A stretch of DNA of 64,000 nucleotides, from assembly GCF_001698125.1 (NCBI RefSeq), contig NZ_CP013854.1:3224001-3288000 (forward strand), written 5' to 3'. A model generated the notes under the pieces. The model had not been told where the DNA came from and did not search any database. It worked only from the letters and a program-made list of their open reading frames with translations. Source of the stretch: Pseudonocardia sp. HH130630-07 (GTDB lineage: Bacteria; Actinomycetota; Actinomycetes; Mycobacteriales; Pseudonocardiaceae). Of the stretch, positions 1 to 64,000 are shown in pieces; the stretch's first letter is position 1; every line of letters starts with the position of its first letter. Both the position numbers and the translations under genes were made by a program.

Positions 1-1
1 C

Positions 2-103
2 AAGGGCGTCGTGACGGTGGAGCCCGCCGGTGCACCGGACCCGGCGCCCGAGGATCCCGCGGCCGCCGACTCCCCGCCGGACGGAGACCGGACGCGGCCC
101 TGA
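2..103 (+). CDS. C-terminal end of an unidentified protein (partial)
   Basis: The window opens inside a reading frame that ends at a TGA at 101-103. Only 33 codons are visible. They encode a Pro/Ala/Asp-rich, apparently disordered tail beginning KGVVTVEPAG. The G/C-rich third positions suit real coding sequence in this genome, but no domain can be recognised, so function cannot be assigned. It could equally be the end of a transporter or an enzyme. Confidence 0.5.
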   Translation, partial: KGVVTVEPAGAPDPAPEDPAAADSPPDGDRTRP

Positions 104-296
104 GCCACACGGCCGGCGGGATGGTGGCGACGTCCCCCTCTGCGCCGCCTCCCGTCCTGCCGGCCGTGGCCGGGCGGACCCCACCCCCCGGGTGCCGGTC
201 CGCACCTCTGCCGATGACCACCCGCCGCGGCGGGCCCGGCCTGGTGCGCGCTCCCCGCGGCGCACCCGGCTTCGATCGACAGAGTCAGGACCAGGC

Positions 297-302
297 TACG
301 AT
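297..302 (+). promoter_or_regulatory. Candidate -10 box for the HxlR-type regulator
   Basis: TACGAT lies 32 bases before the GTG at 335 and is a good match to the actinobacterial -10 pattern TANNNT. A possible -35, TCGACA at 276-281, is only 15 bases upstream of it, which is short. The rest of 104-334 holds nothing else I can identify. Confidence 0.35.
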
Positions 303-334
303 CATGGTCGGAACAGGTCAAGGGAGGCGAGCAG

Positions 335-2276
<1,942 letters not shown>

Positions 2277-2324
2277 CCGGCACTCCCGGGGTGGGCGAGC
2301 ACGAGGCGACCCCGGGGGAACGCG

Positions 2325-3386
2325 ATGGCCGACAACCGTCCGACGACGACGGCGCACGGGCTGGACGACGACGAGGACGGCCCGACCTTCCTCGAACGCC
2401 AGCGCGAGAAGCACCCGTGGCTCGACCATCTCGTCCGGGCCGGCGCGGGGTACACCGAGAACCACGGTGACCACTACGCCGCGGCGATCACCTACTTCTC
2501 GATCCTGGCGCTGGTCCCGCTGCTGATGGTCGGGTTCGCCGCGGCCGGGTTCGTGCTCCGGGGGAACCCGGAGCTGCTGATGCAGCTGCGCGACGGCATC
2601 GCCTCGGCGGCGCCGGGGCAGATCGGCGAGCTGCTGGGCGGCATCGTCGAGACCGCGATCAACCGGGCCGGGGCGATCGGCCTGGTCGGTCTGGTCGGTG
2701 CGCTCTACTCGGGTATCGGCTGGATGAGCAACCTGCGCGAGGCGCTCACCGAGCAGTGGGGGCAGCGCGACGACGCGCCGCCGATGATCAAGCGGCTGGC
2801 GTTCGACCTGCTCGCGCTGGTCGGGCTCGGGCTGGCGCTGGTCGCGTCGTTCGCGATCTCGTCGGTGGGCGGCGCGCTGGGCACCTACCTGCTCGGACTG
2901 GTCGGCCTCGGCGAGGCCGGCTGGGCCCGGTTCCTGCTGCAGGTCGCGTCGTTCCTGCTGGTGCTCGCGGGCAACTGGCTGGTGTTCCTCTGGGTGATCG
3001 CCCGGTTGCCGCGGGAGCCGGTCGCGCTGCGCAGCGCGATGAAGGCGGCCCTGCTCGGCGCCGTCGGGTTCGCGGTCCTGCAGCGGGTGATGGTCGTCTA
3101 CCTGGGCTCGGTGACCAACTCGGCGGCCGGAGCGGCGTTCGGCTCGATCCTCGGTCTGCTGGTCTTCATCTTCTTCACCTCCCGGTTCCTGCTGTTCGTC
3201 ACCGCGTGGGCGGCCACCGCCCAGGAGAACGACCAGGGCCCGCGGGACCTGCCGGCACCCGCCGTCCTCCGTCCGCAGTACGTCGTGCGGGAGGGACCGG
3301 GGGCGCTGGCGTCGGCCGGGCTGCTCACCGCGGGCATCGTCGGCGGGGTGCTGGGCGTGCGGGCCTGGGGCCGCCGGCGGCGCTGA
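2325..3386 (+). CDS. YhjD/YihY/BrkB-family inner membrane protein
   Basis: A 353-residue integral membrane protein of the BrkB/YihY superfamily. The segment HYAAAITYFSILALVPLLMVGFAA (quoted here only in part, residues about 48-72) is the family's first membrane helix with the conserved A-x-T-x-F-x-x-x-L-A-L-V-P pattern. Further hydrophobic helices follow at about 108-128, 160-190, 200-225 and 240-290. The N-terminus is acidic and cytoplasmic, with a short basic C-terminus. Some E. coli homologues have been linked to LPS transport, but the role in Gram-positive bacteria is not established. A 48-base gap separates it from trpS, and it converges on the carboxypeptidase gene 12 bases away. Confidence 0.85.
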   Translation: MADNRPTTTAHGLDDDEDGPTFLERQREKHPWLDHLVRAGAGYTENHGDHYAAAITYFSILALVPLLMVGFAAAGFVLRGNPELLMQLRDGIASAAPGQIGELLGGIVETAINRAGAIGLVGLVGALYSGIGWMSNLREALTEQWGQRDDAPPMIKRLAFDLLALVGLGLALVASFAISSVGGALGTYLLGLVGLGEAGWARFLLQVASFLLVLAGNWLVFLWVIARLPREPVALRSAMKAALLGAVGFAVLQRVMVVYLGSVTNSAAGAAFGSILGLLVFIFFTSRFLLFVTAWAATAQENDQGPRDLPAPAVLRPQYVVREGPGALASAGLLTAGIVGGVLGVRAWGRRRR

Positions 3387-3398
3387 CCCGCCCCGGGG

Positions 3399-4616
3399 TC
3401 AGCCGCGGTCCCGCCGGCGCTGCCGCAGCGGGACGAGCACCAGCGCCGCCATGCCGACGAGTGCGGCCGCGCCGCCCGCCACCAGCGTCACCGGTCCCGG
3501 ACCGGCGGGTGCCGGGGCGGCGGGCGGTGGCGGGACGGGTGCGGGTGCCGGGGCGGCCGGCGTGGGTGCCGGTGCGTCCCGGACCGGGTCGACGAGCGTC
3601 CCGAGCCGGTCGTCGGGGGCACCGGCGCCCCAGTCCAGCAGGGCGCTCGCCTGGTCGACCATCCGCACCGGGCGCTGCTCCCCGCGGACCAGCGCGACGA
3701 CCAGCCGCCGGCCCCCCCGCTCGGCGGCGCCGACGAAGGTGTGCCGGGCGGCGTCGGTGAACCCGTTCTTGCCGCCGAGGAACCCCGGGGTGCCGACCAG
3801 ACGGTCGTCGTTGCCGAGCTCGAAGGGCGGACGGTCGCCGAACCCGGGGAAGGTGACGCTCGGCGTGCGCATCGCCGCGGCGATCCGCGGGCGCTGCAGG
3901 GCCGCCTGCAGGAACAGCGCCAGGTCGTAGGCCGAGGACGCCATCCCCGGGCCGTCCAGCCCGGCCGGGGTCGCGGGCCGGGTGTCGCGGGCGCCGAGCG
4001 CGGCGGCGGTCCGCTGCATCGCGGCGAGCGTCGGCGGTAGCCCGCCGAGCTCGCGGGCCAGCGCGTTCGCGGCGTCGTTGCCGGAGGCGAGCAGCAGCCC
4101 GTGCAGCAGCTGGTCGACGGTGTAGCGCCTGCCCGGGCCCAGGCCGGCCCGGCTGCCCTCGATGTTCGCGTCCTCCACGGTGCCGGTGACGACCCGGTCC
4201 GGTGCCAGCTCGTCGTCCACGACCAGCGCGAGCAGCAGCTTGACCGTCGACGCCGGCCGCTGCCGCGCGTGCGGCGTGCGGGCGGCGAGCACCGCGCCGG
4301 AGTCCAGGTCGGCCACGACGTAGGACGCGGCGCCGACCGGGGGCGGCGGCACCGCACCCACGTGCTCCTCGGTGCAGACGTCGAGCGCGCCGACCGGGGG
4401 GTCGGGCACCGGCAGCGGGTCCGGCGCGGCCCCGGTCGTCTCCTCCTCGGCGGGTGGCCCCGGCGGGACGGCCTGTCCGGGACAGCCGCCGGGCTGCGCC
4501 GCGACCGGCGGCGCCGCCACCGCCGTTCCCGCGGTCGCGATCAGGAGCCCCGCCACCAGCCCGGTCACCGCGCTGCGCCGCCACCGGCGGGCCCTCGTCG
4601 TCACACCCGGAAGCAT
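3399..4616 (-). CDS. D-alanyl-D-alanine carboxypeptidase (peptidase S11, DacB/PBP5-like)
   Basis: A 405-residue exported penicillin-binding protein that trims the terminal D-Ala of peptidoglycan stem peptides. It has an N-terminal signal segment (about residues 13-40), a Pro/Gly-rich linker, then the S11 catalytic domain. The SxxK motif is STVK within RPASTVKLLLAL, the SxN motif is SGN within LLLASGNDAANAL, and the third motif reads KNGFTDAARHTFVG with Asn where KTG enzymes have Thr. A second hydrophobic segment near the C-terminus (about 370-392), followed by LRQRRRDRG, anchors it in the membrane. It is probably transcribed after the SRPBCC gene 17 bases upstream. Confidence 0.9.
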   Translation of the reverse strand: MLPGVTTRARRWRRSAVTGLVAGLLIATAGTAVAAPPVAAQPGGCPGQAVPPGPPAEEETTGAAPDPLPVPDPPVGALDVCTEEHVGAVPPPPVGAASYVVADLDSGAVLAARTPHARQRPASTVKLLLALVVDDELAPDRVVTGTVEDANIEGSRAGLGPGRRYTVDQLLHGLLLASGNDAANALARELGGLPPTLAAMQRTAAALGARDTRPATPAGLDGPGMASSAYDLALFLQAALQRPRIAAAMRTPSVTFPGFGDRPPFELGNDDRLVGTPGFLGGKNGFTDAARHTFVGAAERGGRRLVVALVRGEQRPVRMVDQASALLDWGAGAPDDRLGTLVDPVRDAPAPTPAAPAPAPVPPPPAAPAPAGPGPVTLVAGGAAALVGMAALVLVPLRQRRRDRG

Positions 4617-4632
4617 GCCCCATCCGGCGGGC

Positions 4633-5109
4633 TCACCCGGTCGTGCCGTTCGCCGGGCCGTCCTCGACGAGGGACTTCACCCGCTCGAGGCTGTGCTGCA
4701 GCCCCGAGCGCATCAGGGCCTCGCGGTCCCGGCCGAGGAGCCCGCTGCGCTGCAGCAGCCGGACCGGCAGCGAGGTGCGCCCCACGTTCTCCCGCCAGGC
4801 GACGACGTGGGTCCCCGCGTGATCGTCGGCGGGGGTGAGCACCCAGCCCCACGCCGTCCGGGACTCGGTGACGACGAAGGTGAACCGGTGCGGCGGCTCG
4901 CACTCGGTGACCCGGCAGTGCGTCGACCAGCGGATCCGTCCGCGCCGGTTCCCGCCGACGAAGCGGGCGCCCACCGCGGGCCCGGCCGCACCGTCGCGCC
5001 ACTGCCCGCCGGTGGCCTCCGGGCTCCACTCGCCGGCCCGCGTCACGTCCGAGACCAGCGCCCACACCGCGTCCGCGGGGGCGTCCACCCGCAGCTCCGC
5101 ACGATCCAT
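4633..5109 (-). CDS. SRPBCC-family (START-like) protein
   Basis: A 158-residue protein of the polyketide cyclase/dehydrase (SRPBCC) superfamily. The family opening is visible as RAELRVDAPADAVWALVSDV, followed by GEWSPEA, and the fold ends in an amphipathic helix near VKSLVEDG. The open frame continues upstream, but ATG at 5109 is chosen because AGGAGG sits about 10 bases before it. These proteins bind hydrophobic ligands or act in toxin-antitoxin or lipid contexts, and the ligand here is unknown. It is probably in an operon with the carboxypeptidase downstream. Confidence 0.8.
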   Translation of the reverse strand: MDRAELRVDAPADAVWALVSDVTRAGEWSPEATGGQWRDGAAGPAVGARFVGGNRRGRIRWSTHCRVTECEPPHRFTFVVTESRTAWGWVLTPADDHAGTHVVAWRENVGRTSLPVRLLQRSGLLGRDREALMRSGLQHSLERVKSLVEDGPANGTTG

Positions 5110-5290
5110 GACGATCCGTCCTCCTGCTGATCGATCCGTTCTCCGATGCGGGAACGTACCGTCCGTCAACCGCTCGACGATTTCTCGTCACGGCGATGTA
5201 TCGCCTCTGCCGTCCGGCCGGTGCAGCGGCTACCGTCCCGCGGAACGTGTGCTGCCGACCGGGCGGCATCGGTCGACGGGGAGGACGTTC

Positions 5291-6429
5291 GTGCGGATCA
5301 ACCAGCGCACCGGACGACGCGGACGGGGCGCCACCGCCATCGCGGTCGGGGCCGTCGCGGTACTCGCACTGGCGGGCTGTGCCCGGGACACCGGCGGCGG
5401 GGGTGCCGCGCAGGGCGGGGAGTGCGAGCGGGTCGCCCCGCCCGCGGTCCCCGCGGCCAGCGCGCAGCCCGCCCCGGAGCAGCCGAAGGCCGACGCGAGC
5501 GCGCTGAAGGTCGGCCTCGCCTACGACATCGGCGGCCGGGGCGACGCCTCGTTCAACGACGCCGCGGCGGCCGGCCTGGACCGGGCGTCGAGCGAGCTCG
5601 GCATGCCGAAGGCCACCGAGGCGACCGCCCAGCAGGGCGAGAGCGAGGACGCCGGCACCACCCGCCTGCGCCAGCTCGCGCAGGCCGGCAACAACCCGGT
5701 GATCGCGGTCGGGTTCAACTACGTCAACGGGGTCAAGGCCGTCGCCGCCGAGTTCCCGCAGACGCAGTTCGCGATCGTCGACGACGACACCGTCGACCTG
5801 CCCAACGTGACCCCGCTGGTGTTCGCCGAGGAGCAGGGCTCGTTCCTGGTCGGCGTCGCGGCCGCGCTGAAGACCCAGACCTGCAAGGTCGGGTTCGTCG
5901 GCGGTGTGGACAACCCGCTGATCCAGAAGTTCGACGCCGGCTACGAGCAGGGCGCGAAGGCCGTCGCCCCGGACATCGAGATCGACTCGGCCTACATCTC
6001 CCCGGCTGGTGACTTCTCCGGGTTCAACGACGCGACCCGCGGCACCGAGATCGCCTCCGGCCAGTACGACGCCGGATCCGACATCTCCTTCGCCGCGGCC
6101 GGCCAGTCGAACCAGGGCGTGTTCGCCGCCGCGCAGACCGCGCAGCGCAAGGCGATCGGCGTCGACTCCGACCAGTACAACTCCCCGCAGCTGACCCAGG
6201 TCCGCGACACGATCATGACGTCGATGGTCAAGCGGGTGGACGTGGCCGTCTACGACTACATCAACGCCGTGGCCGGTGGCACCGTCGATGCCCTGCCCGA
6301 CCGCTTCGACCTGCGCAACGACGGCGTCGGCTACTCCACCTCCGGTGGCCAGGTCGACGACATCAAGGCCCAGCTCGAGGCGTACCGGGCGGCCATCATC
6401 GCCGGTGAGATCCAGGTGTCGTCGACCAA

Positions 6430-6433
<4 letters not shown>
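5291..6433 (+). CDS. BMP-family nucleoside-binding lipoprotein of an ABC transporter
   Basis: A 380-residue substrate-binding protein of the basic membrane protein (PnrA/Med) family, anchored outside the cytoplasmic membrane. The start GTG at 5291 has GGGAGG about 6 bases upstream. A basic N-terminus and hydrophobic stretch lead to the lipobox LALAGC, giving Cys30 as the lipidated residue. The mature domain contains family blocks KVGLAYDIGGRGDASFND and PVIAVGFNYVNGVKAVA, and ends near the conserved GVGYSTSGG. BMP proteins bind purine or other nucleosides. The four coupled transporter genes followed by cdd and deoA support nucleoside uptake. Confidence 0.93.
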
Positions 6434-7937
<1,504 letters not shown>

Positions 7938-7941
<4 letters not shown>

Positions 7942-9011
7942 TCCGGCTGCGGGGCGCGATCGTGGCGCCGGTGCTGGCCGTCGGTGTCGCCGCGCTGCTG
8001 TGCGCGGTGGCGCTGCTCGTCAGCGGCGCCTCGCCGTGGACGGCGCTCACCACCATCCTGGCCCAGCTCGGCTCGGGCACGATCGCCGTCGACACGGTGA
8101 ACTCCGCGGCGGTCTACTACATCGCCGCGCTGGCGGTCGCGATCGGCTTCCAGATGCGGCTGTTCAACATCGGCGTGGAGGGGCAGTTCCGGGTCGCGGC
8201 CTGCCTGGCCGCGATCGTCGGCGGGACGGTCGTCCTGCCGCCGGTGCTGCACACGCTGCTGATCCTCGTGGTCGCCATGCTGTCCGGTGCCGCGTGGATC
8301 GCGATCCCGGCGCTGCTCAAGGCCTACCGCGGGGTCTCCGAGGTCATCTCCACGATCATGCTGAACGCGATCGCCACCGGCCTGATCGCGTTCCTGATCC
8401 GGGCCGAGACCTTCGGCGAGCTGCGCGGCAACAACATCACCACCCCGCCGATCCCGGAGTCCGGCTGGTTCCCCGGCATCCCGGTCGGCGACAGCGAGAT
8501 CTTCGGGATGGTGGTCGTCGCCGCCGTGCTCGGCGCCGGCTACTGGTTCCTGCTCGGCCGGACCCGGTTCGGGTTCGAGCTGCGGGCGTCGGGCGAGTCG
8601 GCGACGGCGGCGTCGGCCGGCGGGGTGAACGCGCGCCGGACGATCGTCGTCGCGCTGCTCGCCTCCGGCGCGATCGCCGGGCTGATCGGACTGCCCGAGC
8701 TGCTCGGCCGCGACCACGCCTACACCCTCACCTCGCCGCAGGGGTACGGCTTCACCGGCATCGCGATCGCGCTGCTGGGCCGCAACCACCCGATCGGCAT
8801 CGCGCTCGGGGCGCTGCTCTGGGCCTTCCTGGACAAGTCCGCGGTCGCACTCGACGTCGTCGGGATCCAGCGGGAGATCGTGCTGATCATGCAGGGGCTG
8901 ATCGTGCTGTCGGTGGTCGTCGCCTACGAACTGGTCCGGCGGGTGGAGCGGCGGGCCGAGCAACGCCGGGTCGCGGTCGCCGCGCCCGAACCCGCGGGGG
9001 TGGGCTCGTGA
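7938..9011 (+). CDS. Nucleoside ABC transporter permease 1 (NupP-like)
   Basis: A 357-residue BPD_transp_2-family permease with about eight to ten predicted membrane helices. The family core is visible as YYIAALAVAIGFQMRLFNIGVEGQ (in part) around residue 55-80, and FNIGVEGQ is the typical motif of nucleoside and simple sugar permeases. A later block, RASGESATAASAGGVNARR, is the cytoplasmic coupling region. GTG at 7938 overlaps the ATPase stop by 4 bases. It pairs with the next permease to form the membrane channel. Confidence 0.93.
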
Positions 9012-10246
9012 CCGCCGCCGTGCTGCAGCGGGCCGCGGCCCTGCCCCGGTGGGCCCGGTCGGCGCTGCTCGCCGCCGGGCTGGTGCTCGTCCTGTCGATC
9101 ACCGTGACGCTGACCGGCCAGACCCAGCTGGCGTCGTCCGGGACCTCGGAGGCCGCGGTCCGGCTGGGCCTGCCGATCCTGTTCGCCGCGCTCGGCGGCC
9201 TGTGGGCCGAACGCGCGGGGATCATCAACATCGGCCTCGAGGGCATGATGGTGCTGGGCACCTGGGGCGCGGCCTGGGCCGGCTACCAGTGGGGGCCGTG
9301 GGCCGCGCTGCTGGGCGGGCTGGCGTTCGGTGCGCTGGGCGGGCTGGTGCACGCCGTCGCGACGGTGACGTTCGGCGTCAACCACATCGTCTCCGGGGTC
9401 GCGATCACGCTGCTCGGCACCGGGCTCACGAAGTACCTGGCGACGCTGGTGTTCACCCCGGTGTCGCAGAACCCGCGCCAGTCCCCGCGGCTGGAGGGCT
9501 TCGAGCAGTTCTCGGTGCCCGGCCTGTCGCCGGGGCTGCAGGCGCTCGAGGCCCAGCAACGGGTGTTCGTCTCCGATCTCGCCGGGCTGCTCTCCGGCCT
9601 GGTCACCGGGCTGACGCCGATCGTCGTGCTGGGGGTCGGGCTGGTCCCGCTGAGCTACTGGATCCTCTGGCGGACGCCGTTCGGTCTCCGGCTGCGCAGC
9701 ACCGGCGAGTCCCCGGTCGCCGCGGAGTCGCTCGGGGTGAACGTGGTCGCCCACAAGTACGCGGCCGTCGTGATCTCCGGGGCGCTGGCCGGGCTCGGCG
9801 GCGCGGCGCTCGTCCTCAACCCGGGCCAGCTCAGCTACCTGGAGAATCAGGTCGGCGGCCGGGGCTACATCGGGCTCGCCGCGATGATCTTCGGCAACTG
9901 GCGGCCGGCCGGGCTGCTCGTCGGGTCGGCGCTGTTCGGCTACGTCGACGGCCTGCAGCTGCGGGCCGGCGGCGAGGCGGTGCACGCCCTGCTCTACGGC
10001 GCGACCCTGGTCGCGGTGGCCGTCGCCGTGCTGTGGGCGATCCGCCGGATGTGGACGGCCACCGCCGTCGCGCTCGGCGCCGGTGTCGCCGTCTACGCCC
10101 TGTACTGGACGATCGAGTCGGTGCCGTCGGAGTTCGCGTCCTACGCCCCGCAGCTGGTCACGCTGATCGTGCTCGCGGTGGCGTCGCAACGACTACGGCC
10201 ACCCGCCCGGCTCGGTGATCCGTACCAACGCGGGGAGGGCGGCTAG
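9008..10246 (+). CDS. Nucleoside ABC transporter permease 2 (NupQ-like)
   Basis: A 412-residue BPD_transp_2-family permease. The motif AGIINIGLEGMMVLG (about residue 75) is the counterpart of FNIGVEGQ in the first permease, and RSTGESPVAAESLGVNV (about residue 235) is the coupling block. The N-terminus contains a separate hydrophobic helix, and the C-terminus has two more helices ending in a basic tail. It starts at GTG 9008 with a 4-base overlap to the previous stop, and cdd begins directly after its stop, so uptake and deamination are made from one message. Confidence 0.93.
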   Translation: MTAAVLQRAAALPRWARSALLAAGLVLVLSITVTLTGQTQLASSGTSEAAVRLGLPILFAALGGLWAERAGIINIGLEGMMVLGTWGAAWAGYQWGPWAALLGGLAFGALGGLVHAVATVTFGVNHIVSGVAITLLGTGLTKYLATLVFTPVSQNPRQSPRLEGFEQFSVPGLSPGLQALEAQQRVFVSDLAGLLSGLVTGLTPIVVLGVGLVPLSYWILWRTPFGLRLRSTGESPVAAESLGVNVVAHKYAAVVISGALAGLGGAALVLNPGQLSYLENQVGGRGYIGLAAMIFGNWRPAGLLVGSALFGYVDGLQLRAGGEAVHALLYGATLVAVAVAVLWAIRRMWTATAVALGAGVAVYALYWTIESVPSEFASYAPQLVTLIVLAVASQRLRPPARLGDPYQRGEGG

Positions 10247-10633
10247 ATGGACCCCGACTGGCCCTCCCTGCGGGACGCCGCCGTCGCCGCGGCCGCCGGG
10301 GCCTGGGCGCCCTACTCCGGGCTGCACGTCGGCGCCGCGGCCCTGGTCGACGACGGCCGGGTGATCACCGGCTGCAACGTCGAGAACGCCTCCTACGGCC
10401 TCGGCGTCTGCGCCGAGGTCACCCTGGCCGGGCAGCTGCGGCTCACCGGCGGCGGCCGGCTGGTCGCCGTGGCCTGCCGGTCGGGCACCGGTGACCTGCT
10501 GATGCCGTGCGGCCGGTGCCGCCAGGTCCTCTACGAGTTCGGTGGCCCGGACCTCCTGTGCGACACCCCCCGTGGCGTGCTCGGCTTCACCGAGGTCCTC
10601 CCCGACGCGTTCGGCCCGGAGCACCTGCCGTGA
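10247..10633 (+). CDS. cdd: Cytidine deaminase
   Basis: A 128-residue homotetrameric-type cytidine deaminase that converts cytidine and deoxycytidine to uridine and deoxyuridine. The zinc site is complete: the CAE triad in GVCAEVTLAG (catalytic Glu and first Cys) and PCGRC in LMPCGRCRQVLYEF. The substrate loop is GCNVENASYG. The ATG directly follows the permease TAG with no gap, and GGGGAGG about 8 bases upstream provides a ribosome site. It feeds uridine to the pyrimidine phosphorylase encoded next. Confidence 0.95.
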   Translation: MDPDWPSLRDAAVAAAAGAWAPYSGLHVGAAALVDDGRVITGCNVENASYGLGVCAEVTLAGQLRLTGGGRLVAVACRSGTGDLLMPCGRCRQVLYEFGGPDLLCDTPRGVLGFTEVLPDAFGPEHLP

Positions 10634-10687
10634 GCTCCGTCCGACCGTCCGGCCGGGCGCCGGTGTGCCGATCGATCGGGAAGTGGG

Positions 10688-11998
10688 GTGACGGGGGCCG
10701 TGGGTTCCGGTAGCGGGTTCAGTGCCGTCGAGGTCATCGCGGACAAGCGGGACTGCCGGGGGCTGAGCCGCGAGCAGATCGGGTGGGTGGTCGACGCCTA
10801 CACCAGCGGCGAGGTCGCCGACGAGCAGATGTCCGCGCTCGCGATGGCCATCCTGCTCAACGGGATGGACGCCGCGGAGACCGCGCACTGGACCCAGGCG
10901 ATGATCGACTCCGGCGAGGTGCTGGACTTCGGCGACGTCGGCCGCCCGCTGGTCGACAAGCACTCCACCGGCGGGGTCGGGGACAAGATCACCCTGCCGC
11001 TGGCCCCGCTCGTCGCGGCCTGCGGCGCCGCGGTCCCGCAGCTGTCCGGGCGCGGCCTGGGGCACACCGGCGGCACCCTGGACAAGCTGGAGTCGATCCC
11101 CGGGTGGCGGGCCGCGCTGTCCACCGACGAGATCCGGGCCCAGCTCGCCGACGTCGGCGCGGTGATCTGTGCGACCACCCCGACGCTGGCCCCGGCCGAC
11201 CGGCGGCTCTACGCGCTGCGCGACGTGACCGGCACCGTCGAGTCGGTCCCGCTGATCGCCAGCTCGATCATGAGCAAGAAGCTGGCCGAGGGCACCGGCG
11301 GCCTGGTCCTGGACGTCAAGGTCGGTTCCGGCGCGTTCATGAAGACCGCGGCCCGGGCCGGGGAGCTGGCCGACGCGATGACCGCGATCGGTGCCGCGCA
11401 CGGCCTCCCGACGACCGCCCTGCTCACCGACATGTCCCGGCCGCTGGGGCGGTGCGTCGGCAACGCGCTGGAGGTCGCCGAGTCGGTCGAGGTGCTGCGC
11501 GGGCACGGCCCCGCCGACGTCGCCGGGCTGACGGTCGCGCTGGCCCGGGAGATGCTGGCGCTGGCCGGGGTCACCGGGACCGATCCCGCCGAGGTGCTGG
11601 CCTCCGGCGCGGCGCACCCGTTCTGGGAACGCATGATCGCCGCCCAGGGCGGCGACCCGGACGCGCCGCTGCCCGTCGCCGCGCACGTCGAGACGGTCAC
11701 CGCGGACCGCTCCGGGGTGTTCGCCGGGGCGGACGCGCTGGCCGTCGGGACGGCGGCCTGGCGGCTCGGCGCCGGCCGGGCGCGCAAGGAGGACCCGGTG
11801 CAGGCCGGTGCCGGGGTGCGGATGCTCGCCGTCCCCGGGGACGAGGTCCGCCCCGGCACCCCGCTGCTGGAACTGCACACCGACACCCCGGAGCGGTTCC
11901 CGGACGCCCACCGGGCGCTCGCCGGGGCCGCGCTGCTGGTGACCGCCGACCCACCGGCGCAGCGCCCGCTCGTACTCGACGCGCGCCGCCCCGGCTGA
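10688..11998 (+). CDS. deoA: Thymidine (pyrimidine-nucleoside) phosphorylase
   Basis: A 436-residue enzyme that phosphorolyses thymidine, deoxyuridine and possibly uridine to the base and (deoxy)ribose-1-phosphate. The family signature SGRGLGHTGGTLDKLESIPG lies near residue 118, the phosphate-binding loop KHSTGGVGDK near 95, and the catalytic tail domain reaches the normal C-terminus. GTG at 10688 or 10700 could start it. The conserved N-terminus FSAVEVIADKRDCRGLS fits both. It closes the nucleoside transporter/cdd operon after a 54-base gap. Confidence 0.93.
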   Translation: MTGAVGSGSGFSAVEVIADKRDCRGLSREQIGWVVDAYTSGEVADEQMSALAMAILLNGMDAAETAHWTQAMIDSGEVLDFGDVGRPLVDKHSTGGVGDKITLPLAPLVAACGAAVPQLSGRGLGHTGGTLDKLESIPGWRAALSTDEIRAQLADVGAVICATTPTLAPADRRLYALRDVTGTVESVPLIASSIMSKKLAEGTGGLVLDVKVGSGAFMKTAARAGELADAMTAIGAAHGLPTTALLTDMSRPLGRCVGNALEVAESVEVLRGHGPADVAGLTVALAREMLALAGVTGTDPAEVLASGAAHPFWERMIAAQGGDPDAPLPVAAHVETVTADRSGVFAGADALAVGTAAWRLGAGRARKEDPVQAGAGVRMLAVPGDEVRPGTPLLELHTDTPERFPDAHRALAGAALLVTADPPAQRPLVLDARRPG

Positions 11999-12117
11999 CC
12001 CGGCCGCCCCGGCCGACCCGGCCGACCCGGAGTTCATCCGGCGTTGTCCCGCGCGTCGCGGCACGGCCGGGGGTGATCGCTAGCGTCGGGCCCGGTCGAT
12101 CGAGCCGGGAGGCAGCA

Positions 12118-13290
12118 GTGGGTTCGTCCCCGATAGGCAGGCGGTCCGTGCTCGCGGCGGCGGGCGGTCTCGGCGCGCTGGCCGCGGGCGTCCGGTCCGG
12201 GACCGCCGCCGCGAGCCCTCGGCCCGGCACCGGGGTGGTCGCCGGCCGCCTGCGCTTCGCCCCGGACGGCACCTTCCGCGTCGTGCAGTTCAACGACACC
12301 CAGGACGACGAGCGGACCGACGTCCGCACCGTGCAGCTCATCGAGCGCACGCTCGACGCCGAGAAGCCCGGCCTCGTCGTCGTCAACGGGGACGTGATCA
12401 CCGAGGGCTGCGAGGGACGCCAGCAGGTCAAGCAGGCGATCAACAACGTCGTGTGGCCGATGGAGAGCCGGGCGATCCCGTGGGCGCTGACCTTCGGCAA
12501 CCACGACGAGGACTCGCCCGCCGCCGAGGAACCCGACATGCTGCGGTTCTGCCGCACCTACGCGCACAACGTGAACGCCGACGAGCAGCCGGGGCCGACC
12601 GGGACCGGCAACGGGGTCGTCGAGATCGCCGCCCCGCAGGGTGACCGCGCGGCGTACGCGGTCTGGCTGATCGACGCCGGCCGGTACGCGCCCGAGCGGA
12701 TCGCCGGCCAGGACATCGAGGGCTACCCGCACTGGGACTGGGTGCGGGGCGACCAGGTCGGCTGGTACCGGGAGCAGTCCGCCGCGCTCGCCGAGCGGCA
12801 CGGTGGCCCGGTTCCGGGACTGATGTTCCTGCACATCCCGCTGTGGGAGTTCCGCTTCATGTGGTGGGGCGGGGTGGACACCCGGACCGAGGAGTCCGCG
12901 GCCCGCGGCCGGGCCAGGCACCGCATCGTCGGCGAGCGCAACGAGGACGAGTGCCCGGGACCGTTCAACTCCGGGCTGTTCTCCGCGATCTGCGAACGCG
13001 GTGACGTGCACGGCGTGTTCGCCGGGCACGACCACGTCAACACCTACTGCGGCGACTACTACGGGATCCGGCTCGGCTACGGGCCCGGCACCGGTTTCGG
13101 CGCCTACGGGCTGGACGGGCCGGACCGCAACCGGCTGCGCGGGGCCAGGGTGTTCGACCTCGCCGTCGAGGGGGACACGGTCCGGATGGAGACCCGCCTG
13201 GTGTTCGCGAAGGATCTCGGCATCGACCTCACCGCCGACGACCGCCCCGGCGACCCGCGCCCGCTCGCCCCGCCGCAGGAGAACGCCTGA
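12118..13290 (+). CDS. Secreted (Tat) calcineurin-like metallophosphoesterase
   Basis: A 390-residue phosphoesterase. The N-terminus GRRSVLAAAGGLGALAAG, with two Arg before a hydrophobic helix, looks like a twin-arginine signal. Metal motifs are in order: FNDTQDDE (replacing the usual DxH), VVNGDVITEG (GD), FGNHDED (GNHD), MFLHIPLWEF and VFAGHDHVN (GHDH). The start at GTG 12118 follows GGGAGG by about 6 bases. Proteins of this type include extracellular phosphatases and nucleotidases. A role in supplying nucleosides to the upstream transporter is possible but is only inferred from position. Confidence 0.85.
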   Translation: MGSSPIGRRSVLAAAGGLGALAAGVRSGTAAASPRPGTGVVAGRLRFAPDGTFRVVQFNDTQDDERTDVRTVQLIERTLDAEKPGLVVVNGDVITEGCEGRQQVKQAINNVVWPMESRAIPWALTFGNHDEDSPAAEEPDMLRFCRTYAHNVNADEQPGPTGTGNGVVEIAAPQGDRAAYAVWLIDAGRYAPERIAGQDIEGYPHWDWVRGDQVGWYREQSAALAERHGGPVPGLMFLHIPLWEFRFMWWGGVDTRTEESAARGRARHRIVGERNEDECPGPFNSGLFSAICERGDVHGVFAGHDHVNTYCGDYYGIRLGYGPGTGFGAYGLDGPDRNRLRGARVFDLAVEGDTVRMETRLVFAKDLGIDLTADDRPGDPRPLAPPQENA

Positions 13291-13311
13291 GCGATCGCCG
13301 CCGGCCGGGGC

Positions 13312-14283
13312 TCAGACCGGTGCGGCGAGGGTGGCGAGCAGCGCCTCGGCCTGCGACTGGTCGACGACGAGGTGGCTCACCAGCCCGGCCCGGACCGCGG
13401 CCAGTGTGGCCCGGGCCCGGTACCGGCCGTGGCTGGTCGCGATCCGCACCGGCACCCGGCGGAGCCCGTCCAGGGTGATCCCGACGACGTGCTGGTCCAG
13501 CCCGGGCCGGACGGCGCCGCCGCCGGCGTCGAGCAGGCGGCCGCTGATCTCGCCGACCGCCCCGGCGTCGGCGGTGCGGCGGGACAGCCCGGCCGGGACG
13601 AGCGGGTGCACCGCCGAGCCGTGCTCGCTCCAGTGCCCGACCGAGACGACGGCGACGTCGAGGTGCTCGACCCGCTCCAGGCACCGGGCGACCTCGGGCT
13701 GTTCGCGCAGGGCGGCGGCCGCGGCCGGGGCGTCGACGAACAGCGGGGCGTAGAACGGGAACGCGGTCCCGCCGGCCCGCCGGGCCACCTCCCGGGTCAC
13801 CTCGACCGAGCCCAGCCGGTCGCCGGGGAACGACAGCGCCCCGGCGAGCTGCACGACCTGGCACGGCGCCAGCCGCTCCAGCCGGCGCGGCAGCCGCTCG
13901 ATCACCCGGCTCCAGGCCAGGCCGACCGCGGCGCCCTCGTCGACGAGCGAGGTCAGCAGCGTCGCGAGCGCCCCGGTGACCGCGTCGACCGCCGGTTCCT
14001 CGTCGGCGCTCTCGGTGGCCGCGACGACCAGGGTGTCGCGCACCCCGTAGCGCCCCAGCGCCGCGGTGAGATCCCCGGCGAGCGCGGTCCGCTCCCCGGC
14101 CGGGTCGCCGACCCGGATCTGCACCGTGCCGTCGGCACGGGCCTCGGCGAGCAGCCGGGCGACCTGCCAGCGGCTGAGCCCGGTGCTGCGGGCGATCTCG
14201 GTCTTCGACCGGTCCTGCAGGTAGTAGGCCCGGGCCACCTCCAGCACGACCTCGCGCCCGATCACCTCGGAACGGCCGTCCAC
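13312..14283 (-). CDS. SorC/DeoR-family sugar-binding transcriptional regulator
   Basis: A 323-residue regulator. The N-terminal HTH is TEIARSTGLSRWQVARLLAEA (in part), about residues 22-42, followed by a sugar-phosphate-binding SorC effector domain (GLAWSRVIERLP, QLAGALSFPGD). The open frame extends to 14337, but GTG at 14283 has a purine-rich AGGGGG about 5 bases before it and gives the usual N-terminal length. It is divergent from the MFS transporter and sulfatase, and two matching 20-base sites in the shared spacer are probable operators. It likely controls itself and the transporter/sulfatase pair in response to a phosphorylated metabolite. Confidence 0.87.
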   Translation of the reverse strand: MDGRSEVIGREVVLEVARAYYLQDRSKTEIARSTGLSRWQVARLLAEARADGTVQIRVGDPAGERTALAGDLTAALGRYGVRDTLVVAATESADEEPAVDAVTGALATLLTSLVDEGAAVGLAWSRVIERLPRRLERLAPCQVVQLAGALSFPGDRLGSVEVTREVARRAGGTAFPFYAPLFVDAPAAAAALREQPEVARCLERVEHLDVAVVSVGHWSEHGSAVHPLVPAGLSRRTADAGAVGEISGRLLDAGGGAVRPGLDQHVVGITLDGLRRVPVRIATSHGRYRARATLAAVRAGLVSHLVVDQSQAEALLATLAAPV

Positions 14284-14294
14284 GACACCCCCTG

Positions 14295-14314
14295 ATCCCA
14301 CGGATGAGCGGTAC
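14295..14314. promoter_or_regulatory. Candidate operator 1 for the SorC-type regulator
   Basis: This 20-base site has the core CACGGATGAG and matches the site at 14391 at 17 of 20 positions (pattern ATCYCACGGATGAGMGRTAC). It lies 12 bases before the regulator's start codon, where binding could repress the regulator gene. Confidence 0.6.
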
Positions 14315-14336
14315 CGACCGCCCCCGCTGCGCAACA

Positions 14337-14365
14337 TTGAGTCCGGCCCGCACCGCTGTTACGGT
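14337..14365 (+). promoter_or_regulatory. Sigma70-type promoter of the MFS transporter gene
   Basis: TTGAGT at 14337-14342 and TACGGT at 14360-14365 are separated by exactly 17 bases, which is the standard spacing. Transcription would start near 14372, just upstream of the second operator candidate. Confidence 0.6.
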
Positions 14366-14390
14366 CACGCCTCACGAAAGAGCGATCACT

Positions 14391-14410
14391 ATCTCACGGA
14401 TGAGAGATAC
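14391..14410. promoter_or_regulatory. Candidate operator 2 for the SorC-type regulator
   Basis: Second copy of the 20-base site, 96 bases from the first. It also contains an inverted repeat TATCTC-N8-GAGATA (14390-14409). It lies just downstream of the predicted start of transcription, where a bound tetramer could block transcription or loop to site 1. Confidence 0.6.
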
Positions 14411-14420
14411 GGGGCAAGGC

Positions 14421-15713
14421 ATGGCGAACGCAGCGGCAACGACGACGCGCGGGTCCTGGAAGGCCGTCCGGGCGGCATTCGGCGGCAGCTTCATCGAGTG
14501 GTACGACTTCTACCTCTTCGGGACCGCCGCGGCGCTGATCTTCCCCCGGCTGTTCTTCCCGGGCAGCGACGACACCGTCAGCGTCATCGAGTCCTTCGGT
14601 GCGTTCGCCGCCGGGTTCCTGACCCGCCCGCTGGGTGCCCTGATCTTCGGGCACTTCGGCGACCGGATCGGGCGCAAGCCGATGCTGATGATCACCGTCG
14701 TGCTGATCGGTGCGGTCACGTTCCTGATCGGGCTGCTGCCGACCTACGAGACGATCGGCGTGTGGGCGGCGGTCGCGCTGATCTCGCTGCGGCTGCTGCA
14801 GGGGATCGGCATCGGCGGCGAGTTCGGCGGCGGGTCGCTGCTCGCGCTGGAGTCGGCGCCGACCGGGCGCCGCGGGTTCATGGGCAGCTTCCACCAGATG
14901 GGGACGCCGGCCGGGCTGCTCGTCTCCACCGGTCTGGTCAGCCTGGTCAGCCTGCTGCCCGAGGAGGACTTCCTCAGCTGGGGCTGGCGGATCCCGTTCC
15001 TGCTCAGCGGGGTGTTCGTCGTCGTCGCGCTGATCGTACGCTCGCGGGTGCCGGAGACCCCGGTGTTCCAGATCGCCCGGCAGAAGGCGAACCGGCTGCC
15101 GGTCGCGACCCTGTTCCGCACCGAGTGGCGGCACCTGCTGCTCGGTCTCGGGGCCCGGATGGCCGACGCCGTCACGTTCAACGTCATCAACGTGTTCGCG
15201 ATCTCCTACGCGACGGTCCACCTCGGGCTCAGCTCGTCGATGATCCTCAACGGGTTCGTCCTCGCCGCCGCCGTGGAGCTGGTGCTGCTGCCGTTCATCG
15301 GCCGGTGGTCGGACCGGGTCGGGCGCAAACCGGTGTACCTGACCGGCGTCGTCGTCTGCGGGATCGGCGGCCTGCTCTACTTCCCGGTCCTGGACACCGG
15401 CAGCGTGCTGCTGACCTGGACGGCGATCGTCGTGCTCGTCGCGGTCGGCACCGGCTGCATGTTCGCGATCCAGGGCGCCTACTTCGCCGAGATGTTCAGC
15501 ACCAGCACCCGCTACACCGGGCTCGGCGTGGTCTACCAGGGCTCGGCGCTGCTCGGTGGCGCCCCGACCCCGGCGATCGCGCTCGCCCTGGTCGCCGCGT
15601 TCGGCTACTCGTACTGGCCGGCCGCGATCTACCTGGTGACCCTGTGCGCCGTCAGCGCGGTCTGCGTGCTGCTCACCCGGGAGACCTTCCGCGACGACCT
15701 CGCCGAGACCTGA
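14421..15713 (+). CDS. MFS transporter, metabolite:H+ symporter type
   Basis: A 430-residue major facilitator with about 12 predicted helices. The N-terminal block SFIEWYDFYLFGTAAA and the loop GHFGDRIGRKPML are characteristic of the metabolite:H+ symporter family (proline/betaine, citrate, shikimate transporters). A second RhaT-like motif, GRWSDRVGRKPVY, marks the start of the second six-helix half. ATG 14421 has a GGGGCAAGG-like ribosome site. An alternative in-frame ATG at 14400 lies inside the operator. It is upstream of the sulfatase with a 46-base gap, so it probably imports a sulfated or related organic acid. Confidence 0.9.
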   Translation: MANAAATTTRGSWKAVRAAFGGSFIEWYDFYLFGTAAALIFPRLFFPGSDDTVSVIESFGAFAAGFLTRPLGALIFGHFGDRIGRKPMLMITVVLIGAVTFLIGLLPTYETIGVWAAVALISLRLLQGIGIGGEFGGGSLLALESAPTGRRGFMGSFHQMGTPAGLLVSTGLVSLVSLLPEEDFLSWGWRIPFLLSGVFVVVALIVRSRVPETPVFQIARQKANRLPVATLFRTEWRHLLLGLGARMADAVTFNVINVFAISYATVHLGLSSSMILNGFVLAAAVELVLLPFIGRWSDRVGRKPVYLTGVVVCGIGGLLYFPVLDTGSVLLTWTAIVVLVAVGTGCMFAIQGAYFAEMFSTSTRYTGLGVVYQGSALLGGAPTPAIALALVAAFGYSYWPAAIYLVTLCAVSAVCVLLTRETFRDDLAET

Positions 15714-15759
15714 TCCCGCCCGCTCCGACCCATCGCCCGACCACCAGCGGAGGAGTTCC

Positions 15760-17196
15760 GTGCCCGACGGCCGCCCCAACATCGTCCTGATCATCACCGA
15801 CCAGCAGCGCTTCGACTCGATCGCCGCGCTCGGCCACGAGCACGTGGACACCCCGAACCTGGACCGGCTGGTCTCCGAGGGCACCGCACTCACCAACACC
15901 TACGTGGCCGCGCCGTCCTGCGCGCCGTCGCGGGCCAGCCTGTTCACCGGGCTCTACCCGCACACCTCCGGCGTGCTGCGCAACGACGAGCCGTGGTCGC
16001 ACTCCTGGGTGGAGGACCTCACCGGCAGCGGCTACCGCTGCACCAGCATCGGCAAGATGCACACCTATCCCTACGAGGCGCCGGTCGGGTTCGCCGAGCG
16101 GCACGTCGTGGAGAACAAGGACCGGGCGCACCCGAGCCTGCCGTTCTTCCTCGACCAGTGGGACAAGGCGCTGTGGATCCGCGGGCACGAGAAGCCGACC
16201 CGGGTCACCTACCGGCGGCGCGACGACTACGCCGACCGGCTGGGCGCCTTCGAGTGGGAGCTGCCCGAGGACCTGCACGCCGACGCGTTCGTCGGGAACC
16301 TCGCCCGGCACTGGCTGGAGACCTACCCGGGAGCCGACGACGAGCCGTTCTTCCTGCAGGTCGGTTTCCCCGGGCCGCACCCGCCCTACGACCCGCCGCC
16401 GCGGCACCTGGAGCCCTACCGGGACCGGCCGATGCCCCCGGCGCACGCCACCCGGGCCGACATCGACGCCCAGCCGGAGCCGCTGCAGGCCCTGCGGCGC
16501 GAGCACCTGGACAACGACCACGACGCCGTCGTGCACCTCGACGATCCGACCGCCGAGCAGGAACAGCGCCGGCGCAGGCACTACTACGCCAACGTCTCGC
16601 TGATCGACGAGCAGGTCGGCGGGCTGCTCGACGCGCTGGAGCGGCGCGGGGTGCTCGACGACACCGTCGTCGTGTTCACCTCCGACCACGGTGACGCGCT
16701 CGGCGACCACGGGCACTCCCAGAAGTGGACCATGTACGAGCCGAGCGTCCACGTCCCGCTGGTGTTCCGGGGCCCCGGCGTCGCCGCCGGCCGGCGGCTC
16801 GACGGGCTGGCCTCGCTGATGGACGTCGGGCCGACGGTGCTGGAGCTGGCCGGGCTCGCGCCGCCGGTGTGGATGGAGGCCGAGTCGCTGACCCCCGCGC
16901 TGCGGGGCGAGCGGTGGGAGGGGCGCTCGCACGTGTTCTCCGAGCACGCCCGGGACGGCCTGCTCAAGGGGACCGAGCTGATGACGATGGTGCGGGACCG
17001 GCGGCACAAGCTCGTCGAGTTCGTCGACCATCCGCGCGGGCAGCTGTTCGACCTGGAGACCGACCCGCACGAGGAGCACGATCTCTGGTCCTCTCCGGAG
17101 CACGCGCCGGTGCGCGAGGAGCTGCGGGAACGCACCCGGGAGTGGCGGGCCGCCAGCGCGCTGCACACGGCGACCTGGGCGGCCCGTTTCCGCTGA
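15760..17196 (+). CDS. Type I sulfatase (arylsulfatase/choline-sulfatase-like)
   Basis: A 478-residue alkaline-phosphatase-fold sulfatase without an evident signal peptide, so probably cytoplasmic. The metal-binding start is IVLIITDQQRFD. The modification motif is CAPSR with Cys54, which is converted to formylglycine in active sulfatases. The second metal block is FTSDHGDALGDHG. The C-terminal half has the usual REHDLWS-like pattern EEHDLWSSPEHAP. GTG 15760 follows GGAGG by 5 bases. With the MFS gene upstream and the SorC regulator it forms a catabolic unit. Activation would need a formylglycine-generating enzyme, which is not in this window. Confidence 0.9.
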   Translation: MPDGRPNIVLIITDQQRFDSIAALGHEHVDTPNLDRLVSEGTALTNTYVAAPSCAPSRASLFTGLYPHTSGVLRNDEPWSHSWVEDLTGSGYRCTSIGKMHTYPYEAPVGFAERHVVENKDRAHPSLPFFLDQWDKALWIRGHEKPTRVTYRRRDDYADRLGAFEWELPEDLHADAFVGNLARHWLETYPGADDEPFFLQVGFPGPHPPYDPPPRHLEPYRDRPMPPAHATRADIDAQPEPLQALRREHLDNDHDAVVHLDDPTAEQEQRRRRHYYANVSLIDEQVGGLLDALERRGVLDDTVVVFTSDHGDALGDHGHSQKWTMYEPSVHVPLVFRGPGVAAGRRLDGLASLMDVGPTVLELAGLAPPVWMEAESLTPALRGERWEGRSHVFSEHARDGLLKGTELMTMVRDRRHKLVEFVDHPRGQLFDLETDPHEEHDLWSSPEHAPVREELRERTREWRAASALHTATWAARFR

Positions 17197-17300
17197 GCGA
17201 CACCCGGACGCACCGCCGCCCCGCCCGCCGGTGACCGGCGGCCCGCGGACCGGCCGGGCGGCTCCGGGGCGGGGACACGGGTCCGGCACGATGGTGAGCG

Positions 17301-19244
17301 ATGCGTGAGGACCGAGGTGCGGAACGGGCGGCGATCCCCCGACCGGTGATGCCGGGGCGGCCCCGCCGGGCACCCGGCGAGGCGGACACGGAGACCACCG
17401 CGGAGATCACCCGCCCGGTCGGGCGACCCGTGGTGCCGGACCCCGGTCCGGAGACGACCCCGATCGACCCGGTCCCCCCGGTCGCACCGCCGGTCCCCGG
17501 CCCCGCCCCTGCCCCGGCCGCCGCGGCGGACCCGGCCGGCCCGGACGACGCCCCCGGCGGCCCGCCGGAGCAGCCCGCCGGTCCGGCCGGGGGGCCGGCG
17601 GGCCCGGCGGGTGGTTCCGCCGGTCCGGCCGCCCCGTCCGGCGGATCGGGGAACGCCTCGCTGGTCCGCTCCTCGGGCATGATGGCGATCGCCAGCCTGG
17701 TCAGCCGGATCACCGGCTTCGTCCGGACACTGGCCGTGGTCGCGGTGCTCGGCTTCGCCGTCGTCAACGACTCCTACACGGTCTCCAACACGCTGCCGAA
17801 CATCGTCTACGAGTTCCTCATCGGCGGCGTGCTGACCAGCGTGATGATCCCGGTACTGGTGCGGGCCCAGACCGAGGACGCCGACGGCGGCGAGGCGTTC
17901 ACCCGGCGGCTGCTCACCGTCGTCGGGATCGGGCTGCTCGTCGCGACCCTGCTGGCGATGGCCGCCGCGCCGCTGCTCACCCAGCTCTACCTCGGCTCCG
18001 GGGAGTCGGGGCGGTCCAACCCGGAACTGGCGACGGCGTTCGCCTGGCTGCTGCTCCCGCAGATCTTCTTCTACGGCCTCGGCGCCCTGCTGGGCGCGAT
18101 CCTGAACTCGAAGCAGATGTTCGGGCCGTTCGCCTGGGCGCCGGTGCTCAACAACCTCGTCGTGCTCGGGGTGCTCGGGGTGTTCGCCCTGATGCCGGGG
18201 GAGATCAGCCTCGACCCGGTGCGGATGGGCGACCCGAAACTGCTGGTCCTGGGCCTGGGGACGACGCTGGGCATCGTCGTGCAGGCGTTGACGCTGATCC
18301 CGTTCATGCGCCGGATCGGGTTCCGCTACCGGCCGCTGCTCGGGTGGGACCCGCGGCTCGGCGTGGCCGGCGGCATGGTCCTGTGGATCATGGGCTACGT
18401 CGCGGTCGGCGCGGTCGGCTACATCGTGACCACCCGGGTCGCCGCGGCGGCCGACGGCGGCTCGGTCACCACGTACACGAACGCGTGGCTGCTGCTGCAG
18501 GTCCCGTACGGCGTCCTCGGCGTCTCGCTGCTGACCGCGCTGATGCCGCGGATGAGCCGGGCCGCGGCGAGCGGGGACACCGGGCAGGTCGTCGCCGACC
18601 TGTCGCTGGGTGCGCGGCTGTCCACCGTGGGCCTGGTGCCGATCGCGGCGGTCATGACGGCGTTCGGCGGCGCGCTGGGCACCGCGCTGTTCTCGGTCGG
18701 CGCCGGGAGCGGCACCGGCGCGGCCCGCCTCGGCGAGACCATCGCGTGGTCGGCGTTCGGGCTGCTGCCCTACGCCGTGACGATGCTGCAGATGCGGGTC
18801 TTCTACGCGATGACCGACTCGCGGACGCCGACGTTGATCCAGGTCGGCATGGTCGCGGTGAAGATCCCGCTGCTGCTCATGTGCCCGCTGCTGCTGCCGC
18901 CGGAGCAGGTCGTGCTGGGGCTGGCCGCGGCGAACGGGCTGTCGTTCGTCGGTGGTGCGCTGCTCGGGCAGTGGCTGCTGCGCCGCCGGCTCGGCCGGGC
19001 GCGCAGCGTCGAGGTGCTGTCGACGCTGGCCCGGGTCACGCTGGCGTCCGCGGTGGGCGCCGCGCTGGCCTGGGGGCTGGTGCAGCTCGCCGATCCGCTG
19101 CTGGCCGGCTGGTCCGACGTCGTGCGGTCCTGGGCCGTGCTGGTGCTCGGGAGCCTCGTCGCGCTGCCGCTGGCCGTCGTCGGCATGCGGGTGCTGAAGG
19201 TCGCCGAGCTCGACGCGGTGTTCCGGCGCTTCGCCCGGCGCTGA
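17301..19244 (+). CDS. murJ: MurJ/MviN-like lipid II flippase
   Basis: A 647-residue protein of the MOP exporter superfamily. About 110 N-terminal residues are Pro/Gly/Ala-rich and probably disordered in the cytoplasm. The membrane domain then begins at SSGMMAIASLVSRITGFVR and contains the MurJ hallmark DSYTVSNTLPNIVYEFLIGG. About 14 hydrophobic helices follow. No C-terminal pseudokinase domain is present, unlike the M. tuberculosis homologue. It would move lipid-linked peptidoglycan precursors across the membrane. There is a weak ribosome site at ATG 17301. Confidence 0.92.
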   Translation: MREDRGAERAAIPRPVMPGRPRRAPGEADTETTAEITRPVGRPVVPDPGPETTPIDPVPPVAPPVPGPAPAPAAAADPAGPDDAPGGPPEQPAGPAGGPAGPAGGSAGPAAPSGGSGNASLVRSSGMMAIASLVSRITGFVRTLAVVAVLGFAVVNDSYTVSNTLPNIVYEFLIGGVLTSVMIPVLVRAQTEDADGGEAFTRRLLTVVGIGLLVATLLAMAAAPLLTQLYLGSGESGRSNPELATAFAWLLLPQIFFYGLGALLGAILNSKQMFGPFAWAPVLNNLVVLGVLGVFALMPGEISLDPVRMGDPKLLVLGLGTTLGIVVQALTLIPFMRRIGFRYRPLLGWDPRLGVAGGMVLWIMGYVAVGAVGYIVTTRVAAAADGGSVTTYTNAWLLLQVPYGVLGVSLLTALMPRMSRAAASGDTGQVVADLSLGARLSTVGLVPIAAVMTAFGGALGTALFSVGAGSGTGAARLGETIAWSAFGLLPYAVTMLQMRVFYAMTDSRTPTLIQVGMVAVKIPLLLMCPLLLPPEQVVLGLAAANGLSFVGGALLGQWLLRRRLGRARSVEVLSTLARVTLASAVGAALAWGLVQLADPLLAGWSDVVRSWAVLVLGSLVALPLAVVGMRVLKVAELDAVFRRFARR

Positions 19245-19266
19245 GGGCCGTGTCAGTATCGGCCGG

Positions 19267-20460
19267 GTGGATCCCCTGGAGTGGCCGGCCCTGGACGAGC
19301 TGCGGCGGCGGACGAGCTCGAAGTGGCGCGAGTACCCCGATGACGTGCTCCCGCTCTGGATCGCCGAGGCGGACGTGCCGCTCGCCCCGGCCGTCGTCGA
19401 GGCGGTCACCGCGGTGCTGCGCCGCGGGGACACCGGCTACCCCGCCGGTCGTGGCTACGCCGAGGCGTTCGCCCGGTTCGCCGCGGACCGGTGGGGGCTC
19501 CCGACGGCGGTCGGAGCCGGAGCGGCGGCACCGACGGCGGTCGGAGCCGGAGCGGCGGCACCGACGGCGGTCGACCTGGGGCGGGCGGTGCTCGTGCCGG
19601 ACGTCATGCAGGGCGCCGTCGCGGTGCTGCAGTCGCTCGCCCCGCCCGGCGGCGGGGTCGTCGTCACCCCGCCGGTGTACCCGCCGTTCCACTCGCACCT
19701 ACGGCACGCCGGGCTCGTCCCGGTGCCGGCCCCGCTGACCGCGCAGGGGCGGCTCGACCCCGGCACGCTCGCCGCCGCGTTCGCGCGGCCGGACGTGCGC
19801 GCCTTCCTGCTCTGCTCGCCGCACAACCCGACCGGGACCGTGCACACCGCCGACGAGCTGGCGACGGTCGCGGACCTGGCCCGGCGGCACGGCGTCACCG
19901 TGGTGGCCGACGAGATCCACGCGCCGCTGGTGGATCCCGGCACCGCGTTCACGTCGTGGCTCGCCGTCCCCGGCGCGGGGGACGGGTTCGCGCTGTGGTC
20001 GGCGTCGAAGGGGTGGAACCTGGCCGGGCTCAAGGCGGCGGTCGCCGTGCCGGGCCCGGACGCCGACACCGGGCGGCTGGCCACCGACATCCTGGAGGTC
20101 GGGGCGAGCCACGTGGCGGTGCACGCCCACATCGCCGCCCTCGACGACGGCCGGGACTGGCTGGACGGGTTCGTCGCCGCCGTCGGCCGGAACCGGACGC
20201 TGCTCGCGTCCCTGCTCGCCGAGCACCTGCCCGGGGTCGGCTACCGGCCGGGCCCGGCGTCGTTCCTGGCCTGGCTGGACTGCCGTGCGCTCGGGCTCGG
20301 CGACGACCCGGCCGCGGTGTTCCTGGACCGGGCCCGGGTCGCGCTGAACTCCGGGCCGACGTTCGGCGACGGCGGCGCGGGGCACGTCCGGCTGAACGTG
20401 GCGACCGGGCCCGACGTGCTCACCACCGCGGTGCGCCGGATGGCCGCCGCGGTGTCCTGA
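19267..20460 (+). CDS. PatB/MalY-type PLP-dependent C-S lyase (aminotransferase fold)
   Basis: A 397-residue fold-type I PLP enzyme related to cystathionine beta-lyase PatB/MalY. The opening WREYPDDVLPLWIAEADVPL (in part) is typical of this subgroup. CSPHNPTG binds PLP, DEIHAPL holds the pyridine-contacting Asp, and the Schiff-base Lys is in SASKGWNLAGLK. The reaction is probably cleavage of cystathionine or another S-conjugate to pyruvate, ammonia and a thiol. A stretch of about 20 residues at about 79-98 is a tandem duplication of PTAVGAGAAA in a surface loop, which is not part of the family core. Confidence 0.9.
   Translation: MDPLEWPALDELRRRTSSKWREYPDDVLPLWIAEADVPLAPAVVEAVTAVLRRGDTGYPAGRGYAEAFARFAADRWGLPTAVGAGAAAPTAVGAGAAAPTAVDLGRAVLVPDVMQGAVAVLQSLAPPGGGVVVTPPVYPPFHSHLRHAGLVPVPAPLTAQGRLDPGTLAAAFARPDVRAFLLCSPHNPTGTVHTADELATVADLARRHGVTVVADEIHAPLVDPGTAFTSWLAVPGAGDGFALWSASKGWNLAGLKAAVAVPGPDADTGRLATDILEVGASHVAVHAHIAALDDGRDWLDGFVAAVGRNRTLLASLLAEHLPGVGYRPGPASFLAWLDCRALGLGDDPAAVFLDRARVALNSGPTFGDGGAGHVRLNVATGPDVLTTAVRRMAAAVS
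19501..19573. repeat. 30-bp tandem repeat inside the PatB-like gene (2.4 copies)
   Basis: Two identical 30-base units (19501-19530 and 19531-19560), beginning CCGACGGCGGTCGGAGCC, are followed by 13 bases of a third. The unit is a multiple of three and encodes PTAVGAGAAA, so copy-number change keeps the frame. Confidence 0.95.
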
Positions 20461-20493
20461 CACCGTCGGCTCGTCCCGGCCCCGGACGCACGA

Positions 20494-20524
20494 ACGCCGC
20501 GCCCCGGGGTGCGGGGCACGGCGT
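20494..20524. terminator. Bidirectional hairpin between convergent genes
   Basis: Thirteen-base arms ACGCCGCGCCCCG and CGGGGCACGGCGT pair at 12 of 13 positions around a 5-base loop. The hairpin lies between the PatB-like gene and the oppositely oriented coiled-coil gene and could end transcription from both sides. Confidence 0.7.
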
Positions 20525-20541
20525 CGTGGGTGGTTCTCCGG

Positions 20542-21876
20542 TCAGGCGTCCGGGTCGTCGCCGACCAGGTCGGCGGCCGAGGCGCCGTTCTGGCTCTTCA
20601 CCGCGACCTTCTGCCGGCCGCGGCGCTGGGCCGGGCGGGGCGGGGGCGGCGGGGCCTGCTGGGCGTACTGCCCGCCACGGCCCATGATCAGCTCGGCGAA
20701 GGTCGCCATCGCCTCGTCCAGCTGGTTGGCGTTGCGGAGCTCGGACTCGGCGTTCGCCCTGGTCACCAGGTCGGTCACCGAGCCGGTGTCCGGGCGGTCC
20801 TTCAGCACGGCGTCGATGCCGGTCAGCCGGCCGTCGACGTTCTCGGCGAGGGTGTCGAAGCGCTCGCCGACGGTGCCGGAGACCTGGTCGACGTCGCCGG
20901 AGAGCTTCTCCAGCCGGGAGTCGACGTTCTCGGCGAGGGTGTCGAAGCGGCCGTCGACGTCGGAGGTGAGCCGGTCGAGCCGGGCGTCGAAGCCGGTCAG
21001 CTTCTCGTCGACGCCGGTGAACCGGTCGCCCACCGAGCCGTCGAGCTCGCTCAGCCGCTCCTTCAGCGAGCCGCCGAGCTTGCCGACCCGCTCCTTGACC
21101 GACCCGTCGAGGTCGGACAGCTTGCCGTCGAGCCCGGTCTCGACCGAGTCCAGCCGGGTCCCGACCTCCTCCAGCCGCGCCGACAGCGCCTCCAGCCGCT
21201 TGGTGAGCGCCTCGAACCCGGGAGCCGGGTCGACGGCCGGGCGCTGGGCCAGCTCCTCCAGCCGGCGGTGCAGGCCGACCGAGGTGTCGCCGAGCAGGTT
21301 GCGCAGGCCCTCGCCGGTCTCCTCGAACGAGGACACCGCGGCGTCGAGCTGGTCCTTGACCTGCCGCTCGACCCCGTCGATGCGCTCCTTGATCGGGGAG
21401 GCGACGGCGTTCGGCATGGCGTCGAGCCGCATCTCGTGCCGGTCGAGCCGGTTGTCCAGGTCGTCGAGGCGCTTGTGCAGGCCGCCGAGCCGGTCGTCCA
21501 GGCCGTCCATCCGGCCGGACACACCCTCCAGGCGCCCGCCCATGCCGTCGAGCCGCCCGTCGAGCTGCGCGATCGGCTTCGCCAGCTTGTCCGGGAGCGA
21601 CTCGATCGCCCGGGTGATCGCGCCGAGCACGATCTCGGTGTTGTCGAGCTTCGTCACCGTCTCGTCGAGGCGCTCGGACACGACGTTGAGCTCGGTCCGG
21701 TCGGGGAGCTCGGTGAGCTTCTTGCGCACGGTGCCGATGGCGTCCAGCGCGGCGAGCCGGGCGTGGATCTCGTCCAGGGAGTCGAAGATCTGCTGTTGCT
21801 CGCTGTCACGGATCTCGGCCGCCCGCATGAGCATGCCGCGCATCCGGTCGAACGAGAGGTTCGAAGTGTCGCTCAT
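20542..21876 (-). CDS. Heptad-repeat coiled-coil protein of unknown function
   Basis: A 444-residue protein that is almost entirely helical and repetitive. From about residue 120 to 170 an exact seven-residue rhythm appears (RLDGMGG, RLEGVSG, RMDGLDD, RLGGLHK, RLDDLDN, RLDRHEM). A second repetitive zone follows at about 200-340 (LDGSVKERVGKLGG-like). The N-terminus MSDTSNLSFDRMRGMLMRAAEIRDSEQQQ (in part) is non-repetitive, and the C-terminus has a Pro run followed by a basic stretch. There is no signal peptide or membrane segment. ATG 21876 is chosen because it begins the conserved-looking domain. A cytoskeletal, DNA-tethering or granule-coating role is conceivable, but function is unassigned. 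Confidence 0.75.
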   Translation of the reverse strand: MSDTSNLSFDRMRGMLMRAAEIRDSEQQQIFDSLDEIHARLAALDAIGTVRKKLTELPDRTELNVVSERLDETVTKLDNTEIVLGAITRAIESLPDKLAKPIAQLDGRLDGMGGRLEGVSGRMDGLDDRLGGLHKRLDDLDNRLDRHEMRLDAMPNAVASPIKERIDGVERQVKDQLDAAVSSFEETGEGLRNLLGDTSVGLHRRLEELAQRPAVDPAPGFEALTKRLEALSARLEEVGTRLDSVETGLDGKLSDLDGSVKERVGKLGGSLKERLSELDGSVGDRFTGVDEKLTGFDARLDRLTSDVDGRFDTLAENVDSRLEKLSGDVDQVSGTVGERFDTLAENVDGRLTGIDAVLKDRPDTGSVTDLVTRANAESELRNANQLDEAMATFAELIMGRGGQYAQQAPPPPPRPAQRRGRQKVAVKSQNGASAADLVGDDPDA

Positions 21877-22156
21877 GGCACCTGCGCGCTTTCCTCTGAG
21901 CTGAGTGGGGAGTGCCCAGAGGGTAGCGACCGCCGTTCGAGCGTCGACGGACGGTGGCGGATTGAGCCATCCGGGGTATGTCACGCCCCCGGATCGAGCG
22001 GGATCATGGCAGGTCGGTGCGCGCGTGCCCACCCGCCACGCCGTGCTCGCCGGCGCCGGATGTTTGCGAGCCCGGTCCGCACGGGGCCGTACACACGATC
22101 GTCCGGTTCGCCCGGCGCTGCGTCGAGCGGTACCGCCCCCGCGGCGAGAGCCCGCC

Positions 22157-22180
22157 CCTCCTCCTCCTCCTCCTCCTCCT
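22157..22180. repeat. (CCT)8 microsatellite
   Basis: Eight uninterrupted CCT triplets, followed by further pyrimidine-only sequence including a short CTT run, lie within a longer homopyrimidine tract at the left end of the MITE-like element. Confidence 0.9.
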
Positions 22181-22209
22181 CCCCGCCCCCTCCTTCTTCT
22201 TCTTTCTGC

Positions 22210-22256
22210 ACTCATGGAGCTTCGGCCTCGTCACACCGGGCCGAAGCTCCATGAGT
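22210..22256. repeat. 47-bp palindrome, copy A
   Basis: Outer arms ACTCATGGAGCTTCGGCC and GGCCGAAGCTCCATGAGT pair perfectly for 18 bases, and the inner bases are mismatched around a single central base. The symmetry extends outward by CTGC/GCAG. It shares its arms with copies B to E. Confidence 0.95.
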
Positions 22257-22284
22257 GCAGCCGGGGGCGGTGGTTCCCCTCCGT

Positions 22285-22331
22285 ACTCATGGAGCTTCAG
22301 CCTCGTGACACGAGGCTGAAGCTCCATGAGT
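22285..22331. repeat. 47-bp palindrome, copy B (perfect)
   Basis: Two 23-base arms beginning ACTCATGGAGCTTCAGCC are exactly complementary around one central A. This is the only fully perfect copy of the family in the window. Confidence 0.97.
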
Positions 22332-22481
22332 GGAGAGGGGGCGGTGTGAGGGGGTGTGGGGGTGGGGCGGGGCCGGGTGGTTCGGAGGGCCGGAATGTCG
22401 GTGCGGCTGGTTACCATCCGGTTTCCCGGTTCCGGGGCTGTGTGCCCGGCACCTCCACCGGCGAGGACCCAGGGGGTCACC

Positions 22482-23594
22482 ATGGCCGATCCGACGAGCC
22501 CGGCTCCCGTCCCGGTCACCCGCGAGACGGTGCGGCAGGCGCCGAAGGTGCTGCTGCACGACCACCTCGACGGTGGCCTCCGGGTGGAGACGGTGATCGA
22601 CCTCGCCCGCGAGATCGGGTACGACCGGTTGCCGACCACCGACCCGGCCGCGCTCGCCGCATGGTTCCTCGGTGCGGCGCACTCCGGTTCGCTGGAGCGC
22701 TACCTGGAGACGTTCGGCCACACCGTCGCCGTCATGCAGTCCCGGGAGGCACTGACCCAGGTCGCCGCGGAGGCCGCCGAGGACCTGGCCGCGGACGGCG
22801 TGGTCTACGCCGAGGTGCGGTTCGCCCCGGAGCTGCACGTCGAGAACGGCCTCGACGTCGACGCCGTGGTCGCGGCAGTGCTCGACGGCTTCCGGATCGG
22901 TGCCGACCGGGCGGCCGCGGCTGGGCGGCGGATCCGGATCGGCACGCTGCTCACCGCGATGCGGCACGCGGCCCGCTCCCGGGAGATCGCCGAGCTCGCC
23001 GTGCGGCACCGCGACGCCGGGGTCGTCGGCTTCGACATCGCCGGTGCGGAGAAGGGGTTCCCGCCCACCCGCCACCTCGACGCCTTCGAGTACGTCCGCC
23101 AGCAGAACGCACACGTCACCATCCACGCCGGCGAGGCGTTCGGGCTGCCGTCGATCTGGGAGGCCGTCCAGTGGTGCGGCGCCGACCGGCTCGGGCACGG
23201 GGTCCGGATCGTCGACGACATCACCCGGGCCCGGGACGGGGCCCCGCAGCTCGGCCGGCTGGCCGCCTGGGTGCGCGACAGCCGGGTGCCGCTGGAGATG
23301 TGCCCGACGTCGAACGTGCACACCGGCGCCGCCCCGTCGCTGGCCGAGCACCCGATCGGGCTGCTCACCGCGCTCCGGTTCCGGGTCACGGTCAACACCG
23401 ACAACCGGCTGATGTCCGGGTGCAGCATGACCAGCGAGCTGGCCGATCTCTCCGAGACCTTCGGCTACGGGTGGGACACCCTGCAGTGGTTCACCGTCAA
23501 CGCGATGAAGTCCGCCTTCATCGGGTTCGACGAGCGGCTCGCGCTGATCAACGACGTGATCAAGCCGGGGTACCGGGCGCTGACCGGCCGCTGA
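22482..23594 (+). CDS. add: Adenosine deaminase
   Basis: A 370-residue zinc enzyme converting adenosine and deoxyadenosine to (deoxy)inosine. Metal and catalytic motifs are in order: LLHDHLDGG (HxH), [22 protein letters not shown] with the catalytic Glu, RLGHGVRI, and [11 protein letters not shown], with NTDNRLMSG holding the last Asp. ATG 22482 is preceded by GGGGG and gives the typical N-terminus, with [19 protein letters not shown] in part. Inosine made here would be split by the purine nucleoside phosphorylase at 29.3-30 kb. Confidence 0.96.
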
Positions 23595-23637
23595 GCAGCG
23601 GGCCCTGCGCCGGCGGGTGCCGGCCGGGCGCTGCTCA
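23592..23637. terminator. Symmetric bidirectional terminator containing both stop codons
   Basis: The arms TGAGCAGCG (23592-23600) and CGCTGCTCA (23629-23637) are exact reverse complements. The left arm starts with the stop codon of add, and the right arm contains the stop codon of the opposite gene. A GC-rich inner hairpin (GCCGGC repeats) fills the loop. Confidence 0.7.
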
Positions 23638-24897
23638 GTGCTCCCGCAGCCGGGCCTCCAGCCCGGCGACGAGCTCGCCCCAGGCCTCCGCCTCGCGGCT
23701 GAACGGCGGGCTGGGCGCCATCCGGGTCGGGTCCGGCCGGACCACGAACGACACCAGCCAGCCCAGGCTGTTCGACTCCGCGAGGTACTCCGCCGGCTCC
23801 GGGTCGCCCGCCCACTCGCCGACGTCGGTGAGCAGCTCCGACGCCAGGTCGAGCTGTACCGGGTCCAGGTCCAGCACCCCCTCGGCGAGGTCCGCCCCGA
23901 TGCCGGTGAGCACGTAGGTGTTCATGTCCTCGACGGCGACCTGCAGGTCGCCGGTCGCGGCGGCCTCCAGCACCTCGGGCAGCGTGACGGCCGCAGCGAG
24001 GTCGGTGCCGTGCACGGCGGGGTGCTCCGGGTCCGCGAGGGCCCGGGCCATCGCGCGCTCGGAGGCGAACACGTCGATCCGGCCGTCGGAGCCGAGGTAG
24101 ACCGGCTTGTCGTCGAGGTAGCACCGCAGGGTCACGACCGACCGCTCGCCGGACTCGATGCGGATCGGGTCGATGCCGACCTCGGCCCAGAACCCGGTGG
24201 CCTGCGGCTCGTCGTCGGCCGGGCCGGCCTCCAGCGCGGCGGCCTCGAGCACCTCGTCGTCATCGTCGCCGCTGCCGAACGCCGCCTCGCGGGCGGCCTC
24301 CCACTCGGCGGCCTCGGCACGCGCCTTCTCCAGCGCGCCGGTGTCGATCTTCGGGGTGGCGACCAGCCCGTCGACGGTGTCGAGGATGTCGTCCCAGTGC
24401 CGGGTGACCGCGGCGGACAGCGCCGACCAGCGCTTGGCCCCCTCGCGGCCGGTGAAGGCCGACTCGCCGTCGCGGAGCCGGGCGAAGGACTCCTCGCCGT
24501 CCAGCGCGGTGACGACGTCGGTCAGGTCGCAGACGTCGGCCAGCGAGCGGACGATCGAGATGATCTCGTGCAGCTGCTGGACGATCCAGGCGTCCGGGTC
24601 GGCCGCCGCGAGCTCGGGCAGGCCGACGAGGTCGTAGCCGTGGGCGTCGTCCGGCGTCAGCTCGCCGACGTCCAGGCCGGGGACCACGGACCAGGCCGGG
24701 TGGTCCTCCAGATCGTGCCCGGAGGCGGTGCGGACGAACGCGGCGAGGCCCGCGATCTCGTCGAAGACGAACACGTTGTCGTCGTCGCCGAGGAAGGCCT
24801 CCCACTCCTCGCCGTCCTCCCGCCACGGGGGAGCCCACAGGGTGACCACGTCGCCCCGGGTGAGAGCGAGCCGGATCGGGACGATGTCGCTTGCCAC
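23635..24897 (-). CDS. Conserved actinobacterial protein, Rv3311-like
   Basis: A 420-residue soluble, acidic protein without signal peptide or membrane helices. It starts MASDIVPIRLALTRGDVVTLW and has an acidic Ala/Glu-rich linker at about 200-225 between two mixed alpha/beta halves. Its length and place between add and upp match M. tuberculosis Rv3311 (from memory), a conserved protein of unknown function. Homologues are sometimes labelled primosomal protein, for which I see no support here. GTG 24897 has a TANNNT box 6 bases upstream, consistent with a leaderless message. Confidence 0.8.
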   Translation of the reverse strand: MASDIVPIRLALTRGDVVTLWAPPWREDGEEWEAFLGDDDNVFVFDEIAGLAAFVRTASGHDLEDHPAWSVVPGLDVGELTPDDAHGYDLVGLPELAAADPDAWIVQQLHEIISIVRSLADVCDLTDVVTALDGEESFARLRDGESAFTGREGAKRWSALSAAVTRHWDDILDTVDGLVATPKIDTGALEKARAEAAEWEAAREAAFGSGDDDDEVLEAAALEAGPADDEPQATGFWAEVGIDPIRIESGERSVVTLRCYLDDKPVYLGSDGRIDVFASERAMARALADPEHPAVHGTDLAAAVTLPEVLEAAATGDLQVAVEDMNTYVLTGIGADLAEGVLDLDPVQLDLASELLTDVGEWAGDPEPAEYLAESNSLGWLVSFVVRPDPTRMAPSPPFSREAEAWGELVAGLEARLREH

Positions 24898-24903
24898 GCG
24901 GTG

Positions 24904-24909
24904 ACCCTA
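24904..24909 (-). promoter_or_regulatory. -10 box of a probable leaderless transcript
   Basis: On the minus strand TAGGGT lies exactly 6 bases before the GTG start at 24897, the spacing expected when transcription begins at the start codon. Confidence 0.5.
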
Positions 24910-25067
24910 TCGTCGTGCCGGTCACCCGGCCGGGCCGACCGTCGGTAAGTCGTCTCGGACGTGCTGCTGGAGCCTCGGGGGACGCGCCCGCCGTCGGTTC
25001 GGGTCGGGGCCCTTCGGGGGCGGCGGGGCGCGGTCGTCGGGAGCGGGGGTCGGGGAACCCCGGTCGC

Positions 25068-25304
25068 TCAGGCCTTGCTGTGCAACCGCACCACGCCGAT
25101 CGAGACGTCCTCCAGACCGCCGCGGTCGAAGTCCCGCCGCAACTGGTCCGCCTTCACGGTCGCCGTCATCCCGTCGAACGGGCCGTGCGCGTCCACCTCC
25201 CCGGTTTGCGGGTCCACCGCCAGGACGACGTACCCGTCGCACTGCGTGAGCTTTTCCGCAGCAGCGATCAACGTCTGCTCCTCGGAAGTCGTGTTCTCCG
25301 GCAT
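25068..25304 (-). CDS. Small conserved hypothetical protein
   Basis: A 78-residue protein starting MPENTTSEEQTLIAAAEKLT. It has one helix followed by beta-rich segments (YVVLAVDPQTGEVDAHGPFDG). No family was recognised. The codon usage is typical of genes here, and AGGAGG lies about 8 bases before the ATG, so it is very likely expressed. It reads toward the Rv3311-like gene after a 170-base gap with no other content. Confidence 0.7.
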   Translation of the reverse strand: MPENTTSEEQTLIAAAEKLTQCDGYVVLAVDPQTGEVDAHGPFDGMTATVKADQLRRDFDRGGLEDVSIGVVRLHSKA

Positions 25305-25631
25305 CGGATCACCTCCTCGTCATCTAGTACAGCGTCGCCGGAGCCCTCGGTGTGACACCGTTACGGCCATACCACCCGTTCGGGTCAGGTGAATCGCGAA
25401 ATCGGCGACGCCGCGTGCTGATTGCCGCACTCGGCGCACACGGTCACGCGAAGGGACCAACGGGGGGTGCTCGCAGCGGTACCCCTCGTGATCACGAACG
25501 CGGCCGGGGATCGACTGTGACGCAAGGTCTGCGGGGGTGTTCCGGGCCTCACCCGGCAGGGCGAGGGCCGCTCTCCGGACGCGGAGCCGTCACTCGTCGG
25601 TGCGCGCCGAGCGCTCACTCTTCGTGAACCA

Positions 25632-25649
25632 TGACACGCCTCCGTGTCA
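25632..25649. repeat. Small perfect inverted repeat upstream of upp
   Basis: TGACACG and CGTGTCA are separated by 4 bases. It could be an operator or a short hairpin and lies about 140 bases before upp. Confidence 0.5.
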
Positions 25650-25774
25650 CCGTCGTCCCCGTGTCCCGGCCGGTACCGGCGGCACGGGCCGATCCGCTGC
25701 CCCGGCGGGCGACCGCACCGCCCTGGTGGGCGACCGCACCGCCTCCGGGGACACCGCCGCCGGGCCGGCGACCG

Positions 25775-25780
25775 TAGGCT
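25775..25780 (+). promoter_or_regulatory. -10 box of upp, probable leaderless transcript
   Basis: TAGGCT lies exactly 6 bases before the GTG start of upp, and no ribosome site is present in between. Confidence 0.5.
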
Positions 25781-25786
25781 GCGGCC

Positions 25787-26410
25787 GTGGACACGAGCGT
25801 CGTCGACCACCCGCTGGCGCGGGCCCGGCTGAGCACGATGCGGGACGCCCGCACCGACAGCGCGACCTTCCGCGCCGCGCTGCGCGAGCTGACCCTCATG
25901 CTGATCTACGAGGCGACCCGCTCCGCCCCGCTCGCCGAGACGCCGATCCACACCCCGGTGGCCCGGACGACCGGCTACCGGCTGGCGGCGCCCCCGGTCC
26001 TCGTCCCCGTGCTGCGGGCCGGGCTGGGGATGGCCGAGGCGGCGCTGAACCTCGTCCCGGAGGCGCAGATGGGCTTCGTCGGGATGGCCAGGGACGAGGA
26101 GTCGCTGCAGCCGGTGCCCTACATGGAGTCGCTGCCCGACTCGCTCGTCGGGCGCCCGGTGTTCGTGCTCGACCCGATGCTGGCGACCGGCGGCTCCATG
26201 GTGCACACGGTCGAGCTGCTCACCCGCCGCGGCGCGGACGACGTCACCGCGGTCTGCGTGCTGGCCGCCCCGGAGGGGGTACGGGTGCTGGCGGACTCCG
26301 GGCTGCCGGTCCGGCTGGTGACCGCCAGCGTCGACGAGCGGCTGAACGACTCGGCCTTCATCGTCCCCGGCCTGGGCGACGCCGGGGACCGCCAGTTCGG
26401 CTCGGTCTGA
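25787..26410 (+). CDS. upp: Uracil phosphoribosyltransferase
   Basis: A 207-residue salvage enzyme making UMP from uracil and PRPP. The PRPP-binding motif is [12 protein letters not shown] (about residue 128), the N-terminal region [13 protein letters not shown] is typical, and the uracil-binding tail [16 protein letters not shown] is intact. It uses the uracil released by the phosphorylase at 10.7-12 kb. The SGNH hydrolase gene starts 8 bases after its stop. Confidence 0.96.
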
Positions 26411-26418
26411 GCCCTCCG

Positions 26419-27186
26419 GTGCGCGCGCGACGGGTGCCGGCCCGGCAGCTGCTCTCGGTCGTGCTCGTCGCGGCCGTCGTCGCCGCGGTCGCGGCCCTGG
26501 CGGTGGCCGACCGGCCGGAGGAGAACGACGTCCCCGCGGTCGCCGCGCCCGGCGTGCTGCGGGTGCTGCCGCTCGGGGCGTCGTCGACGGTCGGCGTGGG
26601 CAGCCTCGGCACCGCCGGGTACCGGCTGCCGCTGTGGGAGCGGCTCACCGCGCGCGGCGTGCGGCTCGACTACGTCGGCTCGCGGAACTCCGGGCCGGAC
26701 GCGCTGCCCGACGGCGACCACGAGGGACGCTCGGGCTGGAGCGCGGCCCGGATGGCCTCGTTCGTCGGCGGCTGGGTGCTGGCCGCGGACCCGGACGTCG
26801 TGCTGCTGCACGCCGGGACGAACGACCTGCTCGCCGGGGCGTCGGCACGGTCGACGGCGCAGAGCCTGGACCGGGTGCTGGAGCGGATCTTCGCCGCGGC
26901 GCCGGGCACGCACGTCGTCATGGCCGGGGTGTGGGCCCCGCTGCCCCGCCAGCGTGCGGCCCGCGGCGAGCTGAACACGCTGCTGCCGCAGGTCGCGCAG
27001 CGGCACCGGGAGCTGGGGCACTCCGTGGAGTACGCCGACGTGTCGTCGCTGTTCCCGGCCGGGCGCACCGCCGACGGGCTGCACGCCGGCCCGCTCGCCT
27101 ACCGGGAGATCGCCGGGATGTGGGCCGGCCGGATCGAGACCTGGCTGGACCGGCGGGCCGCGCGGCGGCTCACCCGTCCGGCATGA
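26419..27186 (+). CDS. SGNH/GDSL-family hydrolase, membrane-anchored or secreted
   Basis: A 255-residue esterase-type hydrolase. Residues about 8-32 form a hydrophobic signal or anchor after a basic start. The nucleophile block is LPLGASSTVG in place of GDSL, the third block is LLHAGTNDLL with the oxyanion Asn, and the catalytic pair is DGLHAG (Asp and His). It would act outside the membrane on an unknown ester, possibly cell-wall acyl groups. Its final 17 bases overlap the 3' end of the flavodoxin-like gene on the other strand. Confidence 0.85.
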   Translation: MRARRVPARQLLSVVLVAAVVAAVAALAVADRPEENDVPAVAAPGVLRVLPLGASSTVGVGSLGTAGYRLPLWERLTARGVRLDYVGSRNSGPDALPDGDHEGRSGWSAARMASFVGGWVLAADPDVVLLHAGTNDLLAGASARSTAQSLDRVLERIFAAAPGTHVVMAGVWAPLPRQRAARGELNTLLPQVAQRHRELGHSVEYADVSSLFPAGRTADGLHAGPLAYREIAGMWAGRIETWLDRRAARRLTRPA

Positions 27187-27628
27187 CGGTCGCGGCCAGC
27201 ACCGCACCGAGCTCACGGCACCGGTCGCGGGCCGCGGCGTCCGGCGGGCCGGTGAGCTCGACGGGTGCGGCGGCCGCGGTCCAGCCCATGCCCTCGGCGA
27301 TCCGGGTGACCGACCGGGTCGCTCCGGAGGTGTCCGAGCCGCCGTGCACCCACAGGCCGTACGGCAGGCCCCGGGTGTCGTCCCCGCAGACGTAGTAGAC
27401 CTGGTCGAGGAAGTGCTTGAGCGCCCCGGACATGTAGCCGATGGCGGCCGGGGTGCCGAGCAGCACCGCGTCCGCGGCCAGCAGGTCCGACGCGGTCGCG
27501 GCCAGCGCGGCCCTGCTGACCGTCCGCACCCCGCTGATCTCCGGGTCGGCCGCACCCGCCTGCACCGCGTCGAGCAGCTCGGCCGTCCCGGGGGACGGTG
27601 TGTGGTGCACGATCAGCAGGGTGGTCAC
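27170..27628 (-). CDS. Flavodoxin/NADPH-dependent FMN reductase-like protein
   Basis: A 152-residue flavodoxin-fold protein. The FMN phosphate-binding loop is LIVHHTPSPGTAELLDAV near the N-terminus, the second FMN loop is LLGTPAAIGYMSGALKHFLDQ (in part), and a third is YGLWVHGGSDTSGA. Such proteins reduce quinones, nitro compounds or disulfides. The GTG start at 27628 overlaps the stop of the phosphosugar mutase gene by 4 bases, so it is the last gene of the punA-pmm operon. Confidence 0.8.
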   Translation of the reverse strand: MTTLLIVHHTPSPGTAELLDAVQAGAADPEISGVRTVSRAALAATASDLLAADAVLLGTPAAIGYMSGALKHFLDQVYYVCGDDTRGLPYGLWVHGGSDTSGATRSVTRIAEGMGWTAAAAPVELTGPPDAAARDRCRELGAVLAATVMPDG

Positions 27629-29253
27629 GGGGCCAGCATCCGCTCGACCTCGGCCCCGAGCGCGGCGAGCCGGTCGGCCGCCACGGCCCGCGACGCCGGG
27701 ACGAGCGCGACGTCCCCGGCCGGGGGCTCGACGACCTCCAGGTAGGCCTTCAGCTTCGGTTCGGTCCCGGACGGGCGGACGACGACCCGCTCGCCGTCGC
27801 GGCGCAGCCGCAGCACGTCCGGCGCGGGACGGTCGATCTCCCAGCCGGACGGCGGTGCGTCGCGCAGCCGCTGCACCGCGGCGTCGCGTTCGGCCGCGGG
27901 CAGGCGCAGCGAGACGCCGCGGGTGAGGTGGACGCCGAACTCCGCGGCCAGCTCGTCGAGCCGCGCGGGTACCGACGACCCGGCGGCGGCGAGCCCGCGG
28001 ACCAGGTCGGCGGCCACGACGGCCGCGGAGATCCCGTCCTTGTCCCGGACCCCGCCGGGATCGACGCAGAGCCCGATCGCCTCCTCGTAGCCGAAGACCA
28101 GCCCCGGCCCGCCGCGGACGATCCACTTGAAGCCGGTCAGCGTCTCGGCGAACCGGGCGCCGCGGGCCGCCGCGACCCGGCCCAGCATCGACGAGGAGAC
28201 CACCGTCGTCGCCACCAGCGGGCGGTCGTCGCCGGGCGGTGGTCCGGTGCGCAGCAGGTGGTCGCCGAGCAGGACGCCCGTCTCGTCGCCGCTGAGCATC
28301 CGCCAGCCGCCGTCGCCGGGGACGCCGATCGCGCACCGGTCGGCGTCCGGGTCCAGGGCGACGGCCAGGTCGGCCCCGGACTCCGCGGCGAGCGCGAGCA
28401 GCGCGTCGGTGGCGCCGGGCTCCTCCGGGTTCGGGAACGCGACCGTCGGGAAGTCCGGGTCCGGCCGGGCCTGGCTCGCGACCACCCGGACGTCGTGCAC
28501 CCCGGTCCTGGCGAACGCCGCGGTGACCAGCGCACCGCCCACGCCGTGCATCGGGGTCAGCGCGATCCGCGGGGCGGGGCCCTGGGGGCCGCGGGGCAGC
28601 GTGGCGACGCGGTCGAGGTACGGGCCGGTGAGGTCGGCCGGGTCCGGGAGTGCGCCGAGCGGGACCGCGACGGCGGCCGGTGCGGCGTCGACGGCGGCCT
28701 CGATGGCGGCGTCGTCCGGTCCGACGAGCTGCGCGCCGTCGGAGAGGTAGACCTTGTAGCCGTTGTCGGCGGGCGGGTTGTGCGACGCCGTGACCGCGAT
28801 CCCCGCGACGGCGCCCAGGTGCCGGACGGCGAACGCGACGAGCGGCGTCGGCACCGGTCCGTCGAGGAGCACCGGGGTGAACCCGGCACCGGCCAGCACG
28901 CGGGCCGTCGCCGTGGCGAAGGCGGCGGAACCGTGCCGCGCGTCCCGGCCGACGACCACCTGCCCGCCCTGCTGCCCGGACGCGCGCAGCCAGGCGGCGA
29001 GCCCGGCCGTCGCCCGGGTCACCACCGCCACGTTCATCCCGGACGGTCCGGCCCGCACCGGTCCGCGCAGGCCCGCGGTGCCGAACCGCAGCGGACCGGA
29101 CATCCGCTCGGCGAGCTCGGCCGCGGCGTCCTCGGCGGGGGGACCGCCGGCCATCGCGGTCGCGAGCACCCGCTGCAGCTCGGTGCGGGTGTCCGGGTCG
29201 GGGTCGTCGGCGATCCAGCGCAGGACGGCGTCGCGCAGCTGCGGGGCGAGCAC
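27625..29253 (-). CDS. pmmB: Phosphosugar mutase (phosphomannomutase/phosphoglucomutase, PmmB-like)
   Basis: A 542-residue alpha-D-phosphohexomutase. The catalytic Ser is in VTASHNPPADNGYK, the metal-binding loop is DPDADRCAIG, the substrate loop is GYEEAIG, and the phosphate-binding C-terminal domain has VRPSGTEPK. GTG 29253 lies 4 bases after the punA stop. The order punA-pmmB is that of M. tuberculosis Rv3307-Rv3308. Besides hexose phosphates it may interconvert ribose-1-phosphate and ribose-5-phosphate made by the phosphorylases (inference from context). Confidence 0.92.
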   Translation of the reverse strand: MLAPQLRDAVLRWIADDPDPDTRTELQRVLATAMAGGPPAEDAAAELAERMSGPLRFGTAGLRGPVRAGPSGMNVAVVTRATAGLAAWLRASGQQGGQVVVGRDARHGSAAFATATARVLAGAGFTPVLLDGPVPTPLVAFAVRHLGAVAGIAVTASHNPPADNGYKVYLSDGAQLVGPDDAAIEAAVDAAPAAVAVPLGALPDPADLTGPYLDRVATLPRGPQGPAPRIALTPMHGVGGALVTAAFARTGVHDVRVVASQARPDPDFPTVAFPNPEEPGATDALLALAAESGADLAVALDPDADRCAIGVPGDGGWRMLSGDETGVLLGDHLLRTGPPPGDDRPLVATTVVSSSMLGRVAAARGARFAETLTGFKWIVRGGPGLVFGYEEAIGLCVDPGGVRDKDGISAAVVAADLVRGLAAAGSSVPARLDELAAEFGVHLTRGVSLRLPAAERDAAVQRLRDAPPSGWEIDRPAPDVLRLRRDGERVVVRPSGTEPKLKAYLEVVEPPAGDVALVPASRAVAADRLAALGAEVERMLAP

Positions 29254-29257
29254 GCGG

Positions 29258-30049
29258 TCAGACCCGCTGGACCAGGTCGCGCAGCAGCGAACCCATCCGG
29301 GTCGCCGCGGCCTGCCCGGCGTCCAGGACCTCCTGGTGGTCCAGCGGCTGCCCGGACAGTCCGGCGGCCAGGTTCGTGACCAGCGAGATCCCGACGACCT
29401 CGCAACCCGCCGCGCGGGCCGCGATCGTCTCCAGGACCGTCGACATGCCCACCAGGTCGGCGCCGAGCGTGCGCAGCATCCGGATCTCGGCCGGGGTCTC
29501 GAAGTGCGGACCCGGCAGCCCGGCGTACACGCCCTCGACCAGCGACGGGTCCAGCTCACGGGCGACGGTGCGCAGCCGCGCGGAGTAGGCGTCGGTGAGG
29601 TCGACGAAGTGGGCGCCCTGCAGCGGCGAGCGGCCGAGCAGGTTGAGGTGGTCGGCGATCAGCACCGGCTGGCCGACCGAGAGCCCCTCGGTGATCCCGC
29701 CCGCCGCGTTGGTGAGCACGACGGTGCGGACCCCGGCGGCGGCCGCGGTCCGGACCCCGTGCACGACCGGGTCGATGCCGTGGCCCTCGTAGAGGTGGGT
29801 ACGGCCGAGCAGCACCAGCACCCTGCGGTCCCCGATCCGCAGCGAGCGGGCGGTGCCGCCGTGGCCCACCGCGGCGGGCGGGACGAACCCCGGCAGCTCG
29901 GCGAGCGGGACCTCCTCGCCGGCACCGAGGACGTCGGCGGCCGGTCGCCAGCCCGAACCGAGCACGACCGCGACGTCGTGGGCCGGGACACCGGTCCGCC
30001 GCCCGAGCTCGGCGGCGGCGTCCTGCGCGAGAGTGACGGGATCGGCCAT
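29258..30049 (-). CDS. punA: Purine nucleoside phosphorylase
   Basis: A 263-residue trimeric-type PNP that splits inosine and guanosine with phosphate into base and ribose-1-phosphate. The motifs [47 protein letters not shown] and SLVTNLAAG all belong to this family. ATG 30049 has TAGGGT 6 bases upstream, so translation is probably leaderless. It is the first gene of an operon with the phosphosugar mutase and a flavodoxin-like gene, and its upstream region has been split by an IS3 element. Confidence 0.95.
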
Positions 30050-30055
30050 GCCACC

Positions 30056-30061
30056 ACCCTA
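30056..30061 (-). promoter_or_regulatory. -10 box of punA, probable leaderless transcript
   Basis: On the minus strand TAGGGT is exactly 6 bases before the ATG of punA. Confidence 0.5.
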
Positions 30062-30105
30062 ATCCGGCCCGTCCCGCCCCTCCCCTCCTCTTCCTCCCTT
30101 TCCCC

Positions 30106-30152
30106 ACTCATGGAGCTTCAGCACGGTCACACGAGGCCGAAGCTCCATGAGT
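30106..30152. repeat. 47-bp palindrome, copy C
   Basis: The outer arms ACTCATGGAGCTTC and GAAGCTCCATGAGT are perfect, and the inner region is partly mismatched. It is preceded by a CCCGCCCCT start at 30073 and a pyrimidine tract, as in copy A. Confidence 0.95.
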
Positions 30153-30214
30153 GGACCCGGCGGCCGGGTGCGGTTCCCCCATGATCGGGGAGGCATCAGC
30201 TATAAGGGGTAGCG

Positions 30215-30505
30215 ATGCCAGAGGTACGGAAGCGCTACGACCGGGAGTTCCGTGACGGAGCGGTCCGGGTCGTGGAGGAGACGGGCAAGCCGATCGCCCA
30301 GGTCGCCCGTGACCTGGGGGTCAACGAGGGCACGCTGGGCAACTGGGTGGCCCGTGCACGAGAGGCCCGCGAGGACACCGAGGGCCTGTCTCGCGGCGGC
30401 GTCGAGGAGCTCAAGCGGCTGCGCGCGGAGAACGCCGAGCTGCGGATGGAGCGTGATGTCCTCAAGCGATCCGTGGTCCTGTGGGTCAAGGAGGCGACGA
30501 AGTGA
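30215..30505 (+). CDS. IS3-family transposase OrfA
   Basis: A 96-residue DNA-binding protein. The HTH is AQVARDLGVNEGTLGNWVARA (in part) at about residues 28-48, followed by a leucine-zipper-like helix EELKRLRAENAELRMERDVL. It binds the IS ends, alone or fused to OrfB by frameshifting. Confidence 0.95.
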   Translation: MPEVRKRYDREFRDGAVRVVEETGKPIAQVARDLGVNEGTLGNWVARAREAREDTEGLSRGGVEELKRLRAENAELRMERDVLKRSVVLWVKEATK

Positions 30506-31410
30506 GCGTGGCCCGTTTCATCGCCGACCAGAGGACCTTCCACCGGGTGCCGCACACGCTGGCCTGCGCCCTGTTGGGGGTGTCGATCTCCTGGCTGTAC
30601 AAGTGGCTCGACCGCGCCGCGCGTTCCGACGGTGGTGCCACCGCGACCGAGAAGCGCCGCTGCGCGTTGGACGCCGCCGTGGCCGTGGCGTTCGACGACG
30701 CCCAGCGGCTACACGGCTCACCCCGTCTGCACGCCGACCTGTGTGAGGCCGGATGGCGGGTGTCGGAGAAGACCGTGGCGGACTCGATGCGCCGCCAGGG
30801 CCTGGTCGCCCGCCGGATCAAGCGGCACAACGGGCTGACCCGCCAGGACCGCACGGCGCCGAAGTTCCCGGACCTGCTTCGTCGGGGTTTCACTGCGGCC
30901 GAGCCGAACCGCAGATGGGTCGGGGACATGACCGAGATCCCCACCGCGGCCGGGAAGTTGTATCTGGCCACGGTGATCGACCTGTACTCGCGGCGGCTGC
31001 TCGGCGCGGCCACGGGGCTGCACCCGAACGCCGAGCTGGCGTGTGCGGCGATCCGGATGGCGGTGGCGGCCCGCGGCGGGGCGGACCGAATCGCCGGGGT
31101 GATCTTCCACACCGACCGCGGGTCGACCTACACCGCGGGCGCGTTCACCGCTCTGTGTCGGCGGCTCGACATCCGTCAGTCGATGGGCCGGGTCGGGTCG
31201 TGTTTCGACAATGCCGCGGCGGAGGCGTTCTTCTCCAGCCTGGAGTGGGAAGTGCTGTCCCGCAACGACTTCGACACCATCAGTAGGGCGCGGGCGGCGG
31301 TCATCGACTGGTGTTACGGCTTCTACAACCACCGGCGGCGACACAGTGCCGCCGCCGGGCTCTCACCGATCAACTACGAGAACGCCGCCCTCACCCGAGA
31401 CGCGGCATAA
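30502..31410 (+). CDS. IS3-family transposase OrfB (DDE integrase)
   Basis: A 302-residue rve-type integrase if started at GTG 30502, which overlaps the orfA stop by 4 bases. The same frame is open back to 30481, so a -1 frameshift could make OrfAB. An HTH_21 region (SPRLHADLCEAGWRVSEKTV) comes first, then the DDE residues in WVGDMTEIP, FHTDRGSTYT and SCFDNAAAEAFFSSLEWE. All three catalytic residues are intact, so the element may still be active. Confidence 0.95.
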   Translation: MSVARFIADQRTFHRVPHTLACALLGVSISWLYKWLDRAARSDGGATATEKRRCALDAAVAVAFDDAQRLHGSPRLHADLCEAGWRVSEKTVADSMRRQGLVARRIKRHNGLTRQDRTAPKFPDLLRRGFTAAEPNRRWVGDMTEIPTAAGKLYLATVIDLYSRRLLGAATGLHPNAELACAAIRMAVAARGGADRIAGVIFHTDRGSTYTAGAFTALCRRLDIRQSMGRVGSCFDNAAAEAFFSSLEWEVLSRNDFDTISRARAAVIDWCYGFYNHRRRHSAAAGLSPINYENAALTRDAA

Positions 31411-31454
31411 GAACCCTCCACGATCTCGGGGGAACCGCAGGGTGCGCCCCGCGT

Positions 31455-31501
31455 ACTCATGGAGCTTCGGCCCGGTGGCACGAGGCTGAAGCTCCATGAG
31501 T
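31455..31501. repeat. 47-bp palindrome, copy D
   Basis: The outer 14-base arms are perfect and shared with copies A to C. It is followed by a purine tract and AGGGGGCG at 31507-31514, the right end of the MITE-like element. Removing the IS and one GGG leaves exactly 28 bases between copies C and D. Confidence 0.95.
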
Positions 31502-31549
31502 GGGAAAGGGGGCGTGGGGGAGCGGGGGAGTCGGTAGGGTCCTCCGATC

Positions 31550-32155
31550 GTGCGTGCTGTTGATGATCGTCCGGTGGGGCCGCTGGATCGGGTCGCCCGG
31601 GTACTGACCGAGGTCCTCGCTCCGTCCGTGGTCGTCGCGCTGCTCCCGCTCGCGGTGGCGTGGGCGGCGACCGGGGCCGTCCTCCCCACCGTGGGCTGGG
31701 GCCTGCTCGTCGCGGCGACCAGCAGCATCCTGCCGATGGCGGTGATCGTCTGGGGCGCCCGTTCCGGGCGGTGGGACGGCCATCACGTGCGCAACCGGGA
31801 GGGGCGGCTGATCCCGTTCCTGGTGCTCATCGGGCTCGGTCTGCTCGGCCTCGGCCTGCTCGTGGTGCTGGACGCACCGTGGCTGGTCGTCGCCCTCGAC
31901 GTGATCATGCTGGTGCTGCTGCTCGCCTCGGCGGCGATCACCGTCGTCTGGAAGGTGTCGATGCACACCGGCGTGGTCGCGGGCGCGACGGTCGTCATGG
32001 CCGTCGTCCACGGCCCGTGGTGGTGGGCGGCCGTGCTGCCGGCCGCGGCCGTGGCCTGGTCTCGGGTACGGCTGCGCGATCACACGACGGGCCAGGTCGT
32101 CGCCGGTGCGCTGCTGGGCTCGGCCGTCGGGGGACTGTTCGCGCTGCTGGTGTGA
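31550..32155 (+). CDS. PAP2-like membrane phosphatase
   Basis: A 201-residue membrane protein with about five hydrophobic helices. The PAP2 phosphatase signature can be traced in part: KVSMHTG resembles the KxSxHxxG-like second motif, and AWSRVRLRDHTTGQVVAG matches the SRxxxxxHxxxDxxxG third motif with Gln for Asp. It may dephosphorylate lipid phosphates, or may be catalytically impaired. The start GTG 31550 has only a weak ribosome site. It ends 7 bases before the oppositely oriented kinase. Confidence 0.65.
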   Translation: MRAVDDRPVGPLDRVARVLTEVLAPSVVVALLPLAVAWAATGAVLPTVGWGLLVAATSSILPMAVIVWGARSGRWDGHHVRNREGRLIPFLVLIGLGLLGLGLLVVLDAPWLVVALDVIMLVLLLASAAITVVWKVSMHTGVVAGATVVMAVVHGPWWWAAVLPAAAVAWSRVRLRDHTTGQVVAGALLGSAVGGLFALLV

Positions 32156-32162
32156 GCCCGGT

Positions 32163-33884
32163 TCAGCCGGTGTTGCGGAAGCCCGCGGCGACGGCGTCGA
32201 ACAGCCCGGCCGCGGCCCGCTCGTTCTGCCCGGCCGGTGAGGTGAGCTGCAGGACCCAGACGCCGTCCGGCGTGCGGCCGGGGACGATCCGCAGCAGCGT
32301 GCTGCGTTCCTGCGGGCCGCTGGTCGTGGTGAGCTCGACCTGGCTGGACCCGTCCGGCCCGGAGGTCACCGGGCCGACGTCGGCGGTGTCGACGCCGAGC
32401 AGGTCCGGGGTGAGCGCCCCGGTCACCGCCTCGGTCGACGCCGCGGGCCGGACCGAGAGCTCCTGGCGCCCGTCCGGGCTGACGAAGCGCACCACGACGG
32501 CTCCGTCGGCGCCGGGCGAGCGGTACTGCGTCCAGTCGTCGGGGACGGCGACGGAGAACCCGAGCGGGTCCGGGTGCGCGATCCGCGGCGTGCGCTCGGT
32601 GGCGACGGTGACCGTGCTCAGCGGCTCCTGACCGGACAGCGCCCGGACCCCGGCGAAGCCGGCCAGCGCACCGGCGAGCACGAGCGCCGCCCCGCCGATG
32701 ACGAGCGGCACCCCGCCGAGCACGCCGGTGGCCCCGGTGGCCGCCGTCCGGGCCGGGGCCGCCCCGCCCGCGCGCGGTGCCCGCGCGGGCACCGGTGCCG
32801 GCATCGGCCGCGGCGGGCCGGGCCGGTGCTGCGGCTCGGGCGGGGCGGGCATCCCGAAGGAGGGGACCGGCCCGGGGTCGGCGGCGAGCGGGGCACCGGC
32901 CCGCGCGTTCGTGCCGGTCGCGGTGGGCCCGCCGGGCGGCCGGTGCGGGGCCTGGGGGACCTGCGGGCCCGACGGCGCGGTCGGGGCGGGGACCCTGGCC
33001 ATGATCGTGGGGACGTCCGGTGAGCCGGGGAACACCGGGTCGTCCGGGTCCGCGAGCAGCGGGCGCAGCCGGGCGCGCGCCTCGTCCAGCGGCATCCGCC
33101 CGGACGGCTCCTTCACCATCAGGCCGGCGATGACCTCGGCGATCGGGCCGGTGATCGTCGGGGTCGGCACCGGGCCGTCGACGACCTCGGTGATCGTGCG
33201 CACCGGGTCGCCGTCGACGTCGTAGGGCGGGCGGCCCTCGACGGCGGCGTAGAGGGTGGCGCCCAGGCCCCAGAGGTCCGCGGCCGGGGTCACCGGCTGC
33301 CCGGCGGCCACCTCCGGCGCGATGTAGGCGGGGGAGCCGAGGACGAGGCCGGCCGAGGTCATCGGCGCGTCCGACTCGTTGCGCGCGATCCCGAAGTCGG
33401 TCAGCTTGATCCGGCCGTCGTCGGAGATGAGGACGTTGCCCGGCTTGACGTCGCGGTGCGTGATCCCGGCCCGGTGCGCGGCGCGCAGCGCGGCCGCGGT
33501 GCCGAACCCGACGACGCCGGCCTGCGAGACGTCCAGCCGGCCCAGCTCCGAGATCGCCGAGGCCAGGTTCTTCGACGGCACCAGCTCCATGACGACCAGC
33601 GGCTCGTCACCGCCGGAGTCGAGCACGTCGAACACGGTGACGACGTTGGGGTGCGACAGCCCGGCCAGCGCCCGGGCCTCGCGCATGATCCGTTCGCGCA
33701 GCTCCTGCTTCTCGCCGTGCGGGATCCCGTCCGGGATCTTCAGCTCCTTGAGCGCGACCCGGCGCTGCAGCACGTCGTCGAAACCGGACCACACGGTGCC
33801 CATCGCGCCGCTGCCGAGCGGGCCGTCGACGCGGTACCGCCCGGCGATCTGGCGGCGCTGGACCTCGCCTTCGGGAACGGACAC
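32163..33884 (-). CDS. Membrane Ser/Thr protein kinase (Pkn-like)
   Basis: A 573-residue Hanks-type kinase. The kinase domain (about 15-275) has the loop GSGAMGTVW (24-32), the ATP-anchoring Lys46 in VALKELK, catalytic Asp145 in HRDVKPGN, DFG at 163-165, and APE as AYIAPE. A long Pro/Ala-rich juxtamembrane linker (about 280-370) leads to one membrane helix near 385-410. An extracellular domain of about 150 residues follows, without PASTA repeats. The frame is open further upstream, but GTG 33884 gives the usual short N-terminus. The extracellular domain suggests it senses something outside the cell, and the substrate is unknown. Confidence 0.9.
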   Translation of the reverse strand: MSVPEGEVQRRQIAGRYRVDGPLGSGAMGTVWSGFDDVLQRRVALKELKIPDGIPHGEKQELRERIMREARALAGLSHPNVVTVFDVLDSGGDEPLVVMELVPSKNLASAISELGRLDVSQAGVVGFGTAAALRAAHRAGITHRDVKPGNVLISDDGRIKLTDFGIARNESDAPMTSAGLVLGSPAYIAPEVAAGQPVTPAADLWGLGATLYAAVEGRPPYDVDGDPVRTITEVVDGPVPTPTITGPIAEVIAGLMVKEPSGRMPLDEARARLRPLLADPDDPVFPGSPDVPTIMARVPAPTAPSGPQVPQAPHRPPGGPTATGTNARAGAPLAADPGPVPSFGMPAPPEPQHRPGPPRPMPAPVPARAPRAGGAAPARTAATGATGVLGGVPLVIGGAALVLAGALAGFAGVRALSGQEPLSTVTVATERTPRIAHPDPLGFSVAVPDDWTQYRSPGADGAVVVRFVSPDGRQELSVRPAASTEAVTGALTPDLLGVDTADVGPVTSGPDGSSQVELTTTSGPQERSTLLRIVPGRTPDGVWVLQLTSPAGQNERAAAGLFDAVAAGFRNTG

Positions 33885-34303
33885 GTCGGCGATTGTCCCA
33901 TCGTCCCCGCGGGGCTCCCGGCCCGGACACCTGCTGTCACAGCCCGTTCGCAGTGCTGACTGTGTGTCATCGTCCCGGTCGGTGCGGGACGCCCGGCGGT
34001 CCACCCCGGGGACCGGGCGACCCGGGGCCGGCCGCGCCGTGCGACGGGCGGGCCGCGGCCGCCCGGACCGCCGGTGAACGGCGGAAACGGCCGCTCGTCG
34101 CGTTCCCGTCCGCCCGCTCGTCCGGTGTGCTGATTCCGCTGGCAGCACCCCGCCGACCCCTCGCCGCCCCGTGTCGCGAACGGCCGATTTCGACTGGAAC
34201 ACCGCCGGACGGGTGAGCACCATCGGACTCGAGCGGGCACGACCGGACGGCGCCGTGACCGCGTCGCGAGACCTGTCCGGTACTGCCGGAGGAGGAGGAC
34301 AAC
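33885..34303. other. 419-bp divergent spacer, no gene seen
   Basis: It lies between the kinase (minus) and the amidohydrolase (plus), so both promoters should be here. Long frames crossing it are upstream extensions of the kinase or its shadows and have arginine-rich nonsense composition. I cannot identify a convincing promoter or repeat. Confidence 0.5.
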
Positions 34304-35548
34304 GTGACTGCGCTGCAGACTCGCACCGAGCTTCCCGAGATCGTCGACTTCCCCGTCGAGGATCTGGGCGCAGGCACGGGTCCGGCCTGGCTGGAGTCCT
34401 GGATGCGGGCGCACAAGGGCGAGATCGTCGGCTGGCGCCGGGCGATCCACGCCCGTCCCGAGCTCGCCCGCCGGGAGCACCTCACCACCGCCCGGGTGAC
34501 CGAGACGCTGCGCCGGGCCGGGCTGGAACCGTTCACGCCGCCCGGCGGCACCGGCGTCGTCTGCGACATCGGGCACGGCGGCCCGCTGGTCGCCCTGCGC
34601 GCCGACATGGACGCGCTGCCGCTGCAGGAGCAGAGCGGGGTGGCGTTCGCGTCGGAGTTCCCCGGCGTGATGCACGCCTGCGGGCACGACGGGCACACCG
34701 CGATGCTGCTCGGTGCGGCACTGGCGCTGAACTCGGCGCCGTCCCTGCCGGGGCGGGTCCGGCTGATCTTCCAGCCGGCCGAGGAGGTGCAGCCCGGCGG
34801 TGCGCTCGACCTGGTCGAGCAGGGTGTCGCGACGGACGTGCAGCGCATCTTCGCCCTGCACTGCGACCCGCGGCTGGAGGTCGGGCGCCTCGGCACCCGG
34901 GTCGGGCCGATCACCTCGGCCTGCGACCTCATCGAGGTGCGGCTGACCTCGACCGGCGGCCACACCTCCCGTCCGCACCTGACCGCGGACCTCGTGCAGG
35001 CGCTCGGCCTGCTGGCGACCCAGGTCCCGCTGCTGCTGACCCGGCACGTCGACCCGCGGTCGGGCACCGTGCTGACCTGGGGTGCGGTGCACGCCGGGGA
35101 GGCTGCGAACGCCATCCCGCAGTCCGGCCTGCTGCGCGGGACCCTGCGCACCGCTGACCACGCGACGTGGACGGAGCTGGAGACCACCCTGCGCGCGCTG
35201 GTCGCCTCGGTCCTGGCGCCGACCGGCGTGGGCTACGTGCTGGACCACGTCCGCGGCGTCCCGCCGGTGGTCAACGACGAGCTCGCCACCGGCATGCTCC
35301 GCGAGGCCGCGGTCACCGTCGGCGGGGACGGTGCGGACGCGAGCACCGAGCAGTCCTCCGGTGGCGAGGACTTCGCCTGGTACCTGGAGCACGCCCCGGG
35401 TGCGATGGCCCGGCTCGGCGTCTGGTCCGGCAGTGGTCCGAAGCGGGACATCCACCAGCCGACATTCGACCTGGACGAGCGGGCACTCCCGTTCGGTTCC
35501 CGGGTGCTCGTGCACGCCGCGCTGGCGGCGCTGGCGGAGGCGAGCTGA
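34304..35548 (+). CDS. M20-family amidohydrolase (AmiA-like)
   Basis: A 414-residue zinc-dependent amidohydrolase of the M20D type, acting on N-acyl amino acids or similar amides. The metal motifs are RADMDALPLQE, MHACGHDGHTAMLLG, QPAEEVQPGGA (catalytic Glu) and FALHCDP. The small lid domain carries TSTGGHTSRPH, and the last ligand region is SSGGEDFAWYLEHAPG. GTG 34304 follows GGAGGAGG by 6 bases. Its position relative to punA and lpdA matches the M. tuberculosis amiA1/amiB1 genes (from memory). Confidence 0.92.
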   Translation: MTALQTRTELPEIVDFPVEDLGAGTGPAWLESWMRAHKGEIVGWRRAIHARPELARREHLTTARVTETLRRAGLEPFTPPGGTGVVCDIGHGGPLVALRADMDALPLQEQSGVAFASEFPGVMHACGHDGHTAMLLGAALALNSAPSLPGRVRLIFQPAEEVQPGGALDLVEQGVATDVQRIFALHCDPRLEVGRLGTRVGPITSACDLIEVRLTSTGGHTSRPHLTADLVQALGLLATQVPLLLTRHVDPRSGTVLTWGAVHAGEAANAIPQSGLLRGTLRTADHATWTELETTLRALVASVLAPTGVGYVLDHVRGVPPVVNDELATGMLREAAVTVGGDGADASTEQSSGGEDFAWYLEHAPGAMARLGVWSGSGPKRDIHQPTFDLDERALPFGSRVLVHAALAALAEAS

Positions 35549-35576
35549 CGTCGCGGCCCGGGCAGGGCCTCGGCTC

Positions 35577-35975
35577 TCAGGCCGAGGCGGCCCGGGCGGC
35601 GAGGGCGTCGGCGTGGCGTTGCTGGATGCCGGGGAGTTCCCTGGCGAACGAGTTCTCGATGTCCTGGTCGGTGTAGCCGTACTCGAGGGCGGCGTCGCGC
35701 AGACGGTCGACGGCGCCGACGATCTCGAGTCGATGTGCCTCGTGCACGGCGATGATCTGCAGGATCTTCTCGTCGAACGCCTGGGCGGCCTCGATCGACA
35801 CGGGATCGGCCCCGCACGGGGGTTGATCGACGGCCTTCCGGGCGTCGAACAGAGCGACCTGCATCTGGTCGGCCTGGAACTGAAGTGCGTGACGGACCCC
35901 GAGGACGTTGTCCTGGTCGATCTGCACGATGAGGCTGTCGGATGCGGTGCCGCGTGGCTCGTGTGCTCGCGTCAT
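35577..35975 (-). CDS. Small helical protein paired with a DUF3558 lipoprotein (copy 1)
   Basis: A 132-residue, mainly helical protein. It is a paralogue of the protein at 56262-56663. Both share the opening GTASDSL followed by QI, DNVL and VR, a central AAxxF segment, and YGYTDQDI versus YGHTDDYI near the end. Both follow a DUF3558 lipoprotein gene. The second locus continues into a PPE-like gene, so this family may be a PE/WXG100-like helical partner or export accessory protein (inference). At this locus no PPE-like gene follows, so the protein is an orphan. Confidence 0.7.
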   Translation of the reverse strand: MTRAHEPRGTASDSLIVQIDQDNVLGVRHALQFQADQMQVALFDARKAVDQPPCGADPVSIEAAQAFDEKILQIIAVHEAHRLEIVGAVDRLRDAALEYGYTDQDIENSFARELPGIQQRHADALAARAASA

Positions 35976-36044
35976 ACCGGGAAGCTAGGGGACCGGGTCT
36001 CCCGCCGAGGCGGAACGAGAGATCGTGGTCACGGGGTGGGCGCG

Positions 36045-36623
36045 TCAGCCGCCGAGTGTGCGCAGGGTGTCGATCACGTGGGTGGTCAGGTCGGCCGCTT
36101 GTCGGCACATTCCTGCGATGGGTGGTCGTTGACCGTCGGCGCCGGCGAGTTCGTAGACGTCCACGTCGATCGTCCGGTCCTGGTTGGCGTCGATGCTGAT
36201 GGTGCAGGCCCCGAAGACCTCGTCCTCCTGGCGGACGATGCCGTATCCGGCGATCTGGTCGATGGTGCCGTTGCCGATGTCGGCGCCGTGGCCGTTGGTC
36301 GCGTCGCGGTCGATGAAGGTCACGCCGTAGCTGGTGCCGTCGTCGAAGTTGTGCCAGGCGCAGCCCCGGCTCCGGGCTCCCTGGGCCCTGGAGACCATGG
36401 CGTTCTGCTCGTCGTCCGACGGCTGCGGCCCCCGGGTCTCCAGTTCCGTGGCCTTCGCGGCGGTGAAGCCTTGGCAGGGGTCGAGGCGGTCGACCGCGAT
36501 GTCCTGCGGCCGGGGCGGGAAGGGCCCGGGTGGTGGTTCCTCGGCTCCGCAGCCCGCCGCCAGCACAGCGGTGACGGCGAGCGTGAGCAGGGCGGACGCG
36601 CGGCTCCGGGCCGGTCGTGCCAC
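36045..36623 (-). CDS. DUF3558-type lipoprotein (copy 1)
   Basis: A 192-residue lipoprotein. GTG 36623 follows GGAGGAA by 4 bases and gives a proper signal, RSRASALLTLAVTAVLAAGC, with the lipobox LAAGC. The mature N-terminus contains PFPPRPQDIAVDRLDPCQ, which is nearly identical to that of the lipoprotein at 55642-56181, and two further Cys may form a disulfide. DUF3558 proteins are common surface lipoproteins of actinomycetes without a known activity. The next gene downstream is the small helical protein, 69 bases away. Confidence 0.8.
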   Translation of the reverse strand: MARPARSRASALLTLAVTAVLAAGCGAEEPPPGPFPPRPQDIAVDRLDPCQGFTAAKATELETRGPQPSDDEQNAMVSRAQGARSRGCAWHNFDDGTSYGVTFIDRDATNGHGADIGNGTIDQIAGYGIVRQEDEVFGACTISIDANQDRTIDVDVYELAGADGQRPPIAGMCRQAADLTTHVIDTLRTLGG

Positions 36624-36811
36624 GTGTTCCTCCGGGGTCGGGCGAGCGGTCACTCTATCCCCGGCACCACCCTCGCCGGACCGTTTCGGCCGGACCCGTG
36701 GAGGTTCAGGACGGGGTCCGGCCCAGGTCGCCGGATCGCGATGCACCGAGCAGCGGACGCCCGGCGACCGGGCGCGGCCGGTCGGGCCGTGGCCGCGCTC
36801 GCCGCCGGGCC

Positions 36812-36883
36812 GGTGTGCTCAGCCGATCCGGTGTGCTCAGCCGATCCGGTCGGCTCAGGCGATGCGGACGGCTCAGACGATCC
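36812..36883. repeat. 18-bp tandem repeat, four copies
   Basis: Units at 36812, 36830, 36848 and 36866 follow the pattern GGTGTGCTCAGCCGATCC. The first two are identical and the last two carry 3 to 5 substitutions. The last unit overlaps the 3' end of the DUF397 gene, including its stop codon. Confidence 0.9.
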
Positions 36884-37124
36884 GGCCGTCGAACTCCCCG
36901 GCCCGTGCTCCGGCGAGCATCGCGTCGAGCTCACGGGCGGTGAAGACCAGGACCGGGCTGGCGTTGCCCAGCTTCGAGTCGCGGACCCCGACGTGCCCGG
37001 GGACGGTGAAGTTGAACTCGAAGCAGCCGCTCGCCCCGCCGTTGGAGAAGCTGGACTTGCTCCAGTCGGTCTCCGCCGCGGACAGCGTCGCCCGGGCCTC
37101 GTCGATGCTGGGGGTCTGTTCCAT
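36873..37124 (-). CDS. DUF397 domain protein
   Basis: An 83-residue protein with the DUF397 core WSKSSFSNGGASGCFEF, VGVRDSKLGNASPVLVFTARE and a short acidic end. DUF397 proteins are partners of XRE-DUF5753 regulators in Streptomyces-type systems, where they are linked to development or antibiotic control, probably as antitoxin-like or modulator proteins. The ATG overlaps the stop of the regulator gene by one base (TGATG), so translation is coupled. Confidence 0.9.
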   Translation of the reverse strand: MEQTPSIDEARATLSAAETDWSKSSFSNGGASGCFEFNFTVPGHVGVRDSKLGNASPVLVFTARELDAMLAGARAGEFDGRIV

Positions 37125-38047
37125 CAGGAGAACCTCTTTCTCGCGCTTCTGAGCAGCTCCGCGGAGGCAGCCGGCTTGTCGGCCTGCACCTGAAGTCGTT
37201 CGAAGACCCGACGGTATCTGCGAATGGTGTCGGGCATCTCGTAGTAGCTGCCGCCTTCCAAGTTCTCCACGTACACGGTGCCGGGATCGCCCTCGAAGCC
37301 GTCGGTCGGGAAGTCGAGGACCACGAAGGTGCCCTCGACTCCAGCATGCGCTCCGCTGGCGTGGCTGAGTATCTGGATCTCGATGTTGGGCCGCGCGGCG
37401 AGCTCGCTCAGGCGATCGAGCTGGGCGGCCAGCACCTCTGGTCCGCCGACCTGCCGATCCAGCGCTGCCTCGTCGATGATCCACCAGATCTGCGGCGCGT
37501 CGGGTGCGTCGAGCACGGCTTGGCGAGCCATCCGGAGTTCGACCACGGTGGCGAGTTCTGAGTCGGTCCACGGATGCGCGCCACCGCGGAACACCGCCTC
37601 GGTGTACTCCCGGGTCTGGAACAGGCCGGGGACCACCTGGGCGTCGTACCCGCTGATCCGGGCTGCCGCCGACTCCAGGCCGAGATACAGGTCGAACCAG
37701 CTCGGTGGGGTCGCGGGCATGCTCCGCCACCAGTCGGTGCCGCGCTTCGCCGCGTCCAGCAGGTCGCGGAAGAACGGGACGCGCTCCGGCCGCCCGTACC
37801 AGTTCAGCAGGACTTCCAGGTCGGACGCGGACGGCAGCCGCTCCCCGGTCTCGTAGTGCCGGTAGGCCCCGGCCCCCTTCGCGAGCCGGGCCGCGACCTC
37901 GGCCGGTTCCCGGTCGCCGCGCATCCGGGCCAGCTCGATGGCCAGCCATCGGCGAGCGGCGGTCCGCGGTGGTGTCGCCACGGCCGGGTCACCTCCCACG
38001 TCCTCGAGCAGCGGTTGCCACAGCAAGGGATCACCCGGTTGCGCCAT
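37124..38047 (-). CDS. XRE-family regulator with DUF5753 domain
   Basis: A 307-residue protein with an N-terminal HTH (about residues 28-80; EVAARLAKGAGAYRHYETGERLPSASDLE in part) and a C-terminal DUF5753 domain. The latter is marked by AARISGYDAQVVPGLFQTREY (in part), WWIIDEAAL and the conserved FVVLDFP. Such proteins are multicopy in filamentous actinomycetes and each is paired with a DUF397 gene, as here. The N-terminus carries about 25 extra residues before the HTH. ATG 38047 is the only good start. Confidence 0.9.
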   Translation of the reverse strand: MAQPGDPLLWQPLLEDVGGDPAVATPPRTAARRWLAIELARMRGDREPAEVAARLAKGAGAYRHYETGERLPSASDLEVLLNWYGRPERVPFFRDLLDAAKRGTDWWRSMPATPPSWFDLYLGLESAAARISGYDAQVVPGLFQTREYTEAVFRGGAHPWTDSELATVVELRMARQAVLDAPDAPQIWWIIDEAALDRQVGGPEVLAAQLDRLSELAARPNIEIQILSHASGAHAGVEGTFVVLDFPTDGFEGDPGTVYVENLEGGSYYEMPDTIRRYRRVFERLQVQADKPAASAELLRSARKRFS

Positions 38048-38186
38048 GCCTGACGGTAGCGCGCTCCCTCTGTAGTGCGCTACTTTCAGGACGCGTTACC
38101 GAGACCCTGCAGCTACAGCCTATCGCCGGCTCGCCCGTCCGGGGGCGCGGGCCGCGACGGCGACCGACCCCTGAGCGAGGCGGACA

Positions 38187-38392
38187 TGGACCGACGACCC
38201 GACACCCCGGCCGGCGCGACCCCCGGCGGGACCGGCCGCTGCTCCCCGGCGGCCGGTCCCGCCGGGGAGGGCCGGATACGGGCGGTGCCACGGCACCCCC
38301 ACGATCAGGCGGTGGCCCGGCAGCGATGCCCCCGGCCTGCCGGGCCGCCGTCGCCATCGGGCCCGCGTCCGGCCCGGGCCGCCGTCCGATGA
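38187..38392 (+). CDS. Possible small proline-rich hypothetical protein
   Basis: A 68-codon frame rich in Pro, Arg and Ala, starting MDRRPDTPAGATPGG, with GAGCGAGG upstream of the ATG. Its stop overlaps the ATG of the next small gene in an ATGA arrangement. Nothing recognisable is encoded and the composition is close to that of random GC-rich sequence, so it is weakly supported. Confidence 0.3.
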
Positions 38393-38646
38393 GGAGGGCG
38401 GGGCGCCGGGTCGTGGTGACGGCGCTGACCGGGGACCGGCGGATCCTGCGGCAGTGGGAGCTGGACCTGGACCAGGACGGCCGGGTCGCGGTGCCGGAGG
38501 GGACGCGGGCGGTGCACGTCACCGACCCCGGGACCGGCCGCCGGGTCCGGGTGCGGTTCGGTGCCGGTGGTACCCGGACGACGGCACCCACCGACCGGAA
38601 CCGGGTCCGGACCACCGCCTGGTGGGGCCACCGCAGCGCGCCCTGA
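38389..38646 (+). CDS. Small hypothetical protein
   Basis: An 85-residue frame with a realistic composition: basic start MRRAGRRVVV, then beta-like segments ILRQWELDLDQDGRVAVPEG and VHVTDPGTGRRVRVRFG, and a disordered end. Third positions are G/C-rich as in neighbouring genes. No family was recognised. It is possibly coupled to the frame upstream through ATGA. Confidence 0.45.
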   Translation: MRRAGRRVVVTALTGDRRILRQWELDLDQDGRVAVPEGTRAVHVTDPGTGRRVRVRFGAGGTRTTAPTDRNRVRTTAWWGHRSAP

Positions 38647-39141
38647 CCATCTGCCGCCCCGTCCCCGCCCCGGCGTCGCTGCACCTGTGCACCTGGACGC
38701 TCACGCGTCACGGGGACGCTCGCGGAATCGGGTGAGCACGAAGCGGTCCGGTGAGCGCGGGTCCGGGTCACCGTGCAGGGGTGCACGTGACGGTCGTGTG
38801 GGTGCGTCGGGCGAGCCTGCTGTCGTGCTCCGGCGCGGCGTCCGCGCACGTGCCCGGCGTGCCGCACCCCGCGGGTGGGGCGCGGAACGCCGTGGCGGGG
38901 TGCGCCGAGGCGGCAGGGGTGCGCCGGTTGCGGGCCGATCTCGTGTCGCGCGCCGTGGGTGGGCGTGCGGCGCGGTGTGTGTGGGCGCGGTGCGCCGACG
39001 CGGGGTGCGCCGATGGACCGGAGTGCCTCCGGTGCGGCCGCGCCGTGCCGTGTGGCGCGGGTGCGGCGGCGGGCTCCGGTAGCGGCAGGTGCCGGTGCGC
39101 GTGGCCGAGGGCACCGCGTCCGCGGACGGTGCCGGTGCGGG
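38647..39141. other. 495-bp stretch without a convincing gene
   Basis: All frames are broken or encode Arg/Ala-rich nonsense. The sequence is unusual for the window, with many repeats of GGTGCGCCG-like and GTGTGGGCGCGG-like words and no ribosome sites. It may be the decayed remains of a gene or of an insertion. Confidence 0.5.
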
Positions 39142-39600
39142 TCAGGTGCCGGGCGAGGACTTGCGGCTCGGACGGCTGCGCAGCTCGTTGACGTAGTCGG
39201 CGGGTGCACCGGCGGTCTCGGCCGCGTCGGCGATCACGCCGAGGTAGCGCGCGGAGGGCTCGCCGCCCTCGTAGGCGTTCAGCACGTAGATGAAGGCGAG
39301 CACGCTGCCGTCGAGGGTGGCGACCCGCAGCCGCAGCTTCTTGTGCATCCCCAGCTCACCGCCCTCCCAGCGGTCCAGCCTGCGCTCGTCGGGCTCGGGG
39401 ACGTCGTAGAGCACCACGAAGACCTGCGAGCCGGGCTCCTCCACCACGGTGGAGAGCGCGCCCTCCCAGGTGTAGTCCTCGCCGCCGAACGTCAGCCGCC
39501 AGCCCTGGAGCCACCCGGTCCCGGCCGTAGGCGAGTGCGGGGCGCGCTCCTTCATCTGCTCCGGGTCCATGTTCGACCCGTAGGCGGCATACAGCGGCAC
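39142..39600 (-). CDS. Gamma-glutamylcyclotransferase-like (AIG2/GGCT fold) protein
   Basis: A 152-residue protein of the AIG2-like cyclotransferase fold. The substrate loop is YAAYGSNMDPEQM near the N-terminus, the core has WRLTFGGEDYTWEGALSTV (in part) and VLYDVPEPDE, and RYLGVIADAAE follows. It may form 5-oxoproline from gamma-glutamyl compounds. GTG 39600 has TACCCT 6 bases upstream and no ribosome site, suggesting a leaderless message. It is divergent from lpdA, as its counterpart Rv3304 is in M. tuberculosis (from memory). Confidence 0.85.
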   Translation of the reverse strand: MPLYAAYGSNMDPEQMKERAPHSPTAGTGWLQGWRLTFGGEDYTWEGALSTVVEEPGSQVFVVLYDVPEPDERRLDRWEGGELGMHKKLRLRVATLDGSVLAFIYVLNAYEGGEPSARYLGVIADAAETAGAPADYVNELRSRPSRKSSPGT

Positions 39601-39606
39601 GTGAGC

Positions 39607-39612
39607 AGGGTA
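39607..39612 (-). promoter_or_regulatory. -10 box of the GGCT-like gene, probable leaderless transcript
   Basis: On the minus strand TACCCT lies exactly 6 bases before the GTG start. Confidence 0.45.
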
Positions 39613-39744
39613 GACGTCCACCGATCGGGGACCGCGACCCGCCCGGTGAGAAGAATCGGACACGCGTACTGTGAGCGCCGTCGACGCCGGTGGCGAGGCC
39701 GCCCCCGGCCACACCACCACCGACATCTCCAGGGGGAACCTCCC

Positions 39745-41148
39745 GTGACCCGCATCGTCATCATCGGCGGCGGACCTGCCGGATACGAGGCCGCGCTCGT
39801 CGCGGCGCAGCACGGCAGCGACGTGACCGTCGTCGAGCGGGACGGGATGGGCGGCGCCTGCGTCGTCCACGACTGCGTCCCCTCGAAGACCTTCATCGCC
39901 TCCGCGGCGGTCCGGGTGGACCTGCACCGGGCCGAGGACCTGGGAGTCCTGGTCGACCGGGGCAGCTCGGCCGTGGACCTGCCGGCGGTCAACCAGCGGG
40001 TGAAGTCCCTCGCGCTGGCCCAGTCCTCCGACATCCGGGCCCGGCTGGAGGGCGAGGGCGTCCGGATCGTCGTCGGCACCGCGCAGTTCGGCGGGCCGGC
40101 GGAGGCACGGGCCGCGCACGAGATCACCGTCGCGCTCGCCGACGGCTCGACCGAGGCGCTGCTCGCCGACATCGTGCTCATCGCGACCGGGGCGACCCCG
40201 CGGGTGCTGGCCTCGGCCCGCCCGGACGGCGACCGCGTCCTGGACTGGCGCCAGCTCTACGACCTCGACGAGCTGCCCGAGCACCTCGTCGTCGTCGGGT
40301 CCGGGGTGACCGGTGCCGAGTTCTGCTCGGCCTACGTCGAGCTCGGCTGCCGGGTCACCCTCGTCTCCAGCCGGGACCGGGTGCTGCCGCACGAGGACGC
40401 CGACGCCGCCGCGGTGCTGGAGGAGGTCTTCGCCGAGCGCGGCGTCGAGATCCTGCCCAACGCGCGCGCCGACAAGGTCGAGAACACCGGTGACGGCGTG
40501 CTGGTGACGCTGTCCGACGGCCGCACGGTCACCGGCTCGCACGCGCTGATGACGGTCGGCTCGGTGCCGAACACCACCGAGCTGGGCCTGGAGAAGGTCG
40601 GCATCGAGACCGACCGCGGTGGCTTCATCCCGGTCGACAAGGTGTCGCGGACCTCGGAGCCGGGCGTCTACGCGGCGGGGGACTGCACCGGTGTGCTGAT
40701 GCTCGCCTCGGTCGCGGCGATGCAGGGCCGGATCGCGATGTGGCACGCGCTCGGCGAGGGCGTCGCCCCGATCCGGCTGCGGACGGTGGCGGCGAACGTC
40801 TTCACCCGGCCGGAGATCGCGACCGTCGGCATCAGCCAGAACGCGATCGACACCGGCGAGGTCCCGGCCCGGACGGTGATGCTGCCGCTGTCGACGAACC
40901 CGCGGGCGAAGATGCGGGGGCTGCGCCGCGGCTTCGTGAAGCTGTTCTGCCGCCCCGCGTCCGGGGCGGTCATCGGCGGCGTCGTGGTGGCGCCGGTCGC
41001 CAGCGAGCTGATCCTGCCGATCGCGCTCGCGGTCCAGAACGGTCTGAACGTCGACGACCTGGCGCACACCTTCTCGGTGTACCCGTCGCTGTCCGGGTCG
41101 ATCACCGAGGCCGGCCGTCAGCTGATGCAGCACTCCGACCTGGACTGA
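39745..41148 (+). CDS. lpdA: NAD(P)H-quinone oxidoreductase of the LpdA type
   Basis: A 467-residue two-dinucleotide-binding flavoprotein. The FAD motif is VIIGGGPAGYEAALVAA, the NAD(P) motif is VVGSGVTGAEFCSAYVELG (in part), and the second FAD motif is GVYAAGDCTG. It aligns along its whole length with M. tuberculosis LpdA, a quinone reductase rather than a lipoamide dehydrogenase. It lacks the catalytic His-Glu pair at the C-terminus (YPSLSGSITEA instead). Unlike M. tuberculosis LpdA as I recall it, it has a C-x4-C pair (Cys39, Cys44) where true lipoamide dehydrogenases have their redox disulfide. GTG 39745 follows AGGGGG. Confidence 0.9.
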   Translation: MTRIVIIGGGPAGYEAALVAAQHGSDVTVVERDGMGGACVVHDCVPSKTFIASAAVRVDLHRAEDLGVLVDRGSSAVDLPAVNQRVKSLALAQSSDIRARLEGEGVRIVVGTAQFGGPAEARAAHEITVALADGSTEALLADIVLIATGATPRVLASARPDGDRVLDWRQLYDLDELPEHLVVVGSGVTGAEFCSAYVELGCRVTLVSSRDRVLPHEDADAAAVLEEVFAERGVEILPNARADKVENTGDGVLVTLSDGRTVTGSHALMTVGSVPNTTELGLEKVGIETDRGGFIPVDKVSRTSEPGVYAAGDCTGVLMLASVAAMQGRIAMWHALGEGVAPIRLRTVAANVFTRPEIATVGISQNAIDTGEVPARTVMLPLSTNPRAKMRGLRRGFVKLFCRPASGAVIGGVVVAPVASELILPIALAVQNGLNVDDLAHTFSVYPSLSGSITEAGRQLMQHSDLD

Positions 41149-41939
41149 GTGTCGAACAGCGCGGCGAGCTGCGGCGGCAGTGACCGCTCGTCGGCCGGGG
41201 CCAGGGTCGACCACTCCGCGCCGCCGTGCGGCCCCGGCCCCCGGGAGAGCCGGTAGCGCCCGTACCGCGTGTCGACGACGGCGACGTGCCCCGGCAACCG
41301 GGCCGGGCTGCCCCAGCGGTCGAAGCGGACCGCGCAGACCTGCGCCCGGTCGGCCGGTCCCCGCAGCAGCGCGGCCAGCCGCTCGGCGTCGAGGCCGGTC
41401 GCGGCGTCGACCGGTGGGACGGGGCCGAGGCCGTCCGCCGGTGCCGCGGTGCCGGTGCCGGTGCCGTCGAGCACGGCGGCCAGCACCGGTGTCGGCAACC
41501 CGATCGCCGGTCCGGGACCCGCCGGGAGCGACGGCAGCGCGGACGTGGCCGCGTAGGCCGGGGTCCCGGCGGCCGAGATCGTGACCCGCCCGCCGGTGTG
41601 CACGACGAGGACGCCGTCGTCGTCGCGCTCGGCGGCGATCGCCCGCAACGGGGAGCCGAACCAGCCGCGCAGCTCCAGCTGCCGCGCGGGCCGGGCCAGC
41701 AGCCCGAGCAGCCGGACGAGGGCCGGCTCGGTGCCGCCGGGACCGGCGAGGCCCCGCCCGCGCAGGCCGTCGAGCCCGGCGGCGGTGACCCGGCGGCGTT
41801 CGGCGAACGTCCGCCCCGGCGACGGCAGGCGCAGCGCGACCGGGAGCGCGCCGAGGCCCAGGTGCTCCCAGACGACGTCGAACTCCGCACCGCTCATCTC
41901 GAAACGTGCGGTCGTGTTCCACGGGTACGGCTCAGCCAC
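41118..41939 (-). CDS. EspG-like type VII secretion chaperone
   Basis: A 273-residue protein resembling EspG chaperones. It opens RFEMSGAEFDVVWEHLGLGALPVALRLPSPG (in part), which matches the family's start (hydrophobic strand, then E-F-D-V-L-W-E and P-x-x-L), and it has a mixed alpha/beta body with a terminal strand block YGRYRLSRGPG. EspG binds PE-PPE dimers and keeps them soluble until export, and the two upstream genes here look PPE- and PE-like. GTG 41939 follows GGAGGGG and overlaps the PPE-like gene's stop by 8 bases. The last 31 bases overlap lpdA on the opposite strand. Confidence 0.75.
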   Translation of the reverse strand: MAEPYPWNTTARFEMSGAEFDVVWEHLGLGALPVALRLPSPGRTFAERRRVTAAGLDGLRGRGLAGPGGTEPALVRLLGLLARPARQLELRGWFGSPLRAIAAERDDDGVLVVHTGGRVTISAAGTPAYAATSALPSLPAGPGPAIGLPTPVLAAVLDGTGTGTAAPADGLGPVPPVDAATGLDAERLAALLRGPADRAQVCAVRFDRWGSPARLPGHVAVVDTRYGRYRLSRGPGPHGGAEWSTLAPADERSLPPQLAALFDTQSRSECCIS

Positions 41940-43995
41940 GGCCCCTCCAGCGCTGTTCGGGACGGAGGACCGCGTCGTCGTCGGCCGGGCCGGTGGGCCC
42001 GGGACGGTCGGTCCTGCCGCTCGTCTCGTCGGTTCCGTCGGCACCGTCGGCACCGTCGGTGCCGTCCGCGGCGCCGTATCCGGCGACGGCCCGCCAGGCG
42101 GGGGCCGCGGTCGCCGGGGAGCCCGCGGGTGCGGCGCCCGCTCCGGTACCGACGGCGCCGGGGACGCCGCCGGGCAGCGGGGCCCCGCTCATCGGGTCGG
42201 CACCCGCGGGGTGCACACCCGGCAGCCGGCCGTCCGCGAACGGGGCGACCGGGGACACCGGGACCCCGGCGGGCGGTGCGGCCGGGGCCGGGACCGCGGG
42301 TGCCGCGGGGTGCGGAGCCACGCCGTGTGCCGCGGTCGCGGGGGGAGCCGGGGTGCCCGGTGCCTCCGCGAGGTAGGGCGCCGTGCCGTGCGACCGGGGC
42401 TCGGGGACCGGAGCCGAGCCGGGCTCGGTGGTGGGCGGCGGCGCGTCCGGCGTTCCCGGAGCGGTGACCGGCCCGGGGCGGTCGCCCGGCACCGTCCCGT
42501 CGACCGTCTCGACGGTGCCGCCGGTGCCGCTCTGCGCGCGGGTCCCGCCGGTGAGCTCACCGCCGGAGGGCGGCCGGTGCTCGGCGCCGCTGGTCGGGGT
42601 GTCGTCCGCGGCCGGGTCCCCGGCGGGGGGATCGCCGCCGTCGTGGCCCGGTCCCGGAGCGGGGCGGCCGTCCGCGGCATCGCCGCCGGGCCGGTCGGTC
42701 GTCGCGGAACCGTCATCGGCCGTGGGGTCCTCGGGGCGCAGGAGGTGGTCCTCCGGCCCGGCGGTGCAGCCGTCGGCGGCGTGCCCCGGCCGATCCGTCC
42801 CCGTGTCGCCGCTCGTCCCGGGGTGGCGGGTGTCCGCCCCCGGTTCGCCGGTGTCCGCCCCGGGGGTGCCGGGGTCCGGTGAGCCGGTGCCCGTTGCCGG
42901 TGACCGGGTGTCGGCGTCCGCCGAGCCGGTGGACGTGCGGTCGTCGCCCGGCGGGGGGCAGTCCGGCGCCGACCGGCGACGGTCCCGCCGCACCGCCGCC
43001 CCGACGAGTGCGGCCGCCCCGGCCACCGCACCCCCGGCGAGCAGCGTGGTGGTCGCGGCGCCACCGGCCGCGCCCGGCCCGGCGGCGTCCGGGCGCTGCG
43101 AGCCGCCCTCGCCACCGGAGCCGGAGTCCGGGCCGGGACCGGGGTCGTCCGCCGGGTCCGTCCCGTCCGCGGCGGGGGAGCGGTCCTCGCCCGGGCCACC
43201 GCCGGTGAGCACCGGGGCACCGGCGCCCGCGCCGACGCCCGCACCGAGAACGGCGCCGATGCCGCCGCCGATGCCGACACCCGCGCCGATCGTCCCGGCG
43301 CCGTCCGGGGCCACGGCGGCGGCGACGAACCCGTCCGGGCCGATGCTCACCGTCGCACTCCCGGCGGGCACGGAACCGGCGCCGGGACCGGTGCCCGTCG
43401 CCGCGCCGGTGCCGATCGCCGGGACGGCCCGGTCGCCGGAACCCGTGCCGTCCGGTGGCGGGGCGTCGCCCCCGGCCCGGTCGCTGATCACGACCGGCGC
43501 GGCGGCCCACCCGGCCCACGGGACGTCGGCGGTCCGGCTGTCGTCGTCGTAGCGCTGCATCAGTTCCTCGGCCCGGCCCGCGGCGTTCGCCGCGGTCGCG
43601 TCCGCCGCGGCCCAGTCGTCCAGCACGGCGGCTCCGGCCGGTGCCGTCTCCGGCGGTGCGGCGGCCGGTGCACTCGGCATCCGGGCCCGCAGGTCCGCGG
43701 CGAGCGCGGCCTGCGCGGCGAGTGCGTCGGCGGTCCGGGTCGCCTCGGCCGCGGCGGTGGCCGACCAGTCGCCGAGCGTGCCGACGGCCCGCGCGACGCC
43801 GTCCGCCGCGGTGCCGGTCCAGGAGGCGGGTAACGCCTGCGTGGACCCGCCCAGCTCGCGCTGCACCTCGGCGAGCGCGGCGGCCGCGTCCCGCCAGGCC
43901 CGTTCCGCGCCGGCCGACGCCGCGGCCCCCGGCCCGGCGGCCACCATCGCGCGGAGTTCGGCGTGACCGATGCCGGCCCAGCGTGCGGCGCTCAC
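41932..43995 (-). CDS. PPE/WXG100-like protein with long disordered tail, putative type VII secretion substrate
   Basis: A 687-residue protein. The first about 150 residues are helical, with a W-x-G turn in ALPASWTGTAADGVARAV (about 57-74) preceded and followed by Ala-rich helices, as in PPE and WXG100 proteins. The middle is Gly/Ala/Pro/Asp-rich. A hydrophobic stretch at about 300-330 (GGAATTTLLAGGAVAGAAALVGAAV, in part) could be a membrane segment. The rest is Pro/Asp/Thr-rich and disordered, ending RPEQRWRGRG. GTG 43995 overlaps the PE-like gene's stop by 4 bases. I infer export with the small partner, assisted by the EspG-like protein. Confidence 0.7.
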   Translation of the reverse strand: MSAARWAGIGHAELRAMVAAGPGAAASAGAERAWRDAAAALAEVQRELGGSTQALPASWTGTAADGVARAVGTLGDWSATAAAEATRTADALAAQAALAADLRARMPSAPAAAPPETAPAGAAVLDDWAAADATAANAAGRAEELMQRYDDDSRTADVPWAGWAAAPVVISDRAGGDAPPPDGTGSGDRAVPAIGTGAATGTGPGAGSVPAGSATVSIGPDGFVAAAVAPDGAGTIGAGVGIGGGIGAVLGAGVGAGAGAPVLTGGGPGEDRSPAADGTDPADDPGPGPDSGSGGEGGSQRPDAAGPGAAGGAATTTLLAGGAVAGAAALVGAAVRRDRRRSAPDCPPPGDDRTSTGSADADTRSPATGTGSPDPGTPGADTGEPGADTRHPGTSGDTGTDRPGHAADGCTAGPEDHLLRPEDPTADDGSATTDRPGGDAADGRPAPGPGHDGGDPPAGDPAADDTPTSGAEHRPPSGGELTGGTRAQSGTGGTVETVDGTVPGDRPGPVTAPGTPDAPPPTTEPGSAPVPEPRSHGTAPYLAEAPGTPAPPATAAHGVAPHPAAPAVPAPAAPPAGVPVSPVAPFADGRLPGVHPAGADPMSGAPLPGGVPGAVGTGAGAAPAGSPATAAPAWRAVAGYGAADGTDGADGADGTDETSGRTDRPGPTGPADDDAVLRPEQRWRGRG

Positions 43996-44321
43996 CGGAC
44001 GCTCCAGGACCGGGTGATGGCGTCCTCGGTGGTGACGTAGTCCCGCCCGGAGGCGGCGACCGCCTCCCGGGCCCGGACCAGCTCGGTGTGCAACCCGCGC
44101 AGCCGTTCGATCGCGGCGTCCGGGCCCTCCGCGGCGTGCCCGGCGTACCGGGCCGCGGCCTCCGCGCTGACCGGGTCACCCAGCCAGGGCTCGACCCGGC
44201 GGGCGTCGGCGTCGAGGGCGCGCAACGCACCGGCGAGCCGCTCGGCGGCGCGGTCGAGCGCCTGCGCCGTCCGGGACGGCGCATCCGCAGCGATCTGCAG
44301 ATCCGGACGGGGTTCGGGCAC
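43992..44321 (-). CDS. PE/WXG100-like small helical protein
   Basis: A 109-residue protein predicted to form a helical hairpin: helix SRTAQALDRAAERLAGALRALDADA (in part), a turn at VEPWLGDPVSAEAA with a W-x-G, then helices through the end, and SWSVR at the C-terminus. It is first in the three-gene operon with the PPE-like and EspG-like genes. Its start codon is only 43 bases from the end of an IS5-family element, so its native promoter has been separated or replaced. Confidence 0.65.
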   Translation of the reverse strand: MPEPRPDLQIAADAPSRTAQALDRAAERLAGALRALDADARRVEPWLGDPVSAEAAARYAGHAAEGPDAAIERLRGLHTELVRAREAVAASGRDYVTTEDAITRSWSVR

Positions 44322-44360
44322 GGCTGCCTCCGCAGGACGGCGGGATCGGACTCGCGCACG

Positions 44361-45258
44361 CTAGGGTGTGTCTCCCAATGCGCGGAGCCAGGTGACGATC
44401 GCCTTCAGGACGGCGCCGCCGCGGAAGGTCAGGGCGAGCTTGTCGTAACGGGTGGCCAGCCCGCGCCACTGCTTGACGTGGCAGAACCCGCGCTCGACGA
44501 CGTTGCGGTTTCGGTAGTCGACCGGATCGAATGCGGGCGGTCGGCCACCGCGTGAGCCCCGTCGTTTGCGGTGTCCCTGCTGGTCAGAGGGCTCCGGAAT
44601 GACAGCGATGATCCGGCGCTCGCGCAGGTGCCGGCGGATCGCGCGTGAGGAGTAGGCCTTGTCCGCGCGCACGCGTTCGGGCCGGGTCCGGGGTCGTCCC
44701 GGGCCCGGTCGGGCGATGCTCAGGTGCGCCATCAGGTGCGGAAACATTGGCGAGTCGCCGCCCTGGCCGGGGCCGAGGAGGACCACCAGCGGGCGGCCGT
44801 GCCCGTCAACGAGCTGGTGGATCTTCGTCGACAGCCCTCCGCGGGACCGTCCCAGCGCGTGATCTGCTGGTTCGGCGAGCAGATTCGTGTAGTTCGATCC
44901 GGCCCCCTGTGTCGCGCTTGAGGGTCGCGGCGTGCTGGTGGGCACGGATGATCGTGGAGTCCACGCTGACCGCCCACCCGAGCACCTCGGCGGCGTCGGC
45001 CTCGACCAGAAGAGCAGCCAGGATGTGGTCCCAGGTGCCGTCGCCGCTGTAGCGGCGGTGCCGCTTCCACAACGTCTGCCACGGCCCGAACTCGGCTGGG
45101 ACGTCGCGCCAGGGAAGCCCGCACCGATACCGGTAGATGATCCCCTCGAGCACCCGGCGGTCATCGCGGAACGGGCGCCCGCGACGACCCTCGGAAGAGG
45201 GCAACAGCGGCGCCAGACGGGCCCACTGGACATCAGTCAGGACAGCGGTACGCGGCAC
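44361..45258 (-). CDS. IS5-family transposase with internal frameshift (OrfA/OrfB)
   Basis: OrfA starts at 45258 (MPRTAVLTDVQWARLAPLLP) and contains the DUF4096-like N-terminus and the first catalytic Asp in SVDSTIIRAHQHAA. OrfB continues in another frame from about 44905 with HALGRSRGGLSTKIHQLVDG, RADKAYSSRAIR and NVVERGFCHVKQWRGLATRY, the DDE end. Joining them needs a +1 (or -2) shift at a run of five G on the minus strand near 44903-44907. IS5 relatives of the IS427 type use programmed frameshifting. The final stop TAG lies in the duplicated CTAG target outside the element. Confidence 0.9.
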
Positions 45259-45304
45259 CGATCAAGCATCGCGCACCCCGCTCCGCCTATCTGGGAGACA
45301 CGCC
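44365..45304 (-). mobile_element. IS5-family insertion sequence, complete, 940 bp
   Basis: The ends GGTGTGTCTCCCA (44365-44377) and its complement GGCGTGTCTCCCA (45292-45304, minus strand) match at 12 of 13 positions. CTAG flanks both sides (44361-44364 and 45305-45308) as a 4-base target duplication. It carries one frameshifted transposase. It is inserted between the PE-like gene start and the 3' end of the exonuclease-like gene. Confidence 0.95.
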
Positions 45305-45832
45305 CTAGGCCGCCGGGGCCACCAGGACGGGGCGGGCGCTGCCGTCCGCCGGGCGGCACCCGCTGAGCGGGCACGCCGGGGGCGAGAGGGCCCGGTCCGG
45401 CCCGTCGATCGCCGGGGTGATCCCGGCGAACGGCCACCGGCCTGCGAAACGCTGCAGGTACCAGTAGCAGAACAGGTGGTCCGGCTGCTCCGGGTCGGTC
45501 ACGAACACCGGGCTCCGGCCCAGGTCCTCGACCCAGGAGAGAAAGGCGTTCACGACCTGTGCGGGCGGGCGCGCGGCCCGCCGGGTCCAGAGCCAGTCGT
45601 CGGCCCGGTCGCGCCAGGTCTCCAGCGCGGTGGGGTGCAACGTGGCCCCGGGCAGTTCCCGGAGGTTGGCGGTGAAGGTGCCGATCGGGACGCCGTCCGC
45701 GCGGTACGCGGACGCAGTCAGGGTGAGCAGGGAGTGCGGGCCCGGGATCGGGCCGTCGGTGTGGACGTGCGTCGTCACGAACAGCGTCTGCTGCGCGGTG
45801 TCGACGGAGGGGACAGGGACAGTGAGGGGCAT
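45305..45832 (-). CDS. Degenerate DEDD-type 3'-5' exoribonuclease homologue, probably inactive
   Basis: A 175-residue protein that follows the pattern of small DEDD exoribonucleases (Rv2179c-like): LFVTTHVHTDGPIPGPHSLL, GTFTANLRELPGA, PVFVTDPEQPDHLFCYWYLQRFAG. In active relatives the first block reads F-D-V-E-T-D-G-P with the metal-binding Asp and Glu. Here these positions are His and His, and the later catalytic Asp region is also altered. I infer loss of nuclease activity. The start ATG 45832 is chosen over upstream codons because it fits the family. The stop TAG coincides with the CTAG target of the IS5 element, so the protein is not truncated. Confidence 0.65.
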   Translation of the reverse strand: MPLTVPVPSVDTAQQTLFVTTHVHTDGPIPGPHSLLTLTASAYRADGVPIGTFTANLRELPGATLHPTALETWRDRADDWLWTRRAARPPAQVVNAFLSWVEDLGRSPVFVTDPEQPDHLFCYWYLQRFAGRWPFAGITPAIDGPDRALSPPACPLSGCRPADGSARPVLVAPAA

Positions 45833-46053
45833 GACGGATCCTGTGACGTCTCGTTCGAGCTGGGACGGCTCACGACGCGGCTGGGCCGGCGTGGCGAGCG
45901 GATCCGCGGCGCGGTACTCCGCGTGGCGGTAGTTCCGGGCCCCGTGGATCGGGCACACGGGTCGGCTCTGTTCAGTTGTGGTCGAGGATGCGTGGACGCC
46001 TGTGCGGCGTGCACGACCCTCACGTAAACGCTAGATGCTCCGGTGACGCGCGG

Positions 46054-46641
46054 TCAACGCCGCGGCGGCGAGAGTGACGGAACCGGGTCGCCGGCGAGCC
46101 GGCCGAGCAGCACGACGTCGACCCGCCCGCCGTCGGCGGCCCACGCCGCGCGCAGCCGGCCCTCCGGGACGAACCCCAGCGCGTCGGCGACCCGGGCCGC
46201 GGCGACGTCCGGTCCGGCGTGCCGCCAGGTGAGCCGGTGCAGGCCGAGTCCGCCGAAGGCGAACCGGCAGACCGCACCGGCCGCCGTCCGGGCGAGGCCG
46301 CGGCCACGGGCGCCGGGCAGCGTCCAGCAGGCGATCTCGCCGGTCCCGTGGACGGGATCCGGCTCGAGGGTCACTTCACCGAGCATCTCGCCGGTCGTCG
46401 GCTCGGCGACGGCCCAGGCGCACCGGGTGCCGCGGGCCCAGCCGTCGATCCGGTCCGTGAGACGGGCGGTGACCCGGTCGTCGAAGTCCGGCGCCGCCGG
46501 GTCCGGCAGGTCGTGCCGACGCCGGATCTGCGGGTCCCGTGCGGCCGCGGCGACGGCCGGGCGGTCGTCCACCCGGTCGTCGCAGCGTGGCAGGCGCAGG
46601 TACCAGGCCCCGGCGTTGATCTCGACGGGGTCGAGCGGCAC
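46054..46641 (-). CDS. GNAT-family N-acetyltransferase (RimJ/RimL-like)
   Basis: A 195-residue acetyltransferase. The acetyl-CoA loop is PGARGRGLARTAAGAVCRFAF (in part; R-G-x-G-x-A type). The earlier strand is GEMLGEVTLEPD, and the last domain motif is AARVADALGFVPEGRLR. RimJ/RimL relatives acetylate protein N-termini or small amines, and the substrate is unknown. It lies 6 bases downstream of the carboxylase alpha gene on the same strand and may be cotranscribed with it. Confidence 0.88.
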   Translation of the reverse strand: MPLDPVEINAGAWYLRLPRCDDRVDDRPAVAAAARDPQIRRRHDLPDPAAPDFDDRVTARLTDRIDGWARGTRCAWAVAEPTTGEMLGEVTLEPDPVHGTGEIACWTLPGARGRGLARTAAGAVCRFAFGGLGLHRLTWRHAGPDVAAARVADALGFVPEGRLRAAWAADGGRVDVVLLGRLAGDPVPSLSPPRR

Positions 46642-46647
46642 CGCCGG

Positions 46648-48423
46648 TCAGTCCTTGATCTCGCAGATCACGGTGCCCTGGGAGACCGAGGCGCCCTGCT
46701 CGGCGGTCAGGCCGGTGACGGTGCCGTCCTTGGTGGCGGTGACCGGGTTCTCCATCTTCATCGCCTCGAGGACGAGGATCAGGTCACCGGTCGCGACGGT
46801 GTCGCCGTCGGACACCGCGACCTTGATGATCGTGCCCTGCATCGGCGCGGTCACCGCGTCGCCGGAGACCTTCGCCCCGCCGCCGGCTCCGCTGCGCCGC
46901 CGCGGCGCGCCCTTCGCCGGGCCGCCGTTGCCGCCGCCCCCGCCGAGCGCGAGGTCACCGGGCAGCGACACCTCCAGCCGTCGCCCGCCGACCTCGACCA
47001 CCACGGTCCGGCGCTCCGCGGCCGACTCGTCGGCACCGGCACCACCGGCGAACGGCGGCACCGTGTTGTCCCACTCGGTCTCGATCCACCGGGTGTGCAC
47101 GGCGAAGGCCTCACCGGTCGTGGCGGTGAACGCCGGGTCGGTCACGACGAGCCGGTGGAAGTCCAGCACGGTGGCCATGCCCTCGACCCGGAACTCCTCC
47201 AGCGCGCGGCGGGCCCGCTGCAGGGCCTGCTGCCGGTCGGCGCCGGAGACGATCAGCTTCGCCAGCAGCGAGTCGAACTGGCCGCCGACGACCGACCCGT
47301 CCTCGACACCGGCGTCGAGCCGGACGCCGGGGCCCGCCGGGTAGTGGATCCGCTCGACGGTGCCCGGTGCCGGGAGGAAGTTGCGCCCGGCGTCCTCGCC
47401 GTTGATCCGGAACTCGATCGCGTGCCCGCGCGGCTCCGGGTCCCCGCCGAGCTCCAGCTCCTTGCCCTCGGCGATCCGGAACATCTGCCGGACCAGGTCG
47501 ATGCCGGTGGTCTCCTCCGAGACCGGGTGCTCGACCTGCAGCCGGGTGTTCACCTCCAGGAAGGTGATCATCCCGTCCTCGCCGATGAGGAACTCGACGG
47601 TGCCCGCGCCGTAGTAGCCGGCCTCCGTGCAGATCGCCTTGGACGCCTCGTAGAGGGTGCTGCGCTGCTCGTCGGTCAGGAACGGGGCCGGAGCCTCCTC
47701 GACCAGCTTCTGGAAGCGGCGCTGCAGCGAGCAGTCCCGGGTGCCCACGACGACGACGTTGCCGTGCTGGTCGGCCAGCACCTGGGTCTCGACGTGCCGC
47801 GGGCGGTCGAGGTAGCGCTCGACGAAGCACTCCCCACGGCCGAACGCCGCGGTGGCCTCCCGGACGGCGGACTCGTAGAGCTCGGCGACCTCGGAGCGCT
47901 CGCGGGCGACCTTCATGCCGCGTCCGCCGCCGCCGAACGCGGCCTTGATCGCCACCGGCAGGCCGTGCTCGTCGGCGAAGGCGAGCACCTCGTCGGCGTC
48001 GCCGACCGGGTTCTTCGTGCCCGGGACCAGGGGCGCACCGGCCCGCATCGCGATGTGCCGGGCGGTGACCTTGTCGCCCAGGTCGCGGATCGACTGCGGG
48101 GACGGCCCGATCCAGGTGATCCCCGCGTCGATGACGGCCTGGGCGAAGTCGGCGTTCTCGGACAGGAAGCCGTAGCCGGGGTGGATCGCGTCCGCCCCGG
48201 CCTGCTGCGCGGCGGCGACGACCTTGCCGATGTCGAGGTAGGACTCGGCCGCGGTGCTGCCGCCCAGCGCGAAGGCCTCGTCGGCGAGCCGGACGAACGG
48301 GGCGTCGCGGTCCGGGTCGGCGTAGACGGCGACGCTCCCCAGCCCCGCGTCCCTCGCGGCCCGGATCACCCGGACGGCGATCTCTCCCCGGTTGGCGACG
48401 AGCACTTTGCGCAGTGCGGGCAC
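46648..48423 (-). CDS. accA3: Acyl-CoA carboxylase alpha subunit (biotin carboxylase-BCCP, AccA3-like)
   Basis: A 591-residue subunit that carboxylates biotin with ATP and bicarbonate and carries the biotin. The biotin carboxylase domain begins [20 protein letters not shown] (in part), has the ATP-grasp glycine loop [13 protein letters not shown], and the metal/active-site block [15 protein letters not shown] Gly/Ala-rich linker leads to the biotinyl domain at the C-terminus with the biotinylation site EAMKMEN. GTG 48423 follows GGAGGAG. It would work with the beta and epsilon subunits encoded at 58.6-60.5 kb, making malonyl- or methylmalonyl-CoA for lipid synthesis. Confidence 0.95.
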
Positions 48424-48567
48424 GGTCGAACTCCTCCGGTCGCGCGCGCCGGCCCGATGCTCCGGCGCAGGGTTACCGGGGAGTGTAGAAGCGCGATCGG
48501 TGATCGGCCCGGCTGCGGCCCGCGGTGATGCCAATGTCACCCGGGCCGGGGGCGGGGCGGGATCGGT

Positions 48568-49077
48568 TCAGGAGCCGATCGGGCCGCGCCGCACCACGTC
48601 CCGCCACCGCAGCAGGCGCCGGGCGAACGCGGACCGCGGGACCGGGGCGGAGCGCCCGTCGTAGCGGAACGCGATCTCGCGCTCGTCCAGCTCACGGACC
48701 GCGCCCGCGCCGAGCAGGCCGGCCGCGGCGAGCTCGCGCGCCAGGTCCCAGCCCTCCCGGTCGGCGCCGTAGGGCGGGACGCCGGCGAACCGCCGGGCGT
48801 AGAGCGCGGCCCAGCCCGGGCCGGCGTCGTCGGCCAGCAGCGGCCACTGGACCGCGGTCCGCGCGGCGCGGGTGCGCAGCAGCGCGGACCGGGTGGCGGC
48901 GAGCAGCGGCTCCGGGAAGCCGGCGGGATCGGGCCCGCCCGCGACGAGCGCGGCGACCAGCGCCGCCTGCCGCTGGGCCAGTGGTGCGGCCCGGCCGGTG
49001 CGCGACGCGGACCGGGCCGGGCAGCGCCGCGATGCCGGGAGCGGGGTCCCGGGATCGGGTGGCCACAGGGCGTTCAC
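48568..49077 (-). CDS. Putative partner protein of the DUF692 enzyme
   Basis: A 169-residue protein of no family I can name with certainty. The N-terminal third is basic and Pro-rich. The rest is helical with LYARRFAGVPPYGADREGWDLA (in part), ELDEREIAFRYDGRSAPVPRSAFARRLLRWRDVV (in part). The GTG start overlaps the DUF692 stop by 4 bases (GTGA), so the two are coupled. DUF692 enzymes such as MbnB and TglH need a small partner (MbnC, TglI) that recruits the substrate peptide. By position and size this gene is the candidate for that role here (inference). Confidence 0.65.
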   Translation of the reverse strand: MNALWPPDPGTPLPASRRCPARSASRTGRAAPLAQRQAALVAALVAGGPDPAGFPEPLLAATRSALLRTRAARTAVQWPLLADDAGPGWAALYARRFAGVPPYGADREGWDLARELAAAGLLGAGAVRELDEREIAFRYDGRSAPVPRSAFARRLLRWRDVVRRGPIGS

Positions 49078-49952
49078 GACGGCACCCCGGTGGCCGGTGC
49101 CCGGCACGGCGACGGGTGCCCGGCGGCCGCCGCGATCGCCGCCAGCTCGGCCGCCAGCTCGGCCGCGGGCGGGTAGGCGCCGTCGCGTTCCAGCATCACC
49201 GGCGGCGGCTCGGGGAGCTGCCCGACGGTGTGCGCCAGCAGGTCGAGGACCTCCGGCCCGACCGGCGCGGTGTGCGTGTCGTGGACCAGGCCGTCGTGGT
49301 CGGCGCTGCCCGCGACGTGGCAGTACGCGATCGCCCCCGGCGGGAGGACGGCGAGCAGCGCGTCGATGTCGGCCCGCGGGTCGCGGCCCCGGTTGCGGGC
49401 GTTGACCCCCACGTTCGCCACGTCCAGCAGCAGCGGGGCGCCGGTCCGCTCGTGCAGCCGTAGCAGGAACCCGGCCTCGTCGAACTCGTCGTCGGGCCAG
49501 TCGAACAGGGCGGCGATCGGTTCCAGGGCGAGCGGGACGTCGAGCTCGGACCGGGTGCGCGCGACGTTGCCGGCCAGCACGTCCAGCGCCTCGCGGGTCC
49601 GCGGCAGCGGCAGCAGGTGCCCGGCCTCCATGCCGCCCGCCCGGACGAACGCGACGTGCTCGCTCGCGAGCACGGCCCCGGTGGCCCCGGTGCAGGCCGC
49701 GAGGTGCGCGACCCGGGCCGGGTCCAGGCCGTCGGGCGAGCCGAGCGAGAGCCGGACCCCGTGCACGACGACGTCGTGGCGCAGCAGGGACGCCGATACG
49801 TCGTCGCGCGCGGAGCCCGGCCGGATGGACTCGGCGATCACCTCGTGGAAGCCGAGCCCGGGCACGTCGTCCAGGGCGGCGGCGATCGCGCCCCGCCAGC
49901 CGGCGCCCGTGCCGCGCAGCCGGCGGTCGCCGGTGTCCCGGCGCGCCCCCAC
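49074..49952 (-). CDS. DUF692-family multinuclear iron-dependent oxidase (MbnB/TglH/BufB-like)
   Basis: A 292-residue TIM-barrel enzyme of the DUF692 family. The family blocks are in order: VPGLGFHEVIAES, VVVHGVRLSLGSPDG, LASEHVAFVRAGG and HLLPLPRTREAL, LALEPIAALFDWPDDEFDEAGFL (in part), LLLDVANVGVNARN, and YCHVAGSADHDGLVHDTHTAPV (in part). These hold the His/Asp/Glu ligands of the iron cluster. Characterised members oxidatively modify Cys residues in peptide substrates. GTG 49952 follows GGAG by about 3 bases. It is downstream of a membrane protein with a Gly/Cys tail, its probable substrate. Confidence 0.85.
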   Translation of the reverse strand: MGARRDTGDRRLRGTGAGWRGAIAAALDDVPGLGFHEVIAESIRPGSARDDVSASLLRHDVVVHGVRLSLGSPDGLDPARVAHLAACTGATGAVLASEHVAFVRAGGMEAGHLLPLPRTREALDVLAGNVARTRSELDVPLALEPIAALFDWPDDEFDEAGFLLRLHERTGAPLLLDVANVGVNARNRGRDPRADIDALLAVLPPGAIAYCHVAGSADHDGLVHDTHTAPVGPEVLDLLAHTVGQLPEPPPVMLERDGAYPPAAELAAELAAIAAAAGHPSPCRAPATGVPS

Positions 49953-49995
49953 AGCTCCACACCCCCCGGTGGCGGAGCCGCGGGGACGCACCGGC

Positions 49996-50022
49996 CGGTC
50001 GCGGGGCGCCGCCCCGCGACCG
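49996..50022 (-). terminator. 12-bp hairpin directly after the TIGR04222 gene
   Basis: CGGTCGCGGGGC and GCCCCGCGACCG pair perfectly around a 3-base loop, and the hairpin abuts the stop codon at 50023. No U-rich tail follows. Placed between a putative precursor gene and its modifying enzyme, it may act as an attenuator or a messenger-stabilising hairpin instead of a full terminator. Confidence 0.7.
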
Positions 50023-51006
50023 TCAGCCGCCGCAGCCACCGCCACCGCCACCGCCACCGCCGCCGCCGCCGCAGCCGCCTCCGCTGCCGCCGTCACCGCC
50101 GGAGAACCCGCCGCCCCCGAAGAACCCGCCGTCACCGGAGGACCCGCCCGATCCCGACGAGCCGGACCAGCTCCCGCCGCCCCCGCCCCCGCCGCCGAGC
50201 GCGGCGGCCTTCTGCGCGGCCAGCTCCTCGGCGAACGCCGGCTCGGACGCGAGCATCGCCCCCATGCCGAACGCACCCACGCTCAGCGCCGCCGCCCTCG
50301 CCCCGGCCGACGTCCAGTCCGGCCGCATCGCCGGCGACAGCACGTCGTGCCGGGCCCGGACCTCGGCGAGCGCGGTGGTGCCGATCCGGGTCCGGTCCGG
50401 TGCCCGCACGGCGAGCACCACGGTCACCACGCCCAGCACCACGACGAGCAGCACCAGGAACCCGACCGGGCGGCCGTTGCCGACCCCGGCCGCCAACCGG
50501 GCCGCGCCCAGCACGCAGACCGCGCCCGGCAGCCACGCCGTCGCCCGGTACCGGCTCCGGTCGCCCGCGGAGAGCAGCAGGCCGATCCCCTCCAGCCGCC
50601 GCCCGATGCGGGCCAGTTCGAGACGGACCGGCTCGTGGGTGTGCAGGGTCCGGCGCGGCGTCAGCCGGTACGCGCTGCGGTGGATCGCCTGCTGCAGCGG
50701 CGTCGCCGCCCGGGTCGGCCGGTTGCCGGCCTGGACCTGGCCCGACGTGCGGCGCGACGTGACCACGGTGCCGTCGACGTGCATCGCCGACAGCGCCGCG
50801 TACACGGCCAGTTCGGGGCCGCCGTTGAGGTAGGCGACATCCTCGGGCCGGGTGTCGAGGCCGTGCAGGCCGTACGGGTCGCCGCGCGCGATGTGCCGCC
50901 GTGCACGCACGGCGAGCAGTACGGCGACGACCCCGATCACCCCGTAGAGGACCAGGAACGTCGACCCGGGGATCCCCCAGGTCGCATCGGTGAGGTTCGT
51001 GCCCAT
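50023..51006 (-). CDS. TIGR04222-type membrane protein with Gly/Ser/Cys-rich C-terminal tail
   Basis: A 327-residue protein. A first membrane helix (about 14-34) precedes a cytoplasmic domain with DTRPEDVAYLNGGPELAVYAAL (in part), the mark of the TIGR04222 family. Two more helices lie at about 160-200. After SEPAFAEELAAQKAAALGG, the last about 65 residues are nearly only Gly and Ser with Phe and Trp, ending in Gly tracts holding Cys312 and Cys325, separated by 12 Gly. ATG 51006 is preceded by GGGGGTGG. With the DUF692 gene downstream, the tail is a plausible target for cysteine modification. Confidence 0.8.
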   Translation of the reverse strand: MGTNLTDATWGIPGSTFLVLYGVIGVVAVLLAVRARRHIARGDPYGLHGLDTRPEDVAYLNGGPELAVYAALSAMHVDGTVVTSRRTSGQVQAGNRPTRAATPLQQAIHRSAYRLTPRRTLHTHEPVRLELARIGRRLEGIGLLLSAGDRSRYRATAWLPGAVCVLGAARLAAGVGNGRPVGFLVLLVVVLGVVTVVLAVRAPDRTRIGTTALAEVRARHDVLSPAMRPDWTSAGARAAALSVGAFGMGAMLASEPAFAEELAAQKAAALGGGGGGGGSWSGSSGSGGSSGDGGFFGGGGFSGGDGGSGGGCGGGGGGGGGGGGCGG

Positions 51007-51027
51007 CTCCACCACCCCCAGCGGCGA

Positions 51028-51059
51028 GCGCACACTTCATCGTTCGAAGTAGTGTGCGC
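51028..51059. promoter_or_regulatory. Inverted repeat upstream of the TIGR04222 gene
   Basis: GCGCACACT (51028-51036) and AGTGTGCGC (51051-51059) are exact complements around 14 bases that contain TTCGAA. The repeat starts 22 bases before the ATG and may be an operator or a leader hairpin. Confidence 0.5.
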
Positions 51060-51122
51060 CCGCTCACTCGGGACGGAGCCGGATTTCACCGAGACTTGAG
51101 GTTGCCCCGGACCCCCCCGGGA

Positions 51123-51572
51123 TCAGGCGACGGCGGCCCGGACCTGGTTCTTGATCCGCGTGAGCATCGCGGCGATCCCGCGCAGCCGCAGCGGGCTGAC
51201 CGCCTCGGCGAGGCCCAGGTCGGTGTAGAAGTCGTCCGGTACGGCGAGCACCGCCGCGGCCGGCTGACCGTCCAGCCCGGTCCGCATGATCGAGGCGAAG
51301 CCCCGGGTGGTCGGGGCCTCCCGCGGTGCGGAGAAGAACAGGTGCACCGGCCGGTCGCCGTCGGCCCCGACCTCGACGGCCAGGAACAGCGGCGACTGGC
51401 ACTCGTGGACCTGCTCCATGGTGTCGGCCGCGTCGGCGTAGCGCTCCGGGAGGTCCGGCAGCTCCTGGGACAGCTCCAGCAGCAGCTGCAGCCGGTCCTT
51501 CGGGCCGAGGGCCGCGAAGTCGTCCACCAGCTCTGCCAGGTCCGGCGGGAGCTGCTCGGTCCGTTCGGTCAT
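51123..51572 (-). CDS. sufE: SufE-family sulfur acceptor protein
   Basis: A 149-residue SufE protein that accepts persulfide sulfur from a cysteine desulfurase for Fe-S cluster or thiocofactor synthesis. The active Cys lies in [11 protein letters not shown] (about residue 59), and the rest follows the family ([17 protein letters not shown]). The ATG overlaps the stop of the rhodanese gene by 4 bases, so sulfur transfer proteins are co-translated. The same sseA-sufE order occurs in M. tuberculosis (Rv3283-Rv3284, from memory). Confidence 0.92.
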
Positions 51573-52459
51573 GCCGACCCGCGCTCCTCGCCCTGGACGA
51601 TCGGGACGCGCACGGCGTTGCCCCACTCGGTCCAGGAACCGTCGTAGTTGCGGACCGTGCCGAAGCCCAGCAGGTGGGTCAGCACGAACCAGGTGTGGCT
51701 CGAACGCTCGCCGATCCGGCAGTAGGCGACGACCTCGTCGGAGGACTTCAGGCCCTGTTCCTGCTCGTAGATGGCCGACAGCTCGGCCCGGGGCCGGAAC
51801 GAGCCGTCCTCGGCGGCGGCCCGGGCCCACGGCACGCTCGCGGCGCCCGGGATGTGCCCGCCGCGCACGGCACCCTCCTGCGGGTAGTCCGGCATGTGCA
51901 GCTTCTCGCCGGTGTACTCCTGCGGGGACCGCACGTCGACCAGGGGCTTGCCGAGGTGGGCCAGCACGTCGTCCTTGAAGGCGCGGATGCCCGCGTCGTC
52001 CCGCTCGACGACCGGGTACTCCGCCCGCTGCGGCTCCGGGGTGCCGGTGACCATCTCGCGGCCCTCGGCGACCCACTTGGAGCGGCCGCCGTCGAGCAGC
52101 CGCACGTCGGCGTGGCCGAACAGCGAGAACACCCACAGGGCGTAGGCGGCCCACCAGTTGTTGCGGTCGCCGTAGACGACGATCGTGGTGTCCCGGCCGA
52201 TGCCGCGCTCGGACATGATCTCGGCGAACCGGGTGCCGTCGACGTAGTCCCGGGTGACCGGGTCGTTCAGCTCGGTGTGCCAGTCGACCTTCACCGCGCC
52301 CGGGATGTGCCCGGTGTCGTAGAGCAGAACGTCCTCGTCGGACTCCACGACCACGAGACCCGGATCCTTCAGGTGCTCGGCCAGCCACCCGGTGGTGACC
52401 AGGCGCTCGGGGTGCGCGTACTCGGCGAGCTTCGCGTCGGGGTCGTTCTCCACAGCCAT
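51569..52459 (-). CDS. sseA: Thiosulfate sulfurtransferase (rhodanese, SseA/CysA2-like)
   Basis: A 296-residue two-domain rhodanese. The N-terminal domain has [19 protein letters not shown] (inactive copy) and [14 protein letters not shown]. The C-terminal domain carries the active Cys in [17 protein letters not shown], followed by [10 protein letters not shown]. It moves sulfane sulfur from thiosulfate or another donor to an acceptor, probably linked to SufE encoded next. ATG 52459 has TACCCT 6 bases upstream and no ribosome site. Confidence 0.93.
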
Positions 52460-52465
52460 GGCGGG

Positions 52466-52471
52466 AGGGTA
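52466..52471 (-). promoter_or_regulatory. -10 box of sseA, probable leaderless transcript
   Basis: On the minus strand TACCCT lies exactly 6 bases before the ATG at 52459. Confidence 0.45.
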
Positions 52472-52488
52472 ACCGCGCGGTCCGACAC

Positions 52489-53118
52489 TCACACCGGTCG
52501 CGGGCCCCACAGGTCCACCACGCCCACCCCGACCTCGCCGAGCAGCCGCCGCAGCAGCGGCAGGCTGATCCCGATCACGTTGGACGGGTGCCCGTCGATG
52601 CTCTCGACGAACCAGCCGCCGAGCCCGTCGAGGGTGAAGGCCCCGGCGACCGCGAGCGGCTCCCCGCTGGCGAGGTAGGCCTCCAGCTCGGCGTGGTCCG
52701 GCTCGGCGAACCGGACGGTGGTCCCGGCGTGCGCCTGCGCCCGCCGGGCGACCGTCCCGCCGTCGAGCCGCAGGACGGCGTGCCCGGTGAGCAGCTCGCC
52801 GGTGCGTCCGGCCATGGTCTTCCAGCGCCGCCGGGCGGTGTCCGGGTCGTGCGGCTTGCCCACCAGCTCACCGTCGATGCGCAGCATCGAGTCGCAGCCG
52901 ACCACCACGGCGTCCGGGTGCTCGATCGCGACCCGCTCGACGACCGCGGCGGCCTTCGCGGCGGCGAGCACCGTGACGGCGTCGCCCGGGTCGGCGTCCG
53001 GCTGGGCGGCGAGCAGGGCGTCCTCGTCGACGTCCGCGATCTCGACGAGCGGGTCGGCACCGGCGGCGCGCAGTACCGAGAGGCGGGCGGGGGACGCGGA
53101 AGCGAGGACCAGGCGCAC
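52489..53118 (-). CDS. maf: Maf-family nucleoside triphosphate pyrophosphatase
   Basis: A 209-residue house-cleaning pyrophosphatase that removes noncanonical or modified nucleotides. The N-terminal signature is [18 protein letters not shown], the catalytic region is [19 protein letters not shown], and [12 protein letters not shown] and [16 protein letters not shown] (substrate-binding end) complete it. GTG 53118 was chosen as the codon giving the standard N-terminus. It sits 29 bases upstream of sseA on the same strand. Confidence 0.93.
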
Positions 53119-53135
53119 CCACCGGACGCTACGGG

Positions 53136-53786
53136 CTACCGCCCGGCGAGCCCGTGCCGGTAGGCGTAGCCGACGGCCTGCGCCCGGTCCCGCAGCCCGG
53201 TCTTGGCGAACAGGTGGTTGACGTGCGTCTTCACCGTGGCCTCGCCGACCACGAGCCGGCGGGCGATCTCGGTGTTGGACAGCCCGTCCGCGATCAGCGC
53301 GAGCACCTCCACCTCGCGCGGGGTCAGCCCGTCCGGTGGCTCGGCCGGCTCGGGCCGTGTGCCACCGGACCGGGCCGAGACCAGCCGGGCCAGCACCGAC
53401 GCGTCCACCGTGGAGACCCCGTCGGCGGCCGAGCGCAGGGCCCGGCCGATGGCCTCGGCGTCGGCGTCCTTGGACAGCCAGCCCGAGGCTCCGGCGGCGA
53501 TCGCGTCGACCACGGCGTCGTCGTCGACGTAGGTGGTCAGCACGACGACCGCGGTGCCGGGATGGTCGGTGCGGACCCGCCGCGTCGCCTCGACACCGTC
53601 GCCCGCGGGCATCCGCAGGTCGGTGAGCAGGACGTCCGGCGCCAGCTCGGCGACGAGCCCGACCGCGGAGTCGCCGCCGGCCGCCGTCCCGACGACGTCG
53701 ATGCCCTCGAGCAGGCCGAGCACGGTCGCCAGCCCGTCCCGGACGATCCGCTGGTCGTCGGCCAGCACCACCCGCAGCGCGCTCAT
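53136..53786 (-). CDS. NarL/LuxR-type response regulator
   Basis: A 216-residue two-component regulator. The receiver domain has the acidic pair DDQ (about 10-12), the phosphoacceptor Asp in VLLTDLRMPAGDG (about 55), and Thr and Lys at LTTYVDD and LSKDADA. The C-terminal LuxR HTH is LTPREVEVLALIADGLSNTEIARRL (in part), then VKTHVNHLFAK. The ATG overlaps the histidine kinase stop by 4 bases. Its targets are unknown. The nearest candidates are the CcdC-like gene and neighbours. Confidence 0.93.
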   Translation of the reverse strand: MSALRVVLADDQRIVRDGLATVLGLLEGIDVVGTAAGGDSAVGLVAELAPDVLLTDLRMPAGDGVEATRRVRTDHPGTAVVVLTTYVDDDAVVDAIAAGASGWLSKDADAEAIGRALRSAADGVSTVDASVLARLVSARSGGTRPEPAEPPDGLTPREVEVLALIADGLSNTEIARRLVVGEATVKTHVNHLFAKTGLRDRAQAVGYAYRHGLAGR

Positions 53787-54937
53787 CGCACGATCCTCTC
53801 CCCGGCGTCCGCCGGGATCCGCAACCGGACCCGCCAGCCGTCCCCGGTGGCGCCGGTCTCCAGCTCGGCACCGACCAGCGCCGCCCGCTCGGCCATCCCG
53901 ACCAGGCCCGACCCCGCGCCGTCGGCGGGGGCCGGGGGACCGGATCCGGAGTCGCGCACCTCCAGCTCGGCGCCGTCGCCGGTGCCGCGCAGCGACACCG
54001 TCACCGGGGCGCCCGGCGCGTGCTTGCGCGCGTTGCTCAGTGCCTCCTGTGCGGTCCGCAGCACCGTCTCGCCCTCCCGTCCGCCGAGCCGCAGGTCCGG
54101 GTCGACGTGCACCGTCGCGTCCGGGTGCGCGTCGGCCAGCGTGTGCAGCTCGGCGCCGACGTCGACCGGGCCGGGGCCCTCGCGCAGCGCCCGGACCGCC
54201 CGGCGGGCCTCGGCGATGCCGTCGGAGGCGAGGCGTTGGGCCCGCTCGATCTGAGCGACGGTGTCCTCGGCCGCCCCGTCGCGCAGCGCCATCAGCCGGG
54301 CCCCCTGCAGCTGGACGGCGAGCGCGGACAGCGAGTGCGCCAGCACGTCGTGCACGTCGCGGGCGACCCGGGCCCGGTCGGTGACGGCCTCGGCGCGGGC
54401 GTGCTCCTCGCGGGCCCTGGCGTCGGCGACGAGCGCGCCCTCGTGCTCCTCGGCCCGGCGCGCCGCGTCGCGGCGGGCCATCCCGAACAGCATCAGCGCG
54501 GCGACCGCCGCGATGACGGCGACCGGGTCCCACAGCGACTCGTACGGGCCCACCACCAGCACCAGCAGGCAGGCGTTGAGCCCCGAGACGACGGCCGCGG
54601 TCCGGGTCGGCAGCCGCATCCCGGTGATGAGGGCGGCCAGCATCGGGAACCCGGCGGCGGCCGTCCAGCCGTCGGACCCGGCGAGGAGCACGGCGCCGCC
54701 CCCGACCAGCACGACGATCACCGCGTACAGCGTGCGCCCGGAGATCCCGGGCCGGAAGGAGAACAGCAGCCATCCGGCCACGGCCGGGACGATGCCGACC
54801 GGGTAGAGCCACACCGGGGAGACCTGCTGGCCGCGGCCGAGCACCAGCAGGCCCAGCAGCAGCGGCAGCCAGAGCAGTGACATCAGCAGGGCCGGGACCC
54901 CGGGCCTGCCGGGCCCGCGACCGGCGGCGGCATTCAT
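53783..54937 (-). CDS. HisKA_3-type sensor histidine kinase
   Basis: A 384-residue membrane histidine kinase. About five to six membrane helices occupy residues 15-160 without a large extracellular loop, which suggests sensing within the membrane. A short coiled coil leads to the phosphoacceptor His in VARDVHDVLAHSLSALAVQL. The ATPase domain has QEALSNARKHAPG (N box) and GSGLVGMAERAALVG (G box). It is coupled to the downstream regulator through ATGA and lies 36 bases after the CcdC-like gene. Confidence 0.92.
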   Translation of the reverse strand: MNAAAGRGPGRPGVPALLMSLLWLPLLLGLLVLGRGQQVSPVWLYPVGIVPAVAGWLLFSFRPGISGRTLYAVIVVLVGGGAVLLAGSDGWTAAAGFPMLAALITGMRLPTRTAAVVSGLNACLLVLVVGPYESLWDPVAVIAAVAALMLFGMARRDAARRAEEHEGALVADARAREEHARAEAVTDRARVARDVHDVLAHSLSALAVQLQGARLMALRDGAAEDTVAQIERAQRLASDGIAEARRAVRALREGPGPVDVGAELHTLADAHPDATVHVDPDLRLGGREGETVLRTAQEALSNARKHAPGAPVTVSLRGTGDGAELEVRDSGSGPPAPADGAGSGLVGMAERAALVGAELETGATGDGWRVRLRIPADAGERIVR

Positions 54938-54973
54938 CGTTTCACCTTGGCACAGATCGGTGGTGGTGCCGGA

Positions 54974-55468
54974 TCAGGCGGCGGACCGGCGGCGGGCCGG
55001 GGCGCCGACCGGGATCCCGGACGCGGCGACCCGGTTGCGCAGCACGAACCCCTGCAGCAGCAGGCCGGCCCCGAACACGAGCGTCGTCGTCGAGGTCAGC
55101 AGCGGCCCGGCGCCGAGCGCGGTGCCGACCGCCCCCGCGACGAGCCGCAACCCGATCGTGAGGACCCAGCCCACGAGCAGGGCGACCGAGCCGCGGCGGT
55201 AGAGCAGCCCGTCCCGGGCCTCCAGCCGGAACGCCCGGCCACGCAGCACGCCGAGCGCGGCGGCGAGCACGAGCTCCCCGGCGAGCAGCGCGACCCCGGT
55301 CGCGGTGACCGGCGGGGCCGCCGTGGTCAGCGTCGTCACCCCGAGGGCCAGCACGACGACCGGGAGCACGACGTCCCGGTTCCCCGGCCGGACGAAACCG
55401 CCGCTGAACTGGCGGTACAGCACGAGCCCGACGACGGCGACGGTGATGAAGAGCGTGGTGGTGTCCAT
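54974..55468 (-). CDS. CcdC/DUF1453-like membrane protein
   Basis: A 164-residue protein with about five membrane helices and short loops, starting MDTTTLFITVAVVGLVLYRQ. The GNRDVVLPVVVLALG stretch and GLLYRRGSVALLVGWVLTIGLR (in part) resemble DUF1453 proteins, a family that includes CcdC of Bacillus. Its function is unknown. It is upstream of the histidine kinase on the same strand and could be a sensing partner or a target of the two-component system. Confidence 0.7.
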   Translation of the reverse strand: MDTTTLFITVAVVGLVLYRQFSGGFVRPGNRDVVLPVVVLALGVTTLTTAAPPVTATGVALLAGELVLAAALGVLRGRAFRLEARDGLLYRRGSVALLVGWVLTIGLRLVAGAVGTALGAGPLLTSTTTLVFGAGLLLQGFVLRNRVAASGIPVGAPARRRSAA

Positions 55469-55604
55469 GCCGACGACGATCGTCCGCGGGACCGGTCCGG
55501 CGCGTCGGCGCGACGGTCGATCCCGGGTGGATCCGGGGCGTCCACCCGGGGGTGGACGCCGGGTCCGGAACCGCGGATCGGCCGTCGGGGGACGGGGCGC
55601 CGGT

Positions 55605-55610
55605 TAGCCT
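55605..55610 (+). promoter_or_regulatory. Candidate -10 box of the second DUF3558 locus
   Basis: TAGCCT lies 31 bases before the lipoprotein start. A clear -35 is not visible. Confidence 0.35.
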
Positions 55611-55641
55611 GTGCGTCCCCTCGTCCGTTGCGGAGGATCAC

Positions 55642-56181
55642 GTGGTGCGAACGGCTCTGCGCCGTATGTGTGTTCTGGTGGTCGCGGGGGCGGTGGTCGC
55701 CGGGTGTGGGGCGGCGGAGCCCGCGGGACCGTTCCCGCCGCGGCCGCAGGACATCGCGGTGGACCGGATCGAGCCGTGTGACCTGCTGACGCCGGAACTG
55801 GTGGCGGAGTTGCAGATCGACGATCTCGACGAGCCCTCGGAGAACGTGGTCAGCGGCGCACGCTCCCGTAACTGCGAAGGGGGTAGTTGGGAGGGCGGCA
55901 TGGACTACATCGTGCAGTTGATCGATCTGGATGCCACCGCGGCGATCGGTACCGGTTCACTGGATCAGGTTGCCGGTTACGGGGCGATCCGGGAGGAGCA
56001 GGACGGCAGGTACCCGATGTGCATCCTGGTCGTCGATGCTCGGCCGGACAGGGCGATCCGAGTGCAGGTCGGGACGCATCGAACCGTGGAGGGCCGGCCT
56101 CAGGCCATGGCCGACGTGTGCCGGCAAGCCGCCGAGTTCACCGCCAGGATCGTCGGAACTGCGCGTGGCCTCAGCAGGTGA
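55642..56181 (+). CDS. DUF3558-type lipoprotein (copy 2)
   Basis: A 179-residue lipoprotein with signal RMCVLVVAGAVVAGC (lipobox VVAGC). The mature start GPFPPRPQDIAVDRIEPC is almost the same as in the lipoprotein at 36045-36623, and the rest is recognisably related (DQVAGYGAIREE versus DQIAGYGIVRQE), so the two loci are paralogous. GTG 55642 follows CGGAGG by 5 bases. It is followed by a small helical protein and a PPE-like gene on the same strand. Confidence 0.82.
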   Translation: MVRTALRRMCVLVVAGAVVAGCGAAEPAGPFPPRPQDIAVDRIEPCDLLTPELVAELQIDDLDEPSENVVSGARSRNCEGGSWEGGMDYIVQLIDLDATAAIGTGSLDQVAGYGAIREEQDGRYPMCILVVDARPDRAIRVQVGTHRTVEGRPQAMADVCRQAAEFTARIVGTARGLSR

Positions 56182-56261
56182 CTCGATCGCCGGGTTTGCT
56201 CTCGCGAATCAGAGTCGCTGTTCGGCCGTAGCTGGAGGGCTGCGTCAGGCACGCTCGGGTT

Positions 56262-56663
56262 ATGGAGACACCGTCGCACGCGCCCCAGGGGACCGCGTCG
56301 GACAGTTTGATGGCTCAGATCACCCCGGACAACGTCCTGGCCGTCCGCAACGAGCTACGTTTCCACGCCGAGAAGATCCGTGAGGCGATTCGGGCCCCCG
56401 GTATCGAGAACGGGTTCACTCCGTGTGGCGGCGACGTCGTCTCCGTCGCCGCAGCCGAGAGCTTCAACGCCAAAATAGGGCAGATCCGCGACGTCCATCT
56501 CGCCCACGCCGAGGAGCTTCAGGACGCCGCTCAGCGCTTGGAGCAGGCTGCCCGCGAGTACGGCCACACCGACGACTACATCCGGGACTCGTTCACCGAC
56601 GCGCGCCCGGCCCTGCAGGAACGCCTCGACGGCGTCCGTGCGACGTACCCGGCCAGGACCTGA
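56262..56663 (+). CDS. Small helical protein paired with DUF3558 and PPE-like genes (copy 2)
   Basis: A 133-residue, largely helical paralogue of the 35577-35975 protein: GTASDSLMAQITPDNVLAVR near the start, then AAESFNAKIGQIRDVHLAHA (central helix) and EYGHTDDYIRDSF near the end. It lies directly upstream of the PPE-like gene (11-base gap), a place normally held by PE or WXG100 partners. It has no W-x-G of its own, so PE-like behaviour is an inference from context and helix content. Confidence 0.7.
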   Translation: METPSHAPQGTASDSLMAQITPDNVLAVRNELRFHAEKIREAIRAPGIENGFTPCGGDVVSVAAAESFNAKIGQIRDVHLAHAEELQDAAQRLEQAAREYGHTDDYIRDSFTDARPALQERLDGVRATYPART

Positions 56664-56674
56664 CGAGAACGACG

Positions 56675-58147
56675 ATGTCCCTCATCCCGTGCCACAACTT
56701 CGCCGCGTACGACATGGCGACCAAGTTCTCCTGGGTCCAGGGCCAGCCGGGCATGGCCGCCGCGCAGCAGGCCGCCGACGGGTTGAGCGCGGTGAGCGCC
56801 GCGCTCGACACCGCGGGCCTGTCGACGGGGCAGGGGGTCGGCACCCTCGGCACGGCCTGGCAGGGCTCCGCGGGCGACGCCGCCCGGCAGTCGCTGACCG
56901 CCACCGCGAACGGCGCGGCCGACACCGTGACGGTCAGCCGCAACGGCGCCGACCGGATGGTCGAACACGGTGCAGCGTACGAGCGGATGAGCCGCCAGAT
57001 CGGCTACGTCGACCCGAACCAGTACAGCTGGATCCAGCGCGCGGGGGACAACATCAGCGAGGGCTGGCAGTCCCTCTGGGGCAACGGGGCCGATCACGTC
57101 ACCATCGCCGAACGCAACGCGGCGCACGAGGAGGCGGCCGACCGCGCGCTCAAGCAGTACGAGTCGGAGACCTTCGAGACCGACGACCGGTTCACGACGG
57201 CGACGGCGCCGGCGGGGCTCGCACCCGATCCCGGAGGCGCCGGCGGCGGTACGGCCGGTGGCGGGGCCGGCGGGGCCGGTGGCGGCGGAGGGTTCGGCCC
57301 CGGTGGGACCGGTGGTGGTGCCCCGCCCGGCCCGGCCGGGGGCCCGGCGACACCGCCCGGGCCCGGACTGCCGCCGCCCGGATCCGGCCCGGCGGCACCC
57401 GCCGGGCCCGCGGGACCCGGCGGACCGTCCGGCCCCTCCGACCCGGGCGGTCCCGGAGGCCCGGGCGGCCCCGGAGGACCTGCCGGACCCGGCGGACCGG
57501 CCGGCCCCGGCGGCTCCGGCGACCGCGCCGTCCCCGGCGGCGGACCGATGGCCCCCGACCGGCCCGACCCCACCGACCGCGTCGCCCCGGTCGGCGTACC
57601 CGAGTTCCCGGCGGGCGATCCCCGCTCGCCGGGCGCGGGCCCGCCCACCGCCCAGCCCGAGCGCTTCCAGCCCGCGCCGCCGGTCGACCGTCCCCCGCCC
57701 GGCGCGTACCCGGCGGCACCTGTTCCCGGTGCCGACCGCATCCGTGACGACATCGCCCGGCGTTTCGGCGAGGACGTCCGTCGTCAGCAGCTGCTCCCCG
57801 ACACGGGCCGTGGTGCCGGCGGCGGTGGGTACCCGTACGGCGGCCGTGGGCCGGGCGGTGACGGCCTCCCGCCGGCGGGCCGGGGTGCCGGGACGTGGGG
57901 CGCGGAGCCGCGGGGCCCGGGCGCCCGCACCGCTCCCGGCGAGTTCGCACCCACCCGGGCCGAACCGGCCACCGGCCGCGGATCCGGCGTCCCCGGGGGC
58001 GGCTTCGGTCCGATGGCCGCCGCCGGGGCCGGTGGATCGGACGGGCAGAACCACCGGAACCGCTACCTCGTTCCCACCCAGGACGCTTTCGACGTCGAGA
58101 TCGTCGCGACCGACGCGGTGCTCGGCCCGGACCCGGACGATCGGTGA
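56675..58147 (+). CDS. PPE/WXG100-like protein with Gly/Pro-rich tail, putative type VII substrate
   Basis: A 490-residue protein. The helical N-terminal domain (about 1-160) has a W-x-G turn in LGTAWQGSAGDAARQSL and a second helical pair, then NISEGWQSLWGNGADHV. After about residue 185 it becomes Gly/Pro-rich with collagen-like GPxGPx runs, and it ends in a compact motif RNRYLVPTQDAFDVEIVATD, which may be a conserved recognition or anchoring end. No secretion machinery gene is in the window. The antitoxin gene overlaps its stop by 4 bases. Confidence 0.72.
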   Translation: MSLIPCHNFAAYDMATKFSWVQGQPGMAAAQQAADGLSAVSAALDTAGLSTGQGVGTLGTAWQGSAGDAARQSLTATANGAADTVTVSRNGADRMVEHGAAYERMSRQIGYVDPNQYSWIQRAGDNISEGWQSLWGNGADHVTIAERNAAHEEAADRALKQYESETFETDDRFTTATAPAGLAPDPGGAGGGTAGGGAGGAGGGGGFGPGGTGGGAPPGPAGGPATPPGPGLPPPGSGPAAPAGPAGPGGPSGPSDPGGPGGPGGPGGPAGPGGPAGPGGSGDRAVPGGGPMAPDRPDPTDRVAPVGVPEFPAGDPRSPGAGPPTAQPERFQPAPPVDRPPPGAYPAAPVPGADRIRDDIARRFGEDVRRQQLLPDTGRGAGGGGYPYGGRGPGGDGLPPAGRGAGTWGAEPRGPGARTAPGEFAPTRAEPATGRGSGVPGGGFGPMAAAGAGGSDGQNHRNRYLVPTQDAFDVEIVATDAVLGPDPDDR

Positions 58148-58425
58148 TCCGCGGGAGCCGCGTCGCCGACCGGGCCGCCGTACCCCGGACACGGACCATT
58201 CAGGTCCGTGAGATCCCGGAGGACGTGTACGTGGTCATCCGGGCGCGTGCGCGCGCCGGCGGCCGGTCGATCCGGTCCTACATGCGCGACGTGGTGGTCG
58301 ACGTGGCGTCCCGGCCGACCGCGGACGAGGTGTTCGCGGCGATGGACGAGGTGAACCGGTCCGCGTCGTCTCCGGTGGTCACGCGCGCTGCGGTGATCGC
58401 CGACCTCGCCGAGCTGCGGCGGTGA
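58144..58425 (+). CDS. Ribbon-helix-helix antitoxin (FitA/VapB-like)
   Basis: A 93-residue protein if started at GTG 58144. The RHH domain is RTIQVREIPEDVYVVIRARA (strand and first helix), then AGGRSIRSYMRDVVVDVA (second helix), followed by a toxin-binding tail. It would bind its own promoter and neutralise a PIN-domain toxin. The cognate toxin gene overlaps its stop by 4 bases but is truncated. The gene is itself overlapped to the PPE-like gene, so no separate promoter is evident. Confidence 0.82.
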   Translation: MIRGSRVADRAAVPRTRTIQVREIPEDVYVVIRARARAGGRSIRSYMRDVVVDVASRPTADEVFAAMDEVNRSASSPVVTRAAVIADLAELRR

Positions 58426-58595
58426 CCGGAGGCCCGTCCGACGTCGTCCTGGACACCTCCGTGCTGGTCATGGCACTGCTCGGGGGCGAGGACGGCGCGG
58501 CGGTCCGGGACCGGCTCCGCCGGGCGGACACGCACGCCCCGCCCCTGCCCACTCATGGAGCACGAGCCCGGCCGCACGAGGCTGTGGCTCCATGA
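58422..58595 (+). pseudogene. Truncated PIN-domain toxin (VapC-like)
   Basis: Only 57 codons remain of a toxin normally about 130 residues long. The start TGGPSDVVLDTSVLVMALLG has the first catalytic Asp of the PIN domain, and GEDGAAVRDRLRRADTHAPPL follows family sequence. From codon 43 the frame runs into the 47-base palindrome and stops inside its second arm. The other acidic metal ligands are lost, so no nuclease is made. The antitoxin upstream looks intact. Confidence 0.85.
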
Positions 58596-58597
58596 GT
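58551..58597. repeat. 47-bp palindrome, copy E (solo)
   Basis: Ends ACTCATGGAG and CTCCATGAGT are shared with copies A to D at the same total length of 47 bases. The inner arms have diverged but kept complementarity. CCCGCCCCT precedes it at 58538-58546, as at copies A and C. No second palindrome follows. Confidence 0.92.
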
Positions 58598-58636
58598 GCA
58601 CCCTGCGGCGGGGTGAGGTCAGGACGGGAGCAGCGG

Positions 58637-58879
58637 TTACCGGGGGAGGGCGGAGGCGCGCCAGGCGCCGGGGCCGGGGGCCAGGGGGGCGCGCAGCTGG
58701 GCGGCGGGGTGCGACCAGGGGCTCGGTGCGGCGGCGGGAGCGGAGCCGGTGCCCGTGCCGGACGCGGCCGCGGCGAGCACCGCGGTCAGCGCGGCGAGTT
58801 CCCGGTCGTCCGGGGTGCCCCGCACGACGCGGAACAGCGCGCGCCGCTCCTCGGGCGTCGGTTCGTCGTCGCCGCTCAC
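58637..58879 (-). CDS. accE: Acyl-CoA carboxylase epsilon subunit (AccE-like)
   Basis: An 80-residue protein. [26 protein letters not shown] (in part) matches the short conserved core of actinobacterial AccE/PccE, and the tail [28 protein letters not shown] (in part) has the family's W and R-x-x-L-P-R end. Epsilon subunits stabilise the alpha-beta carboxylase complex. The GTG overlaps the beta subunit stop by 4 bases. Confidence 0.88.
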
Positions 58880-60522
58880 AGCGGGATGTTCCCGTGCTTG
58901 CGGGTCGGGCCCTGCTCCCGCTTGGTGGACAGCATCCGCAGCGACCGCCCGACGTACCCGCGGGTGTGCGACGGTGGCACCACGGCGTCGACGTAGCCCC
59001 GGTCCGCGGCGATGTAGGGGTTGCAGAGCGTGTCCTCGTAGTCCTGCTGCAGCTCGGCGCGCTTGGCGGCGAGCTCGTCGCCCTCCAGGCCCTTGAGCTC
59101 CTTGCGGTACAGGATCGACACCGCGCCCTGGGCCCCGGTGACGGCGATCTGCGCGGTCGGCCAGGCGATGTTGACGTCCGCGCCGAGGTGCTTGGACCCC
59201 ATGACGTCGTAGGCGCCGCCGTAGGCCTTGCGGGTGATCACGGTGACCTTCGGGACGGTCGCCTCGGCGTAGGCGTAGATCAGCTTCGCGCCGCGCCGGA
59301 TGATGCCGTTCCACTCCTGGTCGGTGCCGGGCAGGAACCCGGGGACGTCGACGAAGGTGAGCACCGGGATGTTGAACGCGTCGCAGGTCCGGACGAACCG
59401 GGCGGCCTTCTCCGAGGCGTCGATGTCGAGGCAGCCGGCGAACTGGGTCGGCTGGTTCGCGACGATGCCGACGCTGTGGCCCTCGACCCGCCCGTAGCCG
59501 ATCACGATGTTCGGCGCCCAGAGCTCCTGGACCTCCAGGAAGTCGGCCTCGTCGACCACCCGGTTGATCACCTCGCGGATGTCGTACGGGGTGTTCGCCG
59601 AGTCCGGCACGAGTGTGTCGAGCTCGCGGTCGGTGTCGGTGACGGTGTCGGCGACCGAGCCCTCGGTCGGCTCCGGGGCCGGGAACGACGGCGGCTCGGA
59701 CAGGTTGTTCGAGGGCAGGAAGCTCAGCAGCTGCTTGACGTAGTCGAACGCGTCGGACTCGTCACCGGCCAGGTAGTGCGCGACACCCGACTTCGAGTTG
59801 TGCGCGCGGCCGCCGCCGAGCTCCTCCATGTCGACGTCCTCGCCGGTGACGGTCTTGATGACGTCCGGCCCGGTGATGAACATGTGGCTGGTCTCGTCGA
59901 CCATCACGGTGAAGTCGGTGATCGCCGGGGAGTATACCGCCCCGCCCGCGCACGGGCCCATGACCAGCGAGATCTGCGGGATCACCCCGGAGCTGCGCAC
60001 GTTGCGGGTGAAGATCTCGCCGTAGAGGCCGAGGGCGACCACGCCCTCCTGGATCCGGGCGCCGCCGCCGTCGTTGATCCCGATCATCGGGCAGCCGATC
60101 TTCGCGGCCAGGTCCATCACCTTGACGATCTTCTCGCCGTAGACCTCGCCGAGCGCGCCGCCGAACACCGTCGCGTCCTGGGAGAACACCGCGACCGGAC
60201 GGCCGTCGACGGTGCCGGAACCGGTCACGACGCCGTCGCCGAACGGGCGCTTGGTCTCCATGCCGAAGTTCGTCGATCGGTGCCGGGTCAGCGCGTCGAG
60301 CTCGACGAACGATCCCGGGTCGAGCAGCTGGTCGATCCGCTCCCGGGCGGTCTGGCGGCCCTTCGCGTGCTGCTTGTCCACTGCGGCCTCGGAGCCGGCG
60401 TGCACCGCCTCGTCGAACCGCCGGTACAGGTCGGCGAGCCGGCCCGCGGTGGTGTGGACGTCGGGCTGGTCCTGGCCGGACTCACCGTCCGGGGTCGCCA
60501 TCGGCTCCGTTGCGGCGCTCAT
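58876..60522 (-). CDS. accD: Acyl-CoA carboxylase beta subunit (AccD5/PccB-like)
   Basis: A 548-residue carboxyltransferase that moves CO2 from biotin to propionyl- or acetyl-CoA. Oxyanion and CoA-binding blocks are visible: [13 protein letters not shown] and [16 protein letters not shown] in the N-terminal half, and [14 protein letters not shown] and [19 protein letters not shown] in the C-terminal half, ending TRKHGNIPL as in propionyl-CoA carboxylases. ATG 60522 fits the family start. It is divergent from birA, which supplies the biotinylation needed by the alpha subunit. Confidence 0.95.
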
Positions 60523-60649
60523 GGAATCGGACTCTAACCCGGTCCGCGCCCGTCGACCGGGGTGACGTACGACGCAGCCCGATCCGGTTACCGGCGAGTC
60601 GTTACCGATCCGCATCCGGGTTGCGGACCGGTCCGTGGTCGGCGCCCGT

Positions 60650-60655
60650 TACGGT
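60650..60655 (+). promoter_or_regulatory. -10 box of birA
   Basis: TACGGT lies 5 bases before GTG 60661 and 8 before ATG 60664, with no ribosome site between, so the transcript is probably leaderless. Confidence 0.4.
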
Positions 60656-60663
60656 TCGCCGTG

Positions 60664-61533
60664 ATGACCAGCGGGACCGATTCCGATCCGGGCCGGCGCG
60701 ACCACCGTGCGGACGAGCCGTTCGACGTCTACTCCCTCCGCACGGCGGTGCTGCGCCCGGCCGGCGGCTGGGCGGCGGTCGACGTGGTCGCCTCGACCGG
60801 CTCGACCAACGCCGACCTGCTCGCCGAGGCGGGCCGCGGCGCCCCCGACCGCTCGGTGCTGATCGCCGAGGAACAGGTCCGTGGCCGGGGCCGGCTGGAC
60901 CGGACGTGGACCTCGCGGCCGGGCGCCGCGCTCACCATGTCGGTGCTGTGGCGGCCCGAGGGCGTCCCGGCCGACCGGCTCGGCTGGGTGCCGATGCTCG
61001 CCGGGGTGGCGCTCGTCGACGCCATCCGGGAGCTGTCCCCGGAGCTGCCGGTGGCCCTGAAGTGGCCGAACGACCTGCTCGCGGGCCCGTCGCTGGGCAA
61101 GGCCGCCGGAATTCTCGCCGAGATGACAGCATTGTCCGGTGGTGGTCCCGGCATCGTGCTCGGGATCGGGCTGAACGTGTCGACGCCGTCCCCCGAGCTG
61201 CCGTGGGGCGCGACGTCGCTGTCCGCACACGGGCTCACGGCGTCCCGCGCCGAGGTGGCGGTCGCCCTGCTCACCCACCTGCACCGGTGGGAGGCCGACT
61301 GGCGCGAGAGCGGCGGCGACGCCGACGCCAGCGGGCTGCGCAGTGCCTACCGGTCGCGGTGCGCCAGCCTCGGCGCCCGGGTGCGGGTGGAGAAGCCCGG
61401 CGGCGAGTCGCTGGTCGGGATGGCCGAGGACGTCGACCCGCAGGGCAGGCTGCTGGTGCACTCGGACGGCGGACAGCGCGTCGCGGTGGCGGCCGGTGAC
61501 ATCGTCCATCTGCGCGCTGCCGATCACTCGTAG
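60664..61533 (+). CDS. birA: Biotin--[acetyl-CoA-carboxylase] ligase
   Basis: A 289-residue group I biotin protein ligase without an N-terminal DNA-binding domain. The catalytic core has STGSTNADLL, the biotinyl-AMP loop QVRGRGRLDRTW, LKWPNDLLAG with the catalytic Lys, and GIGLNVSTP. The C-terminal SH3-like domain (LGARVRVEKPGGESL, GMAEDVDPQGRLLV) is present. It attaches biotin to the EAMKM Lys of the carboxylase alpha subunit. The start could be GTG 60661 or ATG 60664. Confidence 0.95.
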   Translation: MTSGTDSDPGRRDHRADEPFDVYSLRTAVLRPAGGWAAVDVVASTGSTNADLLAEAGRGAPDRSVLIAEEQVRGRGRLDRTWTSRPGAALTMSVLWRPEGVPADRLGWVPMLAGVALVDAIRELSPELPVALKWPNDLLAGPSLGKAAGILAEMTALSGGGPGIVLGIGLNVSTPSPELPWGATSLSAHGLTASRAEVAVALLTHLHRWEADWRESGGDADASGLRSAYRSRCASLGARVRVEKPGGESLVGMAEDVDPQGRLLVHSDGGQRVAVAAGDIVHLRAADHS

Positions 61534-61589
61534 CGCTGACCAGGGTTTCTCCCCGCGCGTCGTGACGGCCGCACCGGCCCCGGCGGGCC

Positions 61590-61595
61590 TACCGT
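61590..61595 (+). promoter_or_regulatory. -10 box of the PH-domain gene, probable leaderless transcript
   Basis: TACCGT lies 7 bases before the ATG at 61603, with no room for a ribosome site. Confidence 0.4.
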
Positions 61596-61602
61596 GGGGC
61601 CC

Positions 61603-62229
61603 ATGGCGTTCCCGGCCGACGCGCTCGACGACGACGAGCGCGTCGTGCTGGCCGGGCGCCCGCACTGGCGGCTCTGCCTGCGCCCGGCCGCTGCGTTGCT
61701 GCTGGTCGCGGCCATGGCCGGGTTCGCGGGCGCGGTCGTGCGGCTGCAGCCGTGGGCGCCGTACGCCTGGGCGCTGATCGGTGCGCTCGCCGTGCCGGCC
61801 GCGGTGCGGTGGACCGTGCTCCCGATCGCCCGCTGGCGGTGTTCGCACCTCGTCCTGACCGACCGGCGGTTCCTCGTGCGCGACGGCGTCCTGCGCCGGG
61901 ACGGCCTGGACGTCCCGATGGACCGGATCGACGCCGTCCGGGTCCGGACGACGGGGCCCGGCCGGCTGCTCGGCTACGGCGTCCTGCTGCTCGACGTGGC
62001 CGGCCGGCAGCTGCGGTTCACCGACGTCCCGGCGGTCGAGCGGGTCCAGGCCCGGCTGCACCGCCAGATCGGCCGGCTGGCCGACGCCCGGCACAGCGCC
62101 GGGGTGGAGAGGCAGCACACAGCGCTGCGGGAGCACGCCGACGCCGCGGTCCGGGAGAGGATGGGGCGATCACCGCAGCGACGGAGCACGGAGGAACCGC
62201 GGGCCGTGCCGGAGAGGACAGCGTCATGA
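61603..62229 (+). CDS. PH (bPH2)-domain membrane protein
   Basis: A 208-residue protein. Two membrane helices (about 28-48 and 54-75) precede a bacterial PH domain: LVLTDRRFLVRDGVLRRDGLDVPMDRIDAVRV (in part), and LLGYGVLLLDVAGRQLRFTDVP (in part). A basic, disordered tail follows. Its function is unknown. The birA-PH gene pair is the same as in M. tuberculosis Rv3279c-Rv3278c (from memory). Its stop overlaps the ATG of the HMG-CoA lyase gene. Confidence 0.85.
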   Translation: MAFPADALDDDERVVLAGRPHWRLCLRPAAALLLVAAMAGFAGAVVRLQPWAPYAWALIGALAVPAAVRWTVLPIARWRCSHLVLTDRRFLVRDGVLRRDGLDVPMDRIDAVRVRTTGPGRLLGYGVLLLDVAGRQLRFTDVPAVERVQARLHRQIGRLADARHSAGVERQHTALREHADAAVRERMGRSPQRRSTEEPRAVPERTAS

Positions 62230-63164
62230 CCAGCCTGCCGGTGACGGTGCGCGATCCCGGTCTCCCGGAGCGCGTCGAGATCTACGAGGTCGGCCCGCGG
62301 GACGGCCTGCAGAACGAGAAGGCCGTCGTCCCCGTCGCGGTGAAGGCGGAGTTCCTCGACCGGCTGGCCGACGCCGGCCTGCGCACGCTGGAGGCCACGA
62401 GCTTCGTGCACCCGAAGTGGGTGCCCCAGCTCGCCGACGCCGCCGAGCTGCTCGACGTGCTGGAGCGCCGGGACGGCCTCGACTACCCGGTGCTCACGCC
62501 GAACGAGCGCGGCCTGGACCGGGCGATCGCGGCCGGCTGCGACCACGTCGCCGTGTTCGCCTCGGCCACCGAGACGTTCGCGCAGCGCAACCTCAACCGC
62601 GGCCTCGACGAGCAGTTCGCGATGTTCGAACCGACCGTCACCCGCGCCGTGCGGGAGGGGCTGCGGGTGCGGGCGTACGTGTCGATGGTGTTCGGCGACC
62701 CGTGGGAGGGCGGCGTCGACCCGGCGCAGGCGGCCGCCGTCGGGGCGCGGCTGATGGAGATGGGGTGCGAGGAGCTCTCGCTCGGCGACACGATCGGGGT
62801 GGCGACGCCGGCGCACGTCGGCGCGGTCCTGGACGCCTGCGCCGGGCGCGGCGTCGGCGTCGACCGGGTCGCGGTGCACTTCCACGACACCTACGGCCAG
62901 GCGCTCGCCAACACGCTGGCCGCGCTGCGCCGGGGTGTGACGACGGTCGACGCCAGCGCCGGTGGGCTCGGCGGCTGCCCGTACGCCGGATCGGCCACCG
63001 GCAACCTGGCGACCGAGGACCTGGTGTGGATGCTCGACGGGCTCGGCATCGCGCACGGCGTGGACCTGCGGGCACTGGTCGCCACCAGCGGATGGATGGC
63101 CGGGCACCTGGGGCGGCCGTCGCCGTCGCGGGTGGTCACCGCGCTCACCCCGGAAGGCCCGTGA
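62226..63164 (+). CDS. mvaB: Hydroxymethylglutaryl-CoA lyase
   Basis: A 312-residue TIM-barrel lyase of leucine catabolism that splits HMG-CoA into acetoacetate and acetyl-CoA. The N-terminal block EIYEVGPRDGLQNEKAVVP has the catalytic Arg-Asp, metal ligands lie in VHFHDTYGQALAN, and the signature loop is GGLGGCPYAGSATGNLATED with the catalytic Cys. ATG 62226 overlaps the upstream stop by 4 bases. Its closeness to an acyl-CoA carboxylase suggests a branched-chain acyl-CoA route, but this is inference. Confidence 0.95.
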   Translation: MTSLPVTVRDPGLPERVEIYEVGPRDGLQNEKAVVPVAVKAEFLDRLADAGLRTLEATSFVHPKWVPQLADAAELLDVLERRDGLDYPVLTPNERGLDRAIAAGCDHVAVFASATETFAQRNLNRGLDEQFAMFEPTVTRAVREGLRVRAYVSMVFGDPWEGGVDPAQAAAVGARLMEMGCEELSLGDTIGVATPAHVGAVLDACAGRGVGVDRVAVHFHDTYGQALANTLAALRRGVTTVDASAGGLGGCPYAGSATGNLATEDLVWMLDGLGIAHGVDLRALVATSGWMAGHLGRPSPSRVVTALTPEGP

Positions 63165-63214
63165 CGCTCGTTCCGGAACCCGGATCACCTCGGAGGTGGC
63201 TCCGCACCTCGTCT

Positions 63215-63251
63215 GCGGGTTCGCACGACTCCGGGCCTCGTGCGAACCCGC
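63215..63251. terminator. 14-bp hairpin between convergent genes
   Basis: GCGGGTTCGCACGA and TCGTGCGAACCCGC are exact complements around a 9-base loop. It lies between mvaB and the oppositely oriented ridA and can serve both. Confidence 0.8.
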
Positions 63252-63309
63252 CGGACCGGTGCTGCGCCGGTGAGCCGGGGCGACGGTCGCCGGCCTGCGG
63301 GCCCGGTGG

Positions 63310-63717
63310 TCAGGGCAGTACGGCGGTGGCGTCGACCTCGACCAGGTAGCCCGGGGCAGCCAGGGCGGTGACCCCGATCCAGGTGCTCGGCTGCTGGAGC
63401 TGCACGCCCAGCGTCGCGGCCGCCCGCTCGCGCCCGACGACGAACTGCTCCGCCTTCGCCTCGTCGAGGTCCACGATGTACACGGTGACCTTGGCCAGGT
63501 CGGCCGCCGTGGCCCCGACCGCGTCGAGCGCCGCGGCGATGTTCAGGTACGCCTGCTCGGCCTGCGCGGCGACGTCGCCCGGTCCCACGAGGTTGCCCTC
63601 GGTGTCCCAGGAGACCTGCCCGGCCAGGTAGACGGTGCGCGTGCCGCGGGTGTCGGCGACCTGGTGGTGGACGTCGACCCGGTTGACGCGCTCGGGGTGT
63701 ACCAGCGTGACGGTCAT
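63310..63717 (-). CDS. ridA: RidA-family enamine/imine deaminase
   Basis: A 135-residue RidA (YjgF/UK114) protein. The family body is clear: VYLAGQVSWDTEGNLVGPGD, AQAEQAYLNIAAALDAVGA, VTVYIVDLDEAKAEQF, and PSTWIGVTALAAPGYLVEVDATAV (in part). The deaminase-type Arg of strand 6 is replaced (APGYLVEVD with no P-x-A-R-x), so this is an Rid subgroup that may not hydrolyse enamines. ATG 63717 follows AGGAG. An AT-rich palindrome upstream suggests control by a repressor. Confidence 0.88.
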   Translation of the reverse strand: MTVTLVHPERVNRVDVHHQVADTRGTRTVYLAGQVSWDTEGNLVGPGDVAAQAEQAYLNIAAALDAVGATAADLAKVTVYIVDLDEAKAEQFVVGRERAAATLGVQLQQPSTWIGVTALAAPGYLVEVDATAVLP

Positions 63718-63747
63718 GGCCGTACTCCTCTCGTCGGGAGACCAAAG

Positions 63748-63772
63748 CATAACAAAGCAATGCAATGTTATG
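63748..63772. promoter_or_regulatory. AT-rich palindromic operator candidate upstream of ridA
   Basis: CATAACA and TGTTATG flank an 11-base centre that includes GCAATGC. Its low GC content stands out sharply, as expected for a TetR-, GntR- or MarR-type operator and promoter core. It lies 31 bases before the ridA ATG. Confidence 0.55.
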
Positions 63773-63840
63773 GGGAGCTGCGTCGTCCGACGAGTCCCGG
63801 CACCCCGCAGCCGTGCAGCGGGGTGCCGGGAGCCCGGCGT

Positions 63841-64000
63841 CAGCCGAGGACGACGTCCGGGTAGAGGGGGTACCCGGCGAGCAGCTCGCCCGCCTGCGTC
63901 GCCACCTTCTCGGCGAGTGCCGGGTCGAGCCGGTAGCGGGCGGGCGAGCGCGTGCCGTCGTCGGCGGTGCCCGGCTCGGTGGCGTCCAGCACGGTGTGGA
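63841..64000 (-). CDS. C-terminal part of a possible glycine hydroxymethyltransferase (partial)
   Basis: The last 52 codons of a minus-strand gene whose start lies beyond the window. They read [20 protein letters not shown], then [30 protein letters not shown] (in part), ending at 63841. The end with a helix and then PLYP resembles the C-terminus of long actinobacterial serine hydroxymethyltransferases, but the piece is short and the assignment is tentative. Confidence 0.4.

Follow-up and report, generated by a model that had tools for sequence, protein, structure and literature searches.

We propose that a three-gene cassette of Pseudonocardia sp. HH130630-07 probably oxidises cysteines in the Gly-rich tail of a membrane protein. 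The best explanation as a whole, to which we assign a probability of roughly 0.64, is that the cassette modifies Cys residues in a cytoplasmic TIGR04222 tail and in this way produces a tethered metal-binding array. We analyzed a stretch of 64,000 nucleotides of this genome (the window), where the following features were identified:

46648..48423, minus strand: accA3-like biotin carboxylase gene, the neighbour on one side (profile matches)
48568..49077, minus strand: partner protein, 169 aa, probably PME-type 2, with a GTGA overlap with the MNIO gene
49074..49952, minus strand: DUF692/MNIO enzyme (PF05114), with GTG at 49952 assumed as start
50023..51006, minus strand: TIGR04222 membrane protein, 327 aa, putative substrate (NCBIfam TIGR04222)
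50026..50193, minus strand: disordered Gly/Ser/Cys C-terminal tail, residues 272-327, with CGG at the end (sequence and model)
50032..50034, minus strand: codon of Cys325 in the tail, the third-last residue (sequence)
50071..50073, minus strand: codon of tail Cys312 (sequence)
51123..51572, minus strand: SufE-like gene, the neighbour on the other side (PF02657, 102 bits)

The mechanism that we favour would work as follows. The TIGR04222 protein would cross the membrane with three helices and its N-terminus outside (in the window copy hydropathy shows two helices clearly, and the model and relatives supply the third), leaving the disordered tail in the cytoplasm. There the MNIO would oxidise tail cysteines within G/S-Cys-G/S motifs, and the small DUF2063-like partner would aid it in substrate binding. 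By analogy with the nearest named relatives, the bufferin enzymes, the product would most likely be sulfur heterocycles, e.g., thiooxazoles. The outcome would be a membrane-tethered array of modified Cys able to bind a soft metal, copper being a best guess that we make with little confidence. Neither export nor leader cleavage would be necessary.

The three genes follow each other on the minus strand in the order TIGR04222 membrane protein, DUF692/MNIO and small partner, and we propose as the best explanation that they form a single maturation cassette. The TIGR04222 protein reached a profile score of 123 bits (NCBIfam cut-off 43). Its ORF has 327 codons, with the ATG at 51006 and the stop at 50023-50025, and the start codon has the same position in the Pseudonocardia relative L246. 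The Gly/Ser-rich stretch makes up the final 55 residues or so; residues 275-327 have pLDDT values below 50 in the predicted structure, and exactly 12 Gly separate Cys312 from Cys325. The GTG start of the partner ORF sits within the GTGA at the MNIO stop. An earlier sequence-only reading had described the three minus-strand genes in this order and place, the GTGA junction, the DUF692 homology and a Gly/Ser-rich tail whose two Cys have 12 Gly between them, and all of this was confirmed (PF05114 gave 232 bits over a cut-off of 25, E 1e-68). A search of the whole genome found one MNIO match and one TIGR04222 match.

The same reading had called for a neighbourhood survey, and in this survey both families co-occurred far beyond chance. 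Among 298 genomes of the order, counting TIGR04222 matches over the cut-off and ignoring relatedness, 101 had both families, 18 only TIGR04222, 5 only MNIO and 174 neither (Fisher p 1.6e-53). In total, MNIO was present in 106 genomes and TIGR04222 matches in 131, 119 of them over the cut-off. The order contained at least 150 TIGR04222 matches, of which 149 were kept after dropping an ORF of G112 cut by the contig end. In a phylum sample of 296 genomes, again ignoring relatedness, MNIO was found in 15 and TIGR04222 over its cut-off in 11. The two genes are also neighbours. Among the matches listed, 100 of 119 MNIO matches were within 3 kb of a TIGR04222 match, which was upstream and on the same strand in all 100. 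Of 51 named loci, 49 showed the complete order with the partner, although one had an additional TIGR04222 gene ahead of the partner; the remaining two were truncated by the contig end. When nine genera were compared for signs of horizontal mobility, the cassette flanks aligned in six; pairs sharing less than a tenth of the flanks were 14 of 20 in g8, 12 of 20 in g39 and 10 of 12 in g27.

A small protein accompanying the MNIO had been part of the earlier claim, and in the relatives it turned out to be nearly constant. Among the matches listed, a partner homologue lay directly 3' of the MNIO in 94 of the 96 TIGR04222-linked loci that were left after dropping four rows of MNIO fragments (three from G247 and one from G033). 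Searched alone, the partner profile gave 62 places in 60 of 296 genomes of the class; an MNIO match adjoined the partner in all 55 places fetched, the other seven being in the window's own order. The partner ORF had no Pfam or NCBIfam matches at E values up to 1. Its gene follows the MNIO and the DUF2063 signature is absent, as expected of PME-type 2, and we consider it probably a PME-type 2 protein. The predicted structure is helical (pLDDT 88) and its likeness to DUF2063 is weak; in a fold search the partner proteins of TglHI and MbnBC both appeared, also weakly. A DUF2063 search of a plasmid collection gave four matches with 26-40% identity, and a match to actinodefensin-associated protein B (E 0.0042) was seen for a single partner out of 43.

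The tail cysteines follow the enzyme. Among the matches listed, Cys was found after the domain in 110 of 115 complete linked TIGR04222 proteins and was absent from five. Of these 110 tails, 93 end in CGG and 109 have a Cys within the last ten residues; over their 495 cysteines, the preceding residue is Ser or Gly in 480 and the following one Gly or Ser in 487. Besides, a TIGR04222 protein with two or more Cys among its last 60 residues was present in 97 of 100 genomes with MNIO (G101 and G008 included, the 101st, G112, left out) and in 4 of 18 without it (G146, with an interrupted frame, scored as lacking Cys). The four MNIO-free genomes all belong to family f16, and their proteins end in Cys. 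The unlinked TIGR04222 proteins of MNIO genomes, among the matches listed, have Cys in 14 of 15 cases in the window's family and in none of 14 in f15. G203 was considered as a natural experiment of tail loss and discarded, its TIGR04222 gene being located away from the site found in its siblings. The earlier interpretation is partly supported: the co-occurrence, the conserved Cys and the partner speak for it, and it withstood most of its own sequence-based refuting conditions, while the four MNIO-free genomes with two tail Cys are exceptions.

The window MNIO keeps the conserved residues of metal-site type. Seven residues invariant in 108 of 108 aligned MNIOs (H85, E130, D163, N166, H198, D211 and H213), which we take to be iron ligands, are retained, and so are H50 and E241; the enzyme was also aligned to 3bww and 8hci. 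Of the 20 D/E/H/N columns shared by 93% or more of the 108 sequences, the window copy deviates at E8 alone. Among the curated NCBIfam models it remained below the cut-offs of BufB (161/310 bits), HvfB (137/360), ApyH (55/400), ChrH (27/600) and MbnB (23/325), BufB being the nearest equivalog by score, and its nearest named relative is that of Pseudonocardia L246, with 77% identity.

It is unlikely, if a possibility of real weight, that the system is decaying in this particular genome and that the modified product is no longer made here even though relatives make it. Of the 75 columns that 95% of the set share, the window MNIO departs at 7 (the median is 0), which makes it the most divergent full-length member, the two higher values belonging to partial sequences. 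The window tail has just two Cys; among the matches listed, 97 of 115 linked proteins have between three and six. In G247, a genome of the same genus, the MNIO is split in three pieces and the tail has a single Cys. Against decay, the invariant columns, His50 and Glu241 are intact, and all three frames of the window are open. Given the two tail Cys and the divergent MNIO, the window copy looks partly eroded and may be on its way to being lost. Such decay can hold alongside our best explanation.

The side of the membrane on which the tail lies is where we depart from the published model. From AlphaFold models and topology, Antoine et al. placed the tail in the periplasm, according to the part of PMC12452194 available to us; the positive charges suggest instead that the Gly/Ser/Cys tail faces the cytoplasm, and in both placements the side is an inference. 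Among the matches listed, 93 TIGR04222 proteins have three clear helices, and in 89 of them the positive charges favour an N-out orientation. The charge after helix 3 exceeded that of the loop between helices 2 and 3 in all 93 (mean 5.8 vs. 0.8). The window protein is outside this group, two of its helices passing the hydropathy limit and the third (158-176) being visible in the model. Short relatives with a single helix, which are described below, point in the same direction; ten of them carry 5-9 Arg/Lys directly after the helix. Before it, eight have none or one, and L366 and L369 have 5-6 with the start assumed; a later in-frame ATG, if it were the true start, would remove the charge before the helix in these two.

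We weighed, and find unlikely overall, a variant with the same modification in which the tail ends up outside: once the MNIO has done its work, a fourth hydrophobic segment would cross the membrane, giving a surface metal buffer similar to a tethered bufferin. Apart from the published placement, the flanks of this segment speak for it, with a mean net charge of +2.3 before and -1.3 after, as do the tails themselves, 90 of 110 of which (among the matches listed) have at most one Lys/Arg. However, the hydrophobicity of this segment is borderline in most of the proteins: a 19-residue mean of at least 1.6 was reached in 35 of 110 among the matches listed, the window value was 1.27, and the predicted structure of the window protein shows it broken. 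The Arg/Lys found right after the helix in the ten short relatives also go against it. Release of the tail by signal peptidase was rejected. After the last hydrophobic segment the window protein reads ASEPAFA-EE, which resembles a cleavage site, and a loose AxA-like pattern near the helix end occurs in 91 of 115 linked proteins, among the matches listed; the idea was dropped because other clades have YPDxxL, DPALN or DADYS at this position. A RiPP in the strict sense would lose a leader to become a mature peptide, whereas the putative precursor here has 327 residues and shows no sign of cleavage.

Returning to the cytoplasmic tail, the same kind of tail was found on other proteins. Ten MNIO-partner loci with no local TIGR04222 match, three in the order (L165, L166 and L167) and seven in the class (L366, L368, L369, L371, L374, L375 and L385), code for short proteins that carry this kind of Gly/Ser/Cys tail, suggesting that the tail is common to different proteins and that its anchor is exchangeable. 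These proteins have roughly 85-119 residues, start codons being assumed, and their tails often contain His. In 10 of 11, with the exception of L374, there is one strong N-terminal helix (19-residue hydropathy 2.5-3.3), and most of their genes sit after the MNIO. Antoine et al. (2025) gathered their precursor candidates from the genes preceding the MNIO, and we found no description of short-anchor tail proteins in the available part of PMC12452194. The very small adjamnio-V proteins, whose genes that part places after the MNIO, may correspond to them.

From here we would venture a wider reading, tentatively and at a little under even odds. The MNIO-partner pairs of Actinomycetes would be a class that oxidises Cys in place, in cytosol-facing Gly/Ser/Cys(/His) tails of membrane proteins, with neither export nor leader removal. 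The tail would be a module carried by unrelated anchors, either the TIGR04222 domain or single-pass proteins of the size given above. This would be protein modification rather than natural-product biosynthesis, and would give a metal-binding brush on the inner face of the membrane.

The class as a whole shows exceptions, and the expectation of a Cys tail conserved in relatives stood for the linked proteins and in part failed here. Of the 55 MNIO-partner loci of the class, 28 encode a TIGR04222 protein whose last 60 residues include two or more Cys, and seven encode a short protein with a Cys tail; in 12 there is just a TIGR04222 protein with one tail Cys or none (none in 11 of these), and eight, including L356 at a contig end, show no local Cys tail of either kind. 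Family f18 contributes 24 of the 55 loci, of which nine encode a Cys tail, 11 a TIGR04222 protein poor in Cys and four neither of these. A genome-wide search covered the genomes of 19 of the 20 loci without a local Cys tail (G769 was left out), and 12 of its 23 matches were read. Among these 12, three f99 genomes (G701, G709 and G784) had a Cys-tailed TIGR04222 protein elsewhere, G650 had an array of Cys with partner-like sequence behind it, and single-Cys tails were present elsewhere in four f18 genomes. Since f18 has few local Cys tails and, in the matches read, only single-Cys tails elsewhere, either its substrate differs or the tail has been lost.

These 20 of 55 loci, with MNIO and partner and no local two-Cys tail, together with the two tail Cys of the four MNIO-free genomes, could also mean that metal is bound by tail thiols left unmodified, the MNIO acting on another target encoded nearby or elsewhere. 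We regard this as improbable in view of the strong correlation between Cys and MNIO and the fixed gene order. Moreover, a Cys tail on a protein other than TIGR04222 was found in 7 of 191 loci, all with MNIO and partner, in a scan by one composition rule over a biased sample, the loci having been selected for these families.

The surroundings of the cassette have been read differently before. SseA and SufE genes adjoin it in the window, and a 2016 suggestion, as given in the accessible part of PMC5183585, placed a TIGR04222 peptide with a sulfur transferase and an accessory protein in a bacteriocin cluster of Pseudonocardia. That such a cluster exists here (assuming that its cluster E is this locus), with the neighbouring sulfur transferase modifying the peptide, is highly improbable, as in G603 and G585, from other genera of the family, accA3 comes directly after sufE with no cassette between them, and of the 51 named loci only those of Pseudonocardia have the cassette in this setting. 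On these grounds we rejected a sulfur-transfer link. In G603, SseA precedes SufE; in G611 about 0.95 kb with no cassette match lie between SufE and accA3. Because SufE and accA3 also adjoin each other without the cassette and, among the named loci, flank it only in Pseudonocardia, the 2016 reading was probably an effect of location, and the SufE and SseA genes are probably outside the cassette system.

Other neighbours recur. In the window's family, 25 of 31 MNIO loci have a msrB gene directly upstream on the same strand, as do six records of Embleya, Yinghuangia and Streptomyces. A convergent protoporphyrinogen oxidase gene is located downstream in 14 of the 25 msrB loci, in the six records and in 14 class loci; one example of each gene was checked for identity. 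The words methionine, MsrB and sulfoxide are absent from the main text of PMC12452194, as far as it was available.

What we add here is the near-constant partner after the MNIO in TIGR04222-linked loci, the correlation of tail Cys with the presence of the enzyme, the exchangeable anchors that the short proteins suggest, and the case for a cytoplasmic tail. If the proposal is true, a widespread actinobacterial enzyme family modifies membrane proteins instead of making peptides, and RiPP chemistry reaches permanent metal sites fixed in the membrane. Exchangeable anchors would also mean small, easily expressed substrates.

Among the known systems, TglHI (pearlin) and MbnBC (methanobactin) similarly pair an MNIO with a partner protein. 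Their substrates are small peptides or carrier-like and have no membrane anchor, in contrast to the membrane protein found here, and the window MNIO missed the MbnB cut-off. Bufferins (BufABC) and oxazolins are the nearest named MNIO family by score, although the BufB cut-off was also missed, and they too are encoded by an operon of substrate, enzyme and partner. The Cys-Gly motif of Buf_EGKCG resembles that of the tail (PMC12452194, in the part available). According to the same source, bufferin and oxazolin substrates have Sec signal peptides, while here the substrate would be an integral membrane protein, and their partners are PME-type 1 proteins with DUF2063 and RRE, while the one found here is shorter. 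DUF2282, the signature of bufferin substrates, was absent among the matches of the window TIGR04222 protein.

The closest system is that of the TIGR04222-MNIO clusters, where Antoine et al. (2025) already proposed the tails as MNIO substrates (PMC12452194, likewise known to us in part). The idea of the tail as substrate, which the sequence-only reading had also put forward, therefore fits our survey and loses its novelty. The families and their order are the same, with Cys in a Gly/Ser-rich C-terminal region and a PME-type 2 partner, mostly in Actinomycetota, and the window has what defines those clusters, an adjoining MNIO gene and a C-proximal Cys in a Gly/Ser-rich region. They report a partner in at least 10%, many clusters being without it, whereas in our linked loci it is nearly constant. 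Finally, the published tail is placed in the periplasm and ours is argued to be cytoplasmic, a disagreement that is directly decidable.

A same-strand msrB gene lies directly upstream of the TIGR04222 gene in 25 of the 31 MNIO loci of f1, the family of the window (for example L036, L054 and L106), and the same arrangement is found in six loci from Embleya, Yinghuangia and Streptomyces (L283, L285, L287, L288, L289 and L296). The distance between the two genes was 94 to 380 bp, with a sole exception of 1050 bp. The identity of msrB was checked in a single example, L106, where TIGR00357 scored above its cut-off. Downstream of these msrB-bearing loci there is frequently a protoporphyrinogen oxidase gene in convergent orientation. 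Taken together, this context may point to a connection with oxidants or haem. Alongside the cassette of the window itself, no such msrB or protoporphyrinogen oxidase neighbours were seen. Two overlapping reading frames at 44361-45258 of the window (minus strand) were recognised by eye as resembling, presumably, a frameshifted IS5-type transposase.

In L132, from a genome of the same genus (G247), the MNIO match is split into three separate pieces, reflecting either decay or sequencing error, while the TIGR04222 and partner matches persist. The Cys array of the TIGR04222 frame in L404 (G650) continues into partner-like sequence, either a fusion or a frame error. Four f16 loci (L181, L188, L189 and L191) code for TIGR04222-like proteins in genomes without MNIO, with Gly-rich tails carrying two Cys, one of them the C-terminal residue. 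Finally, L285, L287, L288 and L289 (Embleya and one Streptomyces) have, close to the end of the partner gene, an additional reading frame that is not TIGR04222. It overlaps the partner gene or comes after it, and contains both a long SSC array and a His-rich stretch.
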